A stretch of 64,000 nucleotides of DNA from Methanosarcinaceae archaeon (lineage in GTDB: Archaea; Halobacteriota; Methanosarcinia; Methanosarcinales; Methanosarcinaceae), in the NCBI GenBank assembly GCA_020055655.1, contig JAIPUR010000003.1, positions 64,612 to 128,611 on the forward strand, read 5' to 3'. Below, piece after piece: positions 1 through 64,000 of this stretch. Positions within the stretch are counted from its first letter, which is position 1; each line of letters opens with the position of its first letter. The notes beneath the pieces are model-generated. The model had not been told where the DNA came from and searched no databases. It worked only from the letters and a program-made list of their open reading frames with translations. A program made the position numbers and the translations under genes.

Positions 1-1068
1 AAGCCAGAACTTAATGGTTTCATTGCCTTTCTCATTTCCAAGCACATTATTGTAAATAATAGTTTCTTCATCAATGCTTCCTGATCCATCAAGTCCACCA
101 GTGACATATATTCTATTATTCTCACTGTCTGTGGCCTTGAATTCAAGCCATATTTGCCTGATCTCGGATACGCCAGTTGGGAGGTTATGCCCTGCTCCGG
201 AATTAGTGATCTGAACATTTACTGCTACATTTTCTCCGACACTTGCAGTTTCAGGGACATCTACCTCAAGAGTTGCAGCCTTTTGCAATCTTTCAATTGC
301 CAGTCCTTTTTCTTTTTCTGCACCCATCATTTCTGTTATAAACACATTTCCTCCAACTATGCTGTGTTGTGATATATGTTCTCTTTTTGGTGCACCAGAG
401 CCAGCTCTGCCGGGATTTGCTTCAAATTCAGTAATTCCGGGTGTCATGTGGCAGTCCTGACAATCTACATCTTCATCAGCATAAGAACTGTTTTTCCATG
501 TGCTATATGTATCATCAATGACAAGTCCATTGACTGGATGAATTACTTCATGACACATTCCACAGAATTCTGACCTTGTCTGTAGCTCCAGGTATTGTGA
601 ATCATGAAAAGCTGATCTGGAATCATTGAAAGGTCCCCATTTAGTGTCGCCGGGGCTGAGAGTAAATACTCCATTTCCAATACCGGCACTTTCTGATATG
701 GTATGGCAGAAATCACAGTTAACTCCTGTCTTTGCAATTTCACTCATTTGTGAGCCGTCAATTGGTGGTATCTCTTCTGCAACCACTCCTATGGGTGTAT
801 GACAACGTGAGCAGAATGTGTCAACAAGCCCGTCTGTATCTTTACTTGCGGCTTCGACTTCTTTTTGGTAAAAGGGGTCAGTGTACGCATAAGAGTGCAT
901 GGTGCCTTCCCATTCGATGTGTGTGATGGCATGGCAGCTTTTACATTTTTCATTTGATGTGAATTCATCAGATGTGTACTCTCCTGGTGCCGTTGGCTCT
1001 GCTGCATGAGCGCAAAATGCCAGTGCTATCATTGTCATGAAAAAAAGTACCAGTACTCTGGAATTAAT
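1..1068 (-). CDS. Multiheme cytochrome c (partial, C-terminus outside the window)
   Basis: The frame is open from the left edge to a stop at 1084-1086. It holds five CxxCH heme motifs in order: CKSCH, CSRCH, CDFCH, CGMCH and CQDCH (plus-strand positions 945 down to 448). The first part resembles cytochrome c554/c-prime-like proteins, and a motif SGAGHNLPTG follows downstream, common in large archaeal multiheme cytochromes. A hydrophobic N-terminal stretch ending AFCAHA looks like a signal peptide, so the protein is probably extracytoplasmic and moves electrons at the cell surface; this role is inferred. Start: GGGGGA at 1075-1080 is followed six bases later by ATT at 1068; the first ATG (1038) would remove the Arg-containing n-region. 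No ATG, GTG or TTG lies between. Confident as a multiheme cytochrome; substrate unknown. Confidence 0.85.
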   Translation of the reverse strand, partial: MNSRVLVLFFMTMIALAFCAHAAEPTAPGEYTSDEFTSNEKCKSCHAITHIEWEGTMHSYAYTDPFYQKEVEAASKDTDGLVDTFCSRCHTPIGVVAEEIPPIDGSQMSEIAKTGVNCDFCHTISESAGIGNGVFTLSPGDTKWGPFNDSRSAFHDSQYLELQTRSEFCGMCHEVIHPVNGLVIDDTYSTWKNSSYADEDVDCQDCHMTPGITEFEANPGRAGSGAPKREHISQHSIVGGNVFITEMMGAEKEKGLAIERLQKAATLEVDVPETASVGENVAVNVQITNSGAGHNLPTGVSEIRQIWLEFKATDSENNRIYVTGGLDGSGSIDEETIIYNNVLGNEKGNETIKFWL

Positions 1069-1173
1069 GCTAGATCCCCCTTGTCATTAATTATAGGATT
1101 ATTTTATGTTTGAACCAATTGATCAAGGTATGAAAAGGGATTGAAAATCCCTCTTTTACCTTTTACTTTCAGT

Positions 1174-1533
1174 TTATTTCAGTAATTTCAGCGCATCTTT
1201 ACATGCCGCAACTGCAGGAGCACCGGATGTTATGAAAATGATATCCATAGCTTCCATTATCTCTTCTTTCGTGACTCCATTGTTAAGTGCGCTTTTCATC
1301 TGTGATACAACACACTTTTCGCACTGCTTGGATGCAACAACTGCAAGTGCCATAAGTATCTTTGTCTTTGCAGAAAGTGCTCCGTCTTTGAGCAAACTGT
1401 GGTTACACATGTTGTATTTGTTCAAAAATTCAGAATCAAGATCATGTAGAACATTTAATATTTCAGGCGTGAACCCTAATTTGTCCGACATATCCCCTAC
1501 TAATTCTTTTCCACACTTGTCTCCTGTACACAT
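1174..1533 (-). CDS. Carboxymuconolactone decarboxylase-family (AhpD-like) protein
   Basis: A 119-residue protein with the AhpD/CMD fold signature: helical repeats around a CxxC pair (C71-E-K-C74) inside an ASKQCEKC segment. In this family the pair can reduce peroxiredoxins or act as a general disulfide reductase; the true substrate here is unknown. Extra cysteines sit near the N-terminus ([10 protein letters not shown]) and at NMCNH. It lies between the multiheme cytochrome and two Cys-rich DUF2180 genes on the same strand, which suggests a redox-stress role (inference). Confidence 0.85.
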
Positions 1534-1568
1534 ATTTTATCTCTCCTTCTCCTTGTTAAATACAAATC

Positions 1569-1787
1569 TTAATCAAAACCATCTTCTATTGTTTTTTCGA
1601 TGCAATATTTGCAGATGAGTCTAGGCAATCCTTTTGGCAGCCTTTTTACATTAGGTGGCGTTCCAACTGATACTGGCATTTCCAGTTCTTTTGTGTGGTC
1701 TGCACAAAGACCCTTTCCGCAGGATATGCATATGCATGCTGCTTCATTGTCGCTTCCTTCTTCCATACAGTCATAACATTTCATCAT
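1569..1787 (-). CDS. DUF2180 family zinc-binding-like small protein (copy 1)
   Basis: A 72-residue protein that starts MMKCYDCMEEG and carries paired CxxC motifs (KCYDC, CISCGKGLC, CKYC) typical of DUF2180, a methanogen family of unknown function. The Cys pattern suggests a treble-clef or zinc-ribbon metal site. It lies 8 bases after the paralogous copy 2 and shares its N-terminal pattern, so this is a tandem duplication with a diverged C-terminal half. The start has ATG-ATG in tandem, and a GGTGA-like site lies just upstream. No enzymatic motif is visible. Confidence 0.75.
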   Translation of the reverse strand: MMKCYDCMEEGSDNEAACICISCGKGLCADHTKELEMPVSVGTPPNVKRLPKGLPRLICKYCIEKTIEDGFD

Positions 1788-1795
1788 GATATCAC

Positions 1796-2035
1796 CTAGT
1801 GGTTCTCCTTAAGAGCTTCATGGCAGGGTGTACAAATGATTTTTTTCCAGTGTTTTACATCGTCATATTTACATTCTACTCCCATGCCGCATTTCAGCTT
1901 AACACTATATTCCCCATCCCATACTGGTGTATCTTCTCTTTCGAGATGGTCTTTGCATACTCCTCTTCCGCAAATGATGCAGACACCTACAGTGTCAGTA
2001 TCTTTACCATTTTTTGCACATTCGTAACATTTCAT
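1796..2035 (-). CDS. DUF2180 family zinc-binding-like small protein (copy 2)
   Basis: A 79-residue paralogue of the gene downstream, beginning MKCYECAKNGKD, with CxxC pairs at KCYEC, CIICGRGVC and CTPC and a further CGMGVEC. The function of DUF2180 is not known; the cysteines suggest bound zinc. An in-frame ATG nine bases upstream (2044) would add three residues. I prefer 2035 because the family starts at MKCY and GTGGT precedes it at a fair distance. It is the first gene of the minus-strand run toward the cytochrome. Confidence 0.75.
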   Translation of the reverse strand: MKCYECAKNGKDTDTVGVCIICGRGVCKDHLEREDTPVWDGEYSVKLKCGMGVECKYDDVKHWKKIICTPCHEALKENH

Positions 2036-2044
2036 GATAACCAC

Positions 2045-3364
<1,320 letters not shown>

Positions 3365-3383
3365 AACACGTCGGAGGCAATTA

Positions 3384-4412
3384 ATGGCCCACCCTAAGAT
3401 TTTAGAGGTCATTGAACACGACGTATGTACTGCTTGTGGGGCATGTGTATCAACATGCCCTGCTGGCGCCATAACTATGGACAAGCATGCAGAGGTTCGT
3501 GACCCGGATAATTTAGAATACTACGTGAAAGGTGCAGCACCTGATGTATGTGAAGGTTGTTTCACATGTGGGAGACTCTGTCCTGTAATTGATGGATATG
3601 TCGATGATGAATTCGCAGATGTAAAGGAATTCTTCGCAGCAAAGAGTACGATCAAAGGTCAGGATGGTGGTGTAACTTCATTACTTGCAAAAGCATTGCT
3701 CGAATCAGGTGAAGTTGACTGTATTGTTGGTATTGCCAGAGATGAGAAATGGGATACCGAATTAATTCTTATGACCAAACCTGAGGACGTAGACCGAACC
3801 ACAGGTACCAAATATACTTATGATTCTGTTCTTTCAGCATTAAGGGATCCTTTCGAGAATTATGAAAAGATCGCTGTTATTGGTGTTCCATGCCAGGCAC
3901 ATGGTGCACGTTTGATCTCAGAAAACGTCAATGATAAAATTGTTTTAATTATGGGCCTGCTTTGTATGGAAAGTTTCCATCACGATGTAATGACCGAAAA
4001 AGTTGTCCCTGAAATCATGGGGCTTAAAGCTGAAGATGTCGTTAAGATGAACTTCAATAAGGGTCAGTTCTGGAATATCACAAAAGATGGTGAAGAGCAT
4101 ACTGTGAAGATCCCTGTGGTCGCACCACATGCAAGAAATCCATGCCATCACTGCTGTGACTATACATCAGTATCTGCAGATATCTCACTTGGTTCAGTAG
4201 GTGCTCCGGAAGGATGGAACTCTGTACTTATACGCACAGAAGCTGGTAAGAAATACTTCGACATGTTCAAAGACAAAGTTGAGATCATGGAAGACCCTAA
4301 ACCAGGAATGTTCCTTATCAAGAAGCTTGCTGCAATGAAGCATGACAATAACGAAGGACACTATCGTGAAGTCTGTGAAAAATTCACATTTGATGAATGT
4401 GGGATTCGTTGA
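3384..4412 (+). CDS. fpoF: F420H2 dehydrogenase subunit FpoF (FrhB family)
   Basis: 342 residues from ATG 3384, chosen because GGAGG lies at 3373-3377; the open frame extends further upstream into mer but that part is not coding. FpoF is the F420H2-oxidising input module of the membrane Fpo complex and carries FAD and two [4Fe-4S] clusters. Two ferredoxin motifs are visible near the N-terminus, CTACGACVSTCP (C15, C18, C21, C25) and CEGCFTCGRLCP, followed by an FrhB/FdhB-type domain with VPCQAHGAR and a CHHCCDYTS segment. In Methanosarcina fpoF likewise sits apart from the fpoA-O operon and next to mer. Confidence 0.95.
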   Translation: MAHPKILEVIEHDVCTACGACVSTCPAGAITMDKHAEVRDPDNLEYYVKGAAPDVCEGCFTCGRLCPVIDGYVDDEFADVKEFFAAKSTIKGQDGGVTSLLAKALLESGEVDCIVGIARDEKWDTELILMTKPEDVDRTTGTKYTYDSVLSALRDPFENYEKIAVIGVPCQAHGARLISENVNDKIVLIMGLLCMESFHHDVMTEKVVPEIMGLKAEDVVKMNFNKGQFWNITKDGEEHTVKIPVVAPHARNPCHHCCDYTSVSADISLGSVGAPEGWNSVLIRTEAGKKYFDMFKDKVEIMEDPKPGMFLIKKLAAMKHDNNEGHYREVCEKFTFDECGIR

Positions 4413-4419
4413 TGGATAA

Positions 4420-4944
<525 letters not shown>

Positions 4945-5065
4945 TCTGCATTCTTCTTATACCATAGGGGCACTTTCAGCATGCTTTGCTCAAATAGCTT
5001 TGATCCATTGTAATATGTAATATTATATTTTTCATTCATGCATAGGTAATATTTTTCAACAATAT

Positions 5066-5803
5066 CTATTTTTGAAGCTCTAGTTTTAGACTCTCAATAG
5101 GGTAACTCATGTACTGTCTGCTACCGATGTCTTTGTCTTCTTCAAGTATATTTACGGTAAACCCTGCACTTTCTGCATTTTTTATATATTCTTCCTTGAG
5201 CAGTGCAGCACCTATACAGGCACAGATAAGCACTTCATTATTTTTCTCTTCCGGGCTGAGTTCTTTTAACAGGACCATATCAGATATGTATGCTTTCCCG
5301 CCTTTTTTTAAAACCCTGTATGCTTCTTTGAACACCTTTGTTTTTTCCGGCACCAGATTAATAACGCAATTACTAATGACAATATCAATAGACTGCTCAT
5401 CGACTGGTAGGTCTTCTATGTCTCCATGTCAGAATTCCACATTGCTTATTTCGTATTTCTCAGCGTTTTTTCTTGCCTTATCTATCATATCCGCTGTCAT
5501 ATCTACGCCTATGGCCTTACTCTGTTCACCTACTTCCTGTGCAGCTATGAATGAGTCAAATCCGGCACCAGATCCCAGATCAAGTACAATGCTTCCCTCT
5601 TCGATGTTTCCAAATGCAATTGGATTACCGCATCCAAGTCCGGGATTTGTATCAGAAAACCCATCAATATCTTTTTCTTTGTATCCGATATACCTTGATA
5701 TGTCCTCTTTTGAAAGCTCAGTGCAGCAGCATCTATCGATAACTCCAATTGCTACTTTCCCATAGCTGTCGTTCACGACTGTTCTCTTTCTATTGTTGTC
5801 CAT
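5066..5803 (-). pseudogene. arsM: Arsenite methyltransferase-like gene (ArsM), interrupted by an in-frame TGA
   Basis: A single frame of 246 codons covers a full ArsM-type methyltransferase, apart from TGA at codon 125 (5429-5431). The N-terminal part has the RCCC cysteines, NPGLGCGNP and the SAM motif VLDLGSGAGFDSF. After the stop the same frame continues HGDIEDLPVDEQSIDIVISNCVINLVP, as short family motifs, to the normal end. The known reaction is SAM-dependent methylation of As(III). ArsM proteins usually have Arg after VEF, so CGA to TGA is a simple origin (inference). It may be a recent pseudogene, a read-through gene or a sequence error. AACTAGTT and a TATA-like GTTTATAAA lie upstream. 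Confidence 0.8.
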
Positions 5804-6106
5804 AATATTCTCTCTGTAGCATGATCAATTCACAAATTTTATAAACTAGTTCTACTTTTGCTTGCAAAGTATCATTATCATTATTATTGTTATTGTTATT
5901 ATTTGTATCAATTCATATTCCATTTATTTTATTAATTGTTATTTTTATGAATAACTATATGTAGTATATGTGAAGTACATATGGTCACTATGGCAAATAG
6001 ACGCATATCATCATAATATTTTCCAGCATTTGGTGAATATTTCATGCAATGTGTGCTAATTTGCAATTAAAGCAAGTGCTTATTGCTGAATTAAAGCTGG
6101 CTAATT
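5804..6106. promoter_or_regulatory. AT-rich divergent intergenic region with an inverted repeat
   Basis: 303 bases without a gene between the arsM-like gene (minus) and a membrane protein gene (plus). It holds a TATA-like GTTTATAAA on the minus strand near 5838-5846, a microsatellite of ATT/GTT triplets around 5878-5905, and a perfect inverted repeat ATATGT (5966-5971) / ACATAT (5977-5982) with a 5-base spacer. The repeat could be an operator, but no regulator gene is adjacent. Nothing else recognisable. Confidence 0.35.
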
Positions 6107-6427
6107 ATGGATAGGTATGTGCAAAGCATTTTTGGATCTTTTCTTTTCTTGTTTGGTGTTCTATTAGCCATGGAAGCTTATTTTGCTTATTTCAACATGA
6201 ATTCTGCTTTAATAGTTGTTGTTACGGTCGTTCTGCTTTTTGCAGGGATCAAGATACTGGCATTATCTAATGTGCCGCTTCTAAAATTCTTAATAGGTAT
6301 GTCTTTTGCTTTTGGTTTATTCGGCCATGCAAATGTATCCGGTGGGTATGTGAGTTTGATCATGGCTATTGTTCTGTTAGTTGTCTCTCTACTAGAATAT
6401 CGCAGGGATCTTTCCGAAAATCACTAG
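6107..6427 (+). CDS. Small integral membrane protein, unknown function
   Basis: 106 residues, almost entirely hydrophobic. Three to four membrane segments are apparent, around residues 9-27, 32-50, 57-73 and 80-97, with a charged C-terminal tail (EYRRDLSENH). I recognise no family. It stands alone: the neighbours on both sides are on the minus strand and unrelated. No clear ribosome site precedes ATG 6107, so the transcript may be leaderless or weakly translated. Confidence 0.6.
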   Translation: MDRYVQSIFGSFLFLFGVLLAMEAYFAYFNMNSALIVVVTVVLLFAGIKILALSNVPLLKFLIGMSFAFGLFGHANVSGGYVSLIMAIVLLVVSLLEYRRDLSENH

Positions 6428-6505
6428 ATATATTTCGTGATAATTGCCAAAAACGCAGAATCATAAGATTATGTTTTTTATAATCATATTAATAAATGTT
6501 CAGAA

Positions 6506-7057
6506 TTAGCTGAAGAATTGCTCGCTCCAATTTACAGAACCTGGCTTATATCTTTCTTCAAGTTCGCTGGTATTTTCCTGCTCAAGTCCTTTTATTATTT
6601 TGATAATGCTTGTAACAGTTCTTCCCATTGATTCTTCTGTTGTGTTAAGCTCAAAGACCTTTTTGCACCAATCCACGGATTCTGCCAGAATGATGTCCAG
6701 TGCTTCAGCTTCCAGATTCTCTTCTATTTTCTCAACAGAGTATTTTCTCTTGGCAAGCCGCTCCCTGAGAACATCAGGAGAAGTTCGCAGGACAATAATA
6801 TAGTCTGCAATATGGTGGGATAGGTGACTATCTATTATGGTAATATTCTTGTCATTATCTGCAATTTCAAGCACCCTATTTTCCACAAGATCTATGTCCG
6901 CAACCACGCAGTCACGCTGAGAGTCTACTTCGGAATAGAGTTTCTCTTCCCTGATCAATTCATTCAGGTGGATTATACGGTATTGTCCTCTATCTTCCAG
7001 CAGGCTGGTCAATGCGGTTTTGCCGGTACCGGGTGTACCTGTGATTCCTATAAGCAT
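6506..7057 (-). CDS. AK6/Fap7-type adenylate kinase family protein
   Basis: 183 residues with the P-loop GTPGTGKT at the N-terminus, the HLNEL segment and an RLAKRKYS lid-like motif typical of the AK6 (hCINAP/Fap7) family. In eukaryotes and archaea Fap7 binds uS11 and assists late small-subunit ribosome maturation while hydrolysing ATP; it also has adenylate kinase activity in vitro. That role here is by family. It lies 24 bases after trpG on the same strand and may be read through from the trp operon. Confidence 0.88.
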   Translation of the reverse strand: MLIGITGTPGTGKTALTSLLEDRGQYRIIHLNELIREEKLYSEVDSQRDCVVADIDLVENRVLEIADNDKNITIIDSHLSHHIADYIIVLRTSPDVLRERLAKRKYSVEKIEENLEAEALDIILAESVDWCKKVFELNTTEESMGRTVTSIIKIIKGLEQENTSELEERYKPGSVNWSEQFFS

Positions 7058-7081
7058 GGTTTTTAGAAGTGCTTTAAAGGC

Positions 7082-7669
7082 TTAATCCTTATGCTTGCTC
7101 GCGATCTTCAGGAAATTCTCCACGATCTTCATCCCTTCTTTTGTGAGTATTGATTCAGGATGGAACTGTACTCCGAAAACAGGATGTTCCTTGTGTTCCA
7201 CTGCCATTATTATATCGTCTTCTGTTCTTGCAGTTATTTGAAGTTCTTCTGCAAGTTTTTCGATTGCAAGGGAATGATATCTTCCGCCACTGAAAGTTTT
7301 TGGAACATCCTCGAAGAGTCTGGAATTCTTGTGTGTGATCTCAGAGGTCTTTCCATGTATTGGTCCTCCCTTTGTGTGTCCTATACTTCCACCAAATGTC
7401 ACATTAATTGCCTGATGTCCAAGACATACTCCAAGTACTGGAATTTCTGGTCCGAAATCTCTGATAATGCCCAGACATGTGCCAATATCCTTTGCATGCT
7501 GAGGATTTCCTGGTCCTGGGGATATTACTATCGCGTCTGGCTGGATATCTCTTACTTTATCAAGGCTCACTGTATTGGGGACTACTATAGTATCGGGCTC
7601 GATCATGGATACATAGTCCACAAGGTTCCATACAAAAGAATCCTTGTTATCGACAAATAGTACCCTCAT
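7082..7669 (-). CDS. trpG: Anthranilate synthase component II (glutamine amidotransferase)
   Basis: 195 residues. It hydrolyses glutamine and passes ammonia to TrpE to make anthranilate. The class I amidotransferase triad is visible: Cys in GVCLGHQAI and His/Glu in HPESIL, plus the oxyanion loop SPGPGNP. Its start overlaps the end of trpE by four bases, implying translational coupling. Last trp gene of the trpDFEG run. Confidence 0.96.
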   Translation of the reverse strand: MRVLFVDNKDSFVWNLVDYVSMIEPDTIVVPNTVSLDKVRDIQPDAIVISPGPGNPQHAKDIGTCLGIIRDFGPEIPVLGVCLGHQAINVTFGGSIGHTKGGPIHGKTSEITHKNSRLFEDVPKTFSGGRYHSLAIEKLAEELQITARTEDDIIMAVEHKEHPVFGVQFHPESILTKEGMKIVENFLKIASKHKD

Positions 7670-9240
7670 TTTTTCCCTCCGATAGCTTTGATCATTGCAG
7701 CCATTTTCCTTTCAGTCTCTTCAAACTCATATGTCGGGTCGGAATCTGCAACAACTCCGGCACCTGCCTGCACATAGGCAGTATTGTTCTTGATCAATAC
7801 TGTTCTAATGACAATAGCAAAATCAGCATCTCCATTCCATGTATAATAACCAACTCCACCGCCATATATTCCTCTGGATTCCACTTCGAACTCATCGATT
7901 ATTTCCATTGCTCTGATCTTTGGGGCACCGGAAAGTGTCCCGGCAGGGAAAACTGCTCTTGTAGCATCGAATTGGTCGCATTCATCTCGCAGATCTCCGC
8001 TGACAGTACTTTCTATGTGCTGTACATGGGAATATTTGATAACGCTCATAAGGTCATCAACTTTCACAGTTCCGCTTTCAGAAACCATTCTCACGTCATT
8101 TCGCCCAAGGTCCACAAGCATTATGTGTTCAGCACATTCCTTTTCATCATTGAGCATATGGGCAGCCAACTCTGCATCTTCTGCATCATCCTTTCCACGT
8201 GGGCAGGTTCCTGCAATTGGATTTGTGATTACTCTGTCCTCAAAGACTGTCATAAGTGTTTCAGGACTTGCTCCTACAATGCCCACCTCTTTGAAATTGA
8301 AAATGTACATGTATGGACTTGGATTTATATTCCTGAGCCTGATGTACAATTGTAGGGGCGTCTGGTTCATTTTTGCAGTGTATCGCCTGGACATAACTAC
8401 CTGGAATATATCTCCGTCAATGATGTGCTGCTTTGCTGCAAGTACTGCCTTCTCAAATGTTTCCTGGTCAGTATTTGGGACTGGCTCTTCTGCAGTTTCA
8501 TTGTCAGGTATGTCTTCACTGATACTTATGACTGCAGCCATACGCAATGAACGTTCCATGAGCTGTGCGTCTGCATAGGCGTGTTCATATACGGCACCAA
8601 GGTCGCTGGCATTTGTCACAAATGGTGTGACTACCATGTATGTCTCATTATCCAGATGATCAAAAACGACGTTCTTCGACATAATGGCAAAATGCATATC
8701 AGCTGTGTCTGCATCAGCTTTTTTCCCTTTTCCTAACCACGAATCATATACGTAATCATAGCTGTTGTAACCGATGGCTCCACCAAGGAATGTCTGTCTG
8801 TCAAAGCGATTTCCATTCAAGAGGTTAGTATCATTGCTGGTCGGGAAAATATTGCGGAAAGCGTCAAGTGCATCTTCTCCTTCTTCTATCTTGACCCTGA
8901 TCTTGCCGCCAATTAGTGATTCTGTTTTTCCCATTGCCTTTACTTTCTCATAGATGTATTTGGTGAGCTCGGAAGTTTGTTGACATTCTATTGTAAGGGT
9001 TCTATCCTGAATTGCAACTGCCATTTCCGGCTCGGAACCTACGAAGGAATATCTTGCATGCTTCTTTTCTTTCTCCACTGATTCCAGAAGGTATGAATGT
9101 CCTGCATTTTGCAGGGTTGCATATAACTGAAGGGGATTACAAACATTATCGACTTTTGCCATTAGCTGCACGATAGCAGGTTTAGGGGAGTCTTCAACAA
9201 GAGCTATGAACTCTTCTTTACTTAGATCAAATTCAACCAT
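7666..9240 (-). CDS. trpE: Anthranilate synthase component I
   Basis: About 525 residues. It converts chorismate to anthranilate with ammonia from TrpG. The feedback-site motif LLES occurs near the N-terminus (SYLLESVEKE) and the chorismate-binding segments PVPNTD..., VMSRRY, GASPETL, AGTCPRGKDD, GTLSGAPKIRA and GGGVGYY follow in family order. The start at ATG 9240 is preceded by AGGTG; a GTG six bases upstream would add two residues. It overlaps the end of trpF by eight bases. The LLES motif suggests tryptophan feedback inhibition (family knowledge). Confidence 0.96.
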   Translation of the reverse strand: MVEFDLSKEEFIALVEDSPKPAIVQLMAKVDNVCNPLQLYATLQNAGHSYLLESVEKEKKHARYSFVGSEPEMAVAIQDRTLTIECQQTSELTKYIYEKVKAMGKTESLIGGKIRVKIEEGEDALDAFRNIFPTSNDTNLLNGNRFDRQTFLGGAIGYNSYDYVYDSWLGKGKKADADTADMHFAIMSKNVVFDHLDNETYMVVTPFVTNASDLGAVYEHAYADAQLMERSLRMAAVISISEDIPDNETAEEPVPNTDQETFEKAVLAAKQHIIDGDIFQVVMSRRYTAKMNQTPLQLYIRLRNINPSPYMYIFNFKEVGIVGASPETLMTVFEDRVITNPIAGTCPRGKDDAEDAELAAHMLNDEKECAEHIMLVDLGRNDVRMVSESGTVKVDDLMSVIKYSHVQHIESTVSGDLRDECDQFDATRAVFPAGTLSGAPKIRAMEIIDEFEVESRGIYGGGVGYYTWNGDADFAIVIRTVLIKNNTAYVQAGAGVVADSDPTYEFEETERKMAAMIKAIGGKK

Positions 9241-9910
9241 TAACACACCTTGCTTCTCTTATAAACCTGCAGATCTTTGCAGGATCTTTTTTTCCATCTG
9301 TTTCTATTCCTGATGCCGTATCAACAGCAAAAGGCCGAACCTGTTCTACTGCTTCGCGAACATTTTCCGGTTTAAGCCCACCGGCAAGCATAACATCAAT
9401 ATTTGTATTTTCGACTATCTGACTGCTGACCGACCAGTCATGTATTTCTCCGGTCCCACCTACAGCATCGGCTTTACCTGAATCCAGCAAAATGGCATCT
9501 ATTATTCCTGTATCTGTCAGAGAATATATGTCTTCAAGCATTTTGTCTGCGATATCAATTTCTCCGACTGGTATGGTGAAAGTTTTTATTATCTTTTGCT
9601 GGCAATTATTTCTGATGATCTCAATTTCCTCTGCGGGGATATCACTGTGGATCTGGACTACATTTGGCTTGATCTTCCTGATAAGGTCCAGGGCTTCATT
9701 TCCATTTTCAGGCATCATAACAAGCACTGAGTCCACAAAAACCGGTACTTTACTTGCAAGTTCTAAGGCTGTTTGTGAATCTATTTTGCGGGGACTGTTC
9801 ACTGGTACTTCGGTGATAAGTCCTATGGCGTCAGCTCCACATTCAACTGCAAGTGCAATATCTTTTGCAGACTTCACGCCACATATCTTCACTCTAGGCA
9901 TGCGCTTCAT
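9233..9910 (-). CDS. trpF: Phosphoribosylanthranilate isomerase
   Basis: 225 residues of a TIM-barrel isomerase that converts PRA to CdRP, the third step of tryptophan synthesis. Seen: the N-terminal catalytic Cys motif VKICGVKS, and the phosphate-binding LAGGLKPENV and DTASGIE. ATG 9910 overlaps the trpD end by 17 bases and has GGGAT upstream; ATG 9901 is an alternative. trpC, trpA and trpB are not in the window. Confidence 0.95.
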   Translation of the reverse strand: MKRMPRVKICGVKSAKDIALAVECGADAIGLITEVPVNSPRKIDSQTALELASKVPVFVDSVLVMMPENGNEALDLIRKIKPNVVQIHSDIPAEEIEIIRNNCQQKIIKTFTIPVGEIDIADKMLEDIYSLTDTGIIDAILLDSGKADAVGGTGEIHDWSVSSQIVENTNIDVMLAGGLKPENVREAVEQVRPFAVDTASGIETDGKKDPAKICRFIREARCVNG

Positions 9911-10922
9911 CTAAGATCCCATCAATTCCATTATCACTGAATTCTATTAGTTTGTCCAGTGCCTTGCCACTGTCAATTACTTCTTCAACTATTGGAATTG
10001 CTTCCTTTATAGAATCTGCCTTGCCTGCAACGTAAAGTGCAGCAGCAGAGTTGATCACGATAATATCTCTCTTGGGTCCCTTTTCACCTTTGAGTATGTA
10101 GATTATGTCTCTTGCATTCTCTTCTGGTGTCCCGCCCACAATATCATTGGCAGTTGCGATCTTGATCCCAAGCTCTTCAGGGCTAATTGTGTATGTGCTG
10201 ACCTTTCCGTCTTTGAGCTCAGCAATAAATGTTGTGGAAAGGTTGGATATTTCGTCCATTCCATCTCCATGAACTACCATTGCTCTTTCAACTCCAAGCA
10301 TTTTCATGACCTCTGCAAATGGTTTACATAATTTCTGCTCAAATACACCTACAACTTGCACTTTGGCATTTGCAGGATTTGTGAGTGGTCCAAGCATATT
10401 GAATACAGTTCTTATTCCCATTTCCTGTCGAATTCCACCAACTCTTTTCATGGAAGGGTGGAACATAGGCGCGAACATGAATCCAATTCCTTTTGTTTCA
10501 ATAGCCTTTTTCACTTCTTCAGGTGCTTTGTCGACCTTGATCCCCAGCACTCTGAGTACCTCCGCACTTCCTGAGAGTGAAGTTATTGACCTGTTCCCGT
10601 GTTTTGCAACAGCCACTCCGGCGGCAGCTGTAACGATTGCTGAAGCTGTGGATACATTGATAGTGTTATGTTTGTCTCCTCCAGTCCCGACTACATCTAC
10701 AAGTGTGCCCTGTACCTCTGGCTCTATCATGTTAGCCACCTTTTTCATTCCAATGGCAAAGCCTGCAATCTCCTCAGAAGTTTCTCCTTTCATCTTTAGT
10801 GCCACAAGGAGACCGGCTATCTGTGCATCTGTGGCCTCTGTGAATATCTTTGTGATGGCATCTTCGGCTTCTTGAATGTTAAGGTTTTCACGTTCGCTGA
10901 TTTTTTTTATGTATGTTTTCAT
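9894..10922 (-). CDS. trpD: Anthranilate phosphoribosyltransferase
   Basis: 342 residues, usual length. It transfers the phosphoribosyl group from PRPP to anthranilate. The PRPP-binding motif GTGGDKHNTINVSTA and the KHGNRSITS loop are present. First gene of the trpDFEG operon; the leader holds the TATA box and tandem TGTACA-containing boxes described separately, so it is probably regulated by tryptophan. Confidence 0.96.
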   Translation of the reverse strand: MKTYIKKISERENLNIQEAEDAITKIFTEATDAQIAGLLVALKMKGETSEEIAGFAIGMKKVANMIEPEVQGTLVDVVGTGGDKHNTINVSTASAIVTAAAGVAVAKHGNRSITSLSGSAEVLRVLGIKVDKAPEEVKKAIETKGIGFMFAPMFHPSMKRVGGIRQEMGIRTVFNMLGPLTNPANAKVQVVGVFEQKLCKPFAEVMKMLGVERAMVVHGDGMDEISNLSTTFIAELKDGKVSTYTISPEELGIKIATANDIVGGTPEENARDIIYILKGEKGPKRDIIVINSAAALYVAGKADSIKEAIPIVEEVIDSGKALDKLIEFSDNGIDGILDEAHA

Positions 10923-10936
10923 CCGGTCACCCTTTG

Positions 10937-11011
10937 GTGCATCATTGTATATGTTTGTACATCAATGTATGTGTAAGGATTTATTTTATTTATAGCTTGT
11001 GGATTTGTACA
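10937..11011 (-). promoter_or_regulatory. trp promoter with tandem TRP-box-like operators
   Basis: Minus-strand promoter for trpD. TATAAATA lies at 10987-10994, placing the start of transcription near 10965. A palindromic TGTACA sits at 10956-10961, within the expected first bases of the transcript, and another at 11006-11011, upstream of the TATA box. GCATCATTGTAT (10939-10950) and ACATCAATGTAT (10959-10970) are near-identical 12-mers exactly 20 bases apart. TGTACA is the TRP-box core bound by TrpY in Methanothermobacter; use of the same system here is inference. Confidence 0.5.
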
Positions 11012-11027
11012 TTTTTATGCTGCTCAT

Positions 11028-11072
11028 TTAGTAGGCTTGACTAAGAATGTTGGGTATGGAAACATTTATATT
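11028..11072 (+). promoter_or_regulatory. feoB promoter with a DtxR-like inverted repeat
   Basis: TTAGTAGGCTTGACTAA at 11028-11044 is a 5-base inverted repeat (TTAGT/ACTAA) whose TTAG...CTAA ends resemble operators of DtxR-family metal repressors. A TATA-like ACATTTATAT lies about 20 bases downstream at 11063-11072, giving a predicted start near 11095 and ATG 11133. The third gene of the operon encodes a metal-regulator-like protein, so autoregulation by iron is plausible but not shown. Confidence 0.4.
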
Positions 11073-11132
11073 CAAATATGAAGTACAAGTGGTAAATGTA
11101 GGCATGCCAATAATACAAAGGAATGGTGAAAA

Positions 11133-13157
11133 ATGTTAAACCTCGTTAATAAAAAAAGTTGTTGCAACACATCGGATAGTGTGCAGGATGATTTTGAAAA
11201 GATAATCCTCGTGGGAAATCCGAATGTGGGAAAAAGTGTCATCTTCAATCATTTCTCGGACAGCTATGCTGTTGTTTCCAACTATCCGGGAACCACTGTG
11301 GCTGTAAGTAAGGGAAAAGGAATGATCGGGGGGAAGGAATATGAAATAGTAGACACCCCCGGTATGTACTCTCTCCAGCCGATCACAGATGAAGAAAGAG
11401 TCTCACAAAATTATCTTTTCAATAAGAAACCCTTTGTTTATTTGCATGTCGTTGATGCCAAGAATCTCCAGCGTATGCTTCCGTTGACGCTTCAGTTGAT
11501 CGAGGCCGAGGTTCCTCTTATACTTGTGCTGAACATGATGGATGAAGCCTCTGAAAGAGGAATAAGTATCAATGAATCGAAGCTTGAAAGGAAATTGGGA
11601 ATTCCTGTCATCTGCACAACTTCAATAAAAGGAGAAGGATTGGATAGACTTGAAGATGCCATGTCATCCTATGTCTTTCAACCTGCTACCAGCAAAGTGG
11701 AATACAGTAGGGGGATAACAGATTCCATTACTTCCATATCTTCATTGCTAAAGTCTGAATACGAGATATCAACCAAGGCACTTGCACAACTACTTCTTCT
11801 GAATGATGATGTTGCACTCGAAAAAGTGATGCAGAACAATGAGGATATCGAATCTATCGCAAGGATAGTAGAAGGGACTGAAAGAGAATACTCTGATCCT
11901 CTTAGTTACGTGATGACAGTGGAAAGACAAGACACTGTTAATGAGATCGTTGATTCTGTTATGGTCAAAAATATTTTGAAGCCTGATGTTTCAGTGGCAC
12001 AGAACAGTTATACATCATCTATTCGGGAGCGCATTGACAAACTTCTAATAAAGCCAGTAACTGGTATACCAATACTGTTACTGGTTCTGTACTTTGGATT
12101 GTACAAATTCGTAGGTGGATTTGCAGCCGGTACAGTTGTTGATTATCTGGAGGGCACTTTATTTGGTGAAATGATAAATCCCTTGGTTATCGATAGTTTC
12201 AATTCCGTTGTACCATATCCGATAATACAGGATCTGTTTGTGGGTGAATATGGTATACTGACACAGGCAGTAACCTATGCAATAGCACTTATCATGCCTC
12301 TGGTGGGTGCATTCTTCATTGTGTTCTCTATCATAGAGGATACTGGATATCTGCCGCGTCTTGCAATGCTGATAGACCGTGTTTTCAAGAAGATCGGAAT
12401 GAGCGGCAGAGCAGTTATTCCGATGGTACTTGGTTTTGGATGTGCTACCATGGCAACCATGGTCACTCGTACCCTTGAGACAAGGAGGGAAAAGATAATT
12501 GCAAGTATGCTGCTGGCACTGGCGATCCCATGTTCTGCGCAGCTTGGAGTAATACTGGGTGTGCTTTCATTCAGTGGTACAGCACTGGTGATATGGGCAG
12601 TTGCTATTGGTTTGGAGTTGCTGCTGATAGGTTATCTCTCATCAAAGGTATTGCCAGGTGAAAGCCCCAGTTTCTTCATAGAAATGCCTCCGCTGAGGTT
12701 GCCTAAATTATCGAATGTGCTTGTGAAAACATATTCAAGAATGCAGTGGTATTTCCTTGAAGTACTTCCTCTCTTCGTAATCGCAAGTGTGTTGATATGG
12801 CTGGGAAGACTTACGGGTATATTCCAGACGGCTGTCCACTTGCTGGGCTATCCCTCACAGTGGATCGGTCTTCCGGCTGAAGCGGGACTTATGTTCTTCT
12901 ACGGTTTCTTCAGGAGGGACTTCGGTGCAGCTGGCCTATTTGATATGTATAATGCAGGTATGCTGACCGGAGTGAATGTTGTGGTTGCCGCCATAACACT
13001 GACACTGTTCATGCCATGTATTGCTCAGTTTTTGGTAACTGTGAAAGAAAGGGGTATTAAGATAGCACTGGCAATGGCGACATTCATTTTCCCAAGTGCC
13101 TTTGCTGTAGGATTTATTGTAAACTATCTTCTCACAACTTTCGGAGTGGTGCTATGA
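11133..13157 (+). CDS. feoB: Ferrous iron transport protein B
   Basis: 674 residues. FeoB imports Fe(II) across the membrane. The N-terminal G domain has G1 GNPNVGKS (28-35), the G3 DTPG (74-77) and G4 NMMD; the C-terminal half has the two Gate regions and about nine hydrophobic segments, with the conserved Cys in FGCATMA and PCSAQLG. A Cys-Cys pair (10-11) precedes the G domain. The small cytosolic FeoA is not a separate gene; its domain appears in the regulator two genes downstream. The stop overlaps the next ATG as ATGA. Confidence 0.97.
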   Translation: MLNLVNKKSCCNTSDSVQDDFEKIILVGNPNVGKSVIFNHFSDSYAVVSNYPGTTVAVSKGKGMIGGKEYEIVDTPGMYSLQPITDEERVSQNYLFNKKPFVYLHVVDAKNLQRMLPLTLQLIEAEVPLILVLNMMDEASERGISINESKLERKLGIPVICTTSIKGEGLDRLEDAMSSYVFQPATSKVEYSRGITDSITSISSLLKSEYEISTKALAQLLLLNDDVALEKVMQNNEDIESIARIVEGTEREYSDPLSYVMTVERQDTVNEIVDSVMVKNILKPDVSVAQNSYTSSIRERIDKLLIKPVTGIPILLLVLYFGLYKFVGGFAAGTVVDYLEGTLFGEMINPLVIDSFNSVVPYPIIQDLFVGEYGILTQAVTYAIALIMPLVGAFFIVFSIIEDTGYLPRLAMLIDRVFKKIGMSGRAVIPMVLGFGCATMATMVTRTLETRREKIIASMLLALAIPCSAQLGVILGVLSFSGTALVIWAVAIGLELLLIGYLSSKVLPGESPSFFIEMPPLRLPKLSNVLVKTYSRMQWYFLEVLPLFVIASVLIWLGRLTGIFQTAVHLLGYPSQWIGLPAEAGLMFFYGFFRRDFGAAGLFDMYNAGMLTGVNVVVAAITLTLFMPCIAQFLVTVKERGIKIALAMATFIFPSAFAVGFIVNYLLTTFGVVL

Positions 13158-13318
13158 AGTGCCCTCTTTGTGGGATGGATTTTGATGAGCCTGATCGGTC
13201 AAAATGTTCTGGCTGTGGGAAGTTCAGCTCCTGCAACATGCAGCGCTGTCCGAACTGCGGTTATGAGATAGCACCTGAAACAAAACTGGAAAAAATTATC
13301 AGAGGGGTATTCAAATGA
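13154..13318 (+). CDS. 54-residue double zinc-ribbon protein of the feo operon
   Basis: A short gene beginning at ATG 13154, overlapping the feoB stop as ATGA, and ending in ATGA with the next gene. It encodes 54 residues with four CxxC pairs or singles: CPLC, CSGCGKFSSC and CPNC, then a Lys-rich tail (ETKLEKIIRGVFK). Eight cysteines suggest two zinc ribbons or rubredoxin-like knuckles. The double translational coupling between feoB and the regulator argues that it is a real gene with a role in iron handling, for example an iron or zinc sensor or a FeoB accessory. No specific family is recognised. Confidence 0.8.
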   Translation: MKCPLCGMDFDEPDRSKCSGCGKFSSCNMQRCPNCGYEIAPETKLEKIIRGVFK

Positions 13319-13977
13319 AGATGAGTGAAGATGCAGAACACATTCTTGAAAAGATGTGGGTGCATGCCAATGAAGAGATGAATGATTCAGTAGACCTTGC
13401 ATCATTTGGACTGAACGTTCATTCGCCTGTGGTTCAGGAGTTGCTGGATGCAGGTAATGTTGTACTGAATGATTCGCATATAATGCTTTCTGAAGATGGC
13501 AACAGCAATGGCAAAACCGTTGTTAGAAGGCGCAGGCTTGCAGAGAGGCTTCTTGTAGATGTACTGAACACAAAAGGGAAATATGTGCGCAGTTCCTCTT
13601 GCGAGTTCGAGCACATATTGCACAGGGGTATTGATGAGAATGTATGTATATTGCTGGGGCATCCTCGTACCTGTCCTCATGGAAAACAGATTCCCGAAGG
13701 GAGATGCTGTGAAAAAGCAAGGGAAGAGCTTGAACATGTGGTATCTCCTCTTTCTGCATTGCAAAACGGGCAAAGCGGCAGGATCGCATATTTTGATATG
13801 AGGGAGGAAAAGAAGATGCAAAAGATGCTTGCCATGGGTGTACTTCCCGGAATTCCGGTAAGTCTTGTACAGTCCTATCCTTCGTATGTATTTGATCTGA
13901 ACCACACAAGATATGCTGTTGACACTGAAATTGCAAACAGTATTTATGTAAGGATTGAAGAAAATCAACGGTTCTAA
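13315..13977 (+). CDS. Iron-responsive-like regulator with C-terminal FeoA (SH3) domain
   Basis: 220 residues. The first ~70 resemble a winged helix of the DtxR/MntR kind, with LAERLLVDVLNTKG as the recognition region, then a dimer/metal domain containing HILHRGIDENVCILLGHPRTCPHGKQIPEGRCC, quoted here as short motifs HRG, CPHGK and RCC. The last ~75 residues form a FeoA-type SH3 domain (SGRIAYFDM to IYVRIEE). It starts within the stop of the zinc-ribbon gene. Likely represses or senses iron for this feo operon (inference from domains and position). Confidence 0.8.
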   Translation: MKMSEDAEHILEKMWVHANEEMNDSVDLASFGLNVHSPVVQELLDAGNVVLNDSHIMLSEDGNSNGKTVVRRRRLAERLLVDVLNTKGKYVRSSSCEFEHILHRGIDENVCILLGHPRTCPHGKQIPEGRCCEKAREELEHVVSPLSALQNGQSGRIAYFDMREEKKMQKMLAMGVLPGIPVSLVQSYPSYVFDLNHTRYAVDTEIANSIYVRIEENQRF

Positions 13978-14063
13978 TTGTGTTCTGTGTTCTTTGGGCA
14001 GATCATCTGGAAGCCGTTAATTTCCTATTTTTAAATTTTTAGTGAAATAATTGGCAGGATTTT

Positions 14064-15548
14064 TTAATCCTGCTCATCTAATATTTCGTATATTTTCTGC
14101 ATATCCAGGCAGTTCTCCACCATGTCGGCAAGCTCCTGGTATGCTTCCTCTTCAGTTTTCACTGTTTCAGAGCGGTATTCTATACCTTTCTTTTCGGTGA
14201 GGTATATCATAAGAGCACGGCGTACGTTCTCATTTTCGAAAAGTCCATGCAGGTAAGTTCCCACTATGGTTCCAGCTTCATCAATGCTACCATCATCACC
14301 AAAGACCGTTTTATCAGTCTTTGTTTCTCCCATGTGGATCTCATAACCTGTAATTTCTTCACCTTTGATATGATTAAAAATTGGGCCTTCAGCAACAACT
14401 TCTTTTTTGACCTGGACGGTCTTTTTCTCATAGGCGCCAAATACTGTACTTATATTCAGTAGACCAAGTCCTTCATAATCTGCCTCGGTTCCATTTTCAA
14501 TGCCTGAATCATGTATCGTCCTGCCAAGCATCTGGTAACCTCCACAGATTCCCAGTATTGGTATTTTACCTTTCAGGTCTTTGATCTGGGCATCCATTCC
14601 GCTATTTTGCAGGTCGAGCAGATCATTGACTGTATTCTTGGTTCCCGGGATTATGATGCAATCGGGATTTCCGATATTCTCATCCAGGTCCACATATCTT
14701 ACTTTGGCTACTCTCTCAAGTGGCTCAAAGTCAGTGAAATTTGATATTCTCGGAAGACGAATGACTGCTATATCTACTTCATTTATCTCTTCATCATCCT
14801 CTTGTCCCTTCTTTTTCCTTATGGCCATGGAGTCTTCAGAAGGTATTTTTAGTTTATAGTAAGGCAGCACACCAAGTACGGGTACTCCGGTGATATCTTC
14901 TAGCTGTTTGAGCCCTGGTTCAAGTATCGCAGGATCGCCTCTGAATTTATTGATAACAAATCCTTTGATGTTCTTGCTGATGTCTTTTGGGAACAGTTCT
15001 TTTGTCCCGTAAAGGCTTGCAAAAACACCACCAGATTCAATGTCTCCTACCAGGATGATGGGTGCATCTGTGATTCTTGCAGTTCCAACGTTGACAATAT
15101 CTCGTTCATAAAGGTTGATCTCCGCCGCTCCGCCGGCACCTTCCATGACTATCAGGTCATATTCGGATTCAAGTCTTTCAAGTGCCTCTCTTAGCACATC
15201 ATGCATCTCTTCAATGGAGTCATAATAATTGCCTGCGGTCTTGTCAGCATAAGGTTCTCCAAGTACTATGACCTGTGATGTCCTGTCTCCCTTTGGCTTT
15301 AATAACACTGGATTCATGTCTGCTGTAGGTTCTACGCCCGCAGCTTTGGCCTGGATCGCTTGTGCAATTCCAATTTCCTTGCCATCTTTTGTGATCCATG
15401 AGTTGAGGCTCATGTTCTGGGCTTTGAATGGGGCGACTTTGTATTTACTGGAAAGTATTTTGCAAAGACCTGTGACCATAATGCTTTTTCCGACATCTGA
15501 TGCTGTCCCCAGGATCAATAATTTCTTTGATTTTTTGCCATTATCCAT
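14064..15548 (-). CDS. cobQ: Cobyric acid synthase
   Basis: 494 residues (CobQ/CbiP). It amidates adenosylcobyrinic acid a,c-diamide at four positions using glutamine and ATP. The N-terminal dethiobiotin-synthetase-like domain has the P-loop-like GTASDVGKS, AQNMSLNS and MEGAGGAAEINL; the C-terminal glutaminase has the Cys in GICGGYQMLG and ends with TYLHGLFEN, the usual His motif. It faces away from cbiT across a 105-base gap, so both sides of the divergent region serve corrinoid synthesis. Confidence 0.96.
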   Translation of the reverse strand: MDNGKKSKKLLILGTASDVGKSIMVTGLCKILSSKYKVAPFKAQNMSLNSWITKDGKEIGIAQAIQAKAAGVEPTADMNPVLLKPKGDRTSQVIVLGEPYADKTAGNYYDSIEEMHDVLREALERLESEYDLIVMEGAGGAAEINLYERDIVNVGTARITDAPIILVGDIESGGVFASLYGTKELFPKDISKNIKGFVINKFRGDPAILEPGLKQLEDITGVPVLGVLPYYKLKIPSEDSMAIRKKKGQEDDEEINEVDIAVIRLPRISNFTDFEPLERVAKVRYVDLDENIGNPDCIIIPGTKNTVNDLLDLQNSGMDAQIKDLKGKIPILGICGGYQMLGRTIHDSGIENGTEADYEGLGLLNISTVFGAYEKKTVQVKKEVVAEGPIFNHIKGEEITGYEIHMGETKTDKTVFGDDGSIDEAGTIVGTYLHGLFENENVRRALMIYLTEKKGIEYRSETVKTEEEAYQELADMVENCLDMQKIYEILDEQD

Positions 15549-15653
15549 TTTAATGCCCCTTATGATATGAACTCAATTTAATTTGTGATTCATCAGTTTT
15601 ATTAGGGGCAAGTTATATCTACTTAACTCCAGTTTATCTTAGTTAGGTGGAAA

Positions 15654-16208
15654 ATGACTGAACTTTTGCATGTAAGTGGCGGACCCACAAAACCGGAAAT
15701 TATTGCAATAGCCCTATCAAAACTTGATTTAAAAAATGGAGACAGTTTTTTCGACGTTGGCTGCGGTACAGGCGCTGTATCTATTGAAGCAAGCAAGATG
15801 GTACGTGATATCAAGATACACGCCATTGATGCCAGAGAAGAAGCAATTGAGGCATCGAAAAAGAATTTTGCTGCTTTTAATATCGAGAATACAACAGTTT
15901 CTTCTGGTGAATCATCACAGATACTTTCTGAACAAGCTGTTGGAAGCATTGATTGTGCTTTTATTGGTGGCACAAAGAACATTTCCCGGGTTCTTGAAGT
16001 GCTGGCTGAAAAAAAGACAAGAAGCATTGTATTGAATGCTGTGCGAATTGAAACAGTCGTAACTGTAATAAACAAGATGAAAGAACTTAACTTATTCGAT
16101 GAAGTTTTACATATAATAGTTTCTCGTGGTGTTCCTTTAACAAGTGAGACCATGTTCAAACCTGAAAATCCTGTGTATATTGTTGTAGGAAAGTCAGGTA
16201 ATAATTAA
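15654..16208 (+). CDS. cbiT: Cobalt-precorrin-6B C15-methyltransferase (decarboxylating)
   Basis: 184 residues of a Rossmann-fold SAM methyltransferase; GGPTKPEIIAIAL at the start and DVGCGTGAVSIEAS (motif I) are diagnostic of CbiT. It methylates C15 and decarboxylates the C12 acetate side chain. First gene of the plus-strand cbi run; AGGTGG precedes the ATG, and a TATA-like GTTATATCT lies near 15612. Confidence 0.95.
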   Translation: MTELLHVSGGPTKPEIIAIALSKLDLKNGDSFFDVGCGTGAVSIEASKMVRDIKIHAIDAREEAIEASKKNFAAFNIENTTVSSGESSQILSEQAVGSIDCAFIGGTKNISRVLEVLAEKKTRSIVLNAVRIETVVTVINKMKELNLFDEVLHIIVSRGVPLTSETMFKPENPVYIVVGKSGNN

Positions 16209-16228
16209 TTTTAATTTGGTGATATAAT

Positions 16229-16843
16229 ATGCTTATTGGAGTAGGACTTGGACCAGGTGACTCGGAGCTTCTCACGTTGAAAGCTGTCGAGGCCCTGAAA
16301 AATAGCTATAAGGTGTATGTTCCTGGTAATATGGCTGCTGAATTGGTAGCACCTTATGCAGAAGCGGAAATTCTGGATTTTCCAATGTTGACCGATTATG
16401 ATGTTCTTAATGAGGTCTGGAAAAAGAATGCTGACCTGATCGCAGAAGAATCAAAGAATCATCTTGTCGTTTTTGGATTAATTGGTGATCCAAATTTCTT
16501 CTCAACATTCACACATCTAAAACGTGTAATGAAAAAGTATTATCCTGATGTGGAAATGGCAACTATTCCAGGTATCAGCTCTATCACATCATTTGCTGCA
16601 CAAACCGGTGCAGAAGTGGATTCATCATTTGAAGTAAGTGATGGTTCTGACACCAAGCACAAGATCAGGCTCAAAGCAACCAAACCTCAAGAGATCATGG
16701 AATCCTTTGAGAAGGAAGGCTTCAACAAATTCACATTTGCTGAGCGTCTTTTCACTCCAAGGGAGCTTATCATAGAAGGCAAAGAGAACATTCCTGAAAA
16801 GGGTAACTATTTCAGTATTGTCTTTGCAGAAAAGGAAGAATAG
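16229..16843 (+). CDS. cbiL: Cobalt-precorrin-2 C20-methyltransferase
   Basis: 204 residues. Tetrapyrrole methylase with N-terminal GVGLGPGDSELLTLKA, a GDPNFFSTF segment and the PGISSITSFAAQ loop typical of CbiL. Methylates C20 of cobalt-factor II. Follows cbiT after 20 bases; GGTGA lies before the ATG. Confidence 0.94.
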   Translation: MLIGVGLGPGDSELLTLKAVEALKNSYKVYVPGNMAAELVAPYAEAEILDFPMLTDYDVLNEVWKKNADLIAEESKNHLVVFGLIGDPNFFSTFTHLKRVMKKYYPDVEMATIPGISSITSFAAQTGAEVDSSFEVSDGSDTKHKIRLKATKPQEIMESFEKEGFNKFTFAERLFTPRELIIEGKENIPEKGNYFSIVFAEKEE

Positions 16844-16861
16844 GTTGCAAGGTGTATTAAA

Positions 16862-17605
16862 ATGGTACATAATAAAGTTTATTTTGTAGGCTCAGGGCCT
16901 GGAAATGCAAAGTACATCACTGTTATGGGCAAAGAGCTTCTTGAAGGTGCAGACCTTGTAATATATGCAGGTTCTCTTGTAAACCCTGAAGTTGTCAATT
17001 ACTGCAAAGGTGAAAAAATAGACAGTTATGGTCTGACTCTTGATGAAACTACCAAGCTCATAGTTGATAATCTTGAAGCAGGTAAGGATGTTGTAAGATT
17101 ACACAGCGGTGACCCTTCACTCTATGGTTCTATTGTCGAGCAGTTCGAGGAACTAAAGAAGTTCGGTGTAGAGGTTGAGGTGGTACCTGGTGTTTCATCA
17201 GTTTTCGCTACAGCAGCAGCACTTCAGACACAGCTTACTCTGAATGACGTTTCCGAAACTCTTATTATAACACGCCCTGCGGGAAAGACCCTTGAGGCAG
17301 ATAAGATAAAGGAACTTTCAAGGTTTAACGCAACAATGGCTGTTTTCCTTGGTACTCAGAAAATTGCAGCGATCATGGAAAAGGTGGAATATGCACCTGA
17401 TACTCCAGTGGCAGTTGTGTTCCATGCATCATGGCCTGATCAGAAGATCATAAAAGGTACTGTTGCAGATATAGCAGGCAAGGTTAAAGAAGCAGGCATC
17501 AAGCGCTCTGCTATGATCTTGATTGGCGGGGTAGTTGACCCTGTGGATTATGGAAACTTCGGGAGGTCTTACTTATACGGAGTGGCACAAGAACCTCTGT
17601 CATAA
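16862..17605 (+). CDS. cbiF: Cobalt-precorrin-4 C11-methyltransferase
   Basis: 247 residues. N-terminal VYFVGSGPGNAKYITV, LHSGDPSLYGS and VPGVSSVFA are CbiF/CobM signatures; it methylates C11. The C-terminus (RSYLYG...) overlaps the beginning of cbiG in another frame. Starts 18 bases after cbiL. Confidence 0.94.
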   Translation: MVHNKVYFVGSGPGNAKYITVMGKELLEGADLVIYAGSLVNPEVVNYCKGEKIDSYGLTLDETTKLIVDNLEAGKDVVRLHSGDPSLYGSIVEQFEELKKFGVEVEVVPGVSSVFATAAALQTQLTLNDVSETLIITRPAGKTLEADKIKELSRFNATMAVFLGTQKIAAIMEKVEYAPDTPVAVVFHASWPDQKIIKGTVADIAGKVKEAGIKRSAMILIGGVVDPVDYGNFGRSYLYGVAQEPLS

Positions 17606-18114
17606 CCTTCGAGCGAAATCTCGAGGTTGCTGAAAAGCTGGCAGGACACCTGGATGCAGATGTCCTGATATATGACAAATCCGTATTTGAACGGGCTTTC
17701 AAGGAATATGATGTCATTGTGGCTGTATTTGCCACAGGTATTGTAGTTCGCGAGATAGCCCCTCTTATCGAAGACAAGTGGAAAGACCCTGCAATAGTGG
17801 TGGTGGATTCTAATCTGAACTTCGCTATTCCACTGCTTGGTGGTCACCACGGCGGCAATGAAGCTGTCAGAAAGATCGCCGAGATAGGTCCTGTCCCGGT
17901 GGTAACAACTGCCACTGAGGTCCACAATAAGAATTCAGTTGAGGGTATTGCCAAGTCCCTTGGCTGTGATATCGTGAACAAGCCATCCACTGTGCAGGTT
18001 AATTGCGCCCTGCTAGATCAGGACGTGGAAGTTCTTGATATAAAAGGTCCCAAAATAGTCATTGTAGGGGATGATGTATCTGTTCTTAAAAGAGAAGTAA
18101 AAGAGGATGCATGA
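17575..18114 (+). CDS. cbiG: Cobalt-precorrin 5A hydrolase, N-terminal and central part, with a non-standard start
   Basis: About 179 residues if read from 17575. CbiG opens the lactone ring and releases the two-carbon fragment from cobalt-precorrin-5A. The conserved N-terminal domain begins TSVITFERN, then VFATGIVVREIAPL, VVVDSNLNFAIPLLGGHHGGN and VVTTATE. No ATG, GTG or TTG occurs in this frame between the upstream stop (17536) and GTG 17719, and starting there would cut into the domain. GGGAGGT (17561-17567) lies seven bases before ATA at 17575, the best-placed initiator. Frameshift from cbiF or a sequence error are alternatives. The stop overlaps the next ATG as ATGA. Confidence 0.85.
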   Translation: MRSGTRTSVITFERNLEVAEKLAGHLDADVLIYDKSVFERAFKEYDVIVAVFATGIVVREIAPLIEDKWKDPAIVVVDSNLNFAIPLLGGHHGGNEAVRKIAEIGPVPVVTTATEVHNKNSVEGIAKSLGCDIVNKPSTVQVNCALLDQDVEVLDIKGPKIVIVGDDVSVLKREVKEDA

Positions 18115-18464
18115 TAATTGGTATGGGTGCCCGTCGGGGAGTCAGTAGTCAGGAAGTGCTTGATGCAATTGAGACTGCATTGGATCTGACCGGCCGAAAT
18201 ATCAGCGATGTCCAGTTTCTGGCATCTGCAAAACTCAAAGAGAATGAGGCAGGTCTCCACGAGGCTGCAAAAGAACTTGGCATTGAGATAAGATTCATCG
18301 ATCATGATGAATTGAATAACTTTGATGCGCCATCTAGATCGCAGGCAACACGCTTTGGCTTAAAAGGCGTGGCAGAGCCGTCTGCATTGGCATTATCGGA
18401 TAATAATAAATTGATACTAAGGAAGAAGGCATATGGTAGGGTCACAATCGCAATCGCAGAGTAA
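18111..18464 (+). CDS. cbiG: CbiG C-terminal domain as a separate protein
   Basis: 117 residues beginning MIIGMGARRGVS, the CbiG_C/CobE domain that in many bacteria is fused to CbiG. Segments EVLDAIETAL, ASAKLKENEAGL and GVAEPSAL match that domain. Here CbiG is split into two coupled genes, as in other Methanosarcinales. It overlaps the next gene, cbiH, by 32 bases. Confidence 0.88.
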   Translation: MIIGMGARRGVSSQEVLDAIETALDLTGRNISDVQFLASAKLKENEAGLHEAAKELGIEIRFIDHDELNNFDAPSRSQATRFGLKGVAEPSALALSDNNKLILRKKAYGRVTIAIAE

Positions 18465-19224
18465 AGGTAAACTTTACATTATAGGTATAGGTCCGGGTTC
18501 AGTTCCTCAGCTTACTGTACGCGCAAAAGAGGTTATTGAGAGCTCAGATTACATTGTTGGAAATGGTACATATCTGGATCAGATGGCAAGTTTGTTGAAT
18601 GATCAGGAGATCTTTCGCAGTTCCATGGGTAAGGAAGTTGACCGTTCACGTAAGGCAGTAGAACTTGCTCAGGATAATGTTGTAGCCATGATAAGCGGCG
18701 GAGACGCAAATATCTATGGTATGGCAGGTCTTGTCCTTGAAGTTGCAGAGAATGCTGATCTTAGCGTTGAGGTTGAGGTTCTGCCTGGTGTAACAGCTAT
18801 CACAGCAGCAGCCAGTGTTCTGGGCGCACCTATTGTGAATGACATGTGTACTGTAAGCCTCAGTGACCTTCTCACCCCATGGGAAGTTATCGAGAAAAGG
18901 CTTGATGCAGCTGCATCAGCAGATTTTGTGATGTCATTGTACAATCCAAAAAGCCGCCAGCGCAAGTCCAATTTCTCAAGGGCTATCGAGATAATCAAAC
19001 GCCATAAAGATGACTCGGTACCTGTGGGTCTTGTAAAGAATGCACTCAGGGAAGAAGGTCAGGATTATATTGTCACAACACTCGGTGATGTGCTTGAATA
19101 TAATGACTGGGTTGACATGAGGACTACCATTCTTATTACAACTAATGACTCTCGTGTCTGGGAATCAGAACATGGTAAGAGGATTATAACTCCAAGGGGG
19201 TATCACAGGAAATATGACTACTGA
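18433..19224 (+). CDS. cbiH: Cobalt-precorrin-3 C17-methyltransferase
   Basis: 263 residues. Tetrapyrrole methylase with LYIIGIGPGSVPQLT, ISGGDANIYGMA, LPGVTAITAAAS and LYNPKSRQR, the latter typical of CbiH/CobJ. It catalyses C17 methylation with ring contraction. The N-terminus is extended by a short Gln/Ser stretch (GSQSQSQSKGK) that lies in the overlap with the CbiG C-terminal gene; a later start is hard to place as no close in-frame ATG follows. Confidence 0.94.
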   Translation: MVGSQSQSQSKGKLYIIGIGPGSVPQLTVRAKEVIESSDYIVGNGTYLDQMASLLNDQEIFRSSMGKEVDRSRKAVELAQDNVVAMISGGDANIYGMAGLVLEVAENADLSVEVEVLPGVTAITAAASVLGAPIVNDMCTVSLSDLLTPWEVIEKRLDAAASADFVMSLYNPKSRQRKSNFSRAIEIIKRHKDDSVPVGLVKNALREEGQDYIVTTLGDVLEYNDWVDMRTTILITTNDSRVWESEHGKRIITPRGYHRKYDY

Positions 19225-19924
19225 AACAAATGTAGAGTTGGAAGACCTTGTGGAAATGACCACAGAGATAGACCCGGAACTTGTCAATATTTGCACCGAC
19301 CTTGGTTCACAAACCGATGAGGCAAAGGCAATTTACATGACAAGCCGTAACATTGCCAAAAAACTTGTAGGTGATGACACTCTTGAGGACAAGGTAAGGC
19401 AACGCTGTGTTACCTCAACAGGTGATCCAGCAGTTGCAGATATCATGCGTTTTGTCAAAGATCCTATTAAAGCAGGAGTCGCAGCTATTAAAGCAGGTGC
19501 CCCAATTCTTGTTGACATAAACATGGTCAAGGCAGGTGTCACTAAAAGAGGGCATAACTGTGAGGTTATCTGTGTACTCGATAAAGATGAGGATGCAGAA
19601 CTTGCTCGTCAGTATGGTATTACAAGAACCGCAGCAGGCTTCCTGAAATCTAAGGATATCATCGAAGGATCAATTGTAGCTATTGGTAATGCACCATCTG
19701 CAGCTTTTGCAGTTTGCAGAATGGTAGAAAAAGGCATCAAGCCAGCTATTGTTATAGGCACTCCAGTGGGCTTTGTCAATGCAGCAGAATCCAAGGAACT
19801 TGTCCGGGAATCTGATGTTCCTTCTATTACATGTGTTGGAACCCGTGGTGGAACTCCAATGGCAGTTGCATGTGTTAATGAAATAATTGCAATTGCAAAT
19901 GATGATGAATGTGTGATTGATTGA
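19214..19924 (+). CDS. cbiC: Cobalt-precorrin-8 methylmutase
   Basis: 236 residues. It moves the C11 methyl to C12 to form cobyrinate. The catalytic His motif KRGHNCEVI and the AIGNAPSAAFAV and GTPVGFVNAAESK segments are present. It overlaps cbiH by 11 bases. The last codons and stop lie in a tandem TGAT repeat, so slippage could alter the C-terminus. cbiD, cbiE and cbiJ are not in the window. Confidence 0.95.
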   Translation: MTTETNVELEDLVEMTTEIDPELVNICTDLGSQTDEAKAIYMTSRNIAKKLVGDDTLEDKVRQRCVTSTGDPAVADIMRFVKDPIKAGVAAIKAGAPILVDINMVKAGVTKRGHNCEVICVLDKDEDAELARQYGITRTAAGFLKSKDIIEGSIVAIGNAPSAAFAVCRMVEKGIKPAIVIGTPVGFVNAAESKELVRESDVPSITCVGTRGGTPMAVACVNEIIAIANDDECVID

Positions 19925-19937
19925 TTGATTGATTGAT
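19916..19937 (+). repeat. TGAT tetranucleotide microsatellite at the cbiC stop codon
   Basis: Five tandem copies of GATT (TGATTGATTGATT...) run from within the last codons of cbiC past its TGA stop. A change in copy number would keep a stop nearby but could alter the last residues. A T-rich tract with runs of six and five T follows at 19945-19985, the probable shared terminator for convergent cbiC and ccdA. Confidence 0.8.
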
Positions 19938-19987
19938 TACATTCACTTTTCTCTTTTTTGTTTTGTCCTTCTGTATTTTTGCTTTTG

Positions 19988-20653
19988 TTAGAAATACAAG
20001 ACAATATGATTGGAGTATATCATCCATAGGCCTGCAACAATAAGGATTCCGCCTGCAACTTTTTTGAAGTTTATATCATACTTTGATATTTCTCCAAGCT
20101 TTGCAGATGTAAATTTTGCAGAATATGCAATTATCATCATGGGAATTGCAAAACCCAGTGAGTAGATAAAAAGAAGCATTGCTCCATATGTAATATCGGC
20201 TTCGAGGGCAACCATTGTGAGTATTGCTCCAAGTATTGGCCCGACGCATGGTATCCATACAATTCCAAGGGATGCTCCAAGCACGAATCCGCTAAAAATC
20301 CCCTTATTTTCTACATGGATATTTCCTGTGTATTTTAGGAGGGGGCTGAATATGTCAATGTCTGCTAGCATTGCTATTCCAAATGCTACGATCATTATTT
20401 CAGCAATTATTCTAAGTTTCTCAATAAACGGCTGCACAGCTGCTCCAAATATTGAAACCACAATTCCCATTGCGGTGAATGAAAGTATCAAGCCAAGAAC
20501 AATAGCTAATGGCCGCAGTTTGCTATTTCCTGTTGAGTATGCCAGGACGACGGGTAGTAGTGGTAGTACGCAGGGTGACATTACACTGATAATGCCTGCG
20601 ATAAATGCTGCCAGTGGTCCTAATGTCGAGTTGTCAGCGTACATATTAATCAA
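19988..20653 (-). CDS. CcdA-like thiol-disulfide transmembrane protein
   Basis: 221 residues with six hydrophobic segments and the paired Cys motifs of CcdA/DsbD-beta: MSPCVLPLLP and IPCVGPILG. The family carries electrons from cytosolic thioredoxin to outside acceptors, for example for cytochrome c maturation. It follows a thioredoxin-like lipoprotein gene by three bases, a natural partner. A fused thioredoxin-CcdA version is present at 46 kb. Confidence 0.92.
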   Translation of the reverse strand: MINMYADNSTLGPLAAFIAGIISVMSPCVLPLLPVVLAYSTGNSKLRPLAIVLGLILSFTAMGIVVSIFGAAVQPFIEKLRIIAEIMIVAFGIAMLADIDIFSPLLKYTGNIHVENKGIFSGFVLGASLGIVWIPCVGPILGAILTMVALEADITYGAMLLFIYSLGFAIPMMIIAYSAKFTSAKLGEISKYDINFKKVAGGILIVAGLWMIYSNHIVLYF

Positions 20654-20656
20654 AAA

Positions 20657-21130
20657 CTATTTTTCATTCCTGGCAATAATGGCAGCATCCAGTGTGGTTG
20701 CAAGAGTGCCCTTCCTTGTTACTCCTACAAAGCGTGCATTGGCTCTATCGCTTGTGGTCTGGCCGTCATATCTCATATACCTGTATTCATCATCTTCAAT
20801 ATCAACAATAACAAAAGAATCCGGAACATATTCCACACCAAAGGCTCTGGCCAGTGCAGGTACTTCTCGCGTATTCAGGTACATAACACTTGCATTACCC
20901 TGGTAATCCTTCTGAACGTCTATCATTATGGGCTTCTGAACTTTACATGCCGGACAATCATCATATCCCATTTGTATTAGTACAGGTCCCATCTGAAGTG
21001 CTTCATTGATCTGCTGAATACTGTTGACATCAGTAATACTTTCTTCATCTGCCTGTTTGTCTTCCACGCATCCGCTAAATGCAAGGAGTATGATAAGCAA
21101 AAATATGAACTGAATATTTTTCATTTTCAT
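20657..21130 (-). CDS. Thioredoxin-like lipoprotein
   Basis: About 157 residues from ATG 21130, chosen because GGAGCC lies just upstream and the protein then starts with a signal sequence ending in a lipobox (LLAFSGC, Cys21). The active-site motif is C59-P-A-C62 in YDDCPACKVQKP, followed by the cis-Pro region EYVPDSFV. It is likely anchored outside the cell and reduced by the adjacent CcdA-like protein. The open frame extends 43 residues upstream, overlapping the next gene, but without a convincing start. Confidence 0.88.
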   Translation of the reverse strand: MKMKNIQFIFLLIILLAFSGCVEDKQADEESITDVNSIQQINEALQMGPVLIQMGYDDCPACKVQKPIMIDVQKDYQGNASVMYLNTREVPALARAFGVEYVPDSFVIVDIEDDEYRYMRYDGQTTSDRANARFVGVTRKGTLATTLDAAIIARNEK

Positions 21131-21234
21131 GTTAGGCTCCAAAATTATTAGATTACCTATGATATCTATTGATTTATACTTTGCGAGGTTGTGGGAATAA
21201 GCTACAAAACCCGATTGATAAAAAAGTAAGATCT

Positions 21235-21918
21235 TCAGTTTTTTGGAAGAACCTTCCATCTCAAAAGAACGCCTTCTTCCATTGTTTCAGCATCAATGAG
21301 CTCAAGCTTCTGTATATCTTTTTGTAAAAATCCTTCGCCATCAGCAAGTGTTGGTGCAGTGTTTCCGCCAATTATGAGGTTCCCAACAAAAGAATATATT
21401 TCATCAACAAGGCCAGAAGATATCATTCCCCAGTTAATGCTTCCACCCCCCTCTATCATCAATCTTTTCACATCCATCTCTCTTAGTTCCTGCATGGCAA
21501 TTTTCAGGTCTGCTCTATCTTCACCTGCAACAATGATATTTGCTTTTTCCTGAAGCTTTTCGACTCTGTCTTTTGGAGCTGAATTAGAAACAACAATGAT
21601 TCGTTGACCTTCTCCCTTTATGAATATGTCTGCATTAATAGGAGTTCTTGCTTTGCTGTCAATGACGACCCGAATAGGGTTTTCAAATAAGCCTGCATTC
21701 TTTCTTTCTCTTCTTCTTTCTTCGGATTTGACAGTGAGGCTGGGATCGTCTGCAAGTACAGTTCCAATTCCCACCATAATGGCATCCGATCCTGCCCTAA
21801 GTCCATCCATTCTCTCAAAATCAATACTTCCTGAGATACGGACCTGTTTTCTTTCCTTTGTGGATATCTTTCCGTCTGCCGACATTGCTGAATTTATAAA
21901 AACAAAAGGTTTAAGCAT
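21235..21918 (-). CDS. arfC: 2,5-diamino-6-(ribosylamino)-4(3H)-pyrimidinone 5'-phosphate reductase
   Basis: 227 residues of the archaeal/fungal RIB7 (RibD C-terminal-like) family. It reduces the ribosyl side chain with NAD(P)H in riboflavin and F420 precursor synthesis. Seen: FVFINSAMSADGKI near the start, GSDAIMVGIGTVLADDPSLTV, MIEGGGSINW and a C-terminal LIIGGNTAPTL. It has no deaminase domain, as expected in archaea. Confidence 0.9.
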   Translation of the reverse strand: MLKPFVFINSAMSADGKISTKERKQVRISGSIDFERMDGLRAGSDAIMVGIGTVLADDPSLTVKSEERRRERKNAGLFENPIRVVIDSKARTPINADIFIKGEGQRIIVVSNSAPKDRVEKLQEKANIIVAGEDRADLKIAMQELREMDVKRLMIEGGGSINWGMISSGLVDEIYSFVGNLIIGGNTAPTLADGEGFLQKDIQKLELIDAETMEEGVLLRWKVLPKN

Positions 21919-21979
21919 GTAATCACTTCAAGGTAAAAATAGAAATAATGTAAACCGGCTCAGCCAGTTTACTAAAGTT

Positions 21980-22834
21980 TCAGTTCCCGTTTATTATTGC
22001 CTCAAGAAGATTCCTATCTCTTAAAAGTCCCATGAATCTCTGATTTGCATTAACTACTGGAATCTGGTCGATCTTGTTACGCTTCATCTTAAGTGCGCAT
22101 TCACTAACTCCTGATATGTATGCAGCTTTGACAAGATCGCTTACCATAACATCCTTTGCTGGAGTCATTGGTACTTTCACTCTTGAAACACTGTAATAGA
22201 TGCTCATGGTATCTCTCATGGATTCCCATGTCCATTCATCATCATCTGATCCATTGGACATATCTGACATCTCGACAGAATCTTCAATGATACTTGCGCT
22301 TATGACGTCACGATCTGTGATTATACCAACAACTTCCAGTTCATCATCAACCACAGGTACCGCCTTTGTTTTTGCAAGTTCCATTACTCTTGCAACCACA
22401 TTCAATGGTGTGTTGGTCCAAACAGGGACTGATATAGGGTTTAAATATTGTCCGACATGATCCTGTATGTCAAGGTCAGCAAGTGTAGCTACAATATCTG
22501 CAACAGATATGATCCCCATCAGCTTTTCATCTTCTACAACGGGCATTCTTCTGATGCCATTATCCAGTAGCATCTTTGCGGCAACTGTTATATCAAGTTC
22601 TGCTGAAATTACCAGGGGGTCACGTGTCATCAGCAAAGCCAGTTGTTCCTCTTCAGGCTTCTTCAACAAATTTGCTCTGCTTACAATTCCTACTACCTTT
22701 CCATTCTTTAAGACCGGAACACCGGATACTTTCTGTTCCTTTAGTAATAGGTGAACTTCATCTCTTGATCCTGGAAGTGTTGCAAATGCGACATCCTTTT
22801 CCATGATGTCTTTGACTTTAATGTTTTTCGGCAT
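21980..22834 (-). CDS. Four-CBS-domain protein
   Basis: 284 residues made of four CBS modules arranged as two Bateman pairs: VKDIMEKDVAF, LLMTRDPLVIS, LNPISVPVWTN, and AKDVMVSDLVKA start them. Such proteins sense adenine nucleotides or SAM and regulate partners; the partner is unknown. A spacer with Asp/Asn (MSNGSDDDEW) separates the third and fourth modules. It follows a universal stress protein gene by 16 bases. Confidence 0.88.
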   Translation of the reverse strand: MPKNIKVKDIMEKDVAFATLPGSRDEVHLLLKEQKVSGVPVLKNGKVVGIVSRANLLKKPEEEQLALLMTRDPLVISAELDITVAAKMLLDNGIRRMPVVEDEKLMGIISVADIVATLADLDIQDHVGQYLNPISVPVWTNTPLNVVARVMELAKTKAVPVVDDELEVVGIITDRDVISASIIEDSVEMSDMSNGSDDDEWTWESMRDTMSIYYSVSRVKVPMTPAKDVMVSDLVKAAYISGVSECALKMKRNKIDQIPVVNANQRFMGLLRDRNLLEAIINGN

Positions 22835-22850
22835 TATAATCCCCCTCTTA

Positions 22851-23306
22851 TTATTCGTTAGTAGGGCTTCCGGGAACTACCAGTACAGGTACTTTTGAGT
22901 TCCTCAGTACTTTTTCAGCAACGCTTCCAAGTAAAAAGCGATCTAATCCGCTTTTTCCAAGTGTTCCCATTATAATAAGGTCAATACTGTTATTTTTTGA
23001 GAACTCAATGATCTCATGGCTTGGATGACCTTCAAGTATAATAGTCTCAACATCAATGTTCTGAGCTTTTGCCATTTCACTAACTGTATCAGTTGCTTCA
23101 TTTGCTTCTTTTTCAAGAAGCTCATACATCATTTCCCATCCTGCATCCATTGGGATGGAGGCGAAAGCTGCTGTATCTACGACATAGCCTACATACAATT
23201 TTGCTTCGCTTATTTTGGCTACTTCCAATCCATGATTGACTGCTTCTTTATTTGGCTCAGATCCATCAGTTGCAATAAAAATATTTTTATATAAATAGCT
23301 TTTCAT
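22851..23306 (-). CDS. Universal stress protein family (UspA)
   Basis: 151 residues with the ATP-binding signature G-X2-G-X9-G-S visible as [23 protein letters not shown], given here as GTLGKSG and LGSV. Start motif [12 protein letters not shown]. The role is stress-related nucleotide binding; the target is unknown. It overlaps the upstream amidohydrolase by four bases, so the two are translationally coupled. Confidence 0.92.
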
Positions 23307-24439
23307 AATCCCTCTCCTCTGTGATTATGTCCTGTGTTAATGATTACAGATAGTATGTCATCAGGTCGTCCCCTTCTTACGATACTGCTGACAGGATCTT
23401 TCATTCCTGAAAGATTATTTGAGTTTCCATTCAGAATCATCACGTTAGCTCTGTTCCCTTCCTGGATAGGACCTATATCTTCGAGTCCTAATACCGACCC
23501 ACCCATAAGCGTACACATCATAAATACTTGTCTATCATCAATACCGAATATCTTTGACAAAATCTCCATTTCAGAGAACATGTTCACTGAATTTAGCATG
23601 ACATTGTCTGTTCCCACAGCTACATCTATGTCTTCTTTTAACATATTTATTATGGGCGCCATTCCAACTCCGGTTATGAAATTAGAGCGTGGGCAGACAA
23701 CTATCGGTACTTCCATATCTGAAATTGCCTTAAGGTCGGTATCATTTGCTTTAGTCAGATGAATCAAAATATCAGGTTCTAGGGAAAGTGCTTTTGGAAT
23801 ATCGTCCCGTTCATTTTCTCCAGCATGAATTGCAAATAACTTGTGATTTTTCTTTGCAATACGTGCACTTTCCTCAAATACAGCCATGTCCTGGTCATTG
23901 GTTCCACTCATTCCTAATCCATCGGCGTTTTCAAGTATATTCTGAATTTCCCGCTGGAACCCTTCCTTTTGTGAATGGATATTCTTTGGTCTTCCAAGTA
24001 TCATGGCTTTAATATCAGTATTCTCAAGTGCTTCATGGAGTGCTATGCACCCTTGCAGCCCACCTTCTCTGAAATCAGCAAATGCACAGGTGCCTGTTTG
24101 CAACATGTCATTAATGGACCTATGTATGGCCTGGACAATTTCATGGTGTGCTGTACTGTTTAGTACTCTGTGCTTAAGGCCGTTGGGTGGTTGTACCAGT
24201 TCACTGAGATTCCTTTCTACAAAATGGTCAACACACTTGCCAAGAACCGGGTCTTTCAGTACGGAATCTCCTATGTGAGTATGGGCATTGATAAAACAGG
24301 GAGCTATTATGTTCGCAGAGTCGATTTTCTCTTCTACTATTTCTTTTATGATGCCATCTCTTACAACAATATACCCTTCAATGGGTTCAAGCTCTGTACC
24401 CTGAATGATTGTTCCATGGATGGTTTGTTCGTCATGCAT
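23303..24439 (-). CDS. Amidohydrolase family protein (cytosine deaminase/chlorohydrolase-like)
   Basis: 378 residues of the metal-dependent hydrolase superfamily: metal ligands in NAHTHIGD, the FAIHAGE His, and the Asp in VAVGTDNVML. The general architecture fits deaminases acting on purine, pyrimidine or SAH-like substrates, but the substrate cannot be decided from sequence. Methanogens have a related 5'-deoxyadenosine deaminase (DadD). It ends in the universal stress protein start. Confidence 0.82.
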   Translation of the reverse strand: MHDEQTIHGTIIQGTELEPIEGYIVVRDGIIKEIVEEKIDSANIIAPCFINAHTHIGDSVLKDPVLGKCVDHFVERNLSELVQPPNGLKHRVLNSTAHHEIVQAIHRSINDMLQTGTCAFADFREGGLQGCIALHEALENTDIKAMILGRPKNIHSQKEGFQREIQNILENADGLGMSGTNDQDMAVFEESARIAKKNHKLFAIHAGENERDDIPKALSLEPDILIHLTKANDTDLKAISDMEVPIVVCPRSNFITGVGMAPIINMLKEDIDVAVGTDNVMLNSVNMFSEMEILSKIFGIDDRQVFMMCTLMGGSVLGLEDIGPIQEGNRANVMILNGNSNNLSGMKDPVSSIVRRGRPDDILSVIINTGHNHRGEGL

Positions 24440-24768
24440 GACAGGAACTAATAGTTTTCATGATTTATAAGTGCTATTTGACGGGCGACATCCTTATATG
24501 CATAATTTAGCAATGTTCACCTGCGTATTGTAAGGTCCTTGCAGGAGACCATGGCAGAGCCTATCTATGACTGTACAGACAACCTCAATGCGCCACAACA
24601 TGATAATGCGATAAAGCCTGTCACGAGGGAAACTGGGAAGGACAGCGGTGATACCAGAGGATGATCTCCCGGAGTTAGTGCGTCGGGTGACAGCATTATC
24701 ACTATAATTTTTATTATTATAACTCCGGATGTAGTATCTAATAAGAAAATTGATTTTGAGTGTTCATT
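24440..24768 (+). ncRNA. Candidate structured RNA (about 24521-24712) in a gene-free stretch
   Basis: The 329-base gap has a promoter-like CTTATATGC (24493-24501), predicting transcription from about 24521, a GC-richer body than its surroundings, and a T-rich end (ATTTTTATTATT, 24706-24717). TGATAATGC (24601-24609) pairs perfectly with GCATTATCA (24693-24701), and TGTCAC/GTGACA extends the same helix after a bulge on the 5' side. CCTGC (24520-24524) pairs with GCAGG (24541-24545). I could not match it to RNase P, SRP, 5S, H/ACA or C/D RNAs. A competing reading is a 37-codon ORF from ATG 24551 preceded by AGGAG. Confidence 0.5.
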
Positions 24769-25089
24769 ATGAGCTTTGAGGATGCATTAACAAGGACTGA
24801 ATCTGGTGTTATTGTTAATGTGGAGGTAAGTCCTGGCTCTAAGAAAATGAGAATACCTGGTGGCTATGATCCCTGGAGAAAACGAATCGAGCTGAAGATA
24901 TCAGAGCAAGCTCAAAAAGGGAAGGCCAATAAGCAGATAATTGAAAGTTTCTCTATACTGTTTGAGATTCCTTCGGCAAATGTTTCTATTATTGGTGGAC
25001 AGAAAAGTGGAAAAAAGTCTATATTGCTGGTAGGTGCTGACTATTCTCATGTAGTTTCAATACTAGATAAACACCTTAGTGATTTATGA
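24769..25089 (+). CDS. DUF167 (YggU-like) family protein
   Basis: 106 residues from ATG 24769; a GTG nine bases upstream is in frame but lacks a better ribosome site. DUF167 proteins are small alpha/beta proteins of unknown function, common in archaea and bacteria. Family signatures seen: VNVEVSPGSKK, ELKISEQAQKGKANK and the glycine/lysine-rich GGQKSGKKSI. The upstream RNA candidate is on the same strand. Confidence 0.85.
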   Translation: MSFEDALTRTESGVIVNVEVSPGSKKMRIPGGYDPWRKRIELKISEQAQKGKANKQIIESFSILFEIPSANVSIIGGQKSGKKSILLVGADYSHVVSILDKHLSDL

Positions 25090-25150
25090 TGTCATGTCTT
25101 ATGTTGCTGGTTTATTAATATTGCAAATACTTTCACTTCGCTTGGATCCT

Positions 25151-25188
25151 CTTAATATATGCAAATTGCGTATTAGTAATTGAGGTGA
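25151..25188 (+). promoter_or_regulatory. Promoter and ribosome site of the 26-codon ORF
   Basis: CTTAATATATGCAAA at 25151-25165 is a good archaeal TATA box, and GAGGTGA at 25182-25188 is a strong ribosome site five bases before ATG 25194. Both are at normal distances, so the short ORF has all the signals of an expressed gene. Confidence 0.5.
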
Positions 25189-25193
25189 AATAC

Positions 25194-25274
25194 ATGAATG
25201 AATACTTTAACAATTTAGTAAAAAGAGCAGATTATTACGAGCAGTATGAGGATTTCGTTCGCTATTACAAATAA
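25194..25274 (+). CDS. Putative 26-residue small protein
   Basis: ATG 25194 to TAA 25274 encodes 26 residues starting MNEYFNNLVKRADYYEQ, rich in Tyr/Phe and charged residues and plausibly an amphipathic helix. It is supported by its own TATA box and GAGGTGA ribosome site, and is followed by a large hairpin. No family is recognised. It could be a regulatory peptide, a leader or a small interaction partner; there is no evidence for a choice. Confidence 0.5.
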   Translation: MNEYFNNLVKRADYYEQYEDFVRYYK

Positions 25275-25285
25275 ATCATGAATTC

Positions 25286-25338
25286 TCCCTGTCGTGTTTT
25301 CTCCGTTCACGGTCATATTGCTTTCATTGCGACAGGGA
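25286..25338 (+). terminator. Hairpin after the small ORF
   Basis: TCCCTGTCG (25286-25294) and CGACAGGGA (25330-25338) form a perfect 9-base inverted repeat enclosing 35 bases, inside which CCG/CGG forms a small second hairpin. ATTTTC follows at once. It could end transcription of the 26-codon gene or protect its 3' end. The AT-rich stretch on to 25544 shows nothing else. Confidence 0.5.
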
Positions 25339-25544
25339 TTTTCTCCTATTTGTCGATGATTGAAAACGAAATATTCTGTGCTAGCTAAACTGATATTGAT
25401 CTGCGTTTAGTTTTCATTTCTGTTTTTTTAGTTTAGTACGATTAAATTTTAATTACTTTGTCAACTTATGTTCTCATTGCTTTATTGCAATGGACCAATC
25501 GGGTATGATAAGTATATTTCAGATTATATGGATGATTTGATTCT

Positions 25545-26000
25545 ATGTACCGGGGCAAGAAAAAAATACCCTTGAAGGGCACTATACTGTTTTATGAGAA
25601 AAAACTTGAATCTATAGAGTTGATTATCAATGAACTTCTTCAGTATGCTGAGCAGGATGTGGTCATTATTGTAGAGGGTATCAAAGATGTTCGGTCCCTT
25701 AAACGCCTTGGGATAGATGGACATTTTGAGCTTGCAACACATCGCTCTCTCTTAGATTTCTGTGAGCAAATTGCCAGGGAACACGACTCTGTTCTCATCC
25801 TGACAGATTGGGATAGGAGGGGTGACATTTTAGAAAACAAACTTGTCAGGATATTCAGATCGCTTGATATTGATCCTGATGTGAAACTGAGGAAGAAACT
25901 ATCTTCATTAGTAAAAGCCGATATAAAAGACGTGGAGGGGCTTGCTTCTTATGTTTCAACATTAAAAAGAATGTCCCACCATAGTGATTATACCGAATGA
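25545..26000 (+). CDS. Toprim-domain protein (UPF0292-type)
   Basis: 151 residues. A Toprim fold is evident: the glutamate motif VIIVEGIKDVRSL and the DxD motif LTDWDRRG. Archaeal stand-alone Toprim proteins of this length resemble RNase M5 and may process or bind RNA/DNA, but the substrate is unknown. It faces the DUF356 gene tail to tail with a 14-base gap. Confidence 0.82.
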   Translation: MYRGKKKIPLKGTILFYEKKLESIELIINELLQYAEQDVVIIVEGIKDVRSLKRLGIDGHFELATHRSLLDFCEQIAREHDSVLILTDWDRRGDILENKLVRIFRSLDIDPDVKLRKKLSSLVKADIKDVEGLASYVSTLKRMSHHSDYTE

Positions 26001-26014
26001 AACCTTTTTGGCTT

Positions 26015-26389
26015 TCACATACTGTGATTTGGCTGGAAGCTTCGTTCAAACTCTGGATATACTTCTGATCTATCCATAAGCTCTTCGTAAATGTCATGTC
26101 TTGGACTTACAATTACTACGTGAGCAGGTGGATGTATCTTTCTGAGTTTGCTTATTGCTGATCCTGCGTTATTGTCCAATTCTACAAGGGCTGCAGAATT
26201 ACATCTTGCTTTTAATGAAACTCCTGCTACACTCACTAAAAGGTTATCCGCATATGTTGGCTCGATCCTTTTAGGCTTGGATGCAAATCTCATGCGTCCA
26301 TAGTGCTCAAGGTCATGTAATGCAACATTAACCTTGTCCGAATTGTCCCCCCTTATAACCGCAAATGCTTTCACATCGATATCCATCAA
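26015..26389 (-). CDS. DUF356 family protein
   Basis: 124 residues resembling the methanogen-specific DUF356 family, of unknown function. Recognisable segments: AVIRGDNSDKVNVAL, RIEPTYADNLL and HVVIVSPRHDIYEEL. No catalytic motif is evident. I assign the family by overall pattern, so alternatives are possible. Start ATG-ATG at 26389, preceded by GGGGGAG. Confidence 0.65.
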   Translation of the reverse strand: MMDIDVKAFAVIRGDNSDKVNVALHDLEHYGRMRFASKPKRIEPTYADNLLVSVAGVSLKARCNSAALVELDNNAGSAISKLRKIHPPAHVVIVSPRHDIYEELMDRSEVYPEFERSFQPNHSM

Positions 26390-26551
26390 AACTCTCCCCC
26401 ATTATGCTTTTCCATCATGCTGTCTCCAACTTTTTGTGTACCTAACCAGCAGCATTTAGTATATACTAAGCTAATTTTATTAAAACTCCACACTATAATA
26501 AACTTTTCTATATGAGTGCGGACAAAAAACAATTGCAGGTAAATTCCTGCT

Positions 26552-27367
26552 TTATTTGCCAAGCTCCTTTGAGCGATCAGAAGAAGCAATAACTGCATTC
26601 ATGAAAGCTGCACGGACTCCACTTTCCTCAAGGATATGCACTCCTCGGATGGTGGTTCCAGCGGGGGATGTGACCATATCTTTAAGCTGTCCAGGGTGCA
26701 TACCTGTTTCAAGCATCATTTTTGCAGCACCGAGTACTGTCTGAGCTGCAAGTATCATTGCACTATTCCTATCAAGACCTTCGTAAACTCCGCCATCAGC
26801 CATAGCTTCGATGACAGGGAATATGTATGCAGGTCCGCTTCCCGATACACCGGTGACCGCATCCATTAGATTTTCGGGGACAATGATCGCGCTTCCGACT
26901 AACTGGAAAATCGCCATCACATCTTCAGCATCAGCCATTGATGCATTGGTGCCAGCTGATACGGCAGATGCTGCTTCAGACACGGTAGCTGCAATATTTG
27001 GCATAACTCTGACGACTCTTGTCTCTGGATTTAATTCCTTTTCAAGCTCTTCGATCTTTACTCCGGCTGCAATTGAGATCAGTAATTTGTTCTCATTGAG
27101 TGAGTCTTTTATTGAAGATAGAACTGATTTTAATATCTGGGGTTTGACTGCCAGTATGATTATGTCTGAGTTATCAATAGTCTCAGCATTATCCACTGAA
27201 ACGTTCATTCCGTATTTTTTGTTTAATTCCTGCAAGGATGGCTCATATACATCACTTGCATACATATCAGTACCAGGTATGATTCCTGCATTGTATACTC
27301 CTTCTATCAATGCGCCGCCCATTTTGCCAGTACCGATAACTCCCAACTTTTTTCCTTCCAGACTCAT
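26552..27367 (-). CDS. proC: Pyrroline-5-carboxylate reductase
   Basis: 271 residues. It makes proline from pyrroline-5-carboxylate using NAD(P)H. The Rossmann motif GVIGTGKMGGALIEG, the VKPQ segment and the C-terminal signature VTSPAGTTIRGVHILEESG, given as SPAGTT and HILEESG, are present. Stands alone between DUF356 and the aMBF1 gene on the same strand. Confidence 0.95.
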   Translation of the reverse strand: MSLEGKKLGVIGTGKMGGALIEGVYNAGIIPGTDMYASDVYEPSLQELNKKYGMNVSVDNAETIDNSDIIILAVKPQILKSVLSSIKDSLNENKLLISIAAGVKIEELEKELNPETRVVRVMPNIAATVSEAASAVSAGTNASMADAEDVMAIFQLVGSAIIVPENLMDAVTGVSGSGPAYIFPVIEAMADGGVYEGLDRNSAMILAAQTVLGAAKMMLETGMHPGQLKDMVTSPAGTTIRGVHILEESGVRAAFMNAVIASSDRSKELGK

Positions 27368-27408
27368 AATATCACTTTAAGTGTAATATGTTTAAAAATA
27401 AAAAAGAA

Positions 27409-27897
27409 TTAGTCCTTTTTTATCTTGACGATATCTCCAAGAGTCATACCTCTATTGAGACTTTCGCCGCTCCAGTCATCTGCACTGCTTCTTTCAGTCA
27501 GTTTGATGTCCAGTGCCTTTTCAAGTTTAATGCGCACAGATTCTTCAGGAACAATGTCACCACGCTCCAATTTCTTAATAAGTGTTGCTTTTTCTTTGAT
27601 CTTTAATGCTAATTGATTATGTGTAAGATTTTTCCTTTCTCTGGCTTCTCTTATCACATGGTCATAGTCCTCAACAAGCTCATCGGTCACTAGTTCTGTT
27701 TTTTTCCCCCCGCCCCTTCTTTTAGGAGCAACTCTTGAAACAGGTGCTACAGGCGCAACTTTTCTTGAAACTGGTGTACGCTTGTTTGCAGATTTTCCGT
27801 ACTGGGAACAATTTCCACATACAATAAGCTCACTGTTGTCTATAGTTATTTTAGAAGACGGGCCTCGAATGTCGGCTCCGCATATTTCACATTGCAT
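27409..27897 (-). CDS. mbf1: Multiprotein bridging factor aMBF1
   Basis: 162 residues from ATG 27897, chosen because GAGGTGA lies five bases upstream; GTG 27906 is in frame. The N-terminal zinc ribbon ([10 protein letters not shown] ... VCGNCSQYG) and a C-terminal Cro/C1-type helix-turn-helix ([20 protein letters not shown]) are the archaeal MBF1 arrangement, joined by a basic linker. aMBF1 binds the small ribosomal subunit or transcription machinery in other archaea. Divergent from pan. Confidence 0.92.
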
Positions 27898-27977
27898 CGA
27901 TCTCACCTCAAAAAGTTCAATCTCATCTTTACGAAAGGCCTATATACAGTTCGAACTTAAATATTATTCGGAGATGC

Positions 27978-29267
27978 ATGACTGAGACCAGCGACAGTGA
28001 CGTTAGTCACGAAAATTATAATTTTACAGATGTGAACAGAGCAAAGTATGATTATGCAGGTTCAGGTAGTGAAGAGGATTTTTCCAAATATCTTCTGGAC
28101 CGCATGAGACAGCTGGAATCGCGGAATAGTAATCTGAAAGAACAGTGTGACCAGATAGAGTCGGAGAAACGTTTTGTTGAAAGCCAGAAATTAAAATATG
28201 AGAGAGAGGTTCGAAGACTTCAGGCTGAAATAGAGCGATTAAAGACAGTGCCATTGGTCGTAGCTACCATCATGGACGTGGTCGGAGAAAATCGTATTTT
28301 AGTAAGAAGTTCTACTGGTCCCCAATTTATGGTAAACGTGTCACAATATCTGGATGAAGATAAATTAGTTCCAGGTGCAAAAGTAGCACTTAACCAACAG
28401 ACACTCGCGATAGTTGAGTTAATACCATCTTCTGAAGACCCGGCAGTTTCTGCCATGGAAGTAGTGACTTCTCAGGATGTGGATTATGCTGATATAGGAG
28501 GTCTGAAAGAGCAGATACAGGAACTGATAGAGTCTGTGGAACTTCCTCTTACAAAACCCGAATCATTCACACGTATTGGAATATCACCTCCAAAAGGCGT
28601 ATTGTTATATGGTGAACCTGGTACTGGTAAGACATTGCTTGCCAAAGCGGTGGCGCACAGGACAGATGCTACTTTCATTAGAATAGTAGGCTCTGAACTT
28701 GTTCAGAAATACATTGGTGACGGCTCCAAACTTGTCAGGGACCTGTTTGAGATGGCACGTAAGAAATCTCCAAGCATTGTATTCATAGATGAACTGGATG
28801 CCATTGCATCAAGGCGCTTGAACGATGCAAATGGTGCTGACCGTGAGGTGCAGAGGACGCTAATGCAACTACTTGCTGAAATGGATGGTTTTGAGATAAG
28901 AGGTGATATATGTATCGTTGCTGCAACGAACCGGCTGGATGTTCTGGACCCTGCAATTCTCAGGCCTGGCAGGTTTGACAGGATCGTAAATGTGCCAATG
29001 CCCGATGAGGATGCACGTGTGAATATCCTGAAGGTCCATACACGTTTCATGAATCTTGCAGATGATGTTGATTTTGATAAATTAGCACGCATGACAGATA
29101 CTACAAGTGGTGCGGATCTCAATGCAATTGTTATGGAAGCCGGAATGCTTGCAGTCAGATATGACAAAGAATCTGTAGGTATGTCGGAATTCGTTGATTC
29201 TGTAAACAAGGTATTATCCAAGATCGAGAAGAAGCAGGAAGTATTACCTGAAGGAATGTTCGGTTAA
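27978..29267 (+). CDS. pan: Proteasome-activating nucleotidase
   Basis: 429 residues. PAN unfolds proteins for the 20S proteasome. In order: an N-terminal coiled coil (about 35-90, e.g. [14 protein letters not shown]), an OB domain (about 92-150), and a AAA+ ATPase with Walker A GEPGTGKT (212-219), Walker B VFIDELD (268-274) and sensor/arginine-finger RPGRFDR. The C-terminal tripeptide is Met-Phe-Gly, a variant of the hydrophobic-Tyr-X docking motif. GGAG precedes the ATG. Confidence 0.96.
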
Positions 29268-29355
29268 ATTCCGATATATTCCTATTATTTTCTTCCCTTT
29301 AATTTTTTGTTTTTATTTAGTAAACTACATCTTTCATTGCAGCATATTTTTTTAA

Positions 29356-29946
29356 GTGACCCAATGTTTTCACATAAAGGATGAAATACGTATACTTGGA
29401 ATAGATGATTCAGCACTTATCAGTGATAATGTACTGATAGTTGGTGCTTTTTTCCGAGGTAAGGGGTGGATTGACGGCGTTTTAAGCTCTTATATGAAGC
29501 GGGATGGTATGGATGGAACAGAATCCATTATAAAAATGGTCCGTGAAAGTAAATATTTCCAGCAGACACGTCTCATAATGCTTGACGGTGTAACTTATGC
29601 TGGCTTCAACCCGATAGATATCGAGCAGATCTACTATGATTGTAAAATACCTGTGCTTGTGCTGATGAGAAAATATCCTGACATGACTCGGATAGAAAAA
29701 GCCCTTTCGTATCTTCCTCATGGTGGTGAAAGGCTGGATATTATTAAAAAAGCTGGTGAGATATTCAGGGTAAAAAGCAATGATGCTTTAAATCCTGTTT
29801 ATATTCAATGTAAAGGTATATCTGTGGAAGATGCAGCTCGTATCGTTAGGCTGACTTCCACGAAAAGTAATATTCCTGAACCTTTAAGGGTGGCACATTT
29901 GATAGCTACCGGGATCATTCTAGGTGAATCCCGGGGCAAAGCATGA
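29356..29946 (+). CDS. DUF99 family protein
   Basis: 196 residues read from GTG 29356; no strong ribosome site is seen. DUF99 is an archaeal family related to endonuclease V-like folds; its biological role is not settled. Motifs: IRILGIDDSAL, VGAFFRGKGWIDG and MLDGVTYAGFN. The next gene, glmM, is convergent with a four-base gap. Confidence 0.85.
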   Translation: MTQCFHIKDEIRILGIDDSALISDNVLIVGAFFRGKGWIDGVLSSYMKRDGMDGTESIIKMVRESKYFQQTRLIMLDGVTYAGFNPIDIEQIYYDCKIPVLVLMRKYPDMTRIEKALSYLPHGGERLDIIKKAGEIFRVKSNDALNPVYIQCKGISVEDAARIVRLTSTKSNIPEPLRVAHLIATGIILGESRGKA

Positions 29947-29950
29947 CTCT

Positions 29951-31291
29951 TTAACTGAATTTGCTGACCTGGTCAGTCCATTCATTCATAAGTTCTTCTG
30001 CTCTCTCTTTTGTTTTAGATTCAGCAAATATCCTTATTATGGGCTCGGTTCCTGATGGTCTGATGAGTACCCATCCATCCGTATACCATATCTTCACTCC
30101 ATCAGTTGTATCAACATTAAGGTCTATATTGATGGCCTCAGTTTTGATCTTTTCCATGGTGTTCTCGAGATTTTCTGATCTGACCTTTGTTTTGGAATTA
30201 TAATATAATGGTACACTGGCAGCAAGCTCTGAAAGCTTTTGACCGCTTGCAATAATCTCAAGGAACTTAGCACAGGCCATGGCGCCATCACGGCAATACT
30301 GATGTTCGGGAAAGATCAGTCCACCATTACCTTCTCCTCCAAATACCGCACCTACTTCCATCATTTTTCTTGCAACATTGATGGAACCCACTGCTGTCCA
30401 TTCAAGTTCAACGCCAGCTTCTTCTGCAATATCCTTCATTCTGGATGATGAACTTACAGGAGTAACAATTGGTCCATTTCTACGTTCAAGGACATACTTT
30501 GCCATCATGGAAAGTACAACTTCCTCGTCTATGAAATCTCCATTTTCATCAATGAATACAGCACGATCAGCATCTCCATCCTGTGCTACACCCATGTTTG
30601 CACCTGTCTTTTTGACAATATCCACAAGTTCGGTGAGTGCGTCTGGAGTAGGCTCCGGATTTCTCCATGGGAATGTTCCATCGACCTGTGCACCAATGGT
30701 GATGACGTGGCATCCGAGTTTCTGAAGTAGGAATGGGAGGGTCACAGAACCAGCACCACATCCTGTATCGGCAACAACTTTGAATCTCTTGCTGCGTATA
30801 TTTTCTGCATCAACAGAATTGATTATTCCATTGAGGTAATATGTGTTCGCATTTCCTTCGTTGCGAATATCTCCTGTTTTGTCCCAGCTTGCTGCTGCAA
30901 ATTTCCTGGAGTAGTATATTTTTTCAACCTCTTTTTCGCCTTCTCTTGAAAACTCGCTGCCATCTGAAGCTATTAACTTGATCCCATTGTATTCTCTGGG
31001 ATTATGTGATGCTGTGATCACGATACCGGCATCAGCATGGTCTTTTACATAGTACTGGATGGATGGTGTAGGAACAATTCCAACATCTATTACGGTAAGT
31101 CCAGCAGATAAAGCACCGGCAATAGCAGCGGATTTAAGCATATCTCCTGATGCTCTGGTATCTCTTCCGATGGCCACTGTGCCCTTTGATCTCATATATG
31201 TTCCAAGACTTCTGGCAACATCAATTGCCAGTTGCGGATCTATATATTCATTTGCGATACCTCTTACTCCATTAGTTCCGAAAAATGCCAT
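29951..31291 (-). CDS. glmM: Phosphoglucosamine mutase (phosphohexomutase family)
   Basis: 446 residues from ATG 31291, chosen for the strong GGGGAGAT upstream and the family start MAFFGTNGVRGIANE; the open frame runs 21 residues further. The phosphoserine loop TASHNPREYNG, the metal loop DGDADR and the sugar-binding GGEGNGG are visible. Length and start motif fit archaeal GlmM making GlcN-1-P for UDP-GlcNAc, but phosphomannomutase activity cannot be excluded. Confidence 0.9.
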   Translation of the reverse strand: MAFFGTNGVRGIANEYIDPQLAIDVARSLGTYMRSKGTVAIGRDTRASGDMLKSAAIAGALSAGLTVIDVGIVPTPSIQYYVKDHADAGIVITASHNPREYNGIKLIASDGSEFSREGEKEVEKIYYSRKFAAASWDKTGDIRNEGNANTYYLNGIINSVDAENIRSKRFKVVADTGCGAGSVTLPFLLQKLGCHVITIGAQVDGTFPWRNPEPTPDALTELVDIVKKTGANMGVAQDGDADRAVFIDENGDFIDEEVVLSMMAKYVLERRNGPIVTPVSSSSRMKDIAEEAGVELEWTAVGSINVARKMMEVGAVFGGEGNGGLIFPEHQYCRDGAMACAKFLEIIASGQKLSELAASVPLYYNSKTKVRSENLENTMEKIKTEAINIDLNVDTTDGVKIWYTDGWVLIRPSGTEPIIRIFAESKTKERAEELMNEWTDQVSKFS

Positions 31292-31409
31292 CAAATATCT
31301 CCCCTGTTTTTTTAATAACTCTGAATTATTTGTCCTTATATGCTTGATACGCATTTAATATTTTAGGAAAGGGATGCTCTTAATAAGATATCTGTTATAA
31401 TATCATAGT

Positions 31410-32210
31410 ATGCTTGATACAAAGCTCGATTGGCTGATCAGAACTGTAACTGGTATGGGGTCTGCCATTGTTGCATTTTCAGGTGGTGTGGATAGTGTAA
31501 CACTTGCTTATCTTGCTCATAAAGCACTCGGTGACAACGTCGTAGCTGTAACTGTAAATTTGAAGTCTTATCCAAAAAGGGAACTTGAGCTATCAAGGAA
31601 CTTTGCTGAAGAGATCGGTATTCGGCATATTATTATTGATTTTGATGAATTGAAGCTTCCTTCGATATCCAACAACACTCCTCAAAGATGCTATCATTGT
31701 AAAAAGGAAATTCTTGCATTGCTCAGATCTGTCAGGGATGAACTGGGCTTTACACATATACTCGAGGGTAGTAATCTGTCTGATGCTGATTCATATCGTC
31801 CGGGGAGCAAAGCTCTTCTTGAATCCAAAGATGATGTAATCTCTCCTTTTGTGGACTTTGGCATATCAAAAGATGAAATTCGCGAAATTGCCCGAAAAGA
31901 AGGATTATCGGTAGCTGATAAACCATCATCTCCATGCCTTGCATCTCGTTTTCCATATGGTGATAAACTAAAAATGGAAATGTTAGAACGAGTAGAGGCA
32001 GCAGAAGATTATCTTATGACTCTCGGCTTTTCAGAATTGCGCGTAAGGGATCATAAAGGATTGGCACGGATTGAATTATCTCCTGCAGATTTCCAAAGTT
32101 TTCTGGAATACCGGGATGTCATTTCCTCATATTTTAAAAAAATAGGCTTTGAATATGTCACTCTTGATATACAGGGTTTGAGAAGTGGTAGTATGGATGA
32201 GGTTCTATAG
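31410..32210 (+). CDS. larE: LarE-type ATP-dependent sacrificial sulfur transferase
   Basis: 266 residues of the PP-loop ATPase family: SGGVDSVT at the N-terminus, a CYHCKKE segment, and the PCLASRFPYG region containing the cysteine that LarE sacrifices as sulfur donor. In bacteria LarE builds the nickel-pincer cofactor of lactate racemase; in methanogens the product is uncertain as larB/larC are not in the window. Its TAG stop overlaps the next gene start by one base. Confidence 0.85.
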   Translation: MLDTKLDWLIRTVTGMGSAIVAFSGGVDSVTLAYLAHKALGDNVVAVTVNLKSYPKRELELSRNFAEEIGIRHIIIDFDELKLPSISNNTPQRCYHCKKEILALLRSVRDELGFTHILEGSNLSDADSYRPGSKALLESKDDVISPFVDFGISKDEIREIARKEGLSVADKPSSPCLASRFPYGDKLKMEMLERVEAAEDYLMTLGFSELRVRDHKGLARIELSPADFQSFLEYRDVISSYFKKIGFEYVTLDIQGLRSGSMDEVL

Positions 32211-32638
32211 TGTCTGGTATAATCATACGGGATGCATCAAGCGAGGATAGTCCATGTGTAGAAGCTCTTATGTCCAAATATTATCATGGTATTGACAATG
32301 TTTCAATAAATGATGTCGCAGTTGCTGAAAAGAATGGATATGTCATTGCTGCCTGTGTAGTAATTCATAATGATTTTTATGAACTGCATTCTATAGCCGT
32401 AGTCCCCAGTTATAGAGGTATGGGTCTGGCTTCATCATTGTTCGAATATATGCTTGCAAGGGACGAGGATATTGAAAAGATGTATGTGAGGACTACTTAT
32501 CCTGATTTCTTCGAAAAACTCGGGTTTAGAAAATTGGATATATCAATGAAATCGAATATGTGGGCGGATTGTGCAGTGTGCGATAAATTAAATAGGTGCA
32601 GACAGTCTGCTATGATCTTCACATTGGATCAGCAATAG
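32210..32638 (+). CDS. GNAT-family N-acetyltransferase
   Basis: 142 residues, GTG start at 32210 sharing one base with the larE stop. The acetyl-CoA-binding motif VVPSYRGMGLASSLFEYML marks the GNAT fold, given as V-P-SYRGMGLA. The length and C-terminal CAVCDKLNRC resemble ArgA-like N-acetylglutamate synthases of archaea, but the substrate is uncertain. Confidence 0.82.
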   Translation: MSGIIIRDASSEDSPCVEALMSKYYHGIDNVSINDVAVAEKNGYVIAACVVIHNDFYELHSIAVVPSYRGMGLASSLFEYMLARDEDIEKMYVRTTYPDFFEKLGFRKLDISMKSNMWADCAVCDKLNRCRQSAMIFTLDQQ

Positions 32639-32666
32639 TTGATCTTTAAATTTGTTTGGGTAGAAT

Positions 32667-33146
32667 ATGAAAATCACTATAATTTCGGTTGGAAAGGTCA
32701 AAGAGTCTCATTTCAGAAATGCTATTGCCGAGTATGATAAGCGGCTGAGTGCCTACTGCAACATCAAATTAATAGAAGTGGTCGATGAAAAAGCACCGGA
32801 AAACATGAGTGACAAAGAGATAGATATTGTCAAGAGTGTTGAAGCAGACGGGATATTGTCAAAAATAAAAGCAGGACAACATGTCATTGCACTGGAAATA
32901 AGGGGAGTTCAGAAAACATCGGAATCGTTTTCATCTACAATAGAGCAATTGCAACTGCTGGGTAAAAATGACCTGGTCTTTGTGATCGGCGGATCTCTGG
33001 GACTTCATGAAAAAATAACCGATCGTGCAAATGAACTGCTTTCCTTTTCAAAAATGACATTTCCTCATCAGCTTATGAAGGTCATTCTGATGGAACAAAT
33101 ATATAGGGCATTCAGGATCATTAAAAATGAACCGTATCATAAATAA
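32667..33146 (+). CDS. rlmH: 23S rRNA pseudouridine1915-N3 methyltransferase
   Basis: 159 residues of the SPOUT family. Knot motifs VFVIGGSLGLHEK and the C-terminal FPHQLMKVILMEQIYRAF with RIIKNEPYHK (given as short motifs GGSLG, PHQL and YHK) are RlmH hallmarks. It methylates pseudouridine 1915 in helix 69 of 23S rRNA (family knowledge). The length and start MKITIISVGKVKE are normal. Confidence 0.95.
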   Translation: MKITIISVGKVKESHFRNAIAEYDKRLSAYCNIKLIEVVDEKAPENMSDKEIDIVKSVEADGILSKIKAGQHVIALEIRGVQKTSESFSSTIEQLQLLGKNDLVFVIGGSLGLHEKITDRANELLSFSKMTFPHQLMKVILMEQIYRAFRIIKNEPYHK

Positions 33147-33245
33147 CTAGATAAAAGATTATTTTATCGTATATATCCGTGAGAATATCCAAAAAGTGAT
33201 GATTCTTGGAAAGCTTAATTTACATCTTTTACCGAGGTGTTGATT

Positions 33246-33995
33246 ATGCGTGTTATTATTTTTTATTCAGGGGATTTTGGGAGAAAAGTTATTGAGAATC
33301 TGGTGAACCCGGATAAGTTCTGCGTCTCCTGTGGAGATCTCTGTGACCATTGCAGGGAAAATCGTCCAAGCTATGCAGGTATTATTTCAGCTTTTTATGA
33401 ACTGCGCACAGAACTACCTGAGTTTGTGGATGAACCAATGGAATACATTCCTGGAAACCTTCCCGAATGTGATCTTATACTTGCCATCGACCTTCACCCT
33501 GACCTTCTCTCAGCGATTCCTGAAATTGCAGAGAAGACCAATGCCAAAGCAGTTATAATTCCAGCAGACGACTCTAAAAAGGTTCCTGCAGGGCTTGCAG
33601 AACAGGTAAAGAACAAACTTGAATCACAGGAGGTCGAATGCGAATGTCCAAAACCATTCTGTGCCCTTGAGCTTACAGGCAAAAATATCATAGATGAATT
33701 TGTAAATATGGGCTTTGGGAAACCATTGTTGAAGATCGAGCTTGATAAAAAAGGAAAACTCTTCACTCACGTGGAAGTCCTCAGGGATGCGCCATGTGGT
33801 GCAACATGGTTTGTAGCAAAAAAACTCAAGTGGGCAGATGTCAGGGACTACAAGGAGATCATCTCTTCAGCTCATCACTCATATCCCTGTACTGCAAGTA
33901 TGGAAAAGGATTCGCAACTGGGTGACACTATTCTGCATGAAGCTGGCTACATAATCAGGAAAAGTGTAGAAGAAGCTATGGAAAAGAATCAGTAA
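33246..33995 (+). CDS. DUF166 family protein (DfsP-like)
   Basis: 249 residues from ATG 33246 with GAGGTG at 33232-33237. The DUF166 family occurs in methanogens, sometimes as a selenoprotein and sometimes mis-named thymidylate synthase; function unknown. The N-terminal cysteines (FCVSCGDLCDHC) look metal- or cluster-binding, and ECECPKPFC and DAPCGATW add further cysteines. No selenocysteine codon here. Ends before the palindromic terminator shared with the PEF-CTERM gene. Confidence 0.75.
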   Translation: MRVIIFYSGDFGRKVIENLVNPDKFCVSCGDLCDHCRENRPSYAGIISAFYELRTELPEFVDEPMEYIPGNLPECDLILAIDLHPDLLSAIPEIAEKTNAKAVIIPADDSKKVPAGLAEQVKNKLESQEVECECPKPFCALELTGKNIIDEFVNMGFGKPLLKIELDKKGKLFTHVEVLRDAPCGATWFVAKKLKWADVRDYKEIISSAHHSYPCTASMEKDSQLGDTILHEAGYIIRKSVEEAMEKNQ

Positions 33996-34007
33996 AAAAG
34001 AAATTAA

Positions 34008-34030
34008 AAAGGAGTTATAATTACTCCTTT
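34008..34030. terminator. Bidirectional hairpin terminator
   Basis: AAAGGAGT (34008-34015) and ACTCCTTT (34023-34030) form a perfect 8-base inverted repeat with a 7-base loop between convergent DUF166 and PEF-CTERM genes. The right arm includes the last codons and stop of the latter. Flanking A and T runs make it suitable as a terminator in both directions. Confidence 0.65.
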
Positions 34031-34500
34031 CTACGCTGGAAGAAGAATGCAAGTCCGAGAATTGCTGCTATTGGAAGTGCAATTGTTGGGAATTCTGGGA
34101 TTTCCTGTTGTCCGCCACCGCAACCAAGGCAGAACGTGATGTGACTTATGGCATGTGTGTTTGGTGTGGTCCCTGCCCCAGATGTTGCAGCAAGTTCAAG
34201 CCATCCACTGTCATCATTACCTGCTTTAACAAGCATGTAGCATACTGGTTCATCTGAAGTCCAATTGAAAGAAAGTGCTTCAGTTCCATCTTTTACTGCA
34301 GTTATTTCTATTTCAATGCTACCAGTACTATCTGGAATTGGCAACGTAAAAGTGTCGCCTATGGATACATCGCCAAAATCAACACCAGTATCATCCTCAA
34401 ATTTAACTTGTATGTCGCCCTCAGGGCAAACCTCTGCGGCAGCTGCCATCTGTATGCCAGCGGCCACCAGGATCATCATTATTATCAATACTCTTTTCAT
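34021..34500 (-). CDS. PEF-CTERM sorting-domain surface protein
   Basis: 159 residues. An N-terminal signal (MKRVLIIMMILVAAGIQMAAAAE), quoted as the hydrophobic core, and a C-terminal IPEFPTIALPIAAILGLAFF followed by QRRKE form the PEF-CTERM tripartite sorting signal of Methanosarcina-type archaea, recognised by an archaeosortase. The central ~100 residues form an acidic domain beginning CPEGDIQVKFEDD with no recognised function. Likely processed and anchored at the cell surface. Confidence 0.88.
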   Translation of the reverse strand: MKRVLIIMMILVAAGIQMAAAAEVCPEGDIQVKFEDDTGVDFGDVSIGDTFTLPIPDSTGSIEIEITAVKDGTEALSFNWTSDEPVCYMLVKAGNDDSGWLELAATSGAGTTPNTHAISHITFCLGCGGGQQEIPEFPTIALPIAAILGLAFFFQRRKE

Positions 34501-34706
34501 ATGCCCACCACTTATTGTGTATTATTTTCAGTTATTCTTTATTTGTGTTCTAGGGCTAAATACTTTGTGAAATAATAATACATGTGATTATAATCATCAT
34601 AATGATATGTCGGTGTAAATGGACTATACTGTTTCTTAATGCTTTATATGTGAAAGCATTTCTTTTATCGCAAAACTATTTTTGTTTTCACATTAATCTT
34701 GTTAAT

Positions 34707-35828
34707 ATGAATCCCGGGGTTTCCATAGTTTCATGCATAGATTATTCTGCAGCTAAAGAAGGTGTAAAAGAAGCTATCCAACTCATAGGTGGTCTTTGTC
34801 CTATTGTATCAGAAGGCGACAGGGTGTTACTCAAACCCAATGTACTCGGTGCGCGCAGGCCGGATGAAGCAGTTACGACTAATCCTTCAATAATTGCAGC
34901 AATGTGTGAACTGGTGAAAGATGTTGGCGGTATTCCTGTCATTGGTGATGCTGCGGGTATGATCCACCAAGGAGCTACTGCTGAGGCTTTCAGGGTTTCT
35001 GGCATTGAATCCGTGGCAAAAGAATATGGTGCAGAACTGGTAAACTTTCAGACCGGTGGATATGCGGAAGTAGATGTTCCAAATGCTTCATATTTCCCTC
35101 GTATTTTTGTATCAAATTCAGTTCTTGAAGCTGATGTGATCATCTCTCTTCCAAAACTTAAGACACACGAACTAACCTACTATACAGGTGCTGTAAAGAA
35201 CATGTTTGGTGCACTACCTCTCAAAACTCGTAAGGAGATGCACCTGCTTGCTGAAAGGGAAAAGTTTGGGGAAGCAGTTATTGATCTTTATTCTGTGGCA
35301 AAGCCTCATCTTGCTGTAATGGATGGAGTTGTAGGCATGGAGGGCAATGGTCCATCACATGGCAGTCCTGTGGAAACTGGTGTTATCATGGCATCCTATG
35401 ATTCTGTGTCACTGGATGTAGTTGCTTCACAATTGATAGGTTTTGAAACTCTCAGTATACCAACAACAAAATCAGCACTTGAAAGGGGATATGGAAGCAG
35501 TTCTCCTGAAATAGTTGGATTAGCACTAGATTCTGTGAAGTTGAAGTACAAGGCATCCACCGGGAGTATCATTTCCAGAGCTCCTCCTGCAATAACTCGT
35601 GTATTTGGGAAATACTTCACAATTATTCCTCGAATTGACGACTCAAAGTGCACACAATGTAGTGCATGTTTTAGGAATTGTTCAGCACATGCTATCGAAA
35701 AGGTGGATGATGCTTTTAAGGTGAATTCTAATAAATGCATTTTATGTTACTGCTGCCGTGAGCTCTGTCCTGAGAATGCAGTGGGTATTGAGAAATCTCT
35801 GCTGGCAAAAATAATTACACGAAAATAA
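34707..35828 (+). CDS. DUF362 domain protein with C-terminal double ferredoxin domain
   Basis: 373 residues from ATG 34707; the frame is open for another 41 codons but that part is low-complexity. The DUF362 portion has LLKPNVLG, VIGDAAGM and SLPKLKTH. The C-terminal 2x[4Fe-4S] motif is CTQCSACFRNCS and CILCYCCRELCP. Such proteins probably transfer electrons; the partner is unknown. The neighbouring genes give no clear clue. Confidence 0.85.
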   Translation: MNPGVSIVSCIDYSAAKEGVKEAIQLIGGLCPIVSEGDRVLLKPNVLGARRPDEAVTTNPSIIAAMCELVKDVGGIPVIGDAAGMIHQGATAEAFRVSGIESVAKEYGAELVNFQTGGYAEVDVPNASYFPRIFVSNSVLEADVIISLPKLKTHELTYYTGAVKNMFGALPLKTRKEMHLLAEREKFGEAVIDLYSVAKPHLAVMDGVVGMEGNGPSHGSPVETGVIMASYDSVSLDVVASQLIGFETLSIPTTKSALERGYGSSSPEIVGLALDSVKLKYKASTGSIISRAPPAITRVFGKYFTIIPRIDDSKCTQCSACFRNCSAHAIEKVDDAFKVNSNKCILCYCCRELCPENAVGIEKSLLAKIITRK

Positions 35829-35883
35829 AGTTCAAAAAAGTCAAAAAATAAAGTAATAAATAAAAAATAAATTGCCACCAGCT

Positions 35884-37362
35884 CTAAAGCTGGCACACCT
35901 CGCTCTTGCGTAGCCAGTCGATGTCTGAGTGGTATAGCTGGCGTAGGTCTTTAAGGCCTAGTTTAAGCATTGCAAGACGGCTGACTCCAAGTCCCCATGC
36001 AAGTACTGGATATTTGATTCCCAGTGGGTGAGTAACTTCCTTTCTGAACACTCCTGCTCCACCAAGTTCTACCCATCCAAGTCCCTCAACATATACTTCA
36101 GGTTCAACACTTGGTTCAGTGTATGGGAAGTATCCTGGCCTGAACCTTACATCCTCGAATCCCATCCTGTGATAGAATTCAGCGAGACATCCAAGCAGAT
36201 TTGAGAATGACATATCCTTGTCCATAATGACACCTTCAAGCTGCTCGAATTCTGGTGTATGAGTTGGATCAATTGTTTCTCTGCGGTAGGCTCTGTCAAT
36301 GGAGAATGCTTTGACAGGTGCTTCCGGATTATCTGCCAGATACTTGATAGTGACAGCAGTTGTGTGTGTTCTGAGCACGTTCTTGCAGGCTATCTCTTCA
36401 CTCCACTTGCTTCCCCATCCTGTGGATCCAGTATCTCCTCCATGTTCATGCATTGCGCAGACCTTGTCCTTGTATTCATCAGGGAGGTCTGATGTGCTGG
36501 ATAGGTGGAATGTGTCCTGCATTTCTCTTGCGGGGTGGTCCTGTGGCTGGAAAAGTGAATCAAAATTCCAGAATGAACTCTGTATGGAATCACCTTTGAT
36601 CTCTGTGAATCCCATATCAAGGAAAATACCTTTCATCTGGTTGATAAGGCGCTGGTATGGATGGATCTTGGCACCATAAATTGGTCTTGGCTCAGTCTGG
36701 ATGTTGTATGGCCTGAAAGTCTTGTTCTTCCATTCGCCACTCTTCAACATCTCGGCGTTAATTTGAGCAACCTCTTCAATGATCTCAATACCTTCAGCTA
36801 CAAGTGCGGAACTTGCATCTGTGGGAAGCACGGACCTTCGCTTCTCTTGATTCTTGACTACAAGTTTACGCTTTAGTAGGTTTTTCAGGAGTTTTGGATC
36901 AGCTTCCAGTTCTTCTGCAGTTCTTTCCTGCCCTGCAAACCTTTCCAGTACGCTCTCATCCTCTCCTACGGTAGCTGTTCCTTTTGGAACTACCATTCCG
37001 TTCTCGATGTTTGCCCATCCTTTGCGGCGTAGCCATCCTGTTGCAATACCTGCAATAGCAGGTGAGAATTTATCCCTTAGTTCATCCATTGAAGTAGGAC
37101 CGGATATTCCATTGATGACCTGTCTTTCCGGAAGACCATCCTTTGCGGATTTTTCACCTTCTGCTGTTAATGCAAAGGTCTCAATGATCTTTTCATCGAC
37201 ATGTGTAAGTTCTTTTTCCTCAAGTAAGAATGCAGCTTGCATTGCGGTTTCAACTTTCATTTCTGCTTTTGCAGCAAGCTCGTCCGGGCTTGCACTTTTC
37301 AGTGCATCCAATGCTATTAACACATTCTTCTCATTGGATGTAAGATTGTACTGGGAACTCAT
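35884..37362 (-). CDS. pheS: Phenylalanyl-tRNA synthetase alpha subunit
   Basis: 492 residues, the size of archaeal PheS. N-terminal helix-turn-helix domains precede the class II core; [17 protein letters not shown] is motif 2-like and [10 protein letters not shown] is motif 3. GGTG lies before ATG 37362. pheT is not adjacent in this window; trpS lies immediately upstream (17 bases), so a tRNA-synthetase operon trpS-pheS is likely. Confidence 0.96.
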
Positions 37363-37379
37363 GATCACACCATTTCCAT

Positions 37380-38696
37380 TTATAATCCGTAGTCATCAAG
37401 CTTGTCCTTTGCAAGCTCACGTAGCTCCTGATGCTCTTTCAGGAATTTTTCTGTTCTTTCTGCTGCAAGTACTTTACAGTTTCCACAAACCCTTTCGCCT
37501 TGCTTGCACTCAGTGTATATCTGTGAAAGTTCCTCATCGTCTTCTACCAGGTGGAAGAGGAGCATTTCATAAACCGAACATTTGTCAGGTTCACCGCCAA
37601 GCTTTTTCTGCTCTTCAAGAGTTGTACGGCCACCGGTCTTTGCTCTTTTTACTTTCTTTGCAGCGCTCTTTGGGTCTTCAGTAAGTGGGATATTACTTTC
37701 AGGCACACTGCTGGACATTTTTCCGCCTTGTAAACCTGACATGAAGCGGTGATATGTGGATGATGGAGGTACGAATGCATAACCTCCAAAATCAATTTCC
37801 ACCTGTCTTACGGTATTTAGGAGCTCATCAAAATTATCTGCCTCGAAAACATCGACATGTCCTTCAAAGAGCTTTGTTCTCCCTTCGATACGCTCGTTCA
37901 TTTCCTTGAGTGCATCTTCAGGAGCTCCTTTGCTTCGAACACTGAAATAACTATTACCTTTTTTATCCTCACGACCCTCTATCTTGAACATATTTGCTTT
38001 GTGTCCGAGTCCTCTGGTGAGGCGAATGTGTGGGTCCTGGTCTGCACCTACTGGTATCACAGTAGGCTTTGGTCCGCCAAAGTCTTCCAGTTGCGGATGT
38101 AATATGTCTGCGCTCTGTGTGACTGCACTGAGCATGTGGGATACGCTTGTTTCTCCTGTGAATCCGTAAATCGCACTTAACTCTGAGAAGTTGGCCTTTG
38201 AGCCAAGTTCAAATGCAAGATTCTTGACCTGTTCTGAGCTGGACTGGAAATATATATGCCCCTCTGGTTCAAATCCCAGAGCAATAAGGCTGGTTATGTA
38301 CTCGTTAACACCAATATCATAGCACTTCTTCCATGAAATGTTCCTGACAGAATGTGCTTCTCTGTCTGCAATTCCCACAAAAGCATCTGCTCCCTGCTGC
38401 TGGTGCCAGATTATCTCTTCCATGACCATTTTGTGACCAATATGTAGTTTTCCTGTTGGCATAAATCCACTCATTACTGAAAATGGCTTTTTGTTGACCA
38501 TTGCATCAGTTATCTGGTCATAGCCCCTGTGGCCAAAAATAACCTTTCTGCGCATGTATCTGTGTGGGTCTTCAATTTGTGAATAAACTTCATCAAAAGG
38601 ACGAATTCCAAATTCATTGAATAGTTTGGAATAATCATCAATGCTCGCTGCACTCCAGGGGTCAAGTTTAACGTCCATATATGGCCTCTTCATCAA
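37380..38696 (-). CDS. trpS: Tryptophanyl-tRNA synthetase
   Basis: 438 residues. Class I signatures: the HIGH-like GKLHIGHKM and the KMSKS-like [10 protein letters not shown]. Length fits archaeal TrpRS with an N-terminal extension ([14 protein letters not shown]). It precedes pheS on the minus strand. Confidence 0.96.
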
Positions 38697-38808
38697 ATTA
38701 AGTTAGTATCCATGCTTTTTTTCAGATTACTATCTGCACATGAAATTGTTAGTAAAAATACCTAGTGATATGTAAATGTTCTTATCAAACAGATTCTCAA
38801 ATAAGTAA

Positions 38809-38823
38809 TATTTGTAACAAATA
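38809..38823. promoter_or_regulatory. Perfect palindrome upstream of trpS
   Basis: TATTTGTAACAAATA is a 7-1-7 perfect palindrome, 113 bases before the trpS start and 33 bases after the radical SAM gene end. It could be a binding site for a dimeric regulator. AT-rich composition makes chance occurrence possible. Confidence 0.3.
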
Positions 38824-38856
38824 AAGATAATTAAAAATATAGACTGATAAACTGAA

Positions 38857-40059
38857 TTATATTTTCAGTTCATCTCTTGGATATGGTTTTGATGCATCTT
38901 CCGGTATCTTCTCAACTAATTGAAGGTACTCGCTTTCCTGCATCAGGCATGTGTTGCGCTGTCCTCTGAAGGTCTTGTCCTTGCGTATTCTGTTCCAGAT
39001 ATCCTTGATGGATTCGCTTTCGATATTTCCGTAGCTGAATGGAACGTATGGGCATGGTTTTACTGAACCTTCCACGCATACATGCAACCATCTCTGTCCT
39101 GCCATGCATCCGAGCATTTTTCCTTCAAAATATGAGTTTGCAAATATTCGTGGTCCTTCATTTGTGGAGTTGATGCGGTGGTACATCTCAAGGACTATTT
39201 CTCTGTCCTCTTCAGTGATTATAGCATCTCCAGCTTTTTTAGGGACAGATTCCCATAGTGAGAACTCGTGTACTCCAATCTCTTTTGCAAATTCGTACAT
39301 TGATGGAAGTTCATCAATGTTCTTTGGAGATACGTGGGTTGCCATGGTAACAAGTAATCCTGCATCAAGTCCCATTTTAATCGCGGATGTAGCTTTTTCA
39401 AAAGCACCCTCCAGGCGACGTACAGAATCATGTTTCTCAGCTTCTGTGGAATAAATACTAACAAGTAGATTGTGCAATCCTGCTTCCTTGAGCTTTCTTG
39501 CATTTTCTGGTGTCATCTCTGTACCGGGGGTGTACATGTTGACTATTGCACGGTCCTTGTCAACGTACTCGATAAGCTCGTATATCTCCTCACGAAGCAT
39601 TGGATCTCCCTCGGTGAACACGATAACTATCGCTCCCATATCAAGAACATCATCTATGGCACGTTTGATAGTATCAATATCAAGGTCGCCTTCTCCACCG
39701 CTAACTACACAATGCTCGCAGTCGCAGTTACAATTACGTGTTATCTCAAAAGACACAGTTTCAGGAATGTATCTTCCAAGTGCGATCTGTGTTTCAGCCA
39801 ACAGCAGACGCTTGAAAGCTTTACTGGGTATAGGGGGGAGCCATGTGGATGCAATAACCTCTCCTTCAGAAACGCGTGCAGGTTTCTCATTCTTCAACCT
39901 TTCATTTATCTTGCTCAAAAATGGATTGCATGCTTTGCGCAGGCTCCCACTTGCCTTAAGTTGTAATAAATCATTTGATTCATCCAGAACAATAGAAAGC
40001 CCTGGTATTGAAAGCAAAGTAATTTTATCGTCCTGTGAATCAGCGTGTTCAGATGTCAT
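38857..40059 (-). CDS. Radical SAM protein with SPASM-like C-terminal cysteines
   Basis: 400 residues. A ~95-residue N-terminal region without recognised domain precedes the radical SAM cluster motif C-NCD-C-EH-C (CX3CX2C) in ITRNCNCDCEHC. FTEGDPM is the GGE-like SAM motif. C-terminal cysteines in LGCMAG, HVCVEG, KPCPY and NTCLMQ fit an auxiliary [4Fe-4S] cluster as in SPASM-type peptide-modifying enzymes. The start overlaps the end of the KaiC-like ATPase gene by 11 bases, implying coupling. No substrate peptide was recognised nearby. Confidence 0.85.
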   Translation of the reverse strand: MTSEHADSQDDKITLLSIPGLSIVLDESNDLLQLKASGSLRKACNPFLSKINERLKNEKPARVSEGEVIASTWLPPIPSKAFKRLLLAETQIALGRYIPETVSFEITRNCNCDCEHCVVSGGEGDLDIDTIKRAIDDVLDMGAIVIVFTEGDPMLREEIYELIEYVDKDRAIVNMYTPGTEMTPENARKLKEAGLHNLLVSIYSTEAEKHDSVRRLEGAFEKATSAIKMGLDAGLLVTMATHVSPKNIDELPSMYEFAKEIGVHEFSLWESVPKKAGDAIITEEDREIVLEMYHRINSTNEGPRIFANSYFEGKMLGCMAGQRWLHVCVEGSVKPCPYVPFSYGNIESESIKDIWNRIRKDKTFRGQRNTCLMQESEYLQLVEKIPEDASKPYPRDELKI

Positions 40060-40843
40060 CTGCTTTTCCCCTCAGGTTAAACATATCTTTGGAGAATACA
40101 TCTGCTTCCTTGCCTATTACAGATTGTGATGAGTAGACAAGAATCCCTTGCTCGGTCATTACGTATGGCCGCAGCACTTCGTCATGCTTTACTCCTCTCA
40201 TCTTGAGTATTTCTATAGAACGGATGCGTTCTCCAGCAATCCTGTATACCTGAAGGCAGATAACTCCTTCGGCGAGGTACTCTTCCACACTGAAATGTTC
40301 ATGATCTTTGCTGACTTCACTTGTAATAAGTGTGGTACAATCAAAATTTTCAACATTTTTGAAGAACTCAAGTATAATATGTCGAACATTCACCGGATCA
40401 GGTGATATTTTCAGGGATGTTATTGAATCAATGAAAAGACGCTTTGCACCGATCTCCTGAAGACTACTGTATATTTGCCTGAGGATGGTCTCAATAGTAG
40501 TATCATCGGTCTCTTTGTTGGAATTGGGGTCCTTGTTCTTTTCAATATATCTTCCATATGCTATGGGCTCCGCCCGTATGATCCTGAGCTTGTTCTCCTT
40601 GATAAGCCGTTCAAGGTCCCAGCCATATCTCCACATGTTGCGCATAATGCGTGCCGGGGTTTCCTCGAATGTAACATATACTCCCGGTTCGTTGTAATTG
40701 ACTATTCCTTCGTGCAGGTATTGCGCACCAAAAGTTGATTTTCCTGCCCCTGGTCCTCCTATGAGGAGCAATACATCGTTTTCTATGAATCCGCCTTCTA
40801 TGAGGTCGTCAAATCCAGGTATTCCGGTAGCTACTCGAGTCAT
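40049..40843 (-). CDS. KaiC-like RecA-superfamily ATPase
   Basis: 264 residues with an intact Walker A GGPGAGKST near residue 30, a Walker B RLFIDSITSL and the FEETP motif typical of KaiC/RadA-like single-domain ATPases in archaea. Function unknown; possibly a regulatory ATPase. Translationally coupled to the radical SAM gene, which is unusual. Upstream TTTATATATTA (minus strand) is its probable TATA box. Confidence 0.85.
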   Translation of the reverse strand: MTRVATGIPGFDDLIEGGFIENDVLLLIGGPGAGKSTFGAQYLHEGIVNYNEPGVYVTFEETPARIMRNMWRYGWDLERLIKENKLRIIRAEPIAYGRYIEKNKDPNSNKETDDTTIETILRQIYSSLQEIGAKRLFIDSITSLKISPDPVNVRHIILEFFKNVENFDCTTLITSEVSKDHEHFSVEEYLAEGVICLQVYRIAGERIRSIEILKMRGVKHDEVLRPYVMTEQGILVYSSQSVIGKEADVFSKDMFNLRGKADDI

Positions 40844-40968
40844 TCAATTCCTCTATGAATTCGATAGTGCCATTAATATATAAATACATTTCATGGAATA
40901 TAACATATTCCTTAGAGAAATTGACGATAAAAAAGATATGTGGGCCCAAATATCTGGCCCTGGGCCAA

Positions 40969-41577
40969 TTATACTTTTTCAGAGAACGCGAGGGTACCGC
41001 TAATTCTCTTTATTCTGATTTTAACTGTCTGACCCTTGGATGCACCAGGTACGAAAATAGTGTATCTGTCCACCTTTGCAATTCCGTCCCCTTTGGAACC
41101 AACTGCATCGATGTGGACTTCATATTCCTTTCCTTCCTCAATTGCATCAGCCTTAGCAACTGCACTTGCGCGTCTCTTCTTCACAGGTCTGTGGCCACCA
41201 CATGCAGCACACTTCAAAACAATTACCCTATCCATCTTTACCAGCTGGGTATCAGGTCTGTTACATTCAGAGCAGATGACGTATTCGTCAACATATGACT
41301 TAATGGTTGTTTTGAGTTGTTCAGTAGAAAAACGTCCCTGAAATATAGCTCTCATGCCATCTAGTTTACCTGCAGTACCCATTTCACGGGTAAGGTACTT
41401 CATAAGATGGTCTGGGTCTCTGTTGAGAGTATCAGCAATATTGCTGAAGTTGTCCAGAATCGTGGTTTTACCCTCGATCATTATTTTTGGAGTGGGGATC
41501 ACGAAACGGGCATCCGTGGTCTCCATATCTGGCAGGTTTTCGATTGCACGGTTCAAAAGCGCTTCGTAATCGTCCAT
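40969..41577 (-). CDS. Translation initiation factor aIF2 subunit beta with C-terminal TRAM domain
   Basis: 202 residues. aIF2-beta core with a zinc ribbon (CSEC ... CAACGG) ends near residue 140, then a basic linker (KKRRAS), then a TRAM domain from about 148 ([19 protein letters not shown]) that binds RNA. The fusion occurs in Methanosarcinales. GGAGGA precedes the ATG, and L10e ends 27 bases before on the same strand's upstream side. Confidence 0.94.
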
Positions 41578-41604
41578 AAAATTCCTCCTGAATTGGGTGT
41601 ATTT

Positions 41605-42123
41605 TTATTGTACAAGTTCCATGCCCTGATCAACAACGATCCTGATGGGTGTTGGAAGCTTCTGTCCTGCCTTACGGAGTGCGTCCTTTGCAGATGCGAA
41701 GTTTTCCTTGTTAACAGAGATTGTGAATATTTTCTGTCCTGCTTTAACTCTTGCAGCAGTTCCTACATTCTTTCCGAAAGCAGCACGCATTCCACTGGAT
41801 ACACGGTCTGCACCTGCTCCGGTTGCCTGCTTGTTCTCTCTGAGTACTTCGTGTGGGTAGACTCTCAACTTAATATGGTAGCCTGTTCTTCCAGCTGTGT
41901 TCATCATTGTCCTGTTAGCTGTGATACGTGCAGCTTCAAGTGACTTGTGTGTAAGTTGGCATCTTTCTTTAGCGATAAGTGTTATTTTTACAGGGAACTC
42001 AGCTGTTTTGTTACCCATGTCGTAGTGAATAACCTGACTTCCTGGTACACCGCCCATGTATTTTCTTCTTGTGAATGAGCGTTGTGTTACGTTCCTGTAC
42101 ATACTTGCTGGTTTTCTTACCAT
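41605..42123 (-). CDS. rpl10e: Large ribosomal subunit protein L10e (uL16)
   Basis: 172 residues, start [19 protein letters not shown] and the conserved [11 protein letters not shown] segment. Part of the 50S subunit near the peptidyl transferase centre. Promoter: CTTATAAGG near 42271-42279 on the minus strand; GGAG lies in the leader. Followed by aIF2-beta. Confidence 0.96.
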
Positions 42124-42304
42124 GGCCTTAATCTCCTTGAATTAATTATTTGGATATGATTACGGAATCAACAGCATCTTTGGGGTGCTTAGTTGATACC
42201 TTTGATTTGAATTTGCTGAATTATGTCAGCAAGATAGTTTAGTCTCAATGGTTCATCCCCTATTACCTAGGACCTTATAAGTCTTATTGCTCAAAATCAT
42301 CTGC

Positions 42305-43366
42305 TCATTTTATCTGCCGGGTGAGAAGTCCGTAAGAGCCTGATAACATCATATTGCCATAGGGTGCTGCGAAATGGATCTTAGGCCATATCTGCTCATT
42401 CTTAGATATGTTCTCCATGTTCATGAGCATGCCTCTGCGGGGTCCGGTAACCATGATGCTGCGGATATCTTTGCCGTCTGTGTTCTCTTTGATGTAACAT
42501 CCATGACCTCCATCATCAAAGATCTCTTCTGAACTAAGTTCCCCCTGCATAAATCGTAGCATAAGATCTTGTAACTTCTTTCCATTCAAACTGGATGTAT
42601 GATGCTCAAAGAGTGCAACAATTCTATTCTCTTTTACAATAGCTGCAAGGGTGTGTCCGTTGCCTATGTTTACAACAAGTGCAGGCTGTATTGCTTCTGT
42701 ATCATGCAATGCGCCAAAAATTGCTGCAGGTCCGGTGTCCATGAATGTTGCATCGATATCAGATATTGTCTCGGAGACTGCAGCTATTCTGTTGAATTCT
42801 TTAGGGATATTATCGTGCCCGTAAGAAAACACTTCAAAATCTCCACCCATGTCCATGAGCTTCTCAAACATTTTGAAGCGATAGATGCGATTGCTTGATC
42901 CCGGCGAATATCCGTGGTCCTGAACTGCTACTGCAATACTTTCAGGCATAGCTACTCCAAAGCTGCTCAATGCATTGTTTATGGCATTTATGTCCAGATC
43001 CACAAGCTTAATTACTTCTATATTTTTTTCATCTGGTATGTCCTCATTATTTTTTATTATGTGGATTCCCATCTGAGTTACCTGGTCAATATCATCTTTT
43101 ATTGTCAGTGCAGCCTTGGGACTTGAACAAACGTTAGATCCCTGCTTGAGGTGCTCTTTTATAGCTCTGACAACAGGTCCGCCTCCCATAACTGTTCCGT
43201 CAAGGAATATATCCCTTTTTTTCTTTGTTGCCAGACGTACTTTTTCGGCAATGATCACAGTTGGTGATGGCATGACCAGGATCAGGCTATTTTCGACTTC
43301 CTTTTCTGTATCATACAGGAGCATATCCTGTGTACCTGTTCCAATGTCTATGGCTAATATCCTCAT
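42305..43366 (-). CDS. DUF1786 family protein (ASKHA-like fold)
   Basis: 353 residues from ATG 43366; ATG 43384 is in frame but the family starts at MRILAIDIGTGTQD. The AIDIGTG phosphate-1-like motif and VVNIGNGHT suggest an actin/hexokinase-type ATPase fold. The family occurs in methanogens and other archaea, some neighbours being pyruvate-formate-lyase activator-like; function unknown. Divergent from moaB with 45 bases between. Confidence 0.75.
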   Translation of the reverse strand: MRILAIDIGTGTQDMLLYDTEKEVENSLILVMPSPTVIIAEKVRLATKKKRDIFLDGTVMGGGPVVRAIKEHLKQGSNVCSSPKAALTIKDDIDQVTQMGIHIIKNNEDIPDEKNIEVIKLVDLDINAINNALSSFGVAMPESIAVAVQDHGYSPGSSNRIYRFKMFEKLMDMGGDFEVFSYGHDNIPKEFNRIAAVSETISDIDATFMDTGPAAIFGALHDTEAIQPALVVNIGNGHTLAAIVKENRIVALFEHHTSSLNGKKLQDLMLRFMQGELSSEEIFDDGGHGCYIKENTDGKDIRSIMVTGPRRGMLMNMENISKNEQIWPKIHFAAPYGNMMLSGSYGLLTRQIK

Positions 43367-43411
43367 GCTTATCGAGTATTTCATATACTTATTTGCGTAT
43401 AAATACTTTGT

Positions 43412-43951
43412 ATGAAAGACTCAGTTGTCAAAGAACACAAAAAAGGAACAAAAAGATCCTGTAATTATGTAGTGATATCTGTCTCAAGTTCTCGTTTTGC
43501 GATCTATGGTGCAGTATCATCTCCAGAGGATGCAGATGATATTTCCGGGGAAAAGATGATCGATATGATAAGTTCTGAGGGTCATTATGTTTCAAAGTAT
43601 TCTCTTGTGAGTGATGATGAGGCATCTCTTATTGCTGCTGTAAATGAAGCAGCAGATTCTGATGCAGATATTATAATTACAACAGGTGGTACCGGACTTG
43701 CACAAGCTGATGTGACCATCGAATCAATAACTCCACTATTCGAAAAAAGAATGCCTGGCTTCGGGGAGCTTTTCAGATATAAGAGCATTGCACAAATAGG
43801 AAGTTCAGTAATACTAACAAGGGCAGATGCAGGCACTTATAAAGGCAAGGCTGTATTTTGTTTGCCTGGCTCGCCTGCAGCAGTTGAACTTGCACTGGAA
43901 GCGATCATACTTCCTGAAACGGGACATATAATCAAGCACGTGTTGCAATAA
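43412..43951 (+). CDS. moaB: Molybdenum cofactor biosynthesis protein MoaB/MogA
   Basis: 179 residues. It adenylylates molybdopterin before metal insertion by MoeA. Seen: IITTGGTGLAQADVT, the MPT-binding motif, and FCLPGSPAAVELAL. moeA and a MoaD-like gene lie within 6 kb; together they serve the Mo/W cofactor of formylmethanofuran dehydrogenase (inference). Confidence 0.93.
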   Translation: MKDSVVKEHKKGTKRSCNYVVISVSSSRFAIYGAVSSPEDADDISGEKMIDMISSEGHYVSKYSLVSDDEASLIAAVNEAADSDADIIITTGGTGLAQADVTIESITPLFEKRMPGFGELFRYKSIAQIGSSVILTRADAGTYKGKAVFCLPGSPAAVELALEAIILPETGHIIKHVLQ

Positions 43952-44147
43952 ATGCTGAATGGATCAGGCATATGCTATACTAAAAACATTTATATTGTAT
44001 TCTGTTATTTTCTGCATGGAATAACAAACACTTATCATAATGTAACTACTTATATATCGTATATATATAAAATAAGCTCACAGTTTTCTGAGAACTATAT
44101 AATTCTCGGGGAACAATCCTATATACTATTCAAATTATGGAGAACGC

Positions 44148-44858
44148 ATGTCTGGCTACTCATTAGGCATCAAAGAACTGGATGATCTTGTTGGAGACAT
44201 CCGGGAAGGGACTAATCTGATGATTATAGGCCCGCCTATGAGCCGAAAGGATGAGCTGCTGGATGCGATCGTATATAACACCTTCTCAACTGCTCAGGAC
44301 TCAGCTATTATCGTTTCTACCCGGGAGCCGGGAGAGCGTGTATTGGGCTGGTTTGAAGAGCAGAATTTGGATATTTCTACAGTCAATATTGGAATTGTGG
44401 ATTGTGTCACTAAAACGCTGGGTATTGGTGCATCAGATTCTGATAATATCAAAAGAGCATCAAGCCCTGTGGATCTTACTGGTATTGGTGTTAAGATAAG
44501 CCAGTTCTTTGAGGATTTCTTTGTGAGCAAAAATGCTCCGAGAGTGAGACTGTGCATAAATTCACTCTCCACGATTCTAATGTACTCAAACCTGCAAACC
44601 GTTTTTAGATTCCTGCATGTATTCACAGGTCGTATAAAAGCCGCAGGTGGATTCGGACTTTATGTTGTGGAAGATGAAATGCATGATCATCAGACCATAG
44701 CTACACTAAAACAATTGTTCGATGGACTCATTGAGATAAAATCAATGGGTGATTCTTATGCTATGAGGGTAGTAGGTCTTTCTCCAAAGCCAACACCCTG
44801 GTTCGAATATAGTATCGACGGCAAAGAAATCTCATTTTCAGTTTCAAAGACGAACTAA
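44148..44858 (+). CDS. KaiC/RAD55-like protein with degenerate ATPase motifs
   Basis: 236 residues with the KaiC-like outline: GIKELDDLVGDIREGTNLMIIGPPMSRKDEL replaces the Walker A GxxxxGK[ST], shown as GPPMSRKD, and RLCINSLSTI replaces the Walker B Asp with Asn. ATP hydrolysis is therefore unlikely, but binding or signalling roles are possible. GGAGA precedes ATG 44148, and a TATA-rich upstream with GAGAA/TTCTC repeats near 44090-44106 could hold its promoter. Relatives in archaea are annotated RAD55-family. Confidence 0.72.
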   Translation: MSGYSLGIKELDDLVGDIREGTNLMIIGPPMSRKDELLDAIVYNTFSTAQDSAIIVSTREPGERVLGWFEEQNLDISTVNIGIVDCVTKTLGIGASDSDNIKRASSPVDLTGIGVKISQFFEDFFVSKNAPRVRLCINSLSTILMYSNLQTVFRFLHVFTGRIKAAGGFGLYVVEDEMHDHQTIATLKQLFDGLIEIKSMGDSYAMRVVGLSPKPTPWFEYSIDGKEISFSVSKTN

Positions 44859-45002
44859 TGAATATTTCTCTGATACAATTCCTGTATAATGTGGAATTGG
44901 TTCCAACATTCATTTTTTATATTAAGCTCAAAGCAAAATATCAATACATATAAATCAATTTACGTCACCCTTATCTATTATTGATTCTATCAGGTGCATC
45001 TT

Positions 45003-45263
45003 ATGGAAAAAGAAAAGTTATATAAATTGAAGAATGAAGCTTCAAAGCTAAAACCTATTATAAACATTGGTAAGAATGGTATTACGGATTCCCTCATAGA
45101 GGAGCTTAAGAAACAGATAAAGGCAAATCGTCTTGTTAAGGTTAAAATGTTAAAGACAAGCTCTGATGGCGACGATCCTAAAACAGCAGCTCAGAAACTT
45201 GCAGAGCTGACCAATACCACTTTGATCGAAGTACGTGGCAGTACGGCTGTTCTCTACAAATAA
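45003..45263 (+). CDS. YhbY (CRS1/CRM domain) ribosome assembly RNA-binding protein
   Basis: 86 residues from ATG 45003, GGTG six bases before; the frame continues to GTG 44994. The GKNGITDSLIEELKKQIKANRLVKVK core, given as GKNG and ELKKQ, is the CRM RNA-binding fold. Associated with large-subunit assembly in bacteria; the archaeal role is inferred. Confidence 0.9.
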   Translation: MEKEKLYKLKNEASKLKPIINIGKNGITDSLIEELKKQIKANRLVKVKMLKTSSDGDDPKTAAQKLAELTNTTLIEVRGSTAVLYK

Positions 45264-45291
45264 TTGTATTCTTTTAATTTGATATTTGTGC

Positions 45292-45309
45292 AGTATTCGC
45301 AAGAATACT
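45292..45309 (+). terminator. Hairpin with GCAA tetraloop after yhbY
   Basis: AGTATTC (45292-45298), GCAA, GAATACT (45303-45309): a perfect 7-base stem closed by a GNRA loop, then TCTCATTTTG. Most likely the 3' end signal of the YhbY transcript. Confidence 0.55.
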
Positions 45310-45428
45310 TCTCATTTTGTTTATAATTTAATTAGGATTGGATCCTATGTAAACATCTCTATTCTTTATGCAATTTTTTATGGATATCTGTCAGAAGACT
45401 TATTACGCAATGTAATCATCATTATTTC

Positions 45429-45863
45429 ATGAAAGATAGCAAATTACCACACGCGCTTCTGGTTATTGCTGTGTTAAGTATACTTTTTGCAAGTGCATAT
45501 ATGATGAAAATGGATAGTGTGCCAGATACTGAGATATCAGAAGCTGAAGCTATCTCTCTGGTGTCAAATAATTCCAATGCAAGTGAATACATGTCCACTT
45601 ACTTCAGCACTCCTGAATGGGGAATTTCACGTGCGGGTCTAATTGATCCTTCAGAAGATCTGCCGCCTGGAATTACAAGTAATGATCTTCTCTGGAAGGT
45701 GGAGCTTATGGAACGTAGTTGTGCGTGCTCCGGCGTAAAAGACCTCTATTTGGTTGAAGGGTATGTTTCATCCAGCAGTGGTGAAGTTCTCGATGTAAAA
45801 ACAATGTCTGTATTGGAAAGTGAATATGATAAGAAGACCTGTGCCTCAACGGCCTGCCACTAA
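45429..45863 (+). CDS. Membrane-anchored protein ending in a CX4CH motif
   Basis: 144 residues. One N-terminal hydrophobic segment (about 8-26, LLVIAVLSILFASAYMM) acts as signal or anchor. The rest is outside the membrane and acidic, with RSCACSG near residue 98 and the very C-terminal CASTACH (residues 138-144), a CX4CH pattern known as a rare heme c site. No family recognised. Its last 38 bases overlap the thioredoxin-CcdA fusion gene, so the two are coupled. It could be a substrate or partner of that reductase. Confidence 0.65.
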   Translation: MKDSKLPHALLVIAVLSILFASAYMMKMDSVPDTEISEAEAISLVSNNSNASEYMSTYFSTPEWGISRAGLIDPSEDLPPGITSNDLLWKVELMERSCACSGVKDLYLVEGYVSSSSGEVLDVKTMSVLESEYDKKTCASTACH

Positions 45864-46944
45864 CCCTTCTTTTTTCAGGATTTGCTTTTTGTTACTTGTC
45901 CTGTTTGTTGCAAGCATATCTGTAGTTCATGCTGAAACTACAAAACTTGAGTACTTTTATGAAAGTGGCTGTCTAAAATGCGAAAAGACATCTCCTGTTA
46001 TAGATGATGTACTAAACGACTATAAGAACATCAATTATTCAAAGCATGAGATAAGTTCATCTTTTTCTCTGGCCAGACAATACGGTGTGACAACTGTTCC
46101 TGCTGTGGTGATCAATCAGTCTGTGATTATAAAATATGACGATTACAAGGGTGACATTGGATATTTTCGTGAATTGGTCGTTGGAGGTATTGAAACTGCA
46201 GCTCCAATAGGTGATACAAAAACGGCGTCAACTTCATATGATATTGGATTGGAGTTGGGTGATGGACGAACTTCTATTATTGTATTCATAGCAGGATTGC
46301 TGGCTGGTTTTAATCCATGTCTGCTTGCCGTAATGGCCTTTCTTGCATCGGCTATAGTTTCATCCAATGGCTCCCGTCGGGATATGCTTGTATTGGTTCT
46401 GGGTTTTTGCAGTGGTATATTTGTAACCTATATGGTTGTAGGATTGGGGATACTCAACACCATAAGCTCCTTTCCTGAAATACGGGATATCATCACTATG
46501 TCAATGATAATTCTGATAACTGTACTGGGATTATGGCATATTTATGATGCATATTATATGAAAATCCATTCCCGTTCTTCATTGAAGACTCCTCGTTCAC
46601 TGATCAGATTCATGGGAGGATTCGAGGGTAGGAATATTCTCTTTGTATCATTTGTTGGTGGGGGAATTTTCTCTTTAGTTAAAGCACCCTGTGTAGGGGC
46701 TGTATATTTAACAATACTCGAAATGCTGATGTCCGGCAATGATCTTCTCCAAGGGGCTTTCTATATGGGAATTTATAATTTTGCTGTAGTTTTGCCAATT
46801 TTGATACTGGGTGTATTCCTGGCATTTGGGCTTGAACCCGAAAAACTGAATGACCTGAGAGAAAAAAGAAGAGTAGAGATCCGCTTCATAACCGGTGTTA
46901 TTCTGATACTACTTGCATTCCTTCTGAACTCCAATATCATCTGA
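45826..46944 (+). CDS. Thioredoxin-CcdA fusion protein (DsbD-like)
   Basis: About 372 residues from ATG 45826 (GTG 45820 also in frame). A signal peptide (ICFLLLVLFVASISVVHA) is followed by a thioredoxin domain with the active site CLKC near residue 50 and cis-Pro region TTVPAVV, then a six- to seven-segment membrane domain of CcdA/DsbD type with FNPCLLAVMAF and KAPCVGAVYL. Carries reducing power outward to extracytoplasmic thiols. It overlaps the CX4CH protein gene by 38 bases. Confidence 0.9.
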   Translation: MIRRPVPQRPATNPSFFRICFLLLVLFVASISVVHAETTKLEYFYESGCLKCEKTSPVIDDVLNDYKNINYSKHEISSSFSLARQYGVTTVPAVVINQSVIIKYDDYKGDIGYFRELVVGGIETAAPIGDTKTASTSYDIGLELGDGRTSIIVFIAGLLAGFNPCLLAVMAFLASAIVSSNGSRRDMLVLVLGFCSGIFVTYMVVGLGILNTISSFPEIRDIITMSMIILITVLGLWHIYDAYYMKIHSRSSLKTPRSLIRFMGGFEGRNILFVSFVGGGIFSLVKAPCVGAVYLTILEMLMSGNDLLQGAFYMGIYNFAVVLPILILGVFLAFGLEPEKLNDLREKRRVEIRFITGVILILLAFLLNSNII

Positions 46945-47293
46945 GTAAAAATGCTGCTATTGCCACTGCTCCAAAGCATAATACTGCATTCAGGCCTATA
47001 TTCATCAGGAAATGCAGCTCTTTTCCTTTTTCCAGCATCCTGGAACTTTCATAAGCAAATGTAGAGAAAGTTGTGAATGAGCCAAGTATTCCAATGCTCG
47101 CAAAATATTGCATACTTCCTTCAAGAGCAGTAAATGTCAGAATTGCGAGTATGAAGCTTCCAGTGATGTTCACTGTCATTGTTCCGGTGGGTATATCCTT
47201 TACTTTGGGCATTATGCTGGATATTTGGTATCTGCATATTGCGCCAATAAATCCACCTAATCCCACAAAAAGGATCTCATCTCCCATAAGCAT
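46937..47293 (-). CDS. crcB: Fluoride channel CrcB/Fluc (subunit 2)
   Basis: 118 residues with four membrane segments and the Fluc signatures GGFIGAICRYQIS, NITGSFIL and GSFTTFSTFAYE (Phe box). It exports fluoride. It begins in the stop of the second crcB gene (TAATG overlap), so the two form a heterodimeric pair as in many Fluc operons. Convergent with the thioredoxin-CcdA gene, overlapping by eight bases at the 3' ends. Confidence 0.93.
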   Translation of the reverse strand: MLMGDEILFVGLGGFIGAICRYQISSIMPKVKDIPTGTMTVNITGSFILAILTFTALEGSMQYFASIGILGSFTTFSTFAYESSRMLEKGKELHFLMNIGLNAVLCFGAVAIAAFLLR

Positions 47294-47679
47294 TATTCAG
47301 TGCTCCTGCGGTCTGCAATAAAAATCACTAGTTTTCTTCCTGCTATAACCCCTGCAACGCAAAGTGTGATGTTCAGGCCGATATTGATAACAGAGGCCGG
47401 TATGTTCATCTGGAAGCTCTGTACCGAAAATGCGGAAAATGTCGTTAATGATCCCAGGAATCCTATCCCAAAAAACATTTTCTTTTTCGCACTTATGTAT
47501 CCGAGATGATCTGAACTGTACATCAAGAAACCCAACAGTATACTTCCAAGGACATTCACAAAAAGTGTTCCGTAAACTGCTGTAAATTGTCCAGCAAGCA
47601 GGTATCTGGATGCTGCTCCCAAAAACCCGCCTGCACCGATAATTAGAAAATCGTAATATTGTTTATGCTCATCACTCAA
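47293..47679 (-). CDS. crcB: Fluoride channel CrcB/Fluc (subunit 1)
   Basis: 128 residues, four membrane segments; GGFLGAASRYLLA, NVLGSILLGF and GSLTTFSAFS match Fluc. Its start overlaps the moeA stop by eight bases and its stop overlaps the second crcB. No fluoride riboswitch was found because the genes lie inside an operon. Confidence 0.93.
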   Translation of the reverse strand: MSDEHKQYYDFLIIGAGGFLGAASRYLLAGQFTAVYGTLFVNVLGSILLGFLMYSSDHLGYISAKKKMFFGIGFLGSLTTFSAFSVQSFQMNIPASVINIGLNITLCVAGVIAGRKLVIFIADRRSTE

Positions 47680-48862
47680 TTAACACAACATCCACTTCGT
47701 TTCCTTCTTCAAGCCCTTCTACGTTTTCAGGAATGATGGCAAAACCATTGGACTTCGCTATGGAGCTGAGTATGCCTGCTCCTGCGGTCATCAGGGGACG
47801 TGCCGTATCTCCTTCAACTATAACCCTTGCATAGCTCACATAGCCTTCTCTGGAGCTTATCTTTCCTGTAAGCTTCACATTGACTGTGATCTCAGGTATG
47901 TCGGGTATGTTCCCAACTTTCCTGATCGCTGGTTTGCCAAATGCAAAAAGAGCGACAAGTCCTGCAGCAGGATATCCGGGCATACAAAGTACAGGTGTAT
48001 TTCCTGCAACACCAAGGGCAGTTGGTTTGCCGGGACTTAGTCCAACTCCATGGACCAGTTTCTCTCCAAGGGATTCTACTACACCTGGTACAAAATCTCT
48101 CTCTCCAACAGATGTTCCGCCGGATACTACAATGAAATCGGCATCCATGTTGCGTACAATACTTTCTCTGATAAGTTCTCTGTCTTCAGGGACAATGTCA
48201 CAGTACCTTGCTTTAGCACCCCATTTTTCAACGTACATCCCTATCATTGTACTATTGATGTCCAGTGTCTTTCCTGGTGCAGGCAGATTATCGTCACCAA
48301 GGGGAATGAGGTCATTTCCTGTGGGTATGATGGCAACTATTGGTTTTGAGAATACCTTGACTTCTTCAATACCAAGGGATGCCAGAACAGCAATATCACA
48401 TGGCCTGAGGAGATGTTCTTTGTTGAAGATTATCTCGTTCTGGCGTACGTCTTCCCCAATATCGCCTATGTTCTTACCGGGGTGTAGCTGTGCACGAACC
48501 TCGATCATGTCGCCTATCGTGGCAGTATCTTCTATCATGATCACCGCATCAGCTTCTTCAGGTACCTGAACTCCAGTGCTCAAGTGGCAGCATACGCCTT
48601 CATCAACATAATCAGATATCTGTAACATCACCGGGTTTGTGGGTGAAGCTCCCATGATGTCGACTGAGCGGATTGCGTAGCCATCCATTGCAGAGCGGCG
48701 ATAATGAGGTACGTTCCTTGGTGCAAGTGTCGTAGTGGCCAGAACTCTTCCTGCAGCATTGCTAATTGGCACAATATCAGTTCGCTCCAGTGGCACAACT
48801 TTTTCAAGTAGTAATTCCCTGGCTTTGCTAACAGATGTACGTTCTTTCAGGATCCTGTCCAT
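47672..48862 (-). CDS. moeA: Molybdopterin molybdenumtransferase
   Basis: 396 residues of MoeA, which inserts Mo or W into adenylylated molybdopterin. RSAMDGYAIRS, DFIVVSGGTSVGERDF, LSPGKPTALG and MPGYPAAGL are typical. It is followed by two crcB genes and preceded by the MoaD-like gene on the same strand. Confidence 0.95.
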   Translation of the reverse strand: MDRILKERTSVSKARELLLEKVVPLERTDIVPISNAAGRVLATTTLAPRNVPHYRRSAMDGYAIRSVDIMGASPTNPVMLQISDYVDEGVCCHLSTGVQVPEEADAVIMIEDTATIGDMIEVRAQLHPGKNIGDIGEDVRQNEIIFNKEHLLRPCDIAVLASLGIEEVKVFSKPIVAIIPTGNDLIPLGDDNLPAPGKTLDINSTMIGMYVEKWGAKARYCDIVPEDRELIRESIVRNMDADFIVVSGGTSVGERDFVPGVVESLGEKLVHGVGLSPGKPTALGVAGNTPVLCMPGYPAAGLVALFAFGKPAIRKVGNIPDIPEITVNVKLTGKISSREGYVSYARVIVEGDTARPLMTAGAGILSSIAKSNGFAIIPENVEGLEEGNEVDVVLIE

Positions 48863-48892
48863 AATCTTTCCTCAAATATGATTTTATTTTTA

Positions 48893-49177
48893 TTATCCAC
48901 CGGAAACAGGTGGGAATACCCCAAGCTCATCTCCGTCATTTACTTTCGTATCAAGCTCTTCCATATGCTTGATATTATCTCCGTTGAGGAATACGTTGAT
49001 GTATCCGCAAAGTTTCAAATCATCTCCTTTTCTTTCAAAAACGAGTTCATCAAGAGCCGGGTGTTTTTCAACAAGTGCAAATAAAATATCCTGAACTGTT
49101 TCTCCGCTTAATTGCAGGGATGATTCATCTGCTATCTCCCTTAGATTTGCAAACAGTTTGATAGTAATATCGGCCAT
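48893..49177 (-). CDS. MoaD/SAMP-type ubiquitin-like sulfur carrier
   Basis: 94 residues from ATG 49177; ATG 49192 is in frame. A ubiquitin-like fold ending in the C-terminal Gly-Gly (PPVSGG) required for thiocarboxylation. MADITIKLFANLRE and VNDGDELGVFPP are MoaD signatures. Could donate sulfur to molybdopterin or act as a protein modifier (SAMP). It sits 30 bases upstream of moeA. Confidence 0.92.
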   Translation of the reverse strand: MADITIKLFANLREIADESSLQLSGETVQDILFALVEKHPALDELVFERKGDDLKLCGYINVFLNGDNIKHMEELDTKVNDGDELGVFPPVSGG

Positions 49178-49274
49178 GAATTCCCTATTCACTATGGATA
49201 TGTAATAAATGTATTCATAGTATTCAGAATCAAATATTCCTAAATGACTTAACTAAATGAGTTTTAAAAAAGTC

Positions 49275-49352
49275 TGGTGGGATAGCGCGGATTTGAACCG
49301 CAGTCCAAGCGTCCCAAACGCTCGAGGATGGACCAAGCTACCCTACTATCCC
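49275..49352 (-). tRNA. tRNA-Pro (TGG anticodon) with encoded CCA
   Basis: On the minus strand GGGATAG (49352-49346) pairs with CTATCCC (49285-49279), followed by A and an encoded CCA (49277-49275). The anticodon loop TTTGGGA between GAGCG and CGCTT gives TGG, proline. The T-arm GCGG-TTCAAAT-CCGC is complete; no intron. A TATA-like TTTATAATC lies upstream at 49389-49397. Confidence 0.95.
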
Positions 49353-49457
49353 AATCAGAAGGGTGTATCTCCTGCAATAGCAGTCATAGATTATAAACAT
49401 TGCGTATGTCAAGGGATTTGAAAGCTATTTTTCAACGAATTCAGTAAATATCAGAAT

Positions 49458-50216
49458 CTATTGTTCTCCAGCTCTGTCAAATGACCAGCTTCCAAGTGAT
49501 ATCATGGCTATTGCAAAGGCAATTATCACAGGTAGTGAGCGCGACATGGGTATAGATGAAGTTCCAAGAAGGCTCCATCTCAGTGCTTCTATTCCATATG
49601 TAAATGGATTCAGATGAACTGGAATACTTAACCAGGTTGGGAGGTCATCAAGTGGGTAGAATGCCGTACTTGCCATGAGTGTGGGAAAAGTTATGAATGT
49701 CATTATCATCTGGAATCCTTCGTGTGACTCGATCCTTGATGCAAGGGTGATACCAAGGCCTATGAATCCCAGGCCAATAATGAACATGATTAAAATACTG
49801 AACAACTGGCCCCATATAGATACGTAGTTAATTCCCAGGAAACCGCTGATAAGCATTATCATGGTACCCTGTATCATTGCCGTGCTAACTCCACCTGTAG
49901 CTTTTCCAAGTGCAGTGTAAAAGCGGTTAACAGGAGCTACAAGTATCTCTTTCAAAAATCCGAATTCCCTGTCCCATATAATTGAAACACCGCCAAGAAG
50001 TGATGCGAAAAGTATTGACATTCCTATGATACCGGGTGCCATGTAATCAATATATCTTCCGGAGCTTATGGTCATAGAACTCCCCAATGCTGATCCCATT
50101 ATCAGAAGAAAGAATAATGGTGTTGCAAGAGAGCCTACTATTCTCGAGCGTGATCTTTTGTAACGAAGCATTTCCCGAAGCCACAATGTGAATACTGTGT
50201 TCAGGCAGTGCTTCAT
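49458..50216 (-). CDS. ABC-2 type transporter permease, without an adjacent ATPase gene
   Basis: 252 residues from ATG 50216 with AGGTGA upstream (ATG 50231 also possible). Six hydrophobic segments and the family motif SIIWDREFGFLKEILVAP, given as WDREFG and ILVAPV, mark ABC-2 permeases of the DrrB/NodJ type. The usual partner ATPase is not next to it: upstream are ubiX and an LpdD-like gene. It overlaps the ubiX gene end region, so it may be co-transcribed with them. Confidence 0.85.
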   Translation of the reverse strand: MKHCLNTVFTLWLREMLRYKRSRSRIVGSLATPLFFLLIMGSALGSSMTISSGRYIDYMAPGIIGMSILFASLLGGVSIIWDREFGFLKEILVAPVNRFYTALGKATGGVSTAMIQGTMIMLISGFLGINYVSIWGQLFSILIMFIIGLGFIGLGITLASRIESHEGFQMIMTFITFPTLMASTAFYPLDDLPTWLSIPVHLNPFTYGIEALRWSLLGTSSIPMSRSLPVIIAFAIAMISLGSWSFDRAGEQ

Positions 50217-50217
50217 T

Positions 50218-50784
50218 TCACCTAGTTCCATCCTCATCCCAACGCTTGTACACATCATTTTCAACGCCAAGCAGATCAAGTCCTCGTCCTGCTATGGAAT
50301 TTATTATGTCATCAATTTTTTGTGGTTTTGAATAGAATCCCGGGCACGCCGGAAGGATAACAGCACCTGCTCTATCCAGTCTAAGCATATTTTCCAGATG
50401 TATCTGATTAAGAGGTGTCTCTCTTGCCATTAGCACAAGCCTTCTCTTTTCCTTCAGGCATACATCGGCCGCGCGACCAAGCAGATTATCTGACATCCCA
50501 CCTGCTATCTCTCCAAGTGTTTTCATGCTGCATGGAGCCACTATCATTCCATGGGTGCGATGCGAGCCGCTTGCAATAGCTGTGGTAAAATCATTCTCAT
50601 CATGTACGTATGTTGCTAAGCCATGCACGTAGTCCACTGAATAATCAGTCTCGATCTCAATTATCTGCCTTGCAGCTTTTGTCATTACGAGGTGAGTTAT
50701 AATATCTGTTTTAGAGAGGATCTCAAGTATTCTTATTCCATAGGCCGATCCTGAAGCACCACTGATACCTATTATTATTTCCAC
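50218..50784 (-). CDS. ubiX: UbiX family flavin prenyltransferase
   Basis: 188 residues. GISGASGSAYGIRIL near the start and the GSHRTHGMIVAPCSMKTL motif are UbiX hallmarks. It makes prenylated FMN for UbiD-type decarboxylases. No ubiD is in the window; an LpdD-like gene overlaps its start by one base, consistent with a prFMN function. Confidence 0.93.
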   Translation of the reverse strand: MEIIIGISGASGSAYGIRILEILSKTDIITHLVMTKAARQIIEIETDYSVDYVHGLATYVHDENDFTTAIASGSHRTHGMIVAPCSMKTLGEIAGGMSDNLLGRAADVCLKEKRRLVLMARETPLNQIHLENMLRLDRAGAVILPACPGFYSKPQKIDDIINSIAGRGLDLLGVENDVYKRWDEDGTR

Positions 50785-51155
50785 TATTGTTCCTCCTCTA
50801 ATATCCCTGATAATTCTTCTATCATCTCATTTGAGACCCTGACAATTTCGAGAATCTCAGCTTTGCTTATATTATCCAGATGGATGCCAACAATAAAAAC
50901 CGTTGTTGAATGACTCACTGCAGAAATCTTTTTTGCTCCATATAGTGCTATATCATCCTCTTTGTGTCCAGGTAAAGTGATAACAGATGCATAAGTTCTC
51001 TCTGATACTTTGTCAAATGAACCTGTGGCAACAGCACCTACGTGTTCATCTCCGCCTGTAAGTGTAACAACAATGTCCTTGTCAATTTCTTTCCAGTCAA
51101 GTACTAATCTGGTTCCGAAAAGCTCTCTGTATATCTGTTTCAAACTATCACTCAA
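50784..51155 (-). CDS. LpdD-like (prenylated-flavin chaperone domain) protein
   Basis: 123 residues. The C-terminal half (ISAVSHSTTVFIVGIHLDNISKAEI) resembles the LpdD-like domain that assists prFMN delivery to decarboxylases. The position directly ahead of ubiX supports this. Methanogen proteins of this size often carry DUF-type names; the assignment is moderate. Confidence 0.65.
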   Translation of the reverse strand: MSDSLKQIYRELFGTRLVLDWKEIDKDIVVTLTGGDEHVGAVATGSFDKVSERTYASVITLPGHKEDDIALYGAKKISAVSHSTTVFIVGIHLDNISKAEILEIVRVSNEMIEELSGILEEEQ

Positions 51156-52347
51156 GATCTGTTAAAAGGAACTGTTTTGTAACTTTTTTCACATCAAAGA
51201 ATTCTCTTGCGGCTTTTCCTACCTTTTCACGATGCTCTCTGGGTGTGTATACTCCCATTTTCCAATTATCTCTATGTGCATGTTCGAGTGTTGCCACAAC
51301 GTGGGATACTTCATCAAGCCGTTGCATTTTTCCATTCATTTTGACAAGAGCTTTCATTTCTGAAATATCAGGTTGTCCGGGAACATCTATAAGTATTTCT
51401 TTTGGATCGATCCCAACTATTTCCGCAATTTCAACTTCAATACGCTGGATATTCTTCCTGTGTTTCAGGACCCCTTCTCCAACTTCATCAAGCCCTACGT
51501 AGAGCGCACGTTTATACAATTTTCTATTCAAAAGACGATTTGCCAGCTCTCCTGCATATTCATCATCATTTCGAATTATTCCAAAGATCTCTCCATCATC
51601 CATTTTTCGCATATCGAATGGATTCAGTTCATTTCTTTGTATCATATCACCCACAGCTCTTGTGAACATTGTTTCTGCTATTCTTGATACATGATGGAAA
51701 TAAACAGAAGGGTGCATTAGGAATCTTGATACAAGAAGTGATTCAGCTGCCTTCACTCCACCTGCTGTTAGCACAAGACTATTTTCATAGAATTGCATCT
51801 CATTGATGAGTCTTTCATGGTCTACAAGGCCGAATGCCACCCCAGTATAATGTGAATCCCTGACCAGATAATCCATTCTGTCCACATCGATCTCACTATT
51901 GAGTATCTTTCCAAACTCGGTCTCTCCCTTGATGTGTGCTTCCACTTTTTCAGGACTGATGCCATTGTCATGGAGTATTTCTGTAATCTCAGTTTTGTCA
52001 ATGATAGACTTAATGTCTTCATGTCGCTGACGGGTATAATATTTCATGAGGCCTTCTGTTGCATGTGAATATGGGCCATGTCCAATATCATGAACGAGTG
52101 CAGCTACCCTGAGCTCATCTTTTTCTTCCTGTGATACTGTCTCTGTTCTCTCTATCAGCATGCTTGCCAGATGCATCACGCCAAGAGAATGTTCAAAACG
52201 AGTATGATTAGCTCCCGGATATACGAGATTGGAAAGCCCAAGCTGCTTGATCCTACGAAGGCGCTGCATAAGCGGGGAGTCTATTAGTGATAACGTAAGT
52301 TTGTCAAGTTTAATGTAACCATGAATCGGGTCACGGATGACTTTCAT
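51148..52347 (-). CDS. HD-domain phosphohydrolase (SAMHD1/dGTPase-like)
   Basis: 399 residues from ATG 52347, where the family start MKVIRDPIHGYIKLD occurs; the open frame extends 19 residues further. The metal-binding residues are in RFEHSLGVMH and LVHDIGHGPYSH, with the DYLVRDSHYTG motif following. Such archaeal HD proteins hydrolyse dNTPs or related nucleotides; the substrate is not proven. It overlaps the LpdD-like gene by eight bases. Confidence 0.88.
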   Translation of the reverse strand: MKVIRDPIHGYIKLDKLTLSLIDSPLMQRLRRIKQLGLSNLVYPGANHTRFEHSLGVMHLASMLIERTETVSQEEKDELRVAALVHDIGHGPYSHATEGLMKYYTRQRHEDIKSIIDKTEITEILHDNGISPEKVEAHIKGETEFGKILNSEIDVDRMDYLVRDSHYTGVAFGLVDHERLINEMQFYENSLVLTAGGVKAAESLLVSRFLMHPSVYFHHVSRIAETMFTRAVGDMIQRNELNPFDMRKMDDGEIFGIIRNDDEYAGELANRLLNRKLYKRALYVGLDEVGEGVLKHRKNIQRIEVEIAEIVGIDPKEILIDVPGQPDISEMKALVKMNGKMQRLDEVSHVVATLEHAHRDNWKMGVYTPREHREKVGKAAREFFDVKKVTKQFLLTDLE

Positions 52348-52407
52348 ATCGTTTAAATAGATTTCATCATATAATGGTATTCCTATAATCGTTAAAGGAA
52401 ACATATC

Positions 52408-53331
52408 ATGATAATATTCTCAGGCGGAACCGGAACTCCAAAATTATTGAATGGTCTTCGAAAAGTAGTTTCAGAAAAGGATCTCACTGTTGTTGTGAAT
52501 ACAGCTGAGGATATTTGGGTATCGGGGAACCTGGTAACACCAGATATAGATACTGTTTTGTATCTTCTTTCAGATAGGATAGACACCAATAAATGGTGGG
52601 GTGTGGCTGATGATAGTTTCAGAACCCATGAACTAATGAAATCTCTGGAACATAATGAAAAAATGATGCTAGGGGATCTGGATCGGGCAACTAGTATCAT
52701 GCGCTCGGAACATCTCAGGGCAGGAAAAACACTTAGTGAGGCTATTATTGAATTGGCAAAGTCATTTGGCATCGCTTCTAAAGTACTCCCTATGTCTGAT
52801 GATACCGTTTCAACAATGATAGTTTCGCCAGAAGAAACAATGCATTTCCAGGATTTCTGGCTTGGAAAACACGGTGATCCGGATGTATTGGATGTTTATC
52901 AGGATGGGGTAAGTCATGCGTCAATTTCCCCCGCTGTTATCAAAGTATTGGAGCAAGATGATGAGGTGCTAATTGGTCCGAGCAATCCTATTACAAGCAT
53001 TGGTCCTATATTGGCAATTCCCGGGATGAGGGAGATATTACAGAAAAAGAAAGTCATTGCTGTGAGTCCTATAATTGGAACAGAACCCATAAGTGGTCCT
53101 GCCGGAAAATTAATGAAAGCACGCGGTATGGATGTTTCTTCTTTTAGTGTAGCATAATTCTATCAGGACTTCATTGATGTATTTGTGATCGATGAAAGGG
53201 ATGATATTGATGATTCAGCTTTTGATGAGTTGGATTGCAAGGTTATGCGTGCTGATACTCTCATGAAGAGCGTTGATATAAGCATAAGCTTGTCTAATAT
53301 CATAGTAGATGAATTTGGAGCTATGCTTTGA
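52408..53331 (+). pseudogene. cofD: 2-phospho-L-lactate transferase CofD, interrupted by an in-frame TAA
   Basis: One frame of 307 sense codons has the full CofD length, but codon 250 (53155-53157) is TAA. Before it: IIFSGGTGTPKLL, VNTAEDIW, MSDDTVSTMIV and PSNPITSIGPIL. After it the same frame runs FYQDFIDVFVIDE to MRADTLMKS, matching the C-terminus of the family. CofD joins lactyl-2-phosphate to FO in F420 synthesis and should be needed by a methanogen. CAA, GAA or AAA would each need one base change. Read-through, a recent loss (if a second copy exists), a functional truncated protein, or a sequence error are all open. Confidence 0.85.
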
Positions 53332-53452
53332 AACAAAAACCTTCTACTTTATTTTTTAGTTACATAAAATATTTAAATACGTACATTTTTATTATTTTAA
53401 GGCGTATATTGTTTAATTTGAGGTGTACTTAATACAGTTTCAGGGTGAAATT

Positions 53453-53860
53453 GTGACTGAAGAATGGAATATCGATTTAAAGATCCCCGATATAGGGGCA
53501 ATGGTCACGCTTATGACAACCGCGGTTTGCTCTGTTATTCTGGGCTCCGCGGAGATAACTTATACAATGGTATGGATATCTTCCGCATACGAGAGGCATG
53601 GAAAGGACTTTTTCCTGGACCTTTTGAATGCGCAGGCCCTGACATGGACGGCTGAATATATCCTTGTTGCAGGATCCCTTCTTTTGATGTCGTCAATGGT
53701 TTTCCTGTTAAGTATGGCATTTTCATTGTATGAATTGAACGGACTTGCAAAGAATCCTGAAAAAAAAGTACATACTAGAGCTCTTTTCGGAGTATTCTCT
53801 CTGGGAATGATCTTTTTGTTCATGGCATTGATATCTGCAATTGTTCTGAGGTATATTTAA
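53453..53860 (+). CDS. Membrane protein of unknown function
   Basis: About 135 residues from GTG 53453 (GGGTGA five bases before); GTG 53423 is also in frame. Three hydrophobic segments (about TLMTTAVCSVIL, YILVAGSLLLMSSMVFLL and FGVFSLGMIFLFMAL) are visible, with a loop containing LYELNGLAKNPEKK. No recognised domain. TTTAAATA at 53372-53379 may be its TATA box. The ChlI-like gene follows after 32 bases. Confidence 0.6.
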   Translation: MTEEWNIDLKIPDIGAMVTLMTTAVCSVILGSAEITYTMVWISSAYERHGKDFFLDLLNAQALTWTAEYILVAGSLLLMSSMVFLLSMAFSLYELNGLAKNPEKKVHTRALFGVFSLGMIFLFMALISAIVLRYI

Positions 53861-53892
53861 ACAACTAATTTCATGCTTAAGAGGATGATAAT

Positions 53893-55014
53893 ATGAGTTT
53901 GAAGATCAGTGGGACAATAAAAGAGGTTCCAAAAGAAGTTGAAAGTCCGGCATCTTCACTTGAGGATATTACCAGGACTGCAACAAAAACAGAGAGGGTA
54001 CTTTATCCGATATCTGCTATAGTCGGCCAGGAGAAAATGCTCAGGGCTTTGATCCTGAATACCATTAATCCATCAATTGGCGGTGTCCTGATTCGTGGAC
54101 AAAAAGGAACTGCAAAATCCACGGCAGTCAGAGGTCTTTCAGAGATATTGCCCGAAATTGAGGTCGTAGGGGGATGTAAATTCAACTGTGACCCTGCAGA
54201 CCCGGAGAAATTCTGCTGGGAATGCCTGGATAAGAAGAAACGAGGCACACAGCGTATTCAGAAACGTATGATGAGGGTCGTGGATCTTCCGGTAGGCGCT
54301 ACAGAGGACAGGGTTGTGGGCAGCCTTGATATTGAAAAAGCTGTACGTCAGGGTGTACAGGCTTTTGATCCTGGTATTCTTGCCAATGCAAATCGCGGTA
54401 TACTTTATGTAGATGAAATAAATCTGCTTGATGATTTCGTTGTGGATGCGCTTCTGGATGCTGCGGCAATGGGAGTCAACACAGTTGAGCGTGAGGGTGT
54501 GAGTGTTAGCCATCCTGCAAATTTCATTATTGTGGGTAGTATGAACCCTGAAGAAGGGGAGCTACGTCCTCAATTGCTTGACAGAATAGCATTGCAGGTG
54601 GAAGTTTCCGGTATATATGATGTTGAACAGCGCATTGAGATAATTGAGCGCCGTAACCAGTTCAACGATGACCCTAAAAAGTTCATCTATGATTTCGGTC
54701 CTGAGCAGGAAAAGCTGCGCATGAAGATATTAAAGGGAATGCAGGTGCTTCCAAGGGTCGCAACAACCCGTGAGAATTTGCGTACTATTGCTGAGATATG
54801 CATTGCTTTTAATGTGGATGGTCACCGTGCGGATATCATGATAGAGCGTGCTGCCCGAACAAATGCTGCATATGAGGGCAGAGAGCGTATCACAAATGAT
54901 GATATCATCGAAGCTGCTGAAATGGTTCTCCCTCACAGGATGCGCAAGAAGCCATTTGAAGAGGAAGAGTTCAGTGTTGATCAGCTTAGAGCTGTTGTAG
55001 AAGGTAATGTATGA
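53893..55014 (+). CDS. ChlI/BchI-like AAA+ subunit of a metal chelatase
   Basis: 373 residues. AAA+ ATPase of the Mg-chelatase I family: Walker [11 protein letters not shown] near residue 70, Walker [12 protein letters not shown], and the Cys segment [18 protein letters not shown]. In archaea the ChlI/ChlD pair is thought to drive a CobN-type cobaltochelatase. cobN is not in the window. It overlaps the VWA gene by eight bases. Confidence 0.87.
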
Positions 55015-56626
55015 TAGGGTATTGGGGATGAGCTCGGAAGAAGTCGCAACTCGCCTGCGCAGGAATTTGTTACGCAACTATGGCATCAAGGTGATGTTTA
55101 TAGGTGTACCTGTGCTTGGCATGCGGATCCCTCGGGTTTCTGTGTCTGAATTCTCAAGGCATGATACGGATACTCTTTATGATGTCCTGTATTCTAATAT
55201 CGAGCAGCTGAGGCCATCTGAGATTAGTACTGTGTATGTGGTAGCTGATATTGATCATGTACAGATCGATCCTGTGGCTTTCTTTAAACCATTGCTGGGT
55301 GAAGATACTGTGCCGTTTCCATCGTTTTTAGAAACCGGTGAGTCCGGTTTTGGCACCCTTTTATCGCGCGAAGATGATACTGAGATTCTAAATGATGATG
55401 AATCATACAATTCTTATGAGCCAATAGATTCTGTTTCCACAGGGGATATCTTCCTTGAAGATGAGCTACAGGAAGATGAGTTGCAGCAGGTTTCGAAAGA
55501 GATAAAGCAAAATGATGATGCTTCTGCACTTTTGATACCGGAGTCCGAGGTCTTGCATAGGGACGAAACTGTCAGTGTTGAAGCGGATAATTCTCTACCG
55601 GAATCTGAAGTTCTTGTGGAGCTAGTTTCGCAGGATTATATTATTGATGATATCGAAGATATGCCCGATGGGATGGAGCATGAATTAGGATTAGATGCTA
55701 CTGATGCTATTGACTCCGTTGTATCTTCCACATCTTCTGTAAATGACTCTGCTAATTCTGGCAAGGTTCACAAGGAGCTTCGGGAGGATAAGGTAGTCGG
55801 AAAGATACTGAATGAGTTTGCGAAAAATTCCCGGAAAAAGGGGCTGGCATCAGGAAGGCTGAAAACCGGCAGGCGTGCGGAAGTGCTTACAAAGGGTAAG
55901 CGTGGACGCTATGTGCGCTACAAAATGCCCGGAGAGAAGATCACTGATATTGCTATTGCTCCTACAGTACGAGCAGCAGCATTCCATTCCAAGGATGGGA
56001 AGATCGAAATTCGAAAGAGTGATATTCGGGAAAAGATTCGCAGAAGGCGAATATCAAGTCTTATCAATATTGTTTTTGATACCTCAGGCTCAATGGATGA
56101 GCATGAAAAGGTGCAGATCACCACAAGTGTTGTGATAGCTCTGCTCAAGGATGCTTACCAGAGACGTGACCGTGTTTCACTTGTGACATACAGCGGCAGG
56201 TCTGCAGAGCTTGTACTTCCGTTTACTTCGTCTGTGGAGGCTGCAAAGCGATACCTTGAAAATGTTCCATTTGGCGGCACAACTCCAATGGCGTCAGGTA
56301 TGCTTATGGGTCTTAAAACTCTGCTAAAGGAGGTTAAGAAAGAACCATCTGCCGTACCAATTATGATTCTTGTTACTGACGGCACAGCAAATTCACCTCT
56401 GAACCTTGGTGGTAACATCAGAAGAGAGATACTTCAGGTCTGCAGGCAGATATCCCATTTCCATGTAAATATGCTTGCGGTGGATATCAGTGAAACCGGC
56501 TCCAATCTCGTTGTAGAGGTCGCCCGTGAGAGCAATGGTAGTTATTATCACCCAAGATCACTTAGCAAGGAGGCTTTGTATTCTGCTATCAAGCAGGAGC
56601 GGGACTCTAAGACCGCTTTTGCATAA
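55007..56626 (+). CDS. VWA-domain chelatase subunit (ChlD/BchD-like)
   Basis: 539 residues from ATG 55007 (ATG 55028 is an alternative). An N-terminal domain (about 1-110) is followed by a long acidic linker rich in Asp/Glu/Ser (about 115-250), a basic [12 protein letters not shown] stretch and a C-terminal von Willebrand factor A domain with the MIDAS motif [12 protein letters not shown]. The layout mirrors BchD. It pairs with the upstream AAA+ subunit; the metal is probably cobalt (inference). Confidence 0.85.
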
Positions 56627-56692
56627 TGCTATTCTATATTTTTCCTTTTTTGACGGTTTGCTTTTATATAGTGTAAAGTATTAGCCATACTT

Positions 56693-57253
56693 ATGCTGGA
56701 AAAACTTCGCGAATCTTTACTAAATGCTCCTATCGTGCACAGGGGAGAATATCATTATTTCATCCATCCCATTTCAGACGGTGTTCCTTCCCTTGACCCT
56801 GAACTGCTCAATGAGGTTGCAGAACACATATTGAGCATTGCAGATACCAATGTGGACAAGATAATTGCCATTGAGGCAATGGGTATCCCTCTTGCAACAT
56901 TACTATCATTAAAGACCGGAATTCCATTCTGTATCATAAGAAAACGCTCCTATGAGCTTGAAGGTGAATATGTCCTGTCCCAGAAAACTGGCTATTCCAA
57001 GGGTACACTCTACATCAATGACATAAAAGAAGGCGATCGTGTCCTCATAGTCGATGACGTTATAAGTACAGGCGGAACCCTTGTTGCACTGCACCGGGCA
57101 CTGAAAGAGATAGGGGCAACAGTATCCGACTCTGTAGTAGTCATTGAAAGAGGCGAAGGTTGTACTAAATTAAGGTCTGAGGGTTTTGATGTAAAGACTC
57201 TCATAAGCATTGGTGTGGATAAGAACGGGGTTTTCATAAAGGGTGAAGATTAA
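56693..57253 (+). CDS. hpt: Hypoxanthine/guanine phosphoribosyltransferase
   Basis: 186 residues. The PRPP motif [17 protein letters not shown] (as [10 protein letters not shown]) and the archaeal HPT start [15 protein letters not shown] are present. It salvages hypoxanthine/guanine with PRPP. It starts an operon with dph2, METTL5-like, csl4 and rpoL. Confidence 0.93.
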
Positions 57254-57254
57254 T

Positions 57255-58250
57255 ATGTTCTCAGGCGAAGGGTTCGATTTTCAGGTTGAGAGTATCATAT
57301 CTATAATACAGGACAGTGGTGTAAAGATGGTTGGTCTGCAATTTCCCGAGGGCTTTAAGCGCAGGTCTCCTGCCATTGCAGAGCGCATAGAAAAAGAAAC
57401 AGGTGTCATGGTAGTTGTTTCCGGGAACCCATGCTTTGGGGCATGTGATCTTGACGTTTCCGTGCTAAAGAACGTTGACCTGCTTTTCCACTTTGGTCAT
57501 GCTCCGCTTGATGATAATGAACTCAGTGATAAGGTCTACTTCATCGAAACAAGGTCGGAAGTTGATGTAAAAGATGCTGTCAAGCTTGCTCTTGCAGAAC
57601 TCGAAGGCAAAAGGATAGGACTCCTCACAACCGTGCAGCACGTTCATAAATTAAACGATGCCCGCAAAATTCTGGAAGAAGATGGCAGGGAAGTTGTTAT
57701 TGGCACAGGTGACAGTAAAATAGCATATCCTGGTCAGGTGTTAGGCTGTAATTTCTCAGTCGCGCGCACAGAAGAATGTGACGAATATCTCTATATTGGT
57801 AGTGGCGAGTTCCACCCTCTGGGTGTTTCACTGTCAACTGGTAAAAGAGTGATGATCGCCGACCCATTTGTCAATGAGGTAAGGGAAGTTGATGCATCCT
57901 ATATTCTGAGGCAGAGAAGTGCAGCCATAGCTAAATCACTGGATGCACAGGTTATTGGAATAATCTTATCATCAAAACCTGGTCAGGAGAGGATGAAACT
58001 GGCCAAGGACTTGAAAACTCTTGCTGCAAAGCATGACAAAGTTGCACATATTTTTACAATGGACCTTGTAACTCCAGAGCAACTATTACAATTCAAGGTC
58101 GATGCGTTCGTGAACACTGCATGTCCGAGAATTGCAATTGATGAAGTTGGCAGGTTCAATGCTCCTATGCTCACACCCCAGGAATTTGAGATCGCTTTGG
58201 GTGAGGCAGAATGGGAGGATATAGTATTTGACGAGATCACCGGTGAATGA
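57255..58250 (+). CDS. dph2: Diphthamide biosynthesis enzyme Dph2
   Basis: 331 residues from ATG 57255; GTG 57243 in frame overlaps hpt. Dph2 is a non-canonical radical SAM enzyme that transfers an aminocarboxypropyl group to a His of EF2. The three cluster cysteines are in GNPCFGACD, VLGCNFS and NTACPRIAID. It follows hpt directly. Confidence 0.94.
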   Translation: MFSGEGFDFQVESIISIIQDSGVKMVGLQFPEGFKRRSPAIAERIEKETGVMVVVSGNPCFGACDLDVSVLKNVDLLFHFGHAPLDDNELSDKVYFIETRSEVDVKDAVKLALAELEGKRIGLLTTVQHVHKLNDARKILEEDGREVVIGTGDSKIAYPGQVLGCNFSVARTEECDEYLYIGSGEFHPLGVSLSTGKRVMIADPFVNEVREVDASYILRQRSAAIAKSLDAQVIGIILSSKPGQERMKLAKDLKTLAAKHDKVAHIFTMDLVTPEQLLQFKVDAFVNTACPRIAIDEVGRFNAPMLTPQEFEIALGEAEWEDIVFDEITGE

Positions 58251-58253
58251 TCC

Positions 58254-58841
58254 ATGAAACAGCGAAAACTTGAGATGTTGCTGGAAAAAGTTGCAGGGTT
58301 TGAGAAACCCAATGCATTATTAGAACAGTACGCAACTCCTGCACCTCTTGCCGCTGAAGTCCTTCATCATGCTTACATGCAGAGTGACCTTGAGGATACG
58401 GTCTACGACCTTGGATGTGGTACAGGTATTCTTGCCATCGGTGCAAAACTACTCGGCGCAGAGGAGGTTGTAGGATTCGATCTTGACAGGAAGGCACTTG
58501 AAGTTGCCAGGGAGAATGCCGAAAAAATGGATGTGGATGTTGAGTTCATCCATAGTGATGTTTCAGATGTAGAAGGGCATTCGAATACGGTTGTGATGAA
58601 TCCGCCATTTGGTGCACAGGCTAAAGGCAATGATCGACCGTTTCTTTTAAGTGCGTTGAAACACAGCGATGTGGTATATTCCATTCATAACTGTGGAAGT
58701 CATAATTTTATAAGCCAGTTCATCGGCGATGCTAATATTACAGATTGGTACACTACAGCTTTTCCACTAAAACGAACATTTAAATTTCATAAAAAAGAAG
58801 TAGAGATAATTAAAGTAGAAGTATATCGTATAATATGCTAG
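58254..58841 (+). CDS. METTL5-like RNA methyltransferase
   Basis: 195 residues. SAM-binding [20 protein letters not shown] and the catalytic NPPF ([10 protein letters not shown]) mark an N6-adenine methyltransferase of the METTL5 family, which modifies small-subunit rRNA in eukaryotes. The start overlaps none; it lies three bases after dph2. The rRNA substrate is inferred. Confidence 0.87.
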
Positions 58842-59041
58842 TTACTAAAATATAACAAATCTCATTAAAGTATCAGATTTTCAAATTTTAATTCAATTTC
58901 AAGATCATATGAGGGATTCTAATTAGGATAAGAAATAGAAGAAAGACTTCACGCAGAAAGATCATATCTTCAAATTCAGAGGATCAACCTGTAGATAAGG
59001 TTGAAGAGCCGGTCAATGCACCTCTTTCTCAGGATAAACCT

Positions 59042-59716
59042 GTGAAGTCAGAAGTAGTTCCTAAAAAAGCCAAAAAAGAAAAGGCTAAAGCAAGCAAAGC
59101 AAGTGGATCTGATGAAAAACCAGAACCAATTCCCGCGGAAGAAGATAACATGGAAGATGAAAGTATTTTTGTAATGCCTGGTGATTTTGTCGGAACTACC
59201 GAAGAATTCATAGCAGGAGACGGTACGTATGCAAATGTAAGTGATATTTTCTCACTTAATATAGGATACGTAAATATTGACCGAAAATCACGCAAGATAT
59301 CAGTAATTCCAAAGACAGACATACCACCTGTAATTGAAGAAGGTGACGTTGTTGTTGCTCAGGTTGTAAATATGCGTGATTCAGTGGCTCTGGTAAATAT
59401 TGGTGCGATCAAAGGCAAGGGTGAGCGTGAATTCCAGACAAATGGCTCTGCAGCTATCCATGTTTCCAATGTGAAAGACTCTTATGTCAAGAATCTGTCC
59501 TATGAGTTTTCCATGTCAGATATCGTGAAAGCAAAGGTTATCAATACCCAGAATATGCGTCTTAGCACTGCACATAAATCACTTGGTGTGATGAAGGCAT
59601 ACTGCTCAAAGTGCAGAACTCCACTTGTAAAAGATGAGAAGAAATTGAAATGTCCTGCATGTGGTCGCACAGAGACAAGAAAGATTTCTGCTGACTATGG
59701 AACTGGCATAATTTAA
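59042..59716 (+). CDS. csl4: Exosome RNA-binding subunit Csl4
   Basis: 224 residues from GTG 59042 with AGGA seven bases before. The conserved protein starts at IFVMPGDFVGTTEEF; the first 40 residues are Lys/Glu-rich and low-complexity. Then an S1-type domain and a C-terminal zinc ribbon (CSKCRTP ... CPACGRTE). The frame stays open upstream for 40 codons to GGG-ATT-CTA-ATT (58915-58924), where GAGGGA would suit an ATT start, so the N-terminal extension may be longer. Confidence 0.92.
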   Translation: MKSEVVPKKAKKEKAKASKASGSDEKPEPIPAEEDNMEDESIFVMPGDFVGTTEEFIAGDGTYANVSDIFSLNIGYVNIDRKSRKISVIPKTDIPPVIEEGDVVVAQVVNMRDSVALVNIGAIKGKGEREFQTNGSAAIHVSNVKDSYVKNLSYEFSMSDIVKAKVINTQNMRLSTAHKSLGVMKAYCSKCRTPLVKDEKKLKCPACGRTETRKISADYGTGII

Positions 59717-59748
59717 TTACAATTATTCAATAATTAGGTGAGATAAAG

Positions 59749-60027
59749 ATGGAATTAAAGATCATTGACAAAACAGAAGACGAAATGCATATTGAGATAA
59801 AAGGTGAGACCCACACATTGCTCAATATGCTTAAGTCAGTTCTTCTTGATGATGAGAGGGTTCAGATAGCAACTTATGATATGAAACACGTATCTATCAG
59901 TGATCCAATACTCTTCGTAAACACTGATGGTACGGATCCGATTATAGTTGTCAAAGATGCACTTAACATACTGATGTCTCAGTGTGATGAATTCCTTTCT
60001 GTTTTCAGCAAGGCAGTAGATATTTAA
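59749..60027 (+). CDS. rpoL: DNA-directed RNA polymerase subunit L
   Basis: 92 residues. The assembly subunit related to RPB11: ELKIIDKTEDEMHIEIKGETHTLLNML, shown as KGETHTLLN, is conserved, along with the VRIA-like VQIATYDMKH region. It follows csl4 by 32 bases; GGTGAGA precedes the ATG. End of the hpt-rpoL operon. Confidence 0.95.
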   Translation: MELKIIDKTEDEMHIEIKGETHTLLNMLKSVLLDDERVQIATYDMKHVSISDPILFVNTDGTDPIIVVKDALNILMSQCDEFLSVFSKAVDI

Positions 60028-60136
60028 TTAGCACCTATCAGGTGCATAATTCCTTTTTTAAATTCTTTTTTTTACATGTCCTAGGATATCTTCTAATATT
60101 GATGGCATCTAATTATCATGTTGTATTTCTATTGGA

Positions 60137-60386
60137 ATGGCCTGGAGGATATTATCTTATGGAAACTCGATTGCATGTATGAAGTGTGCAGATAATCAGG
60201 ATAAAAAATGCATACTCACCACAAACCCAATAAACGAATGCATCGCTAAAATAGATGAGGCAGATGGTATTCCCGGGTTCAAGTTACTGGAATATCGGAA
60301 TGGGTCTGGCAGAAGGTGAAGTTTCTGAGGATGAAGAAGGTATAGGAACAATGCGTGATCTCAGGAAGAACATGGCTTGGCTTTGA
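60137..60386 (+). pseudogene. Remnant of an iron-sulfur flavoprotein (flavodoxin/FMN reductase family)
   Basis: The stretch between rpoL and SepCysS codes first for CMKCADNQDKKC ... IAKIDEADG, like the cysteine motif region of Isf-type NADPH-dependent FMN reductases. In another frame it then encodes [13 protein letters not shown] ... DEEG ... [11 protein letters not shown], like the C-terminal signature of the same family, ending at TGA 60386. The middle of a normal ~190-residue protein is missing and the frame shifts near 60290. GGAGG at 60143 shows only part of the original start region. A decayed gene, confident for the C-terminal part. Confidence 0.6.
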
Positions 60387-60434
60387 AGAAGATAAACGAA
60401 TAGCTAAATGAATATTTTTAATAAGGATAGGTGA

Positions 60435-61634
<1,200 letters not shown>

Positions 61635-61697
61635 TACTTTTCTTTTTGATCCATTTCAATTTCAGAGCTATTTGTTTTAGTTAATAGGTCCCACATC

Positions 61698-62609
61698 ATG
61701 TCAGTAAAAGGTCCATTGGATAAGAGATCACCTATTGAAACATTGAACAAGGTAAGAGTGAAGACAAAATCTATAGGCAGGATACTGAATCGTCTGATTC
61801 TCCTGTTCATTTTTGTGATTTTTCCAATGGTAATGGTGATAGGCGCTGATGACCGTGGATTGATCGAGGTTCCTGAGATTGTAAAATCATTTTTGAATAC
61901 TTTTATCACCATTCTCTTATCTTACACTATGGCAACTATTCTCCTGAAATTAACGGTAGATCTGTTTTCCAATAGCTTTGAGGGAACCGGAGGACCTGAG
62001 GAAAAAATACTGCTTAGCAAGATATACGTTGCATTTATCTATTCCCTTGCAACGGTCATCATATTCTGGCAACTGGGAACTAATATTGAGAATATTTTCC
62101 TATCCATAAGTTTGGTGGCTACAGGTTTTGCTTTTGCCATAAGGAATATCATTCTCTCATATTTTATATGGCTCATTCTGCTCACAAAAAAACCTTTCAA
62201 AATAGGGGATTATATCAAAGTGGGTGATGAGGAAGGCCTTGTAAAGCATATTGGCCTTTTTTATGTAGTAATAGATCCACATCCAAGCACTTTTGATGAT
62301 TATTTTAAGATACCCAACAAAGTATTTCTGGAAAAACCCATTAACAATTATGGCAAAGGAAAGTTCTTCTCTGAATTCGATCTTTACGTAAAAGAAGTCC
62401 CTTCTTCTCTGAATTCAATGCTGTTATCCATGCGTGAAAATGGGAAAACGATCACAGGTTCAGATGCAGCTTTTACACTGGACTCTGATTGCGATGGTGT
62501 TATGATCAATGTTGTTTACAAAGCTCAATATGCTGAAAAGGATATCATCAAGGATAGGATTCTTAGTATGATGATTGAGGAACTCGGTGTAAATGCAGTA
62601 AGGTCCTGA
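61698..62609 (+). CDS. Mechanosensitive channel of small conductance (MscS)
   Basis: 303 residues. About four hydrophobic segments in the first 170 residues, then the MscS pore/vestibule domain: GFAFAIRNIILSYFIWL and PFKIGDYIKVGDEEGLVKHIGL (as F-K-IGDYIKVGDEEG) match. It releases solutes on hypo-osmotic shock. Confidence 0.88.
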   Translation: MSVKGPLDKRSPIETLNKVRVKTKSIGRILNRLILLFIFVIFPMVMVIGADDRGLIEVPEIVKSFLNTFITILLSYTMATILLKLTVDLFSNSFEGTGGPEEKILLSKIYVAFIYSLATVIIFWQLGTNIENIFLSISLVATGFAFAIRNIILSYFIWLILLTKKPFKIGDYIKVGDEEGLVKHIGLFYVVIDPHPSTFDDYFKIPNKVFLEKPINNYGKGKFFSEFDLYVKEVPSSLNSMLLSMRENGKTITGSDAAFTLDSDCDGVMINVVYKAQYAEKDIIKDRILSMMIEELGVNAVRS

Positions 62610-62630
62610 TCTTAATTTGGTGTGCGGGTT

Positions 62631-63437
62631 ATGTGCAAGAAGCTGAAAATGGATATTCTGGAAAAATGCAAAGATATGGAAATTCCTCTGGTAGGAGTGG
62701 CCAGCGTAGATGACTGGAAAAATCCACCATTTCATCCATGGGTTCCTGAGGAGTTTTATCCACAGTCCATTTATCCACAAGCAAAGTCAGTGATTGTGAT
62801 AGGTTTGCCTGTTACGCTTCCTGTGCTTGAAACATCTCCATCTATCTACTATCGTGAACTCTACAAGACGATTAATTCTTTACTGGATCAATATGCATAC
62901 CGTCTTTCTAATTTCCTTAATGAACAGGGTCATGCATCTATTTTTGTTCCCAGGGATGGCTATGGTTCAGTGGAAGTACTCAAAGAGAATCCGCTTGCTT
63001 TCTTTTCACATAGGCACGCAGCTCTTCTTGCAGGGCTTGGCAATTTCGGTGTAAATAATACCCTTCTTACGCCAGAATATGGTCCAAGGGTGCGCTTTGC
63101 TTCGATATTCACAAGTGCGAAATTATCTTCTAATCCCATCATGGAATATGATCTATGTACTCGCTGTATGGCATGTGTAAAAATGTGCCCTTCAAATGCG
63201 CTGGACACAAAAGATTATCCTCACGGATTGACTGACAAGGATGCCTGTACTTTTTTTAACATTGAACTTAACAAACGCTTTGTTTCTCCCTGTGGAATTT
63301 GTATCAAAGTCTGTCCTGTAGGATGCGACCGTTTGCATTATGGACGTGAGGATATTTCGATATATTCTGAAAAAAGTGATCTCTCAGATCATCATCGTGC
63401 ATGGTATCATGTGCGCTCACACGGTGGAAAAAATTAA
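62631..63437 (+). CDS. Epoxyqueuosine reductase-like double [4Fe-4S] protein
   Basis: 268 residues from ATG 62631; GTG 62622 in frame. Motifs CTRCMACVKMCP and CGICIKVCPVGC indicate two [4Fe-4S] clusters, and the N-terminal fold (GVASVDDW) resembles QueG-like proteins without HEAT repeats. QueG needs cobalamin; archaea usually make archaeosine instead, so the true role (perhaps a reductive dehalogenase-like or other corrinoid-linked reductase) is uncertain. Confidence 0.8.
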   Translation: MCKKLKMDILEKCKDMEIPLVGVASVDDWKNPPFHPWVPEEFYPQSIYPQAKSVIVIGLPVTLPVLETSPSIYYRELYKTINSLLDQYAYRLSNFLNEQGHASIFVPRDGYGSVEVLKENPLAFFSHRHAALLAGLGNFGVNNTLLTPEYGPRVRFASIFTSAKLSSNPIMEYDLCTRCMACVKMCPSNALDTKDYPHGLTDKDACTFFNIELNKRFVSPCGICIKVCPVGCDRLHYGREDISIYSEKSDLSDHHRAWYHVRSHGGKN

Positions 63438-63506
63438 CATTTTAACCGACCACACTTTATGCATTTGAGTGGTATATATGACTATCATTCAATGGAAGTT
63501 CATATC

Positions 63507-64000
63507 ATGCAAAAAATATCAATTGACTCTGAAAAATGTGTGCGGTGTGGTATATGTGTAAATGTTTGCCCAGTTGGAATTATTTCTCCTGGTGAGGAAC
63601 TAATGGATATTCCTTATATTCCGGAAGAAGCTGCTGCTTTTTGTAATGAGTGTGGTGCTTGCATAAGTTTCTGTGTAAAATCATGCATAAGTTCACTTTT
63701 CGATACAAATTATACAAGTTTGGACGTTTTAAAGAATCCTGATATTTCTGGCGAACAACTTGGTTCTTATATGGTCAAACGCCGTTCGATTCGAAATTAT
63801 GGCAATGCTGCGGTTTCAAAAGAGAAAATAGACCTAATTCTTGATAATGTACGTTATGCTCCATCCGGAATGAATGGCCAGCCTGTTCACTGGACCATTG
63901 TGCATGATACTGATGTTGTTAAGAAACTAACAAGTCTTACAATCGACTGGATGAAAGAAGTTCTGGCAAGTGAAGAGCCACATCCTCTGAAACAGTTCAT
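63507..64000 (+). CDS. Ferredoxin-nitroreductase fusion (partial, 3' end outside the window)
   Basis: Starts at ATG 63507 (ATG 63492 also in frame). Two ferredoxin motifs, CVRCGICVNVCP and CNECGACISFCVKSC, lead into a nitroreductase domain with KRRSIRNYG and YAPSGMNGQPVHW (FMN-binding). Such fusions in methanogens probably reduce small molecules with electrons from ferredoxin. The frame is open to the right edge. Confidence 0.9.
   Translation, partial: MQKISIDSEKCVRCGICVNVCPVGIISPGEELMDIPYIPEEAAAFCNECGACISFCVKSCISSLFDTNYTSLDVLKNPDISGEQLGSYMVKRRSIRNYGNAAVSKEKIDLILDNVRYAPSGMNGQPVHWTIVHDTDVVKKLTSLTIDWMKEVLASEEPHPLKQF

Follow-up and report, generated by a model that had tools for sequence, protein, structure and literature searches.

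A single in-frame TAA interrupts cofD

The window analyzed here is a stretch of 64,000 nucleotides (positions 64612-128611 of contig C33) from a 2.48 Mb genome in 48 contigs that is 99.9% complete. The genome is assigned to a Methanolobus-like genus, with Methanolobus as the named genus-level relatives, and C33 contains a 10-N run, as in a scaffolded draft. Table 1 lists the features of interest. Inspection of the cofD frame reveals an ATG, 249 sense codons, a TAA at codon 250, another 57 sense codons and a terminal TGA. The in-frame TAA lies exactly where the preliminary description had placed it.

Table 1 Features of the window relevant to the interrupted cofD gene (window coordinates).
Feature	Position	Strand	Evidence or remark
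HD-domain protein, divergent upstream neighbor of cofD	51148..52404	-	Same neighbor in most relatives
cofD (2-phospho-L-lactate transferase), complete frame interrupted by one stop; ATG at 52408, TGA at 53329-53331	52408..53331	+	TIGR01819 and structure-sequence alignment; sole cofD in genome
249 pre-stop codons, CofD model positions 1-254	52408..53154	+	346 bits; ~71% mean identity to genus members
In-frame TAA, codon 250	53155..53157	+	Genus relatives: Ser in 17 of 23 read, Ala in 6 of 23
57 open codons and natural TGA, conserved CofD C-terminus	53158..53331	+	Model match, identity, invariant residues
145-aa protein, downstream neighbor of cofD	53423..53860	+	No Pfam/NCBIfam match; adjoins cofD in most relatives
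Mer	2381..3361		Open
FpoF	about 3390..4409		Open
arsM-like arsenite methyltransferase	about 5069..5803	-	One in-frame TGA at 5431-5429

When read through, the cofD protein scores 386 bits against TIGR01819, the NCBIfam CofD model, where the curated cut-off is 257. Residues 1-249 alone also pass this cut-off, and the part after the stop matches model positions 256-300 with 24 bits. Because both sides of the TAA match consecutive model positions, they represent one gene in one frame. Residues 1-303 of the M. mazei CofD structure sequence (PDB 3c3d) likewise align with cofD, with no gap at the stop. Both comparisons bear out the earlier statement that the frames on either side of the TAA together give the full CofD length and a normal C-terminus. 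If the stop is obeyed, the encoded protein ends at residue 249 and the C-terminal part of the CofD fold is absent from it.

The interrupted gene is the only cofD, at its native locus

Protein and HMM searches of the whole genome each yield this cofD alone. A second copy, one of the escapes from lethality that the preliminary description had offered, is thereby excluded within the assembly. The upstream HD-domain gene stands beside cofD in 25 of 29 loci and the downstream 145-aa gene in 23 of 29, and sharing these neighbors with its relatives identifies the locus as the native one and not that of a spare copy. The rest of the pathway is intact, with cofC, cofE, cofG and two cofH-like genes all open. 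Two CofE-family genes are present (C39:2791-3480 and C24:22498-23223), as they are in every genus member searched. The F420-dependent enzymes Mer and FpoF are encoded in the window, as described before.

The stop is private to this genome and cofD shows no decay

The genus yielded 24 other cofDs, none of them with a TAA at codon 250, and no genus member shares a stop at this position, the stops reported inside some genus matches being natural gene ends. Serine is the residue most often found there within the genus (Table 1); residues in more distant relatives include Glu, Lys and Met.

Signs of a long-standing pseudogene, namely further lesions or relaxed constraint, were not found in cofD by tests of identity, branch length, private changes and C-terminal residues. 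N-terminal identity exceeds C-terminal identity by 0.199 in the window cofD, and by 0.232 on average in the genus. With the tree of 25 genomes fixed, the tip leading to this genome accounts for 7.7% of total tree length for cofD and for 5.1% in its post-stop part, compared with 9.1% for cofE, 9.6% for cofG and 3.4% for cofC. Private changes at otherwise invariant sites number three in cofD, nine in cofE and ten in cofG. All eight C-terminal positions that are invariant or near-invariant across 16 diverse CofDs are kept. Identity, tip share and kept residues thus agree with the earlier remark that the 57 downstream codons carry no further decay. Since cofE and cofG have branches at least as long as that of cofD, and since the post-stop codons are as conserved as those of relatives, the stop is either very recent or not real. 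With the comparison relatives ~30% diverged, these measures say only that any unconstrained period would have been short relative to a long branch.

Lone stops occur in other conserved genes of the assembly

A coding-potential scan for single in-frame stops, covering ~1.2 Mb of this genome, detected four in conserved genes: the cofD TAA, a TGA in the arsM-like gene, a TAA in an AMP phosphorylase gene and a TAA in a small conserved gene on contig C17. The arsM gene is open in 12 genus members, with Arg at the TGA site in the five that were read. The AMP phosphorylase TAA (C44:87377, minus strand) is matched by open genes in 26 of 26 relatives, with Ser at the site. This gene is 80-87% identical to its relatives outside a damaged patch, where the TAA sits in a 27-nt burst of ~8 changes, nearly all transversions, that turns the conserved PIMDKHS motif into NIKDMT followed by the stop. 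The burst looks like a local consensus error and would be hard to explain by evolution, a real mutation cluster being the alternative. The third TAA (C17:34526, plus strand) lies in a gene that is open in five relatives, all with Ser there, and for which a Pfam scan returned no family.

As a positive control, the scan recovered three pyrrolysine-type TAGs, at C4:609, 5711 and 15430 (minus strand), in three methylamine-methyltransferase-like genes of a pyrrolysine system whose tRNA-Pyl (CTA) lies at C4:10081-10152. On visual inspection, several high-scoring split frames proved to be adjacent genes in one frame, for example Dph2/methyltransferase and a pair of ABC transporter genes, and these were removed. 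Stops at C24:28142 and C33:104685, which lie upstream of likely true start codons, were also set aside.

An independent homology scan used the genes of two complete relatives as queries, of which 468 matched, covering ~236 kb of this genome. It revealed two true lone stops (cofD and arsM) and zero frameshifts. The two complete relatives themselves have no true lone stop in a real gene across 400 kb each (0.8 Mb total). The excess over these controls is small, at 2 versus 0 in the matched scan, and is suggestive without being statistically firm. General genome decay was rejected, given the zero frameshifts and a long branch that is common to other genes and not peculiar to cofD. Because lone stops recur elsewhere in the genome, including arsM within the window, the finding of an interrupted gene is not specific to F420.

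Origin of the cofD stop

Given the isolated stops in other conserved genes of this draft, the cofD stop probably reflects either a base error or a mutation of very recent date, and not special decoding. We consider it highly probable that the stop arose as a point event, recent or spurious, and is not being maintained. The given sequence truly contains the stop, which is nonetheless probably artefactual or, if an allele, a transient one.

As the best single explanation we favor, with moderate confidence, an erroneous base in the consensus of the draft. What is observed is one stop, with no other lesion, in the sole copy of cofD at a conserved locus, an intact remainder of the pathway, a stop shared with no relative and similar isolated stops elsewhere in this assembly that the two complete relatives lack; the wrong base is what we infer. 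The TAA would then be an isolated one-base change leaving no trace of decay, and the cofD of the living cell would be ordinary and intact, producing a CofD that would transfer phospholactate from LPPG to Fo. Several points count against a base error. A random change in cofD creates a stop in about 3.4% of cases, such that four nonsense errors in 1.2 Mb would imply ~100 wrong bases there, which is high for a good short-read assembly. The lack of frameshifts and the near-complete gene content also point to an assembly that is sound for the most part. The placement of all three TAAs on serine (~0.002, see below) would not be predicted by plain random error, and the direction of change at codon 250 is itself guessed from relatives ~30% diverged. 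The preliminary description had posed a dilemma in which loss of CofD would be expected to be lethal unless there is a second copy, readthrough or a working truncation. Its anatomy of the gene stands, but its reasoning omits the likeliest option, a wrong draft base. If the base is wrong, the assembly contains isolated wrong bases, and its other lone-stop findings deserve equal caution.

Ranked next, and possible on a more tentative footing, is that the sequenced strain or population really carries a nonsense mutation of very recent origin. The truncated CofD would be inactive or weak, and cells would get by with what activity is left or with Fo, or else the allele would be a minority or doomed one. 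Such an allele fits a single lesion with no decay, and the one interruption in each of three other genes is what would be seen in a strain that accumulates nonsense mutations. However, the affected gene is the only cofD of an F420-dependent methylotroph in which Mer, FpoF and the other cof genes are intact, and the role of F420 in methanogenesis (PMC8498797) leads us to expect strong selection against CofD loss. A literature search gave no report of a cofD interrupted by a premature stop.

It is unlikely that a genuine TAA is translated as an amino acid, by near-cognate readthrough or an ochre suppressor, often enough to supply full-length CofD. In favor of this reading, the frame stays open past the stop with every conserved residue in place, and the genome already decodes TAG as pyrrolysine, with its tRNA-Pyl and three amber methyltransferase-like genes. 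All three lone TAAs (cofD, AMP phosphorylase and the C17 gene) also stand at positions where relatives have serine (in 17 of 23 read at cofD). Serine makes up ~12% of one-step TAA sources when weighted by codon usage, and the chance of three of three is ~0.002, rising to 0.04-0.08 under a strong C-to-A bias on the coding strand; the pattern was noticed post hoc and concerns three cases. Errors or mutations biased toward C-to-A could produce such a pattern, and so could an ochre-suppressor tRNA-Ser. In favor of serine suppression, seryl-tRNA synthetases do not depend on the anticodon.

Against readthrough, the cofD stop is conserved in no relative, where conservation of the stop among homologues is a criterion for recoded genes (PMC1914089). 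Of 638 long frames in this genome, 303 end naturally in TAA, more than in either other stop codon, so that efficient suppression is unlikely. Direct tRNA scanning of about half of the genome showed four ordinary tRNA-Ser types (GCT, TGA, GGA and CGA) together with tRNA-Pyl, and no TTA-anticodon tRNA; a whole-genome search with tRNA-Ser(TGA) matched only itself, though such a family search misses some tRNAs. The RNA around the cofD stop folds slightly better than shuffled sequence (z -1.7) and has no match in Rfam, which falls short of a downstream recoding signal. The arsM stop, moreover, is a TGA at an Arg site. Programmed recoding of the cofD TAA is not supported, and pyrrolysine at codon 250 was rejected since the codon is TAA and not TAG. 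If the stop were nevertheless real and read through, this would be a methanogen dependent on UAA suppression for a central cofactor, a kind of dependence that to our knowledge is unreported.

A functional CofD of 249 residues, acting alone or with a separately started C-terminal fragment, is very improbable. The pre-stop part alone does exceed the CofD cut-off, and an in-frame GTG occurs at codon 260, ten codons past the stop. Yet no clear ribosome-binding site was found before this GTG, no relative has a CofD as short as 249 residues, and a dispensable C-terminus would not remain conserved. In an AlphaFold2 model of cofD (mean pLDDT 94), codon 250 falls within helix 245-251, and residues 252-307 form strands 258-262 and 278-282, helix 269-275 and a long final helix at 289-305. 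Truncation would cut within the first of these helices and remove both strands and the final helix. The missing 57 residues also include four that are invariant in 16 diverse CofDs (D262, T284, M286 and L295). Judging from the model, obeying the stop would be expected to yield an unstable or inactive CofD, and with these losses the earlier option of a working truncated protein becomes unlikely.

Least probable of all is that this Methanolobus-like archaeon, whose lineage already reads UAG as pyrrolysine, tolerates UAA as a leaky serine codon in cofD, AMP phosphorylase and the small C17 gene by means of an unseen ochre-suppressor tRNA.

Comparison with known systems

Genes recoded for pyrrolysine (TAG) or selenocysteine (TGA) resemble cofD in having one in-frame stop within a conserved domain and open sequence beyond it. 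In contrast to these, the cofD codon is TAA, it is not conserved in homologues, and neither a signal element nor, in the half of the genome scanned for tRNAs and the whole-genome family search, a matching tRNA was found. When read through, cofD agrees with known CofD proteins (TIGR01819; M. mazei 3c3d/3c3e) in full-length match, length, locus and all invariant residues, and differs from them by the TAA at codon 250, which is in no relative examined. Single-lesion pseudogenes and draft base errors differ from cofD in that this gene is expected to be essential and in that the three TAAs all fall on serine positions. With them cofD shares a single point change in an otherwise intact gene, its restriction to one genome and the presence of other cases in the same assembly.
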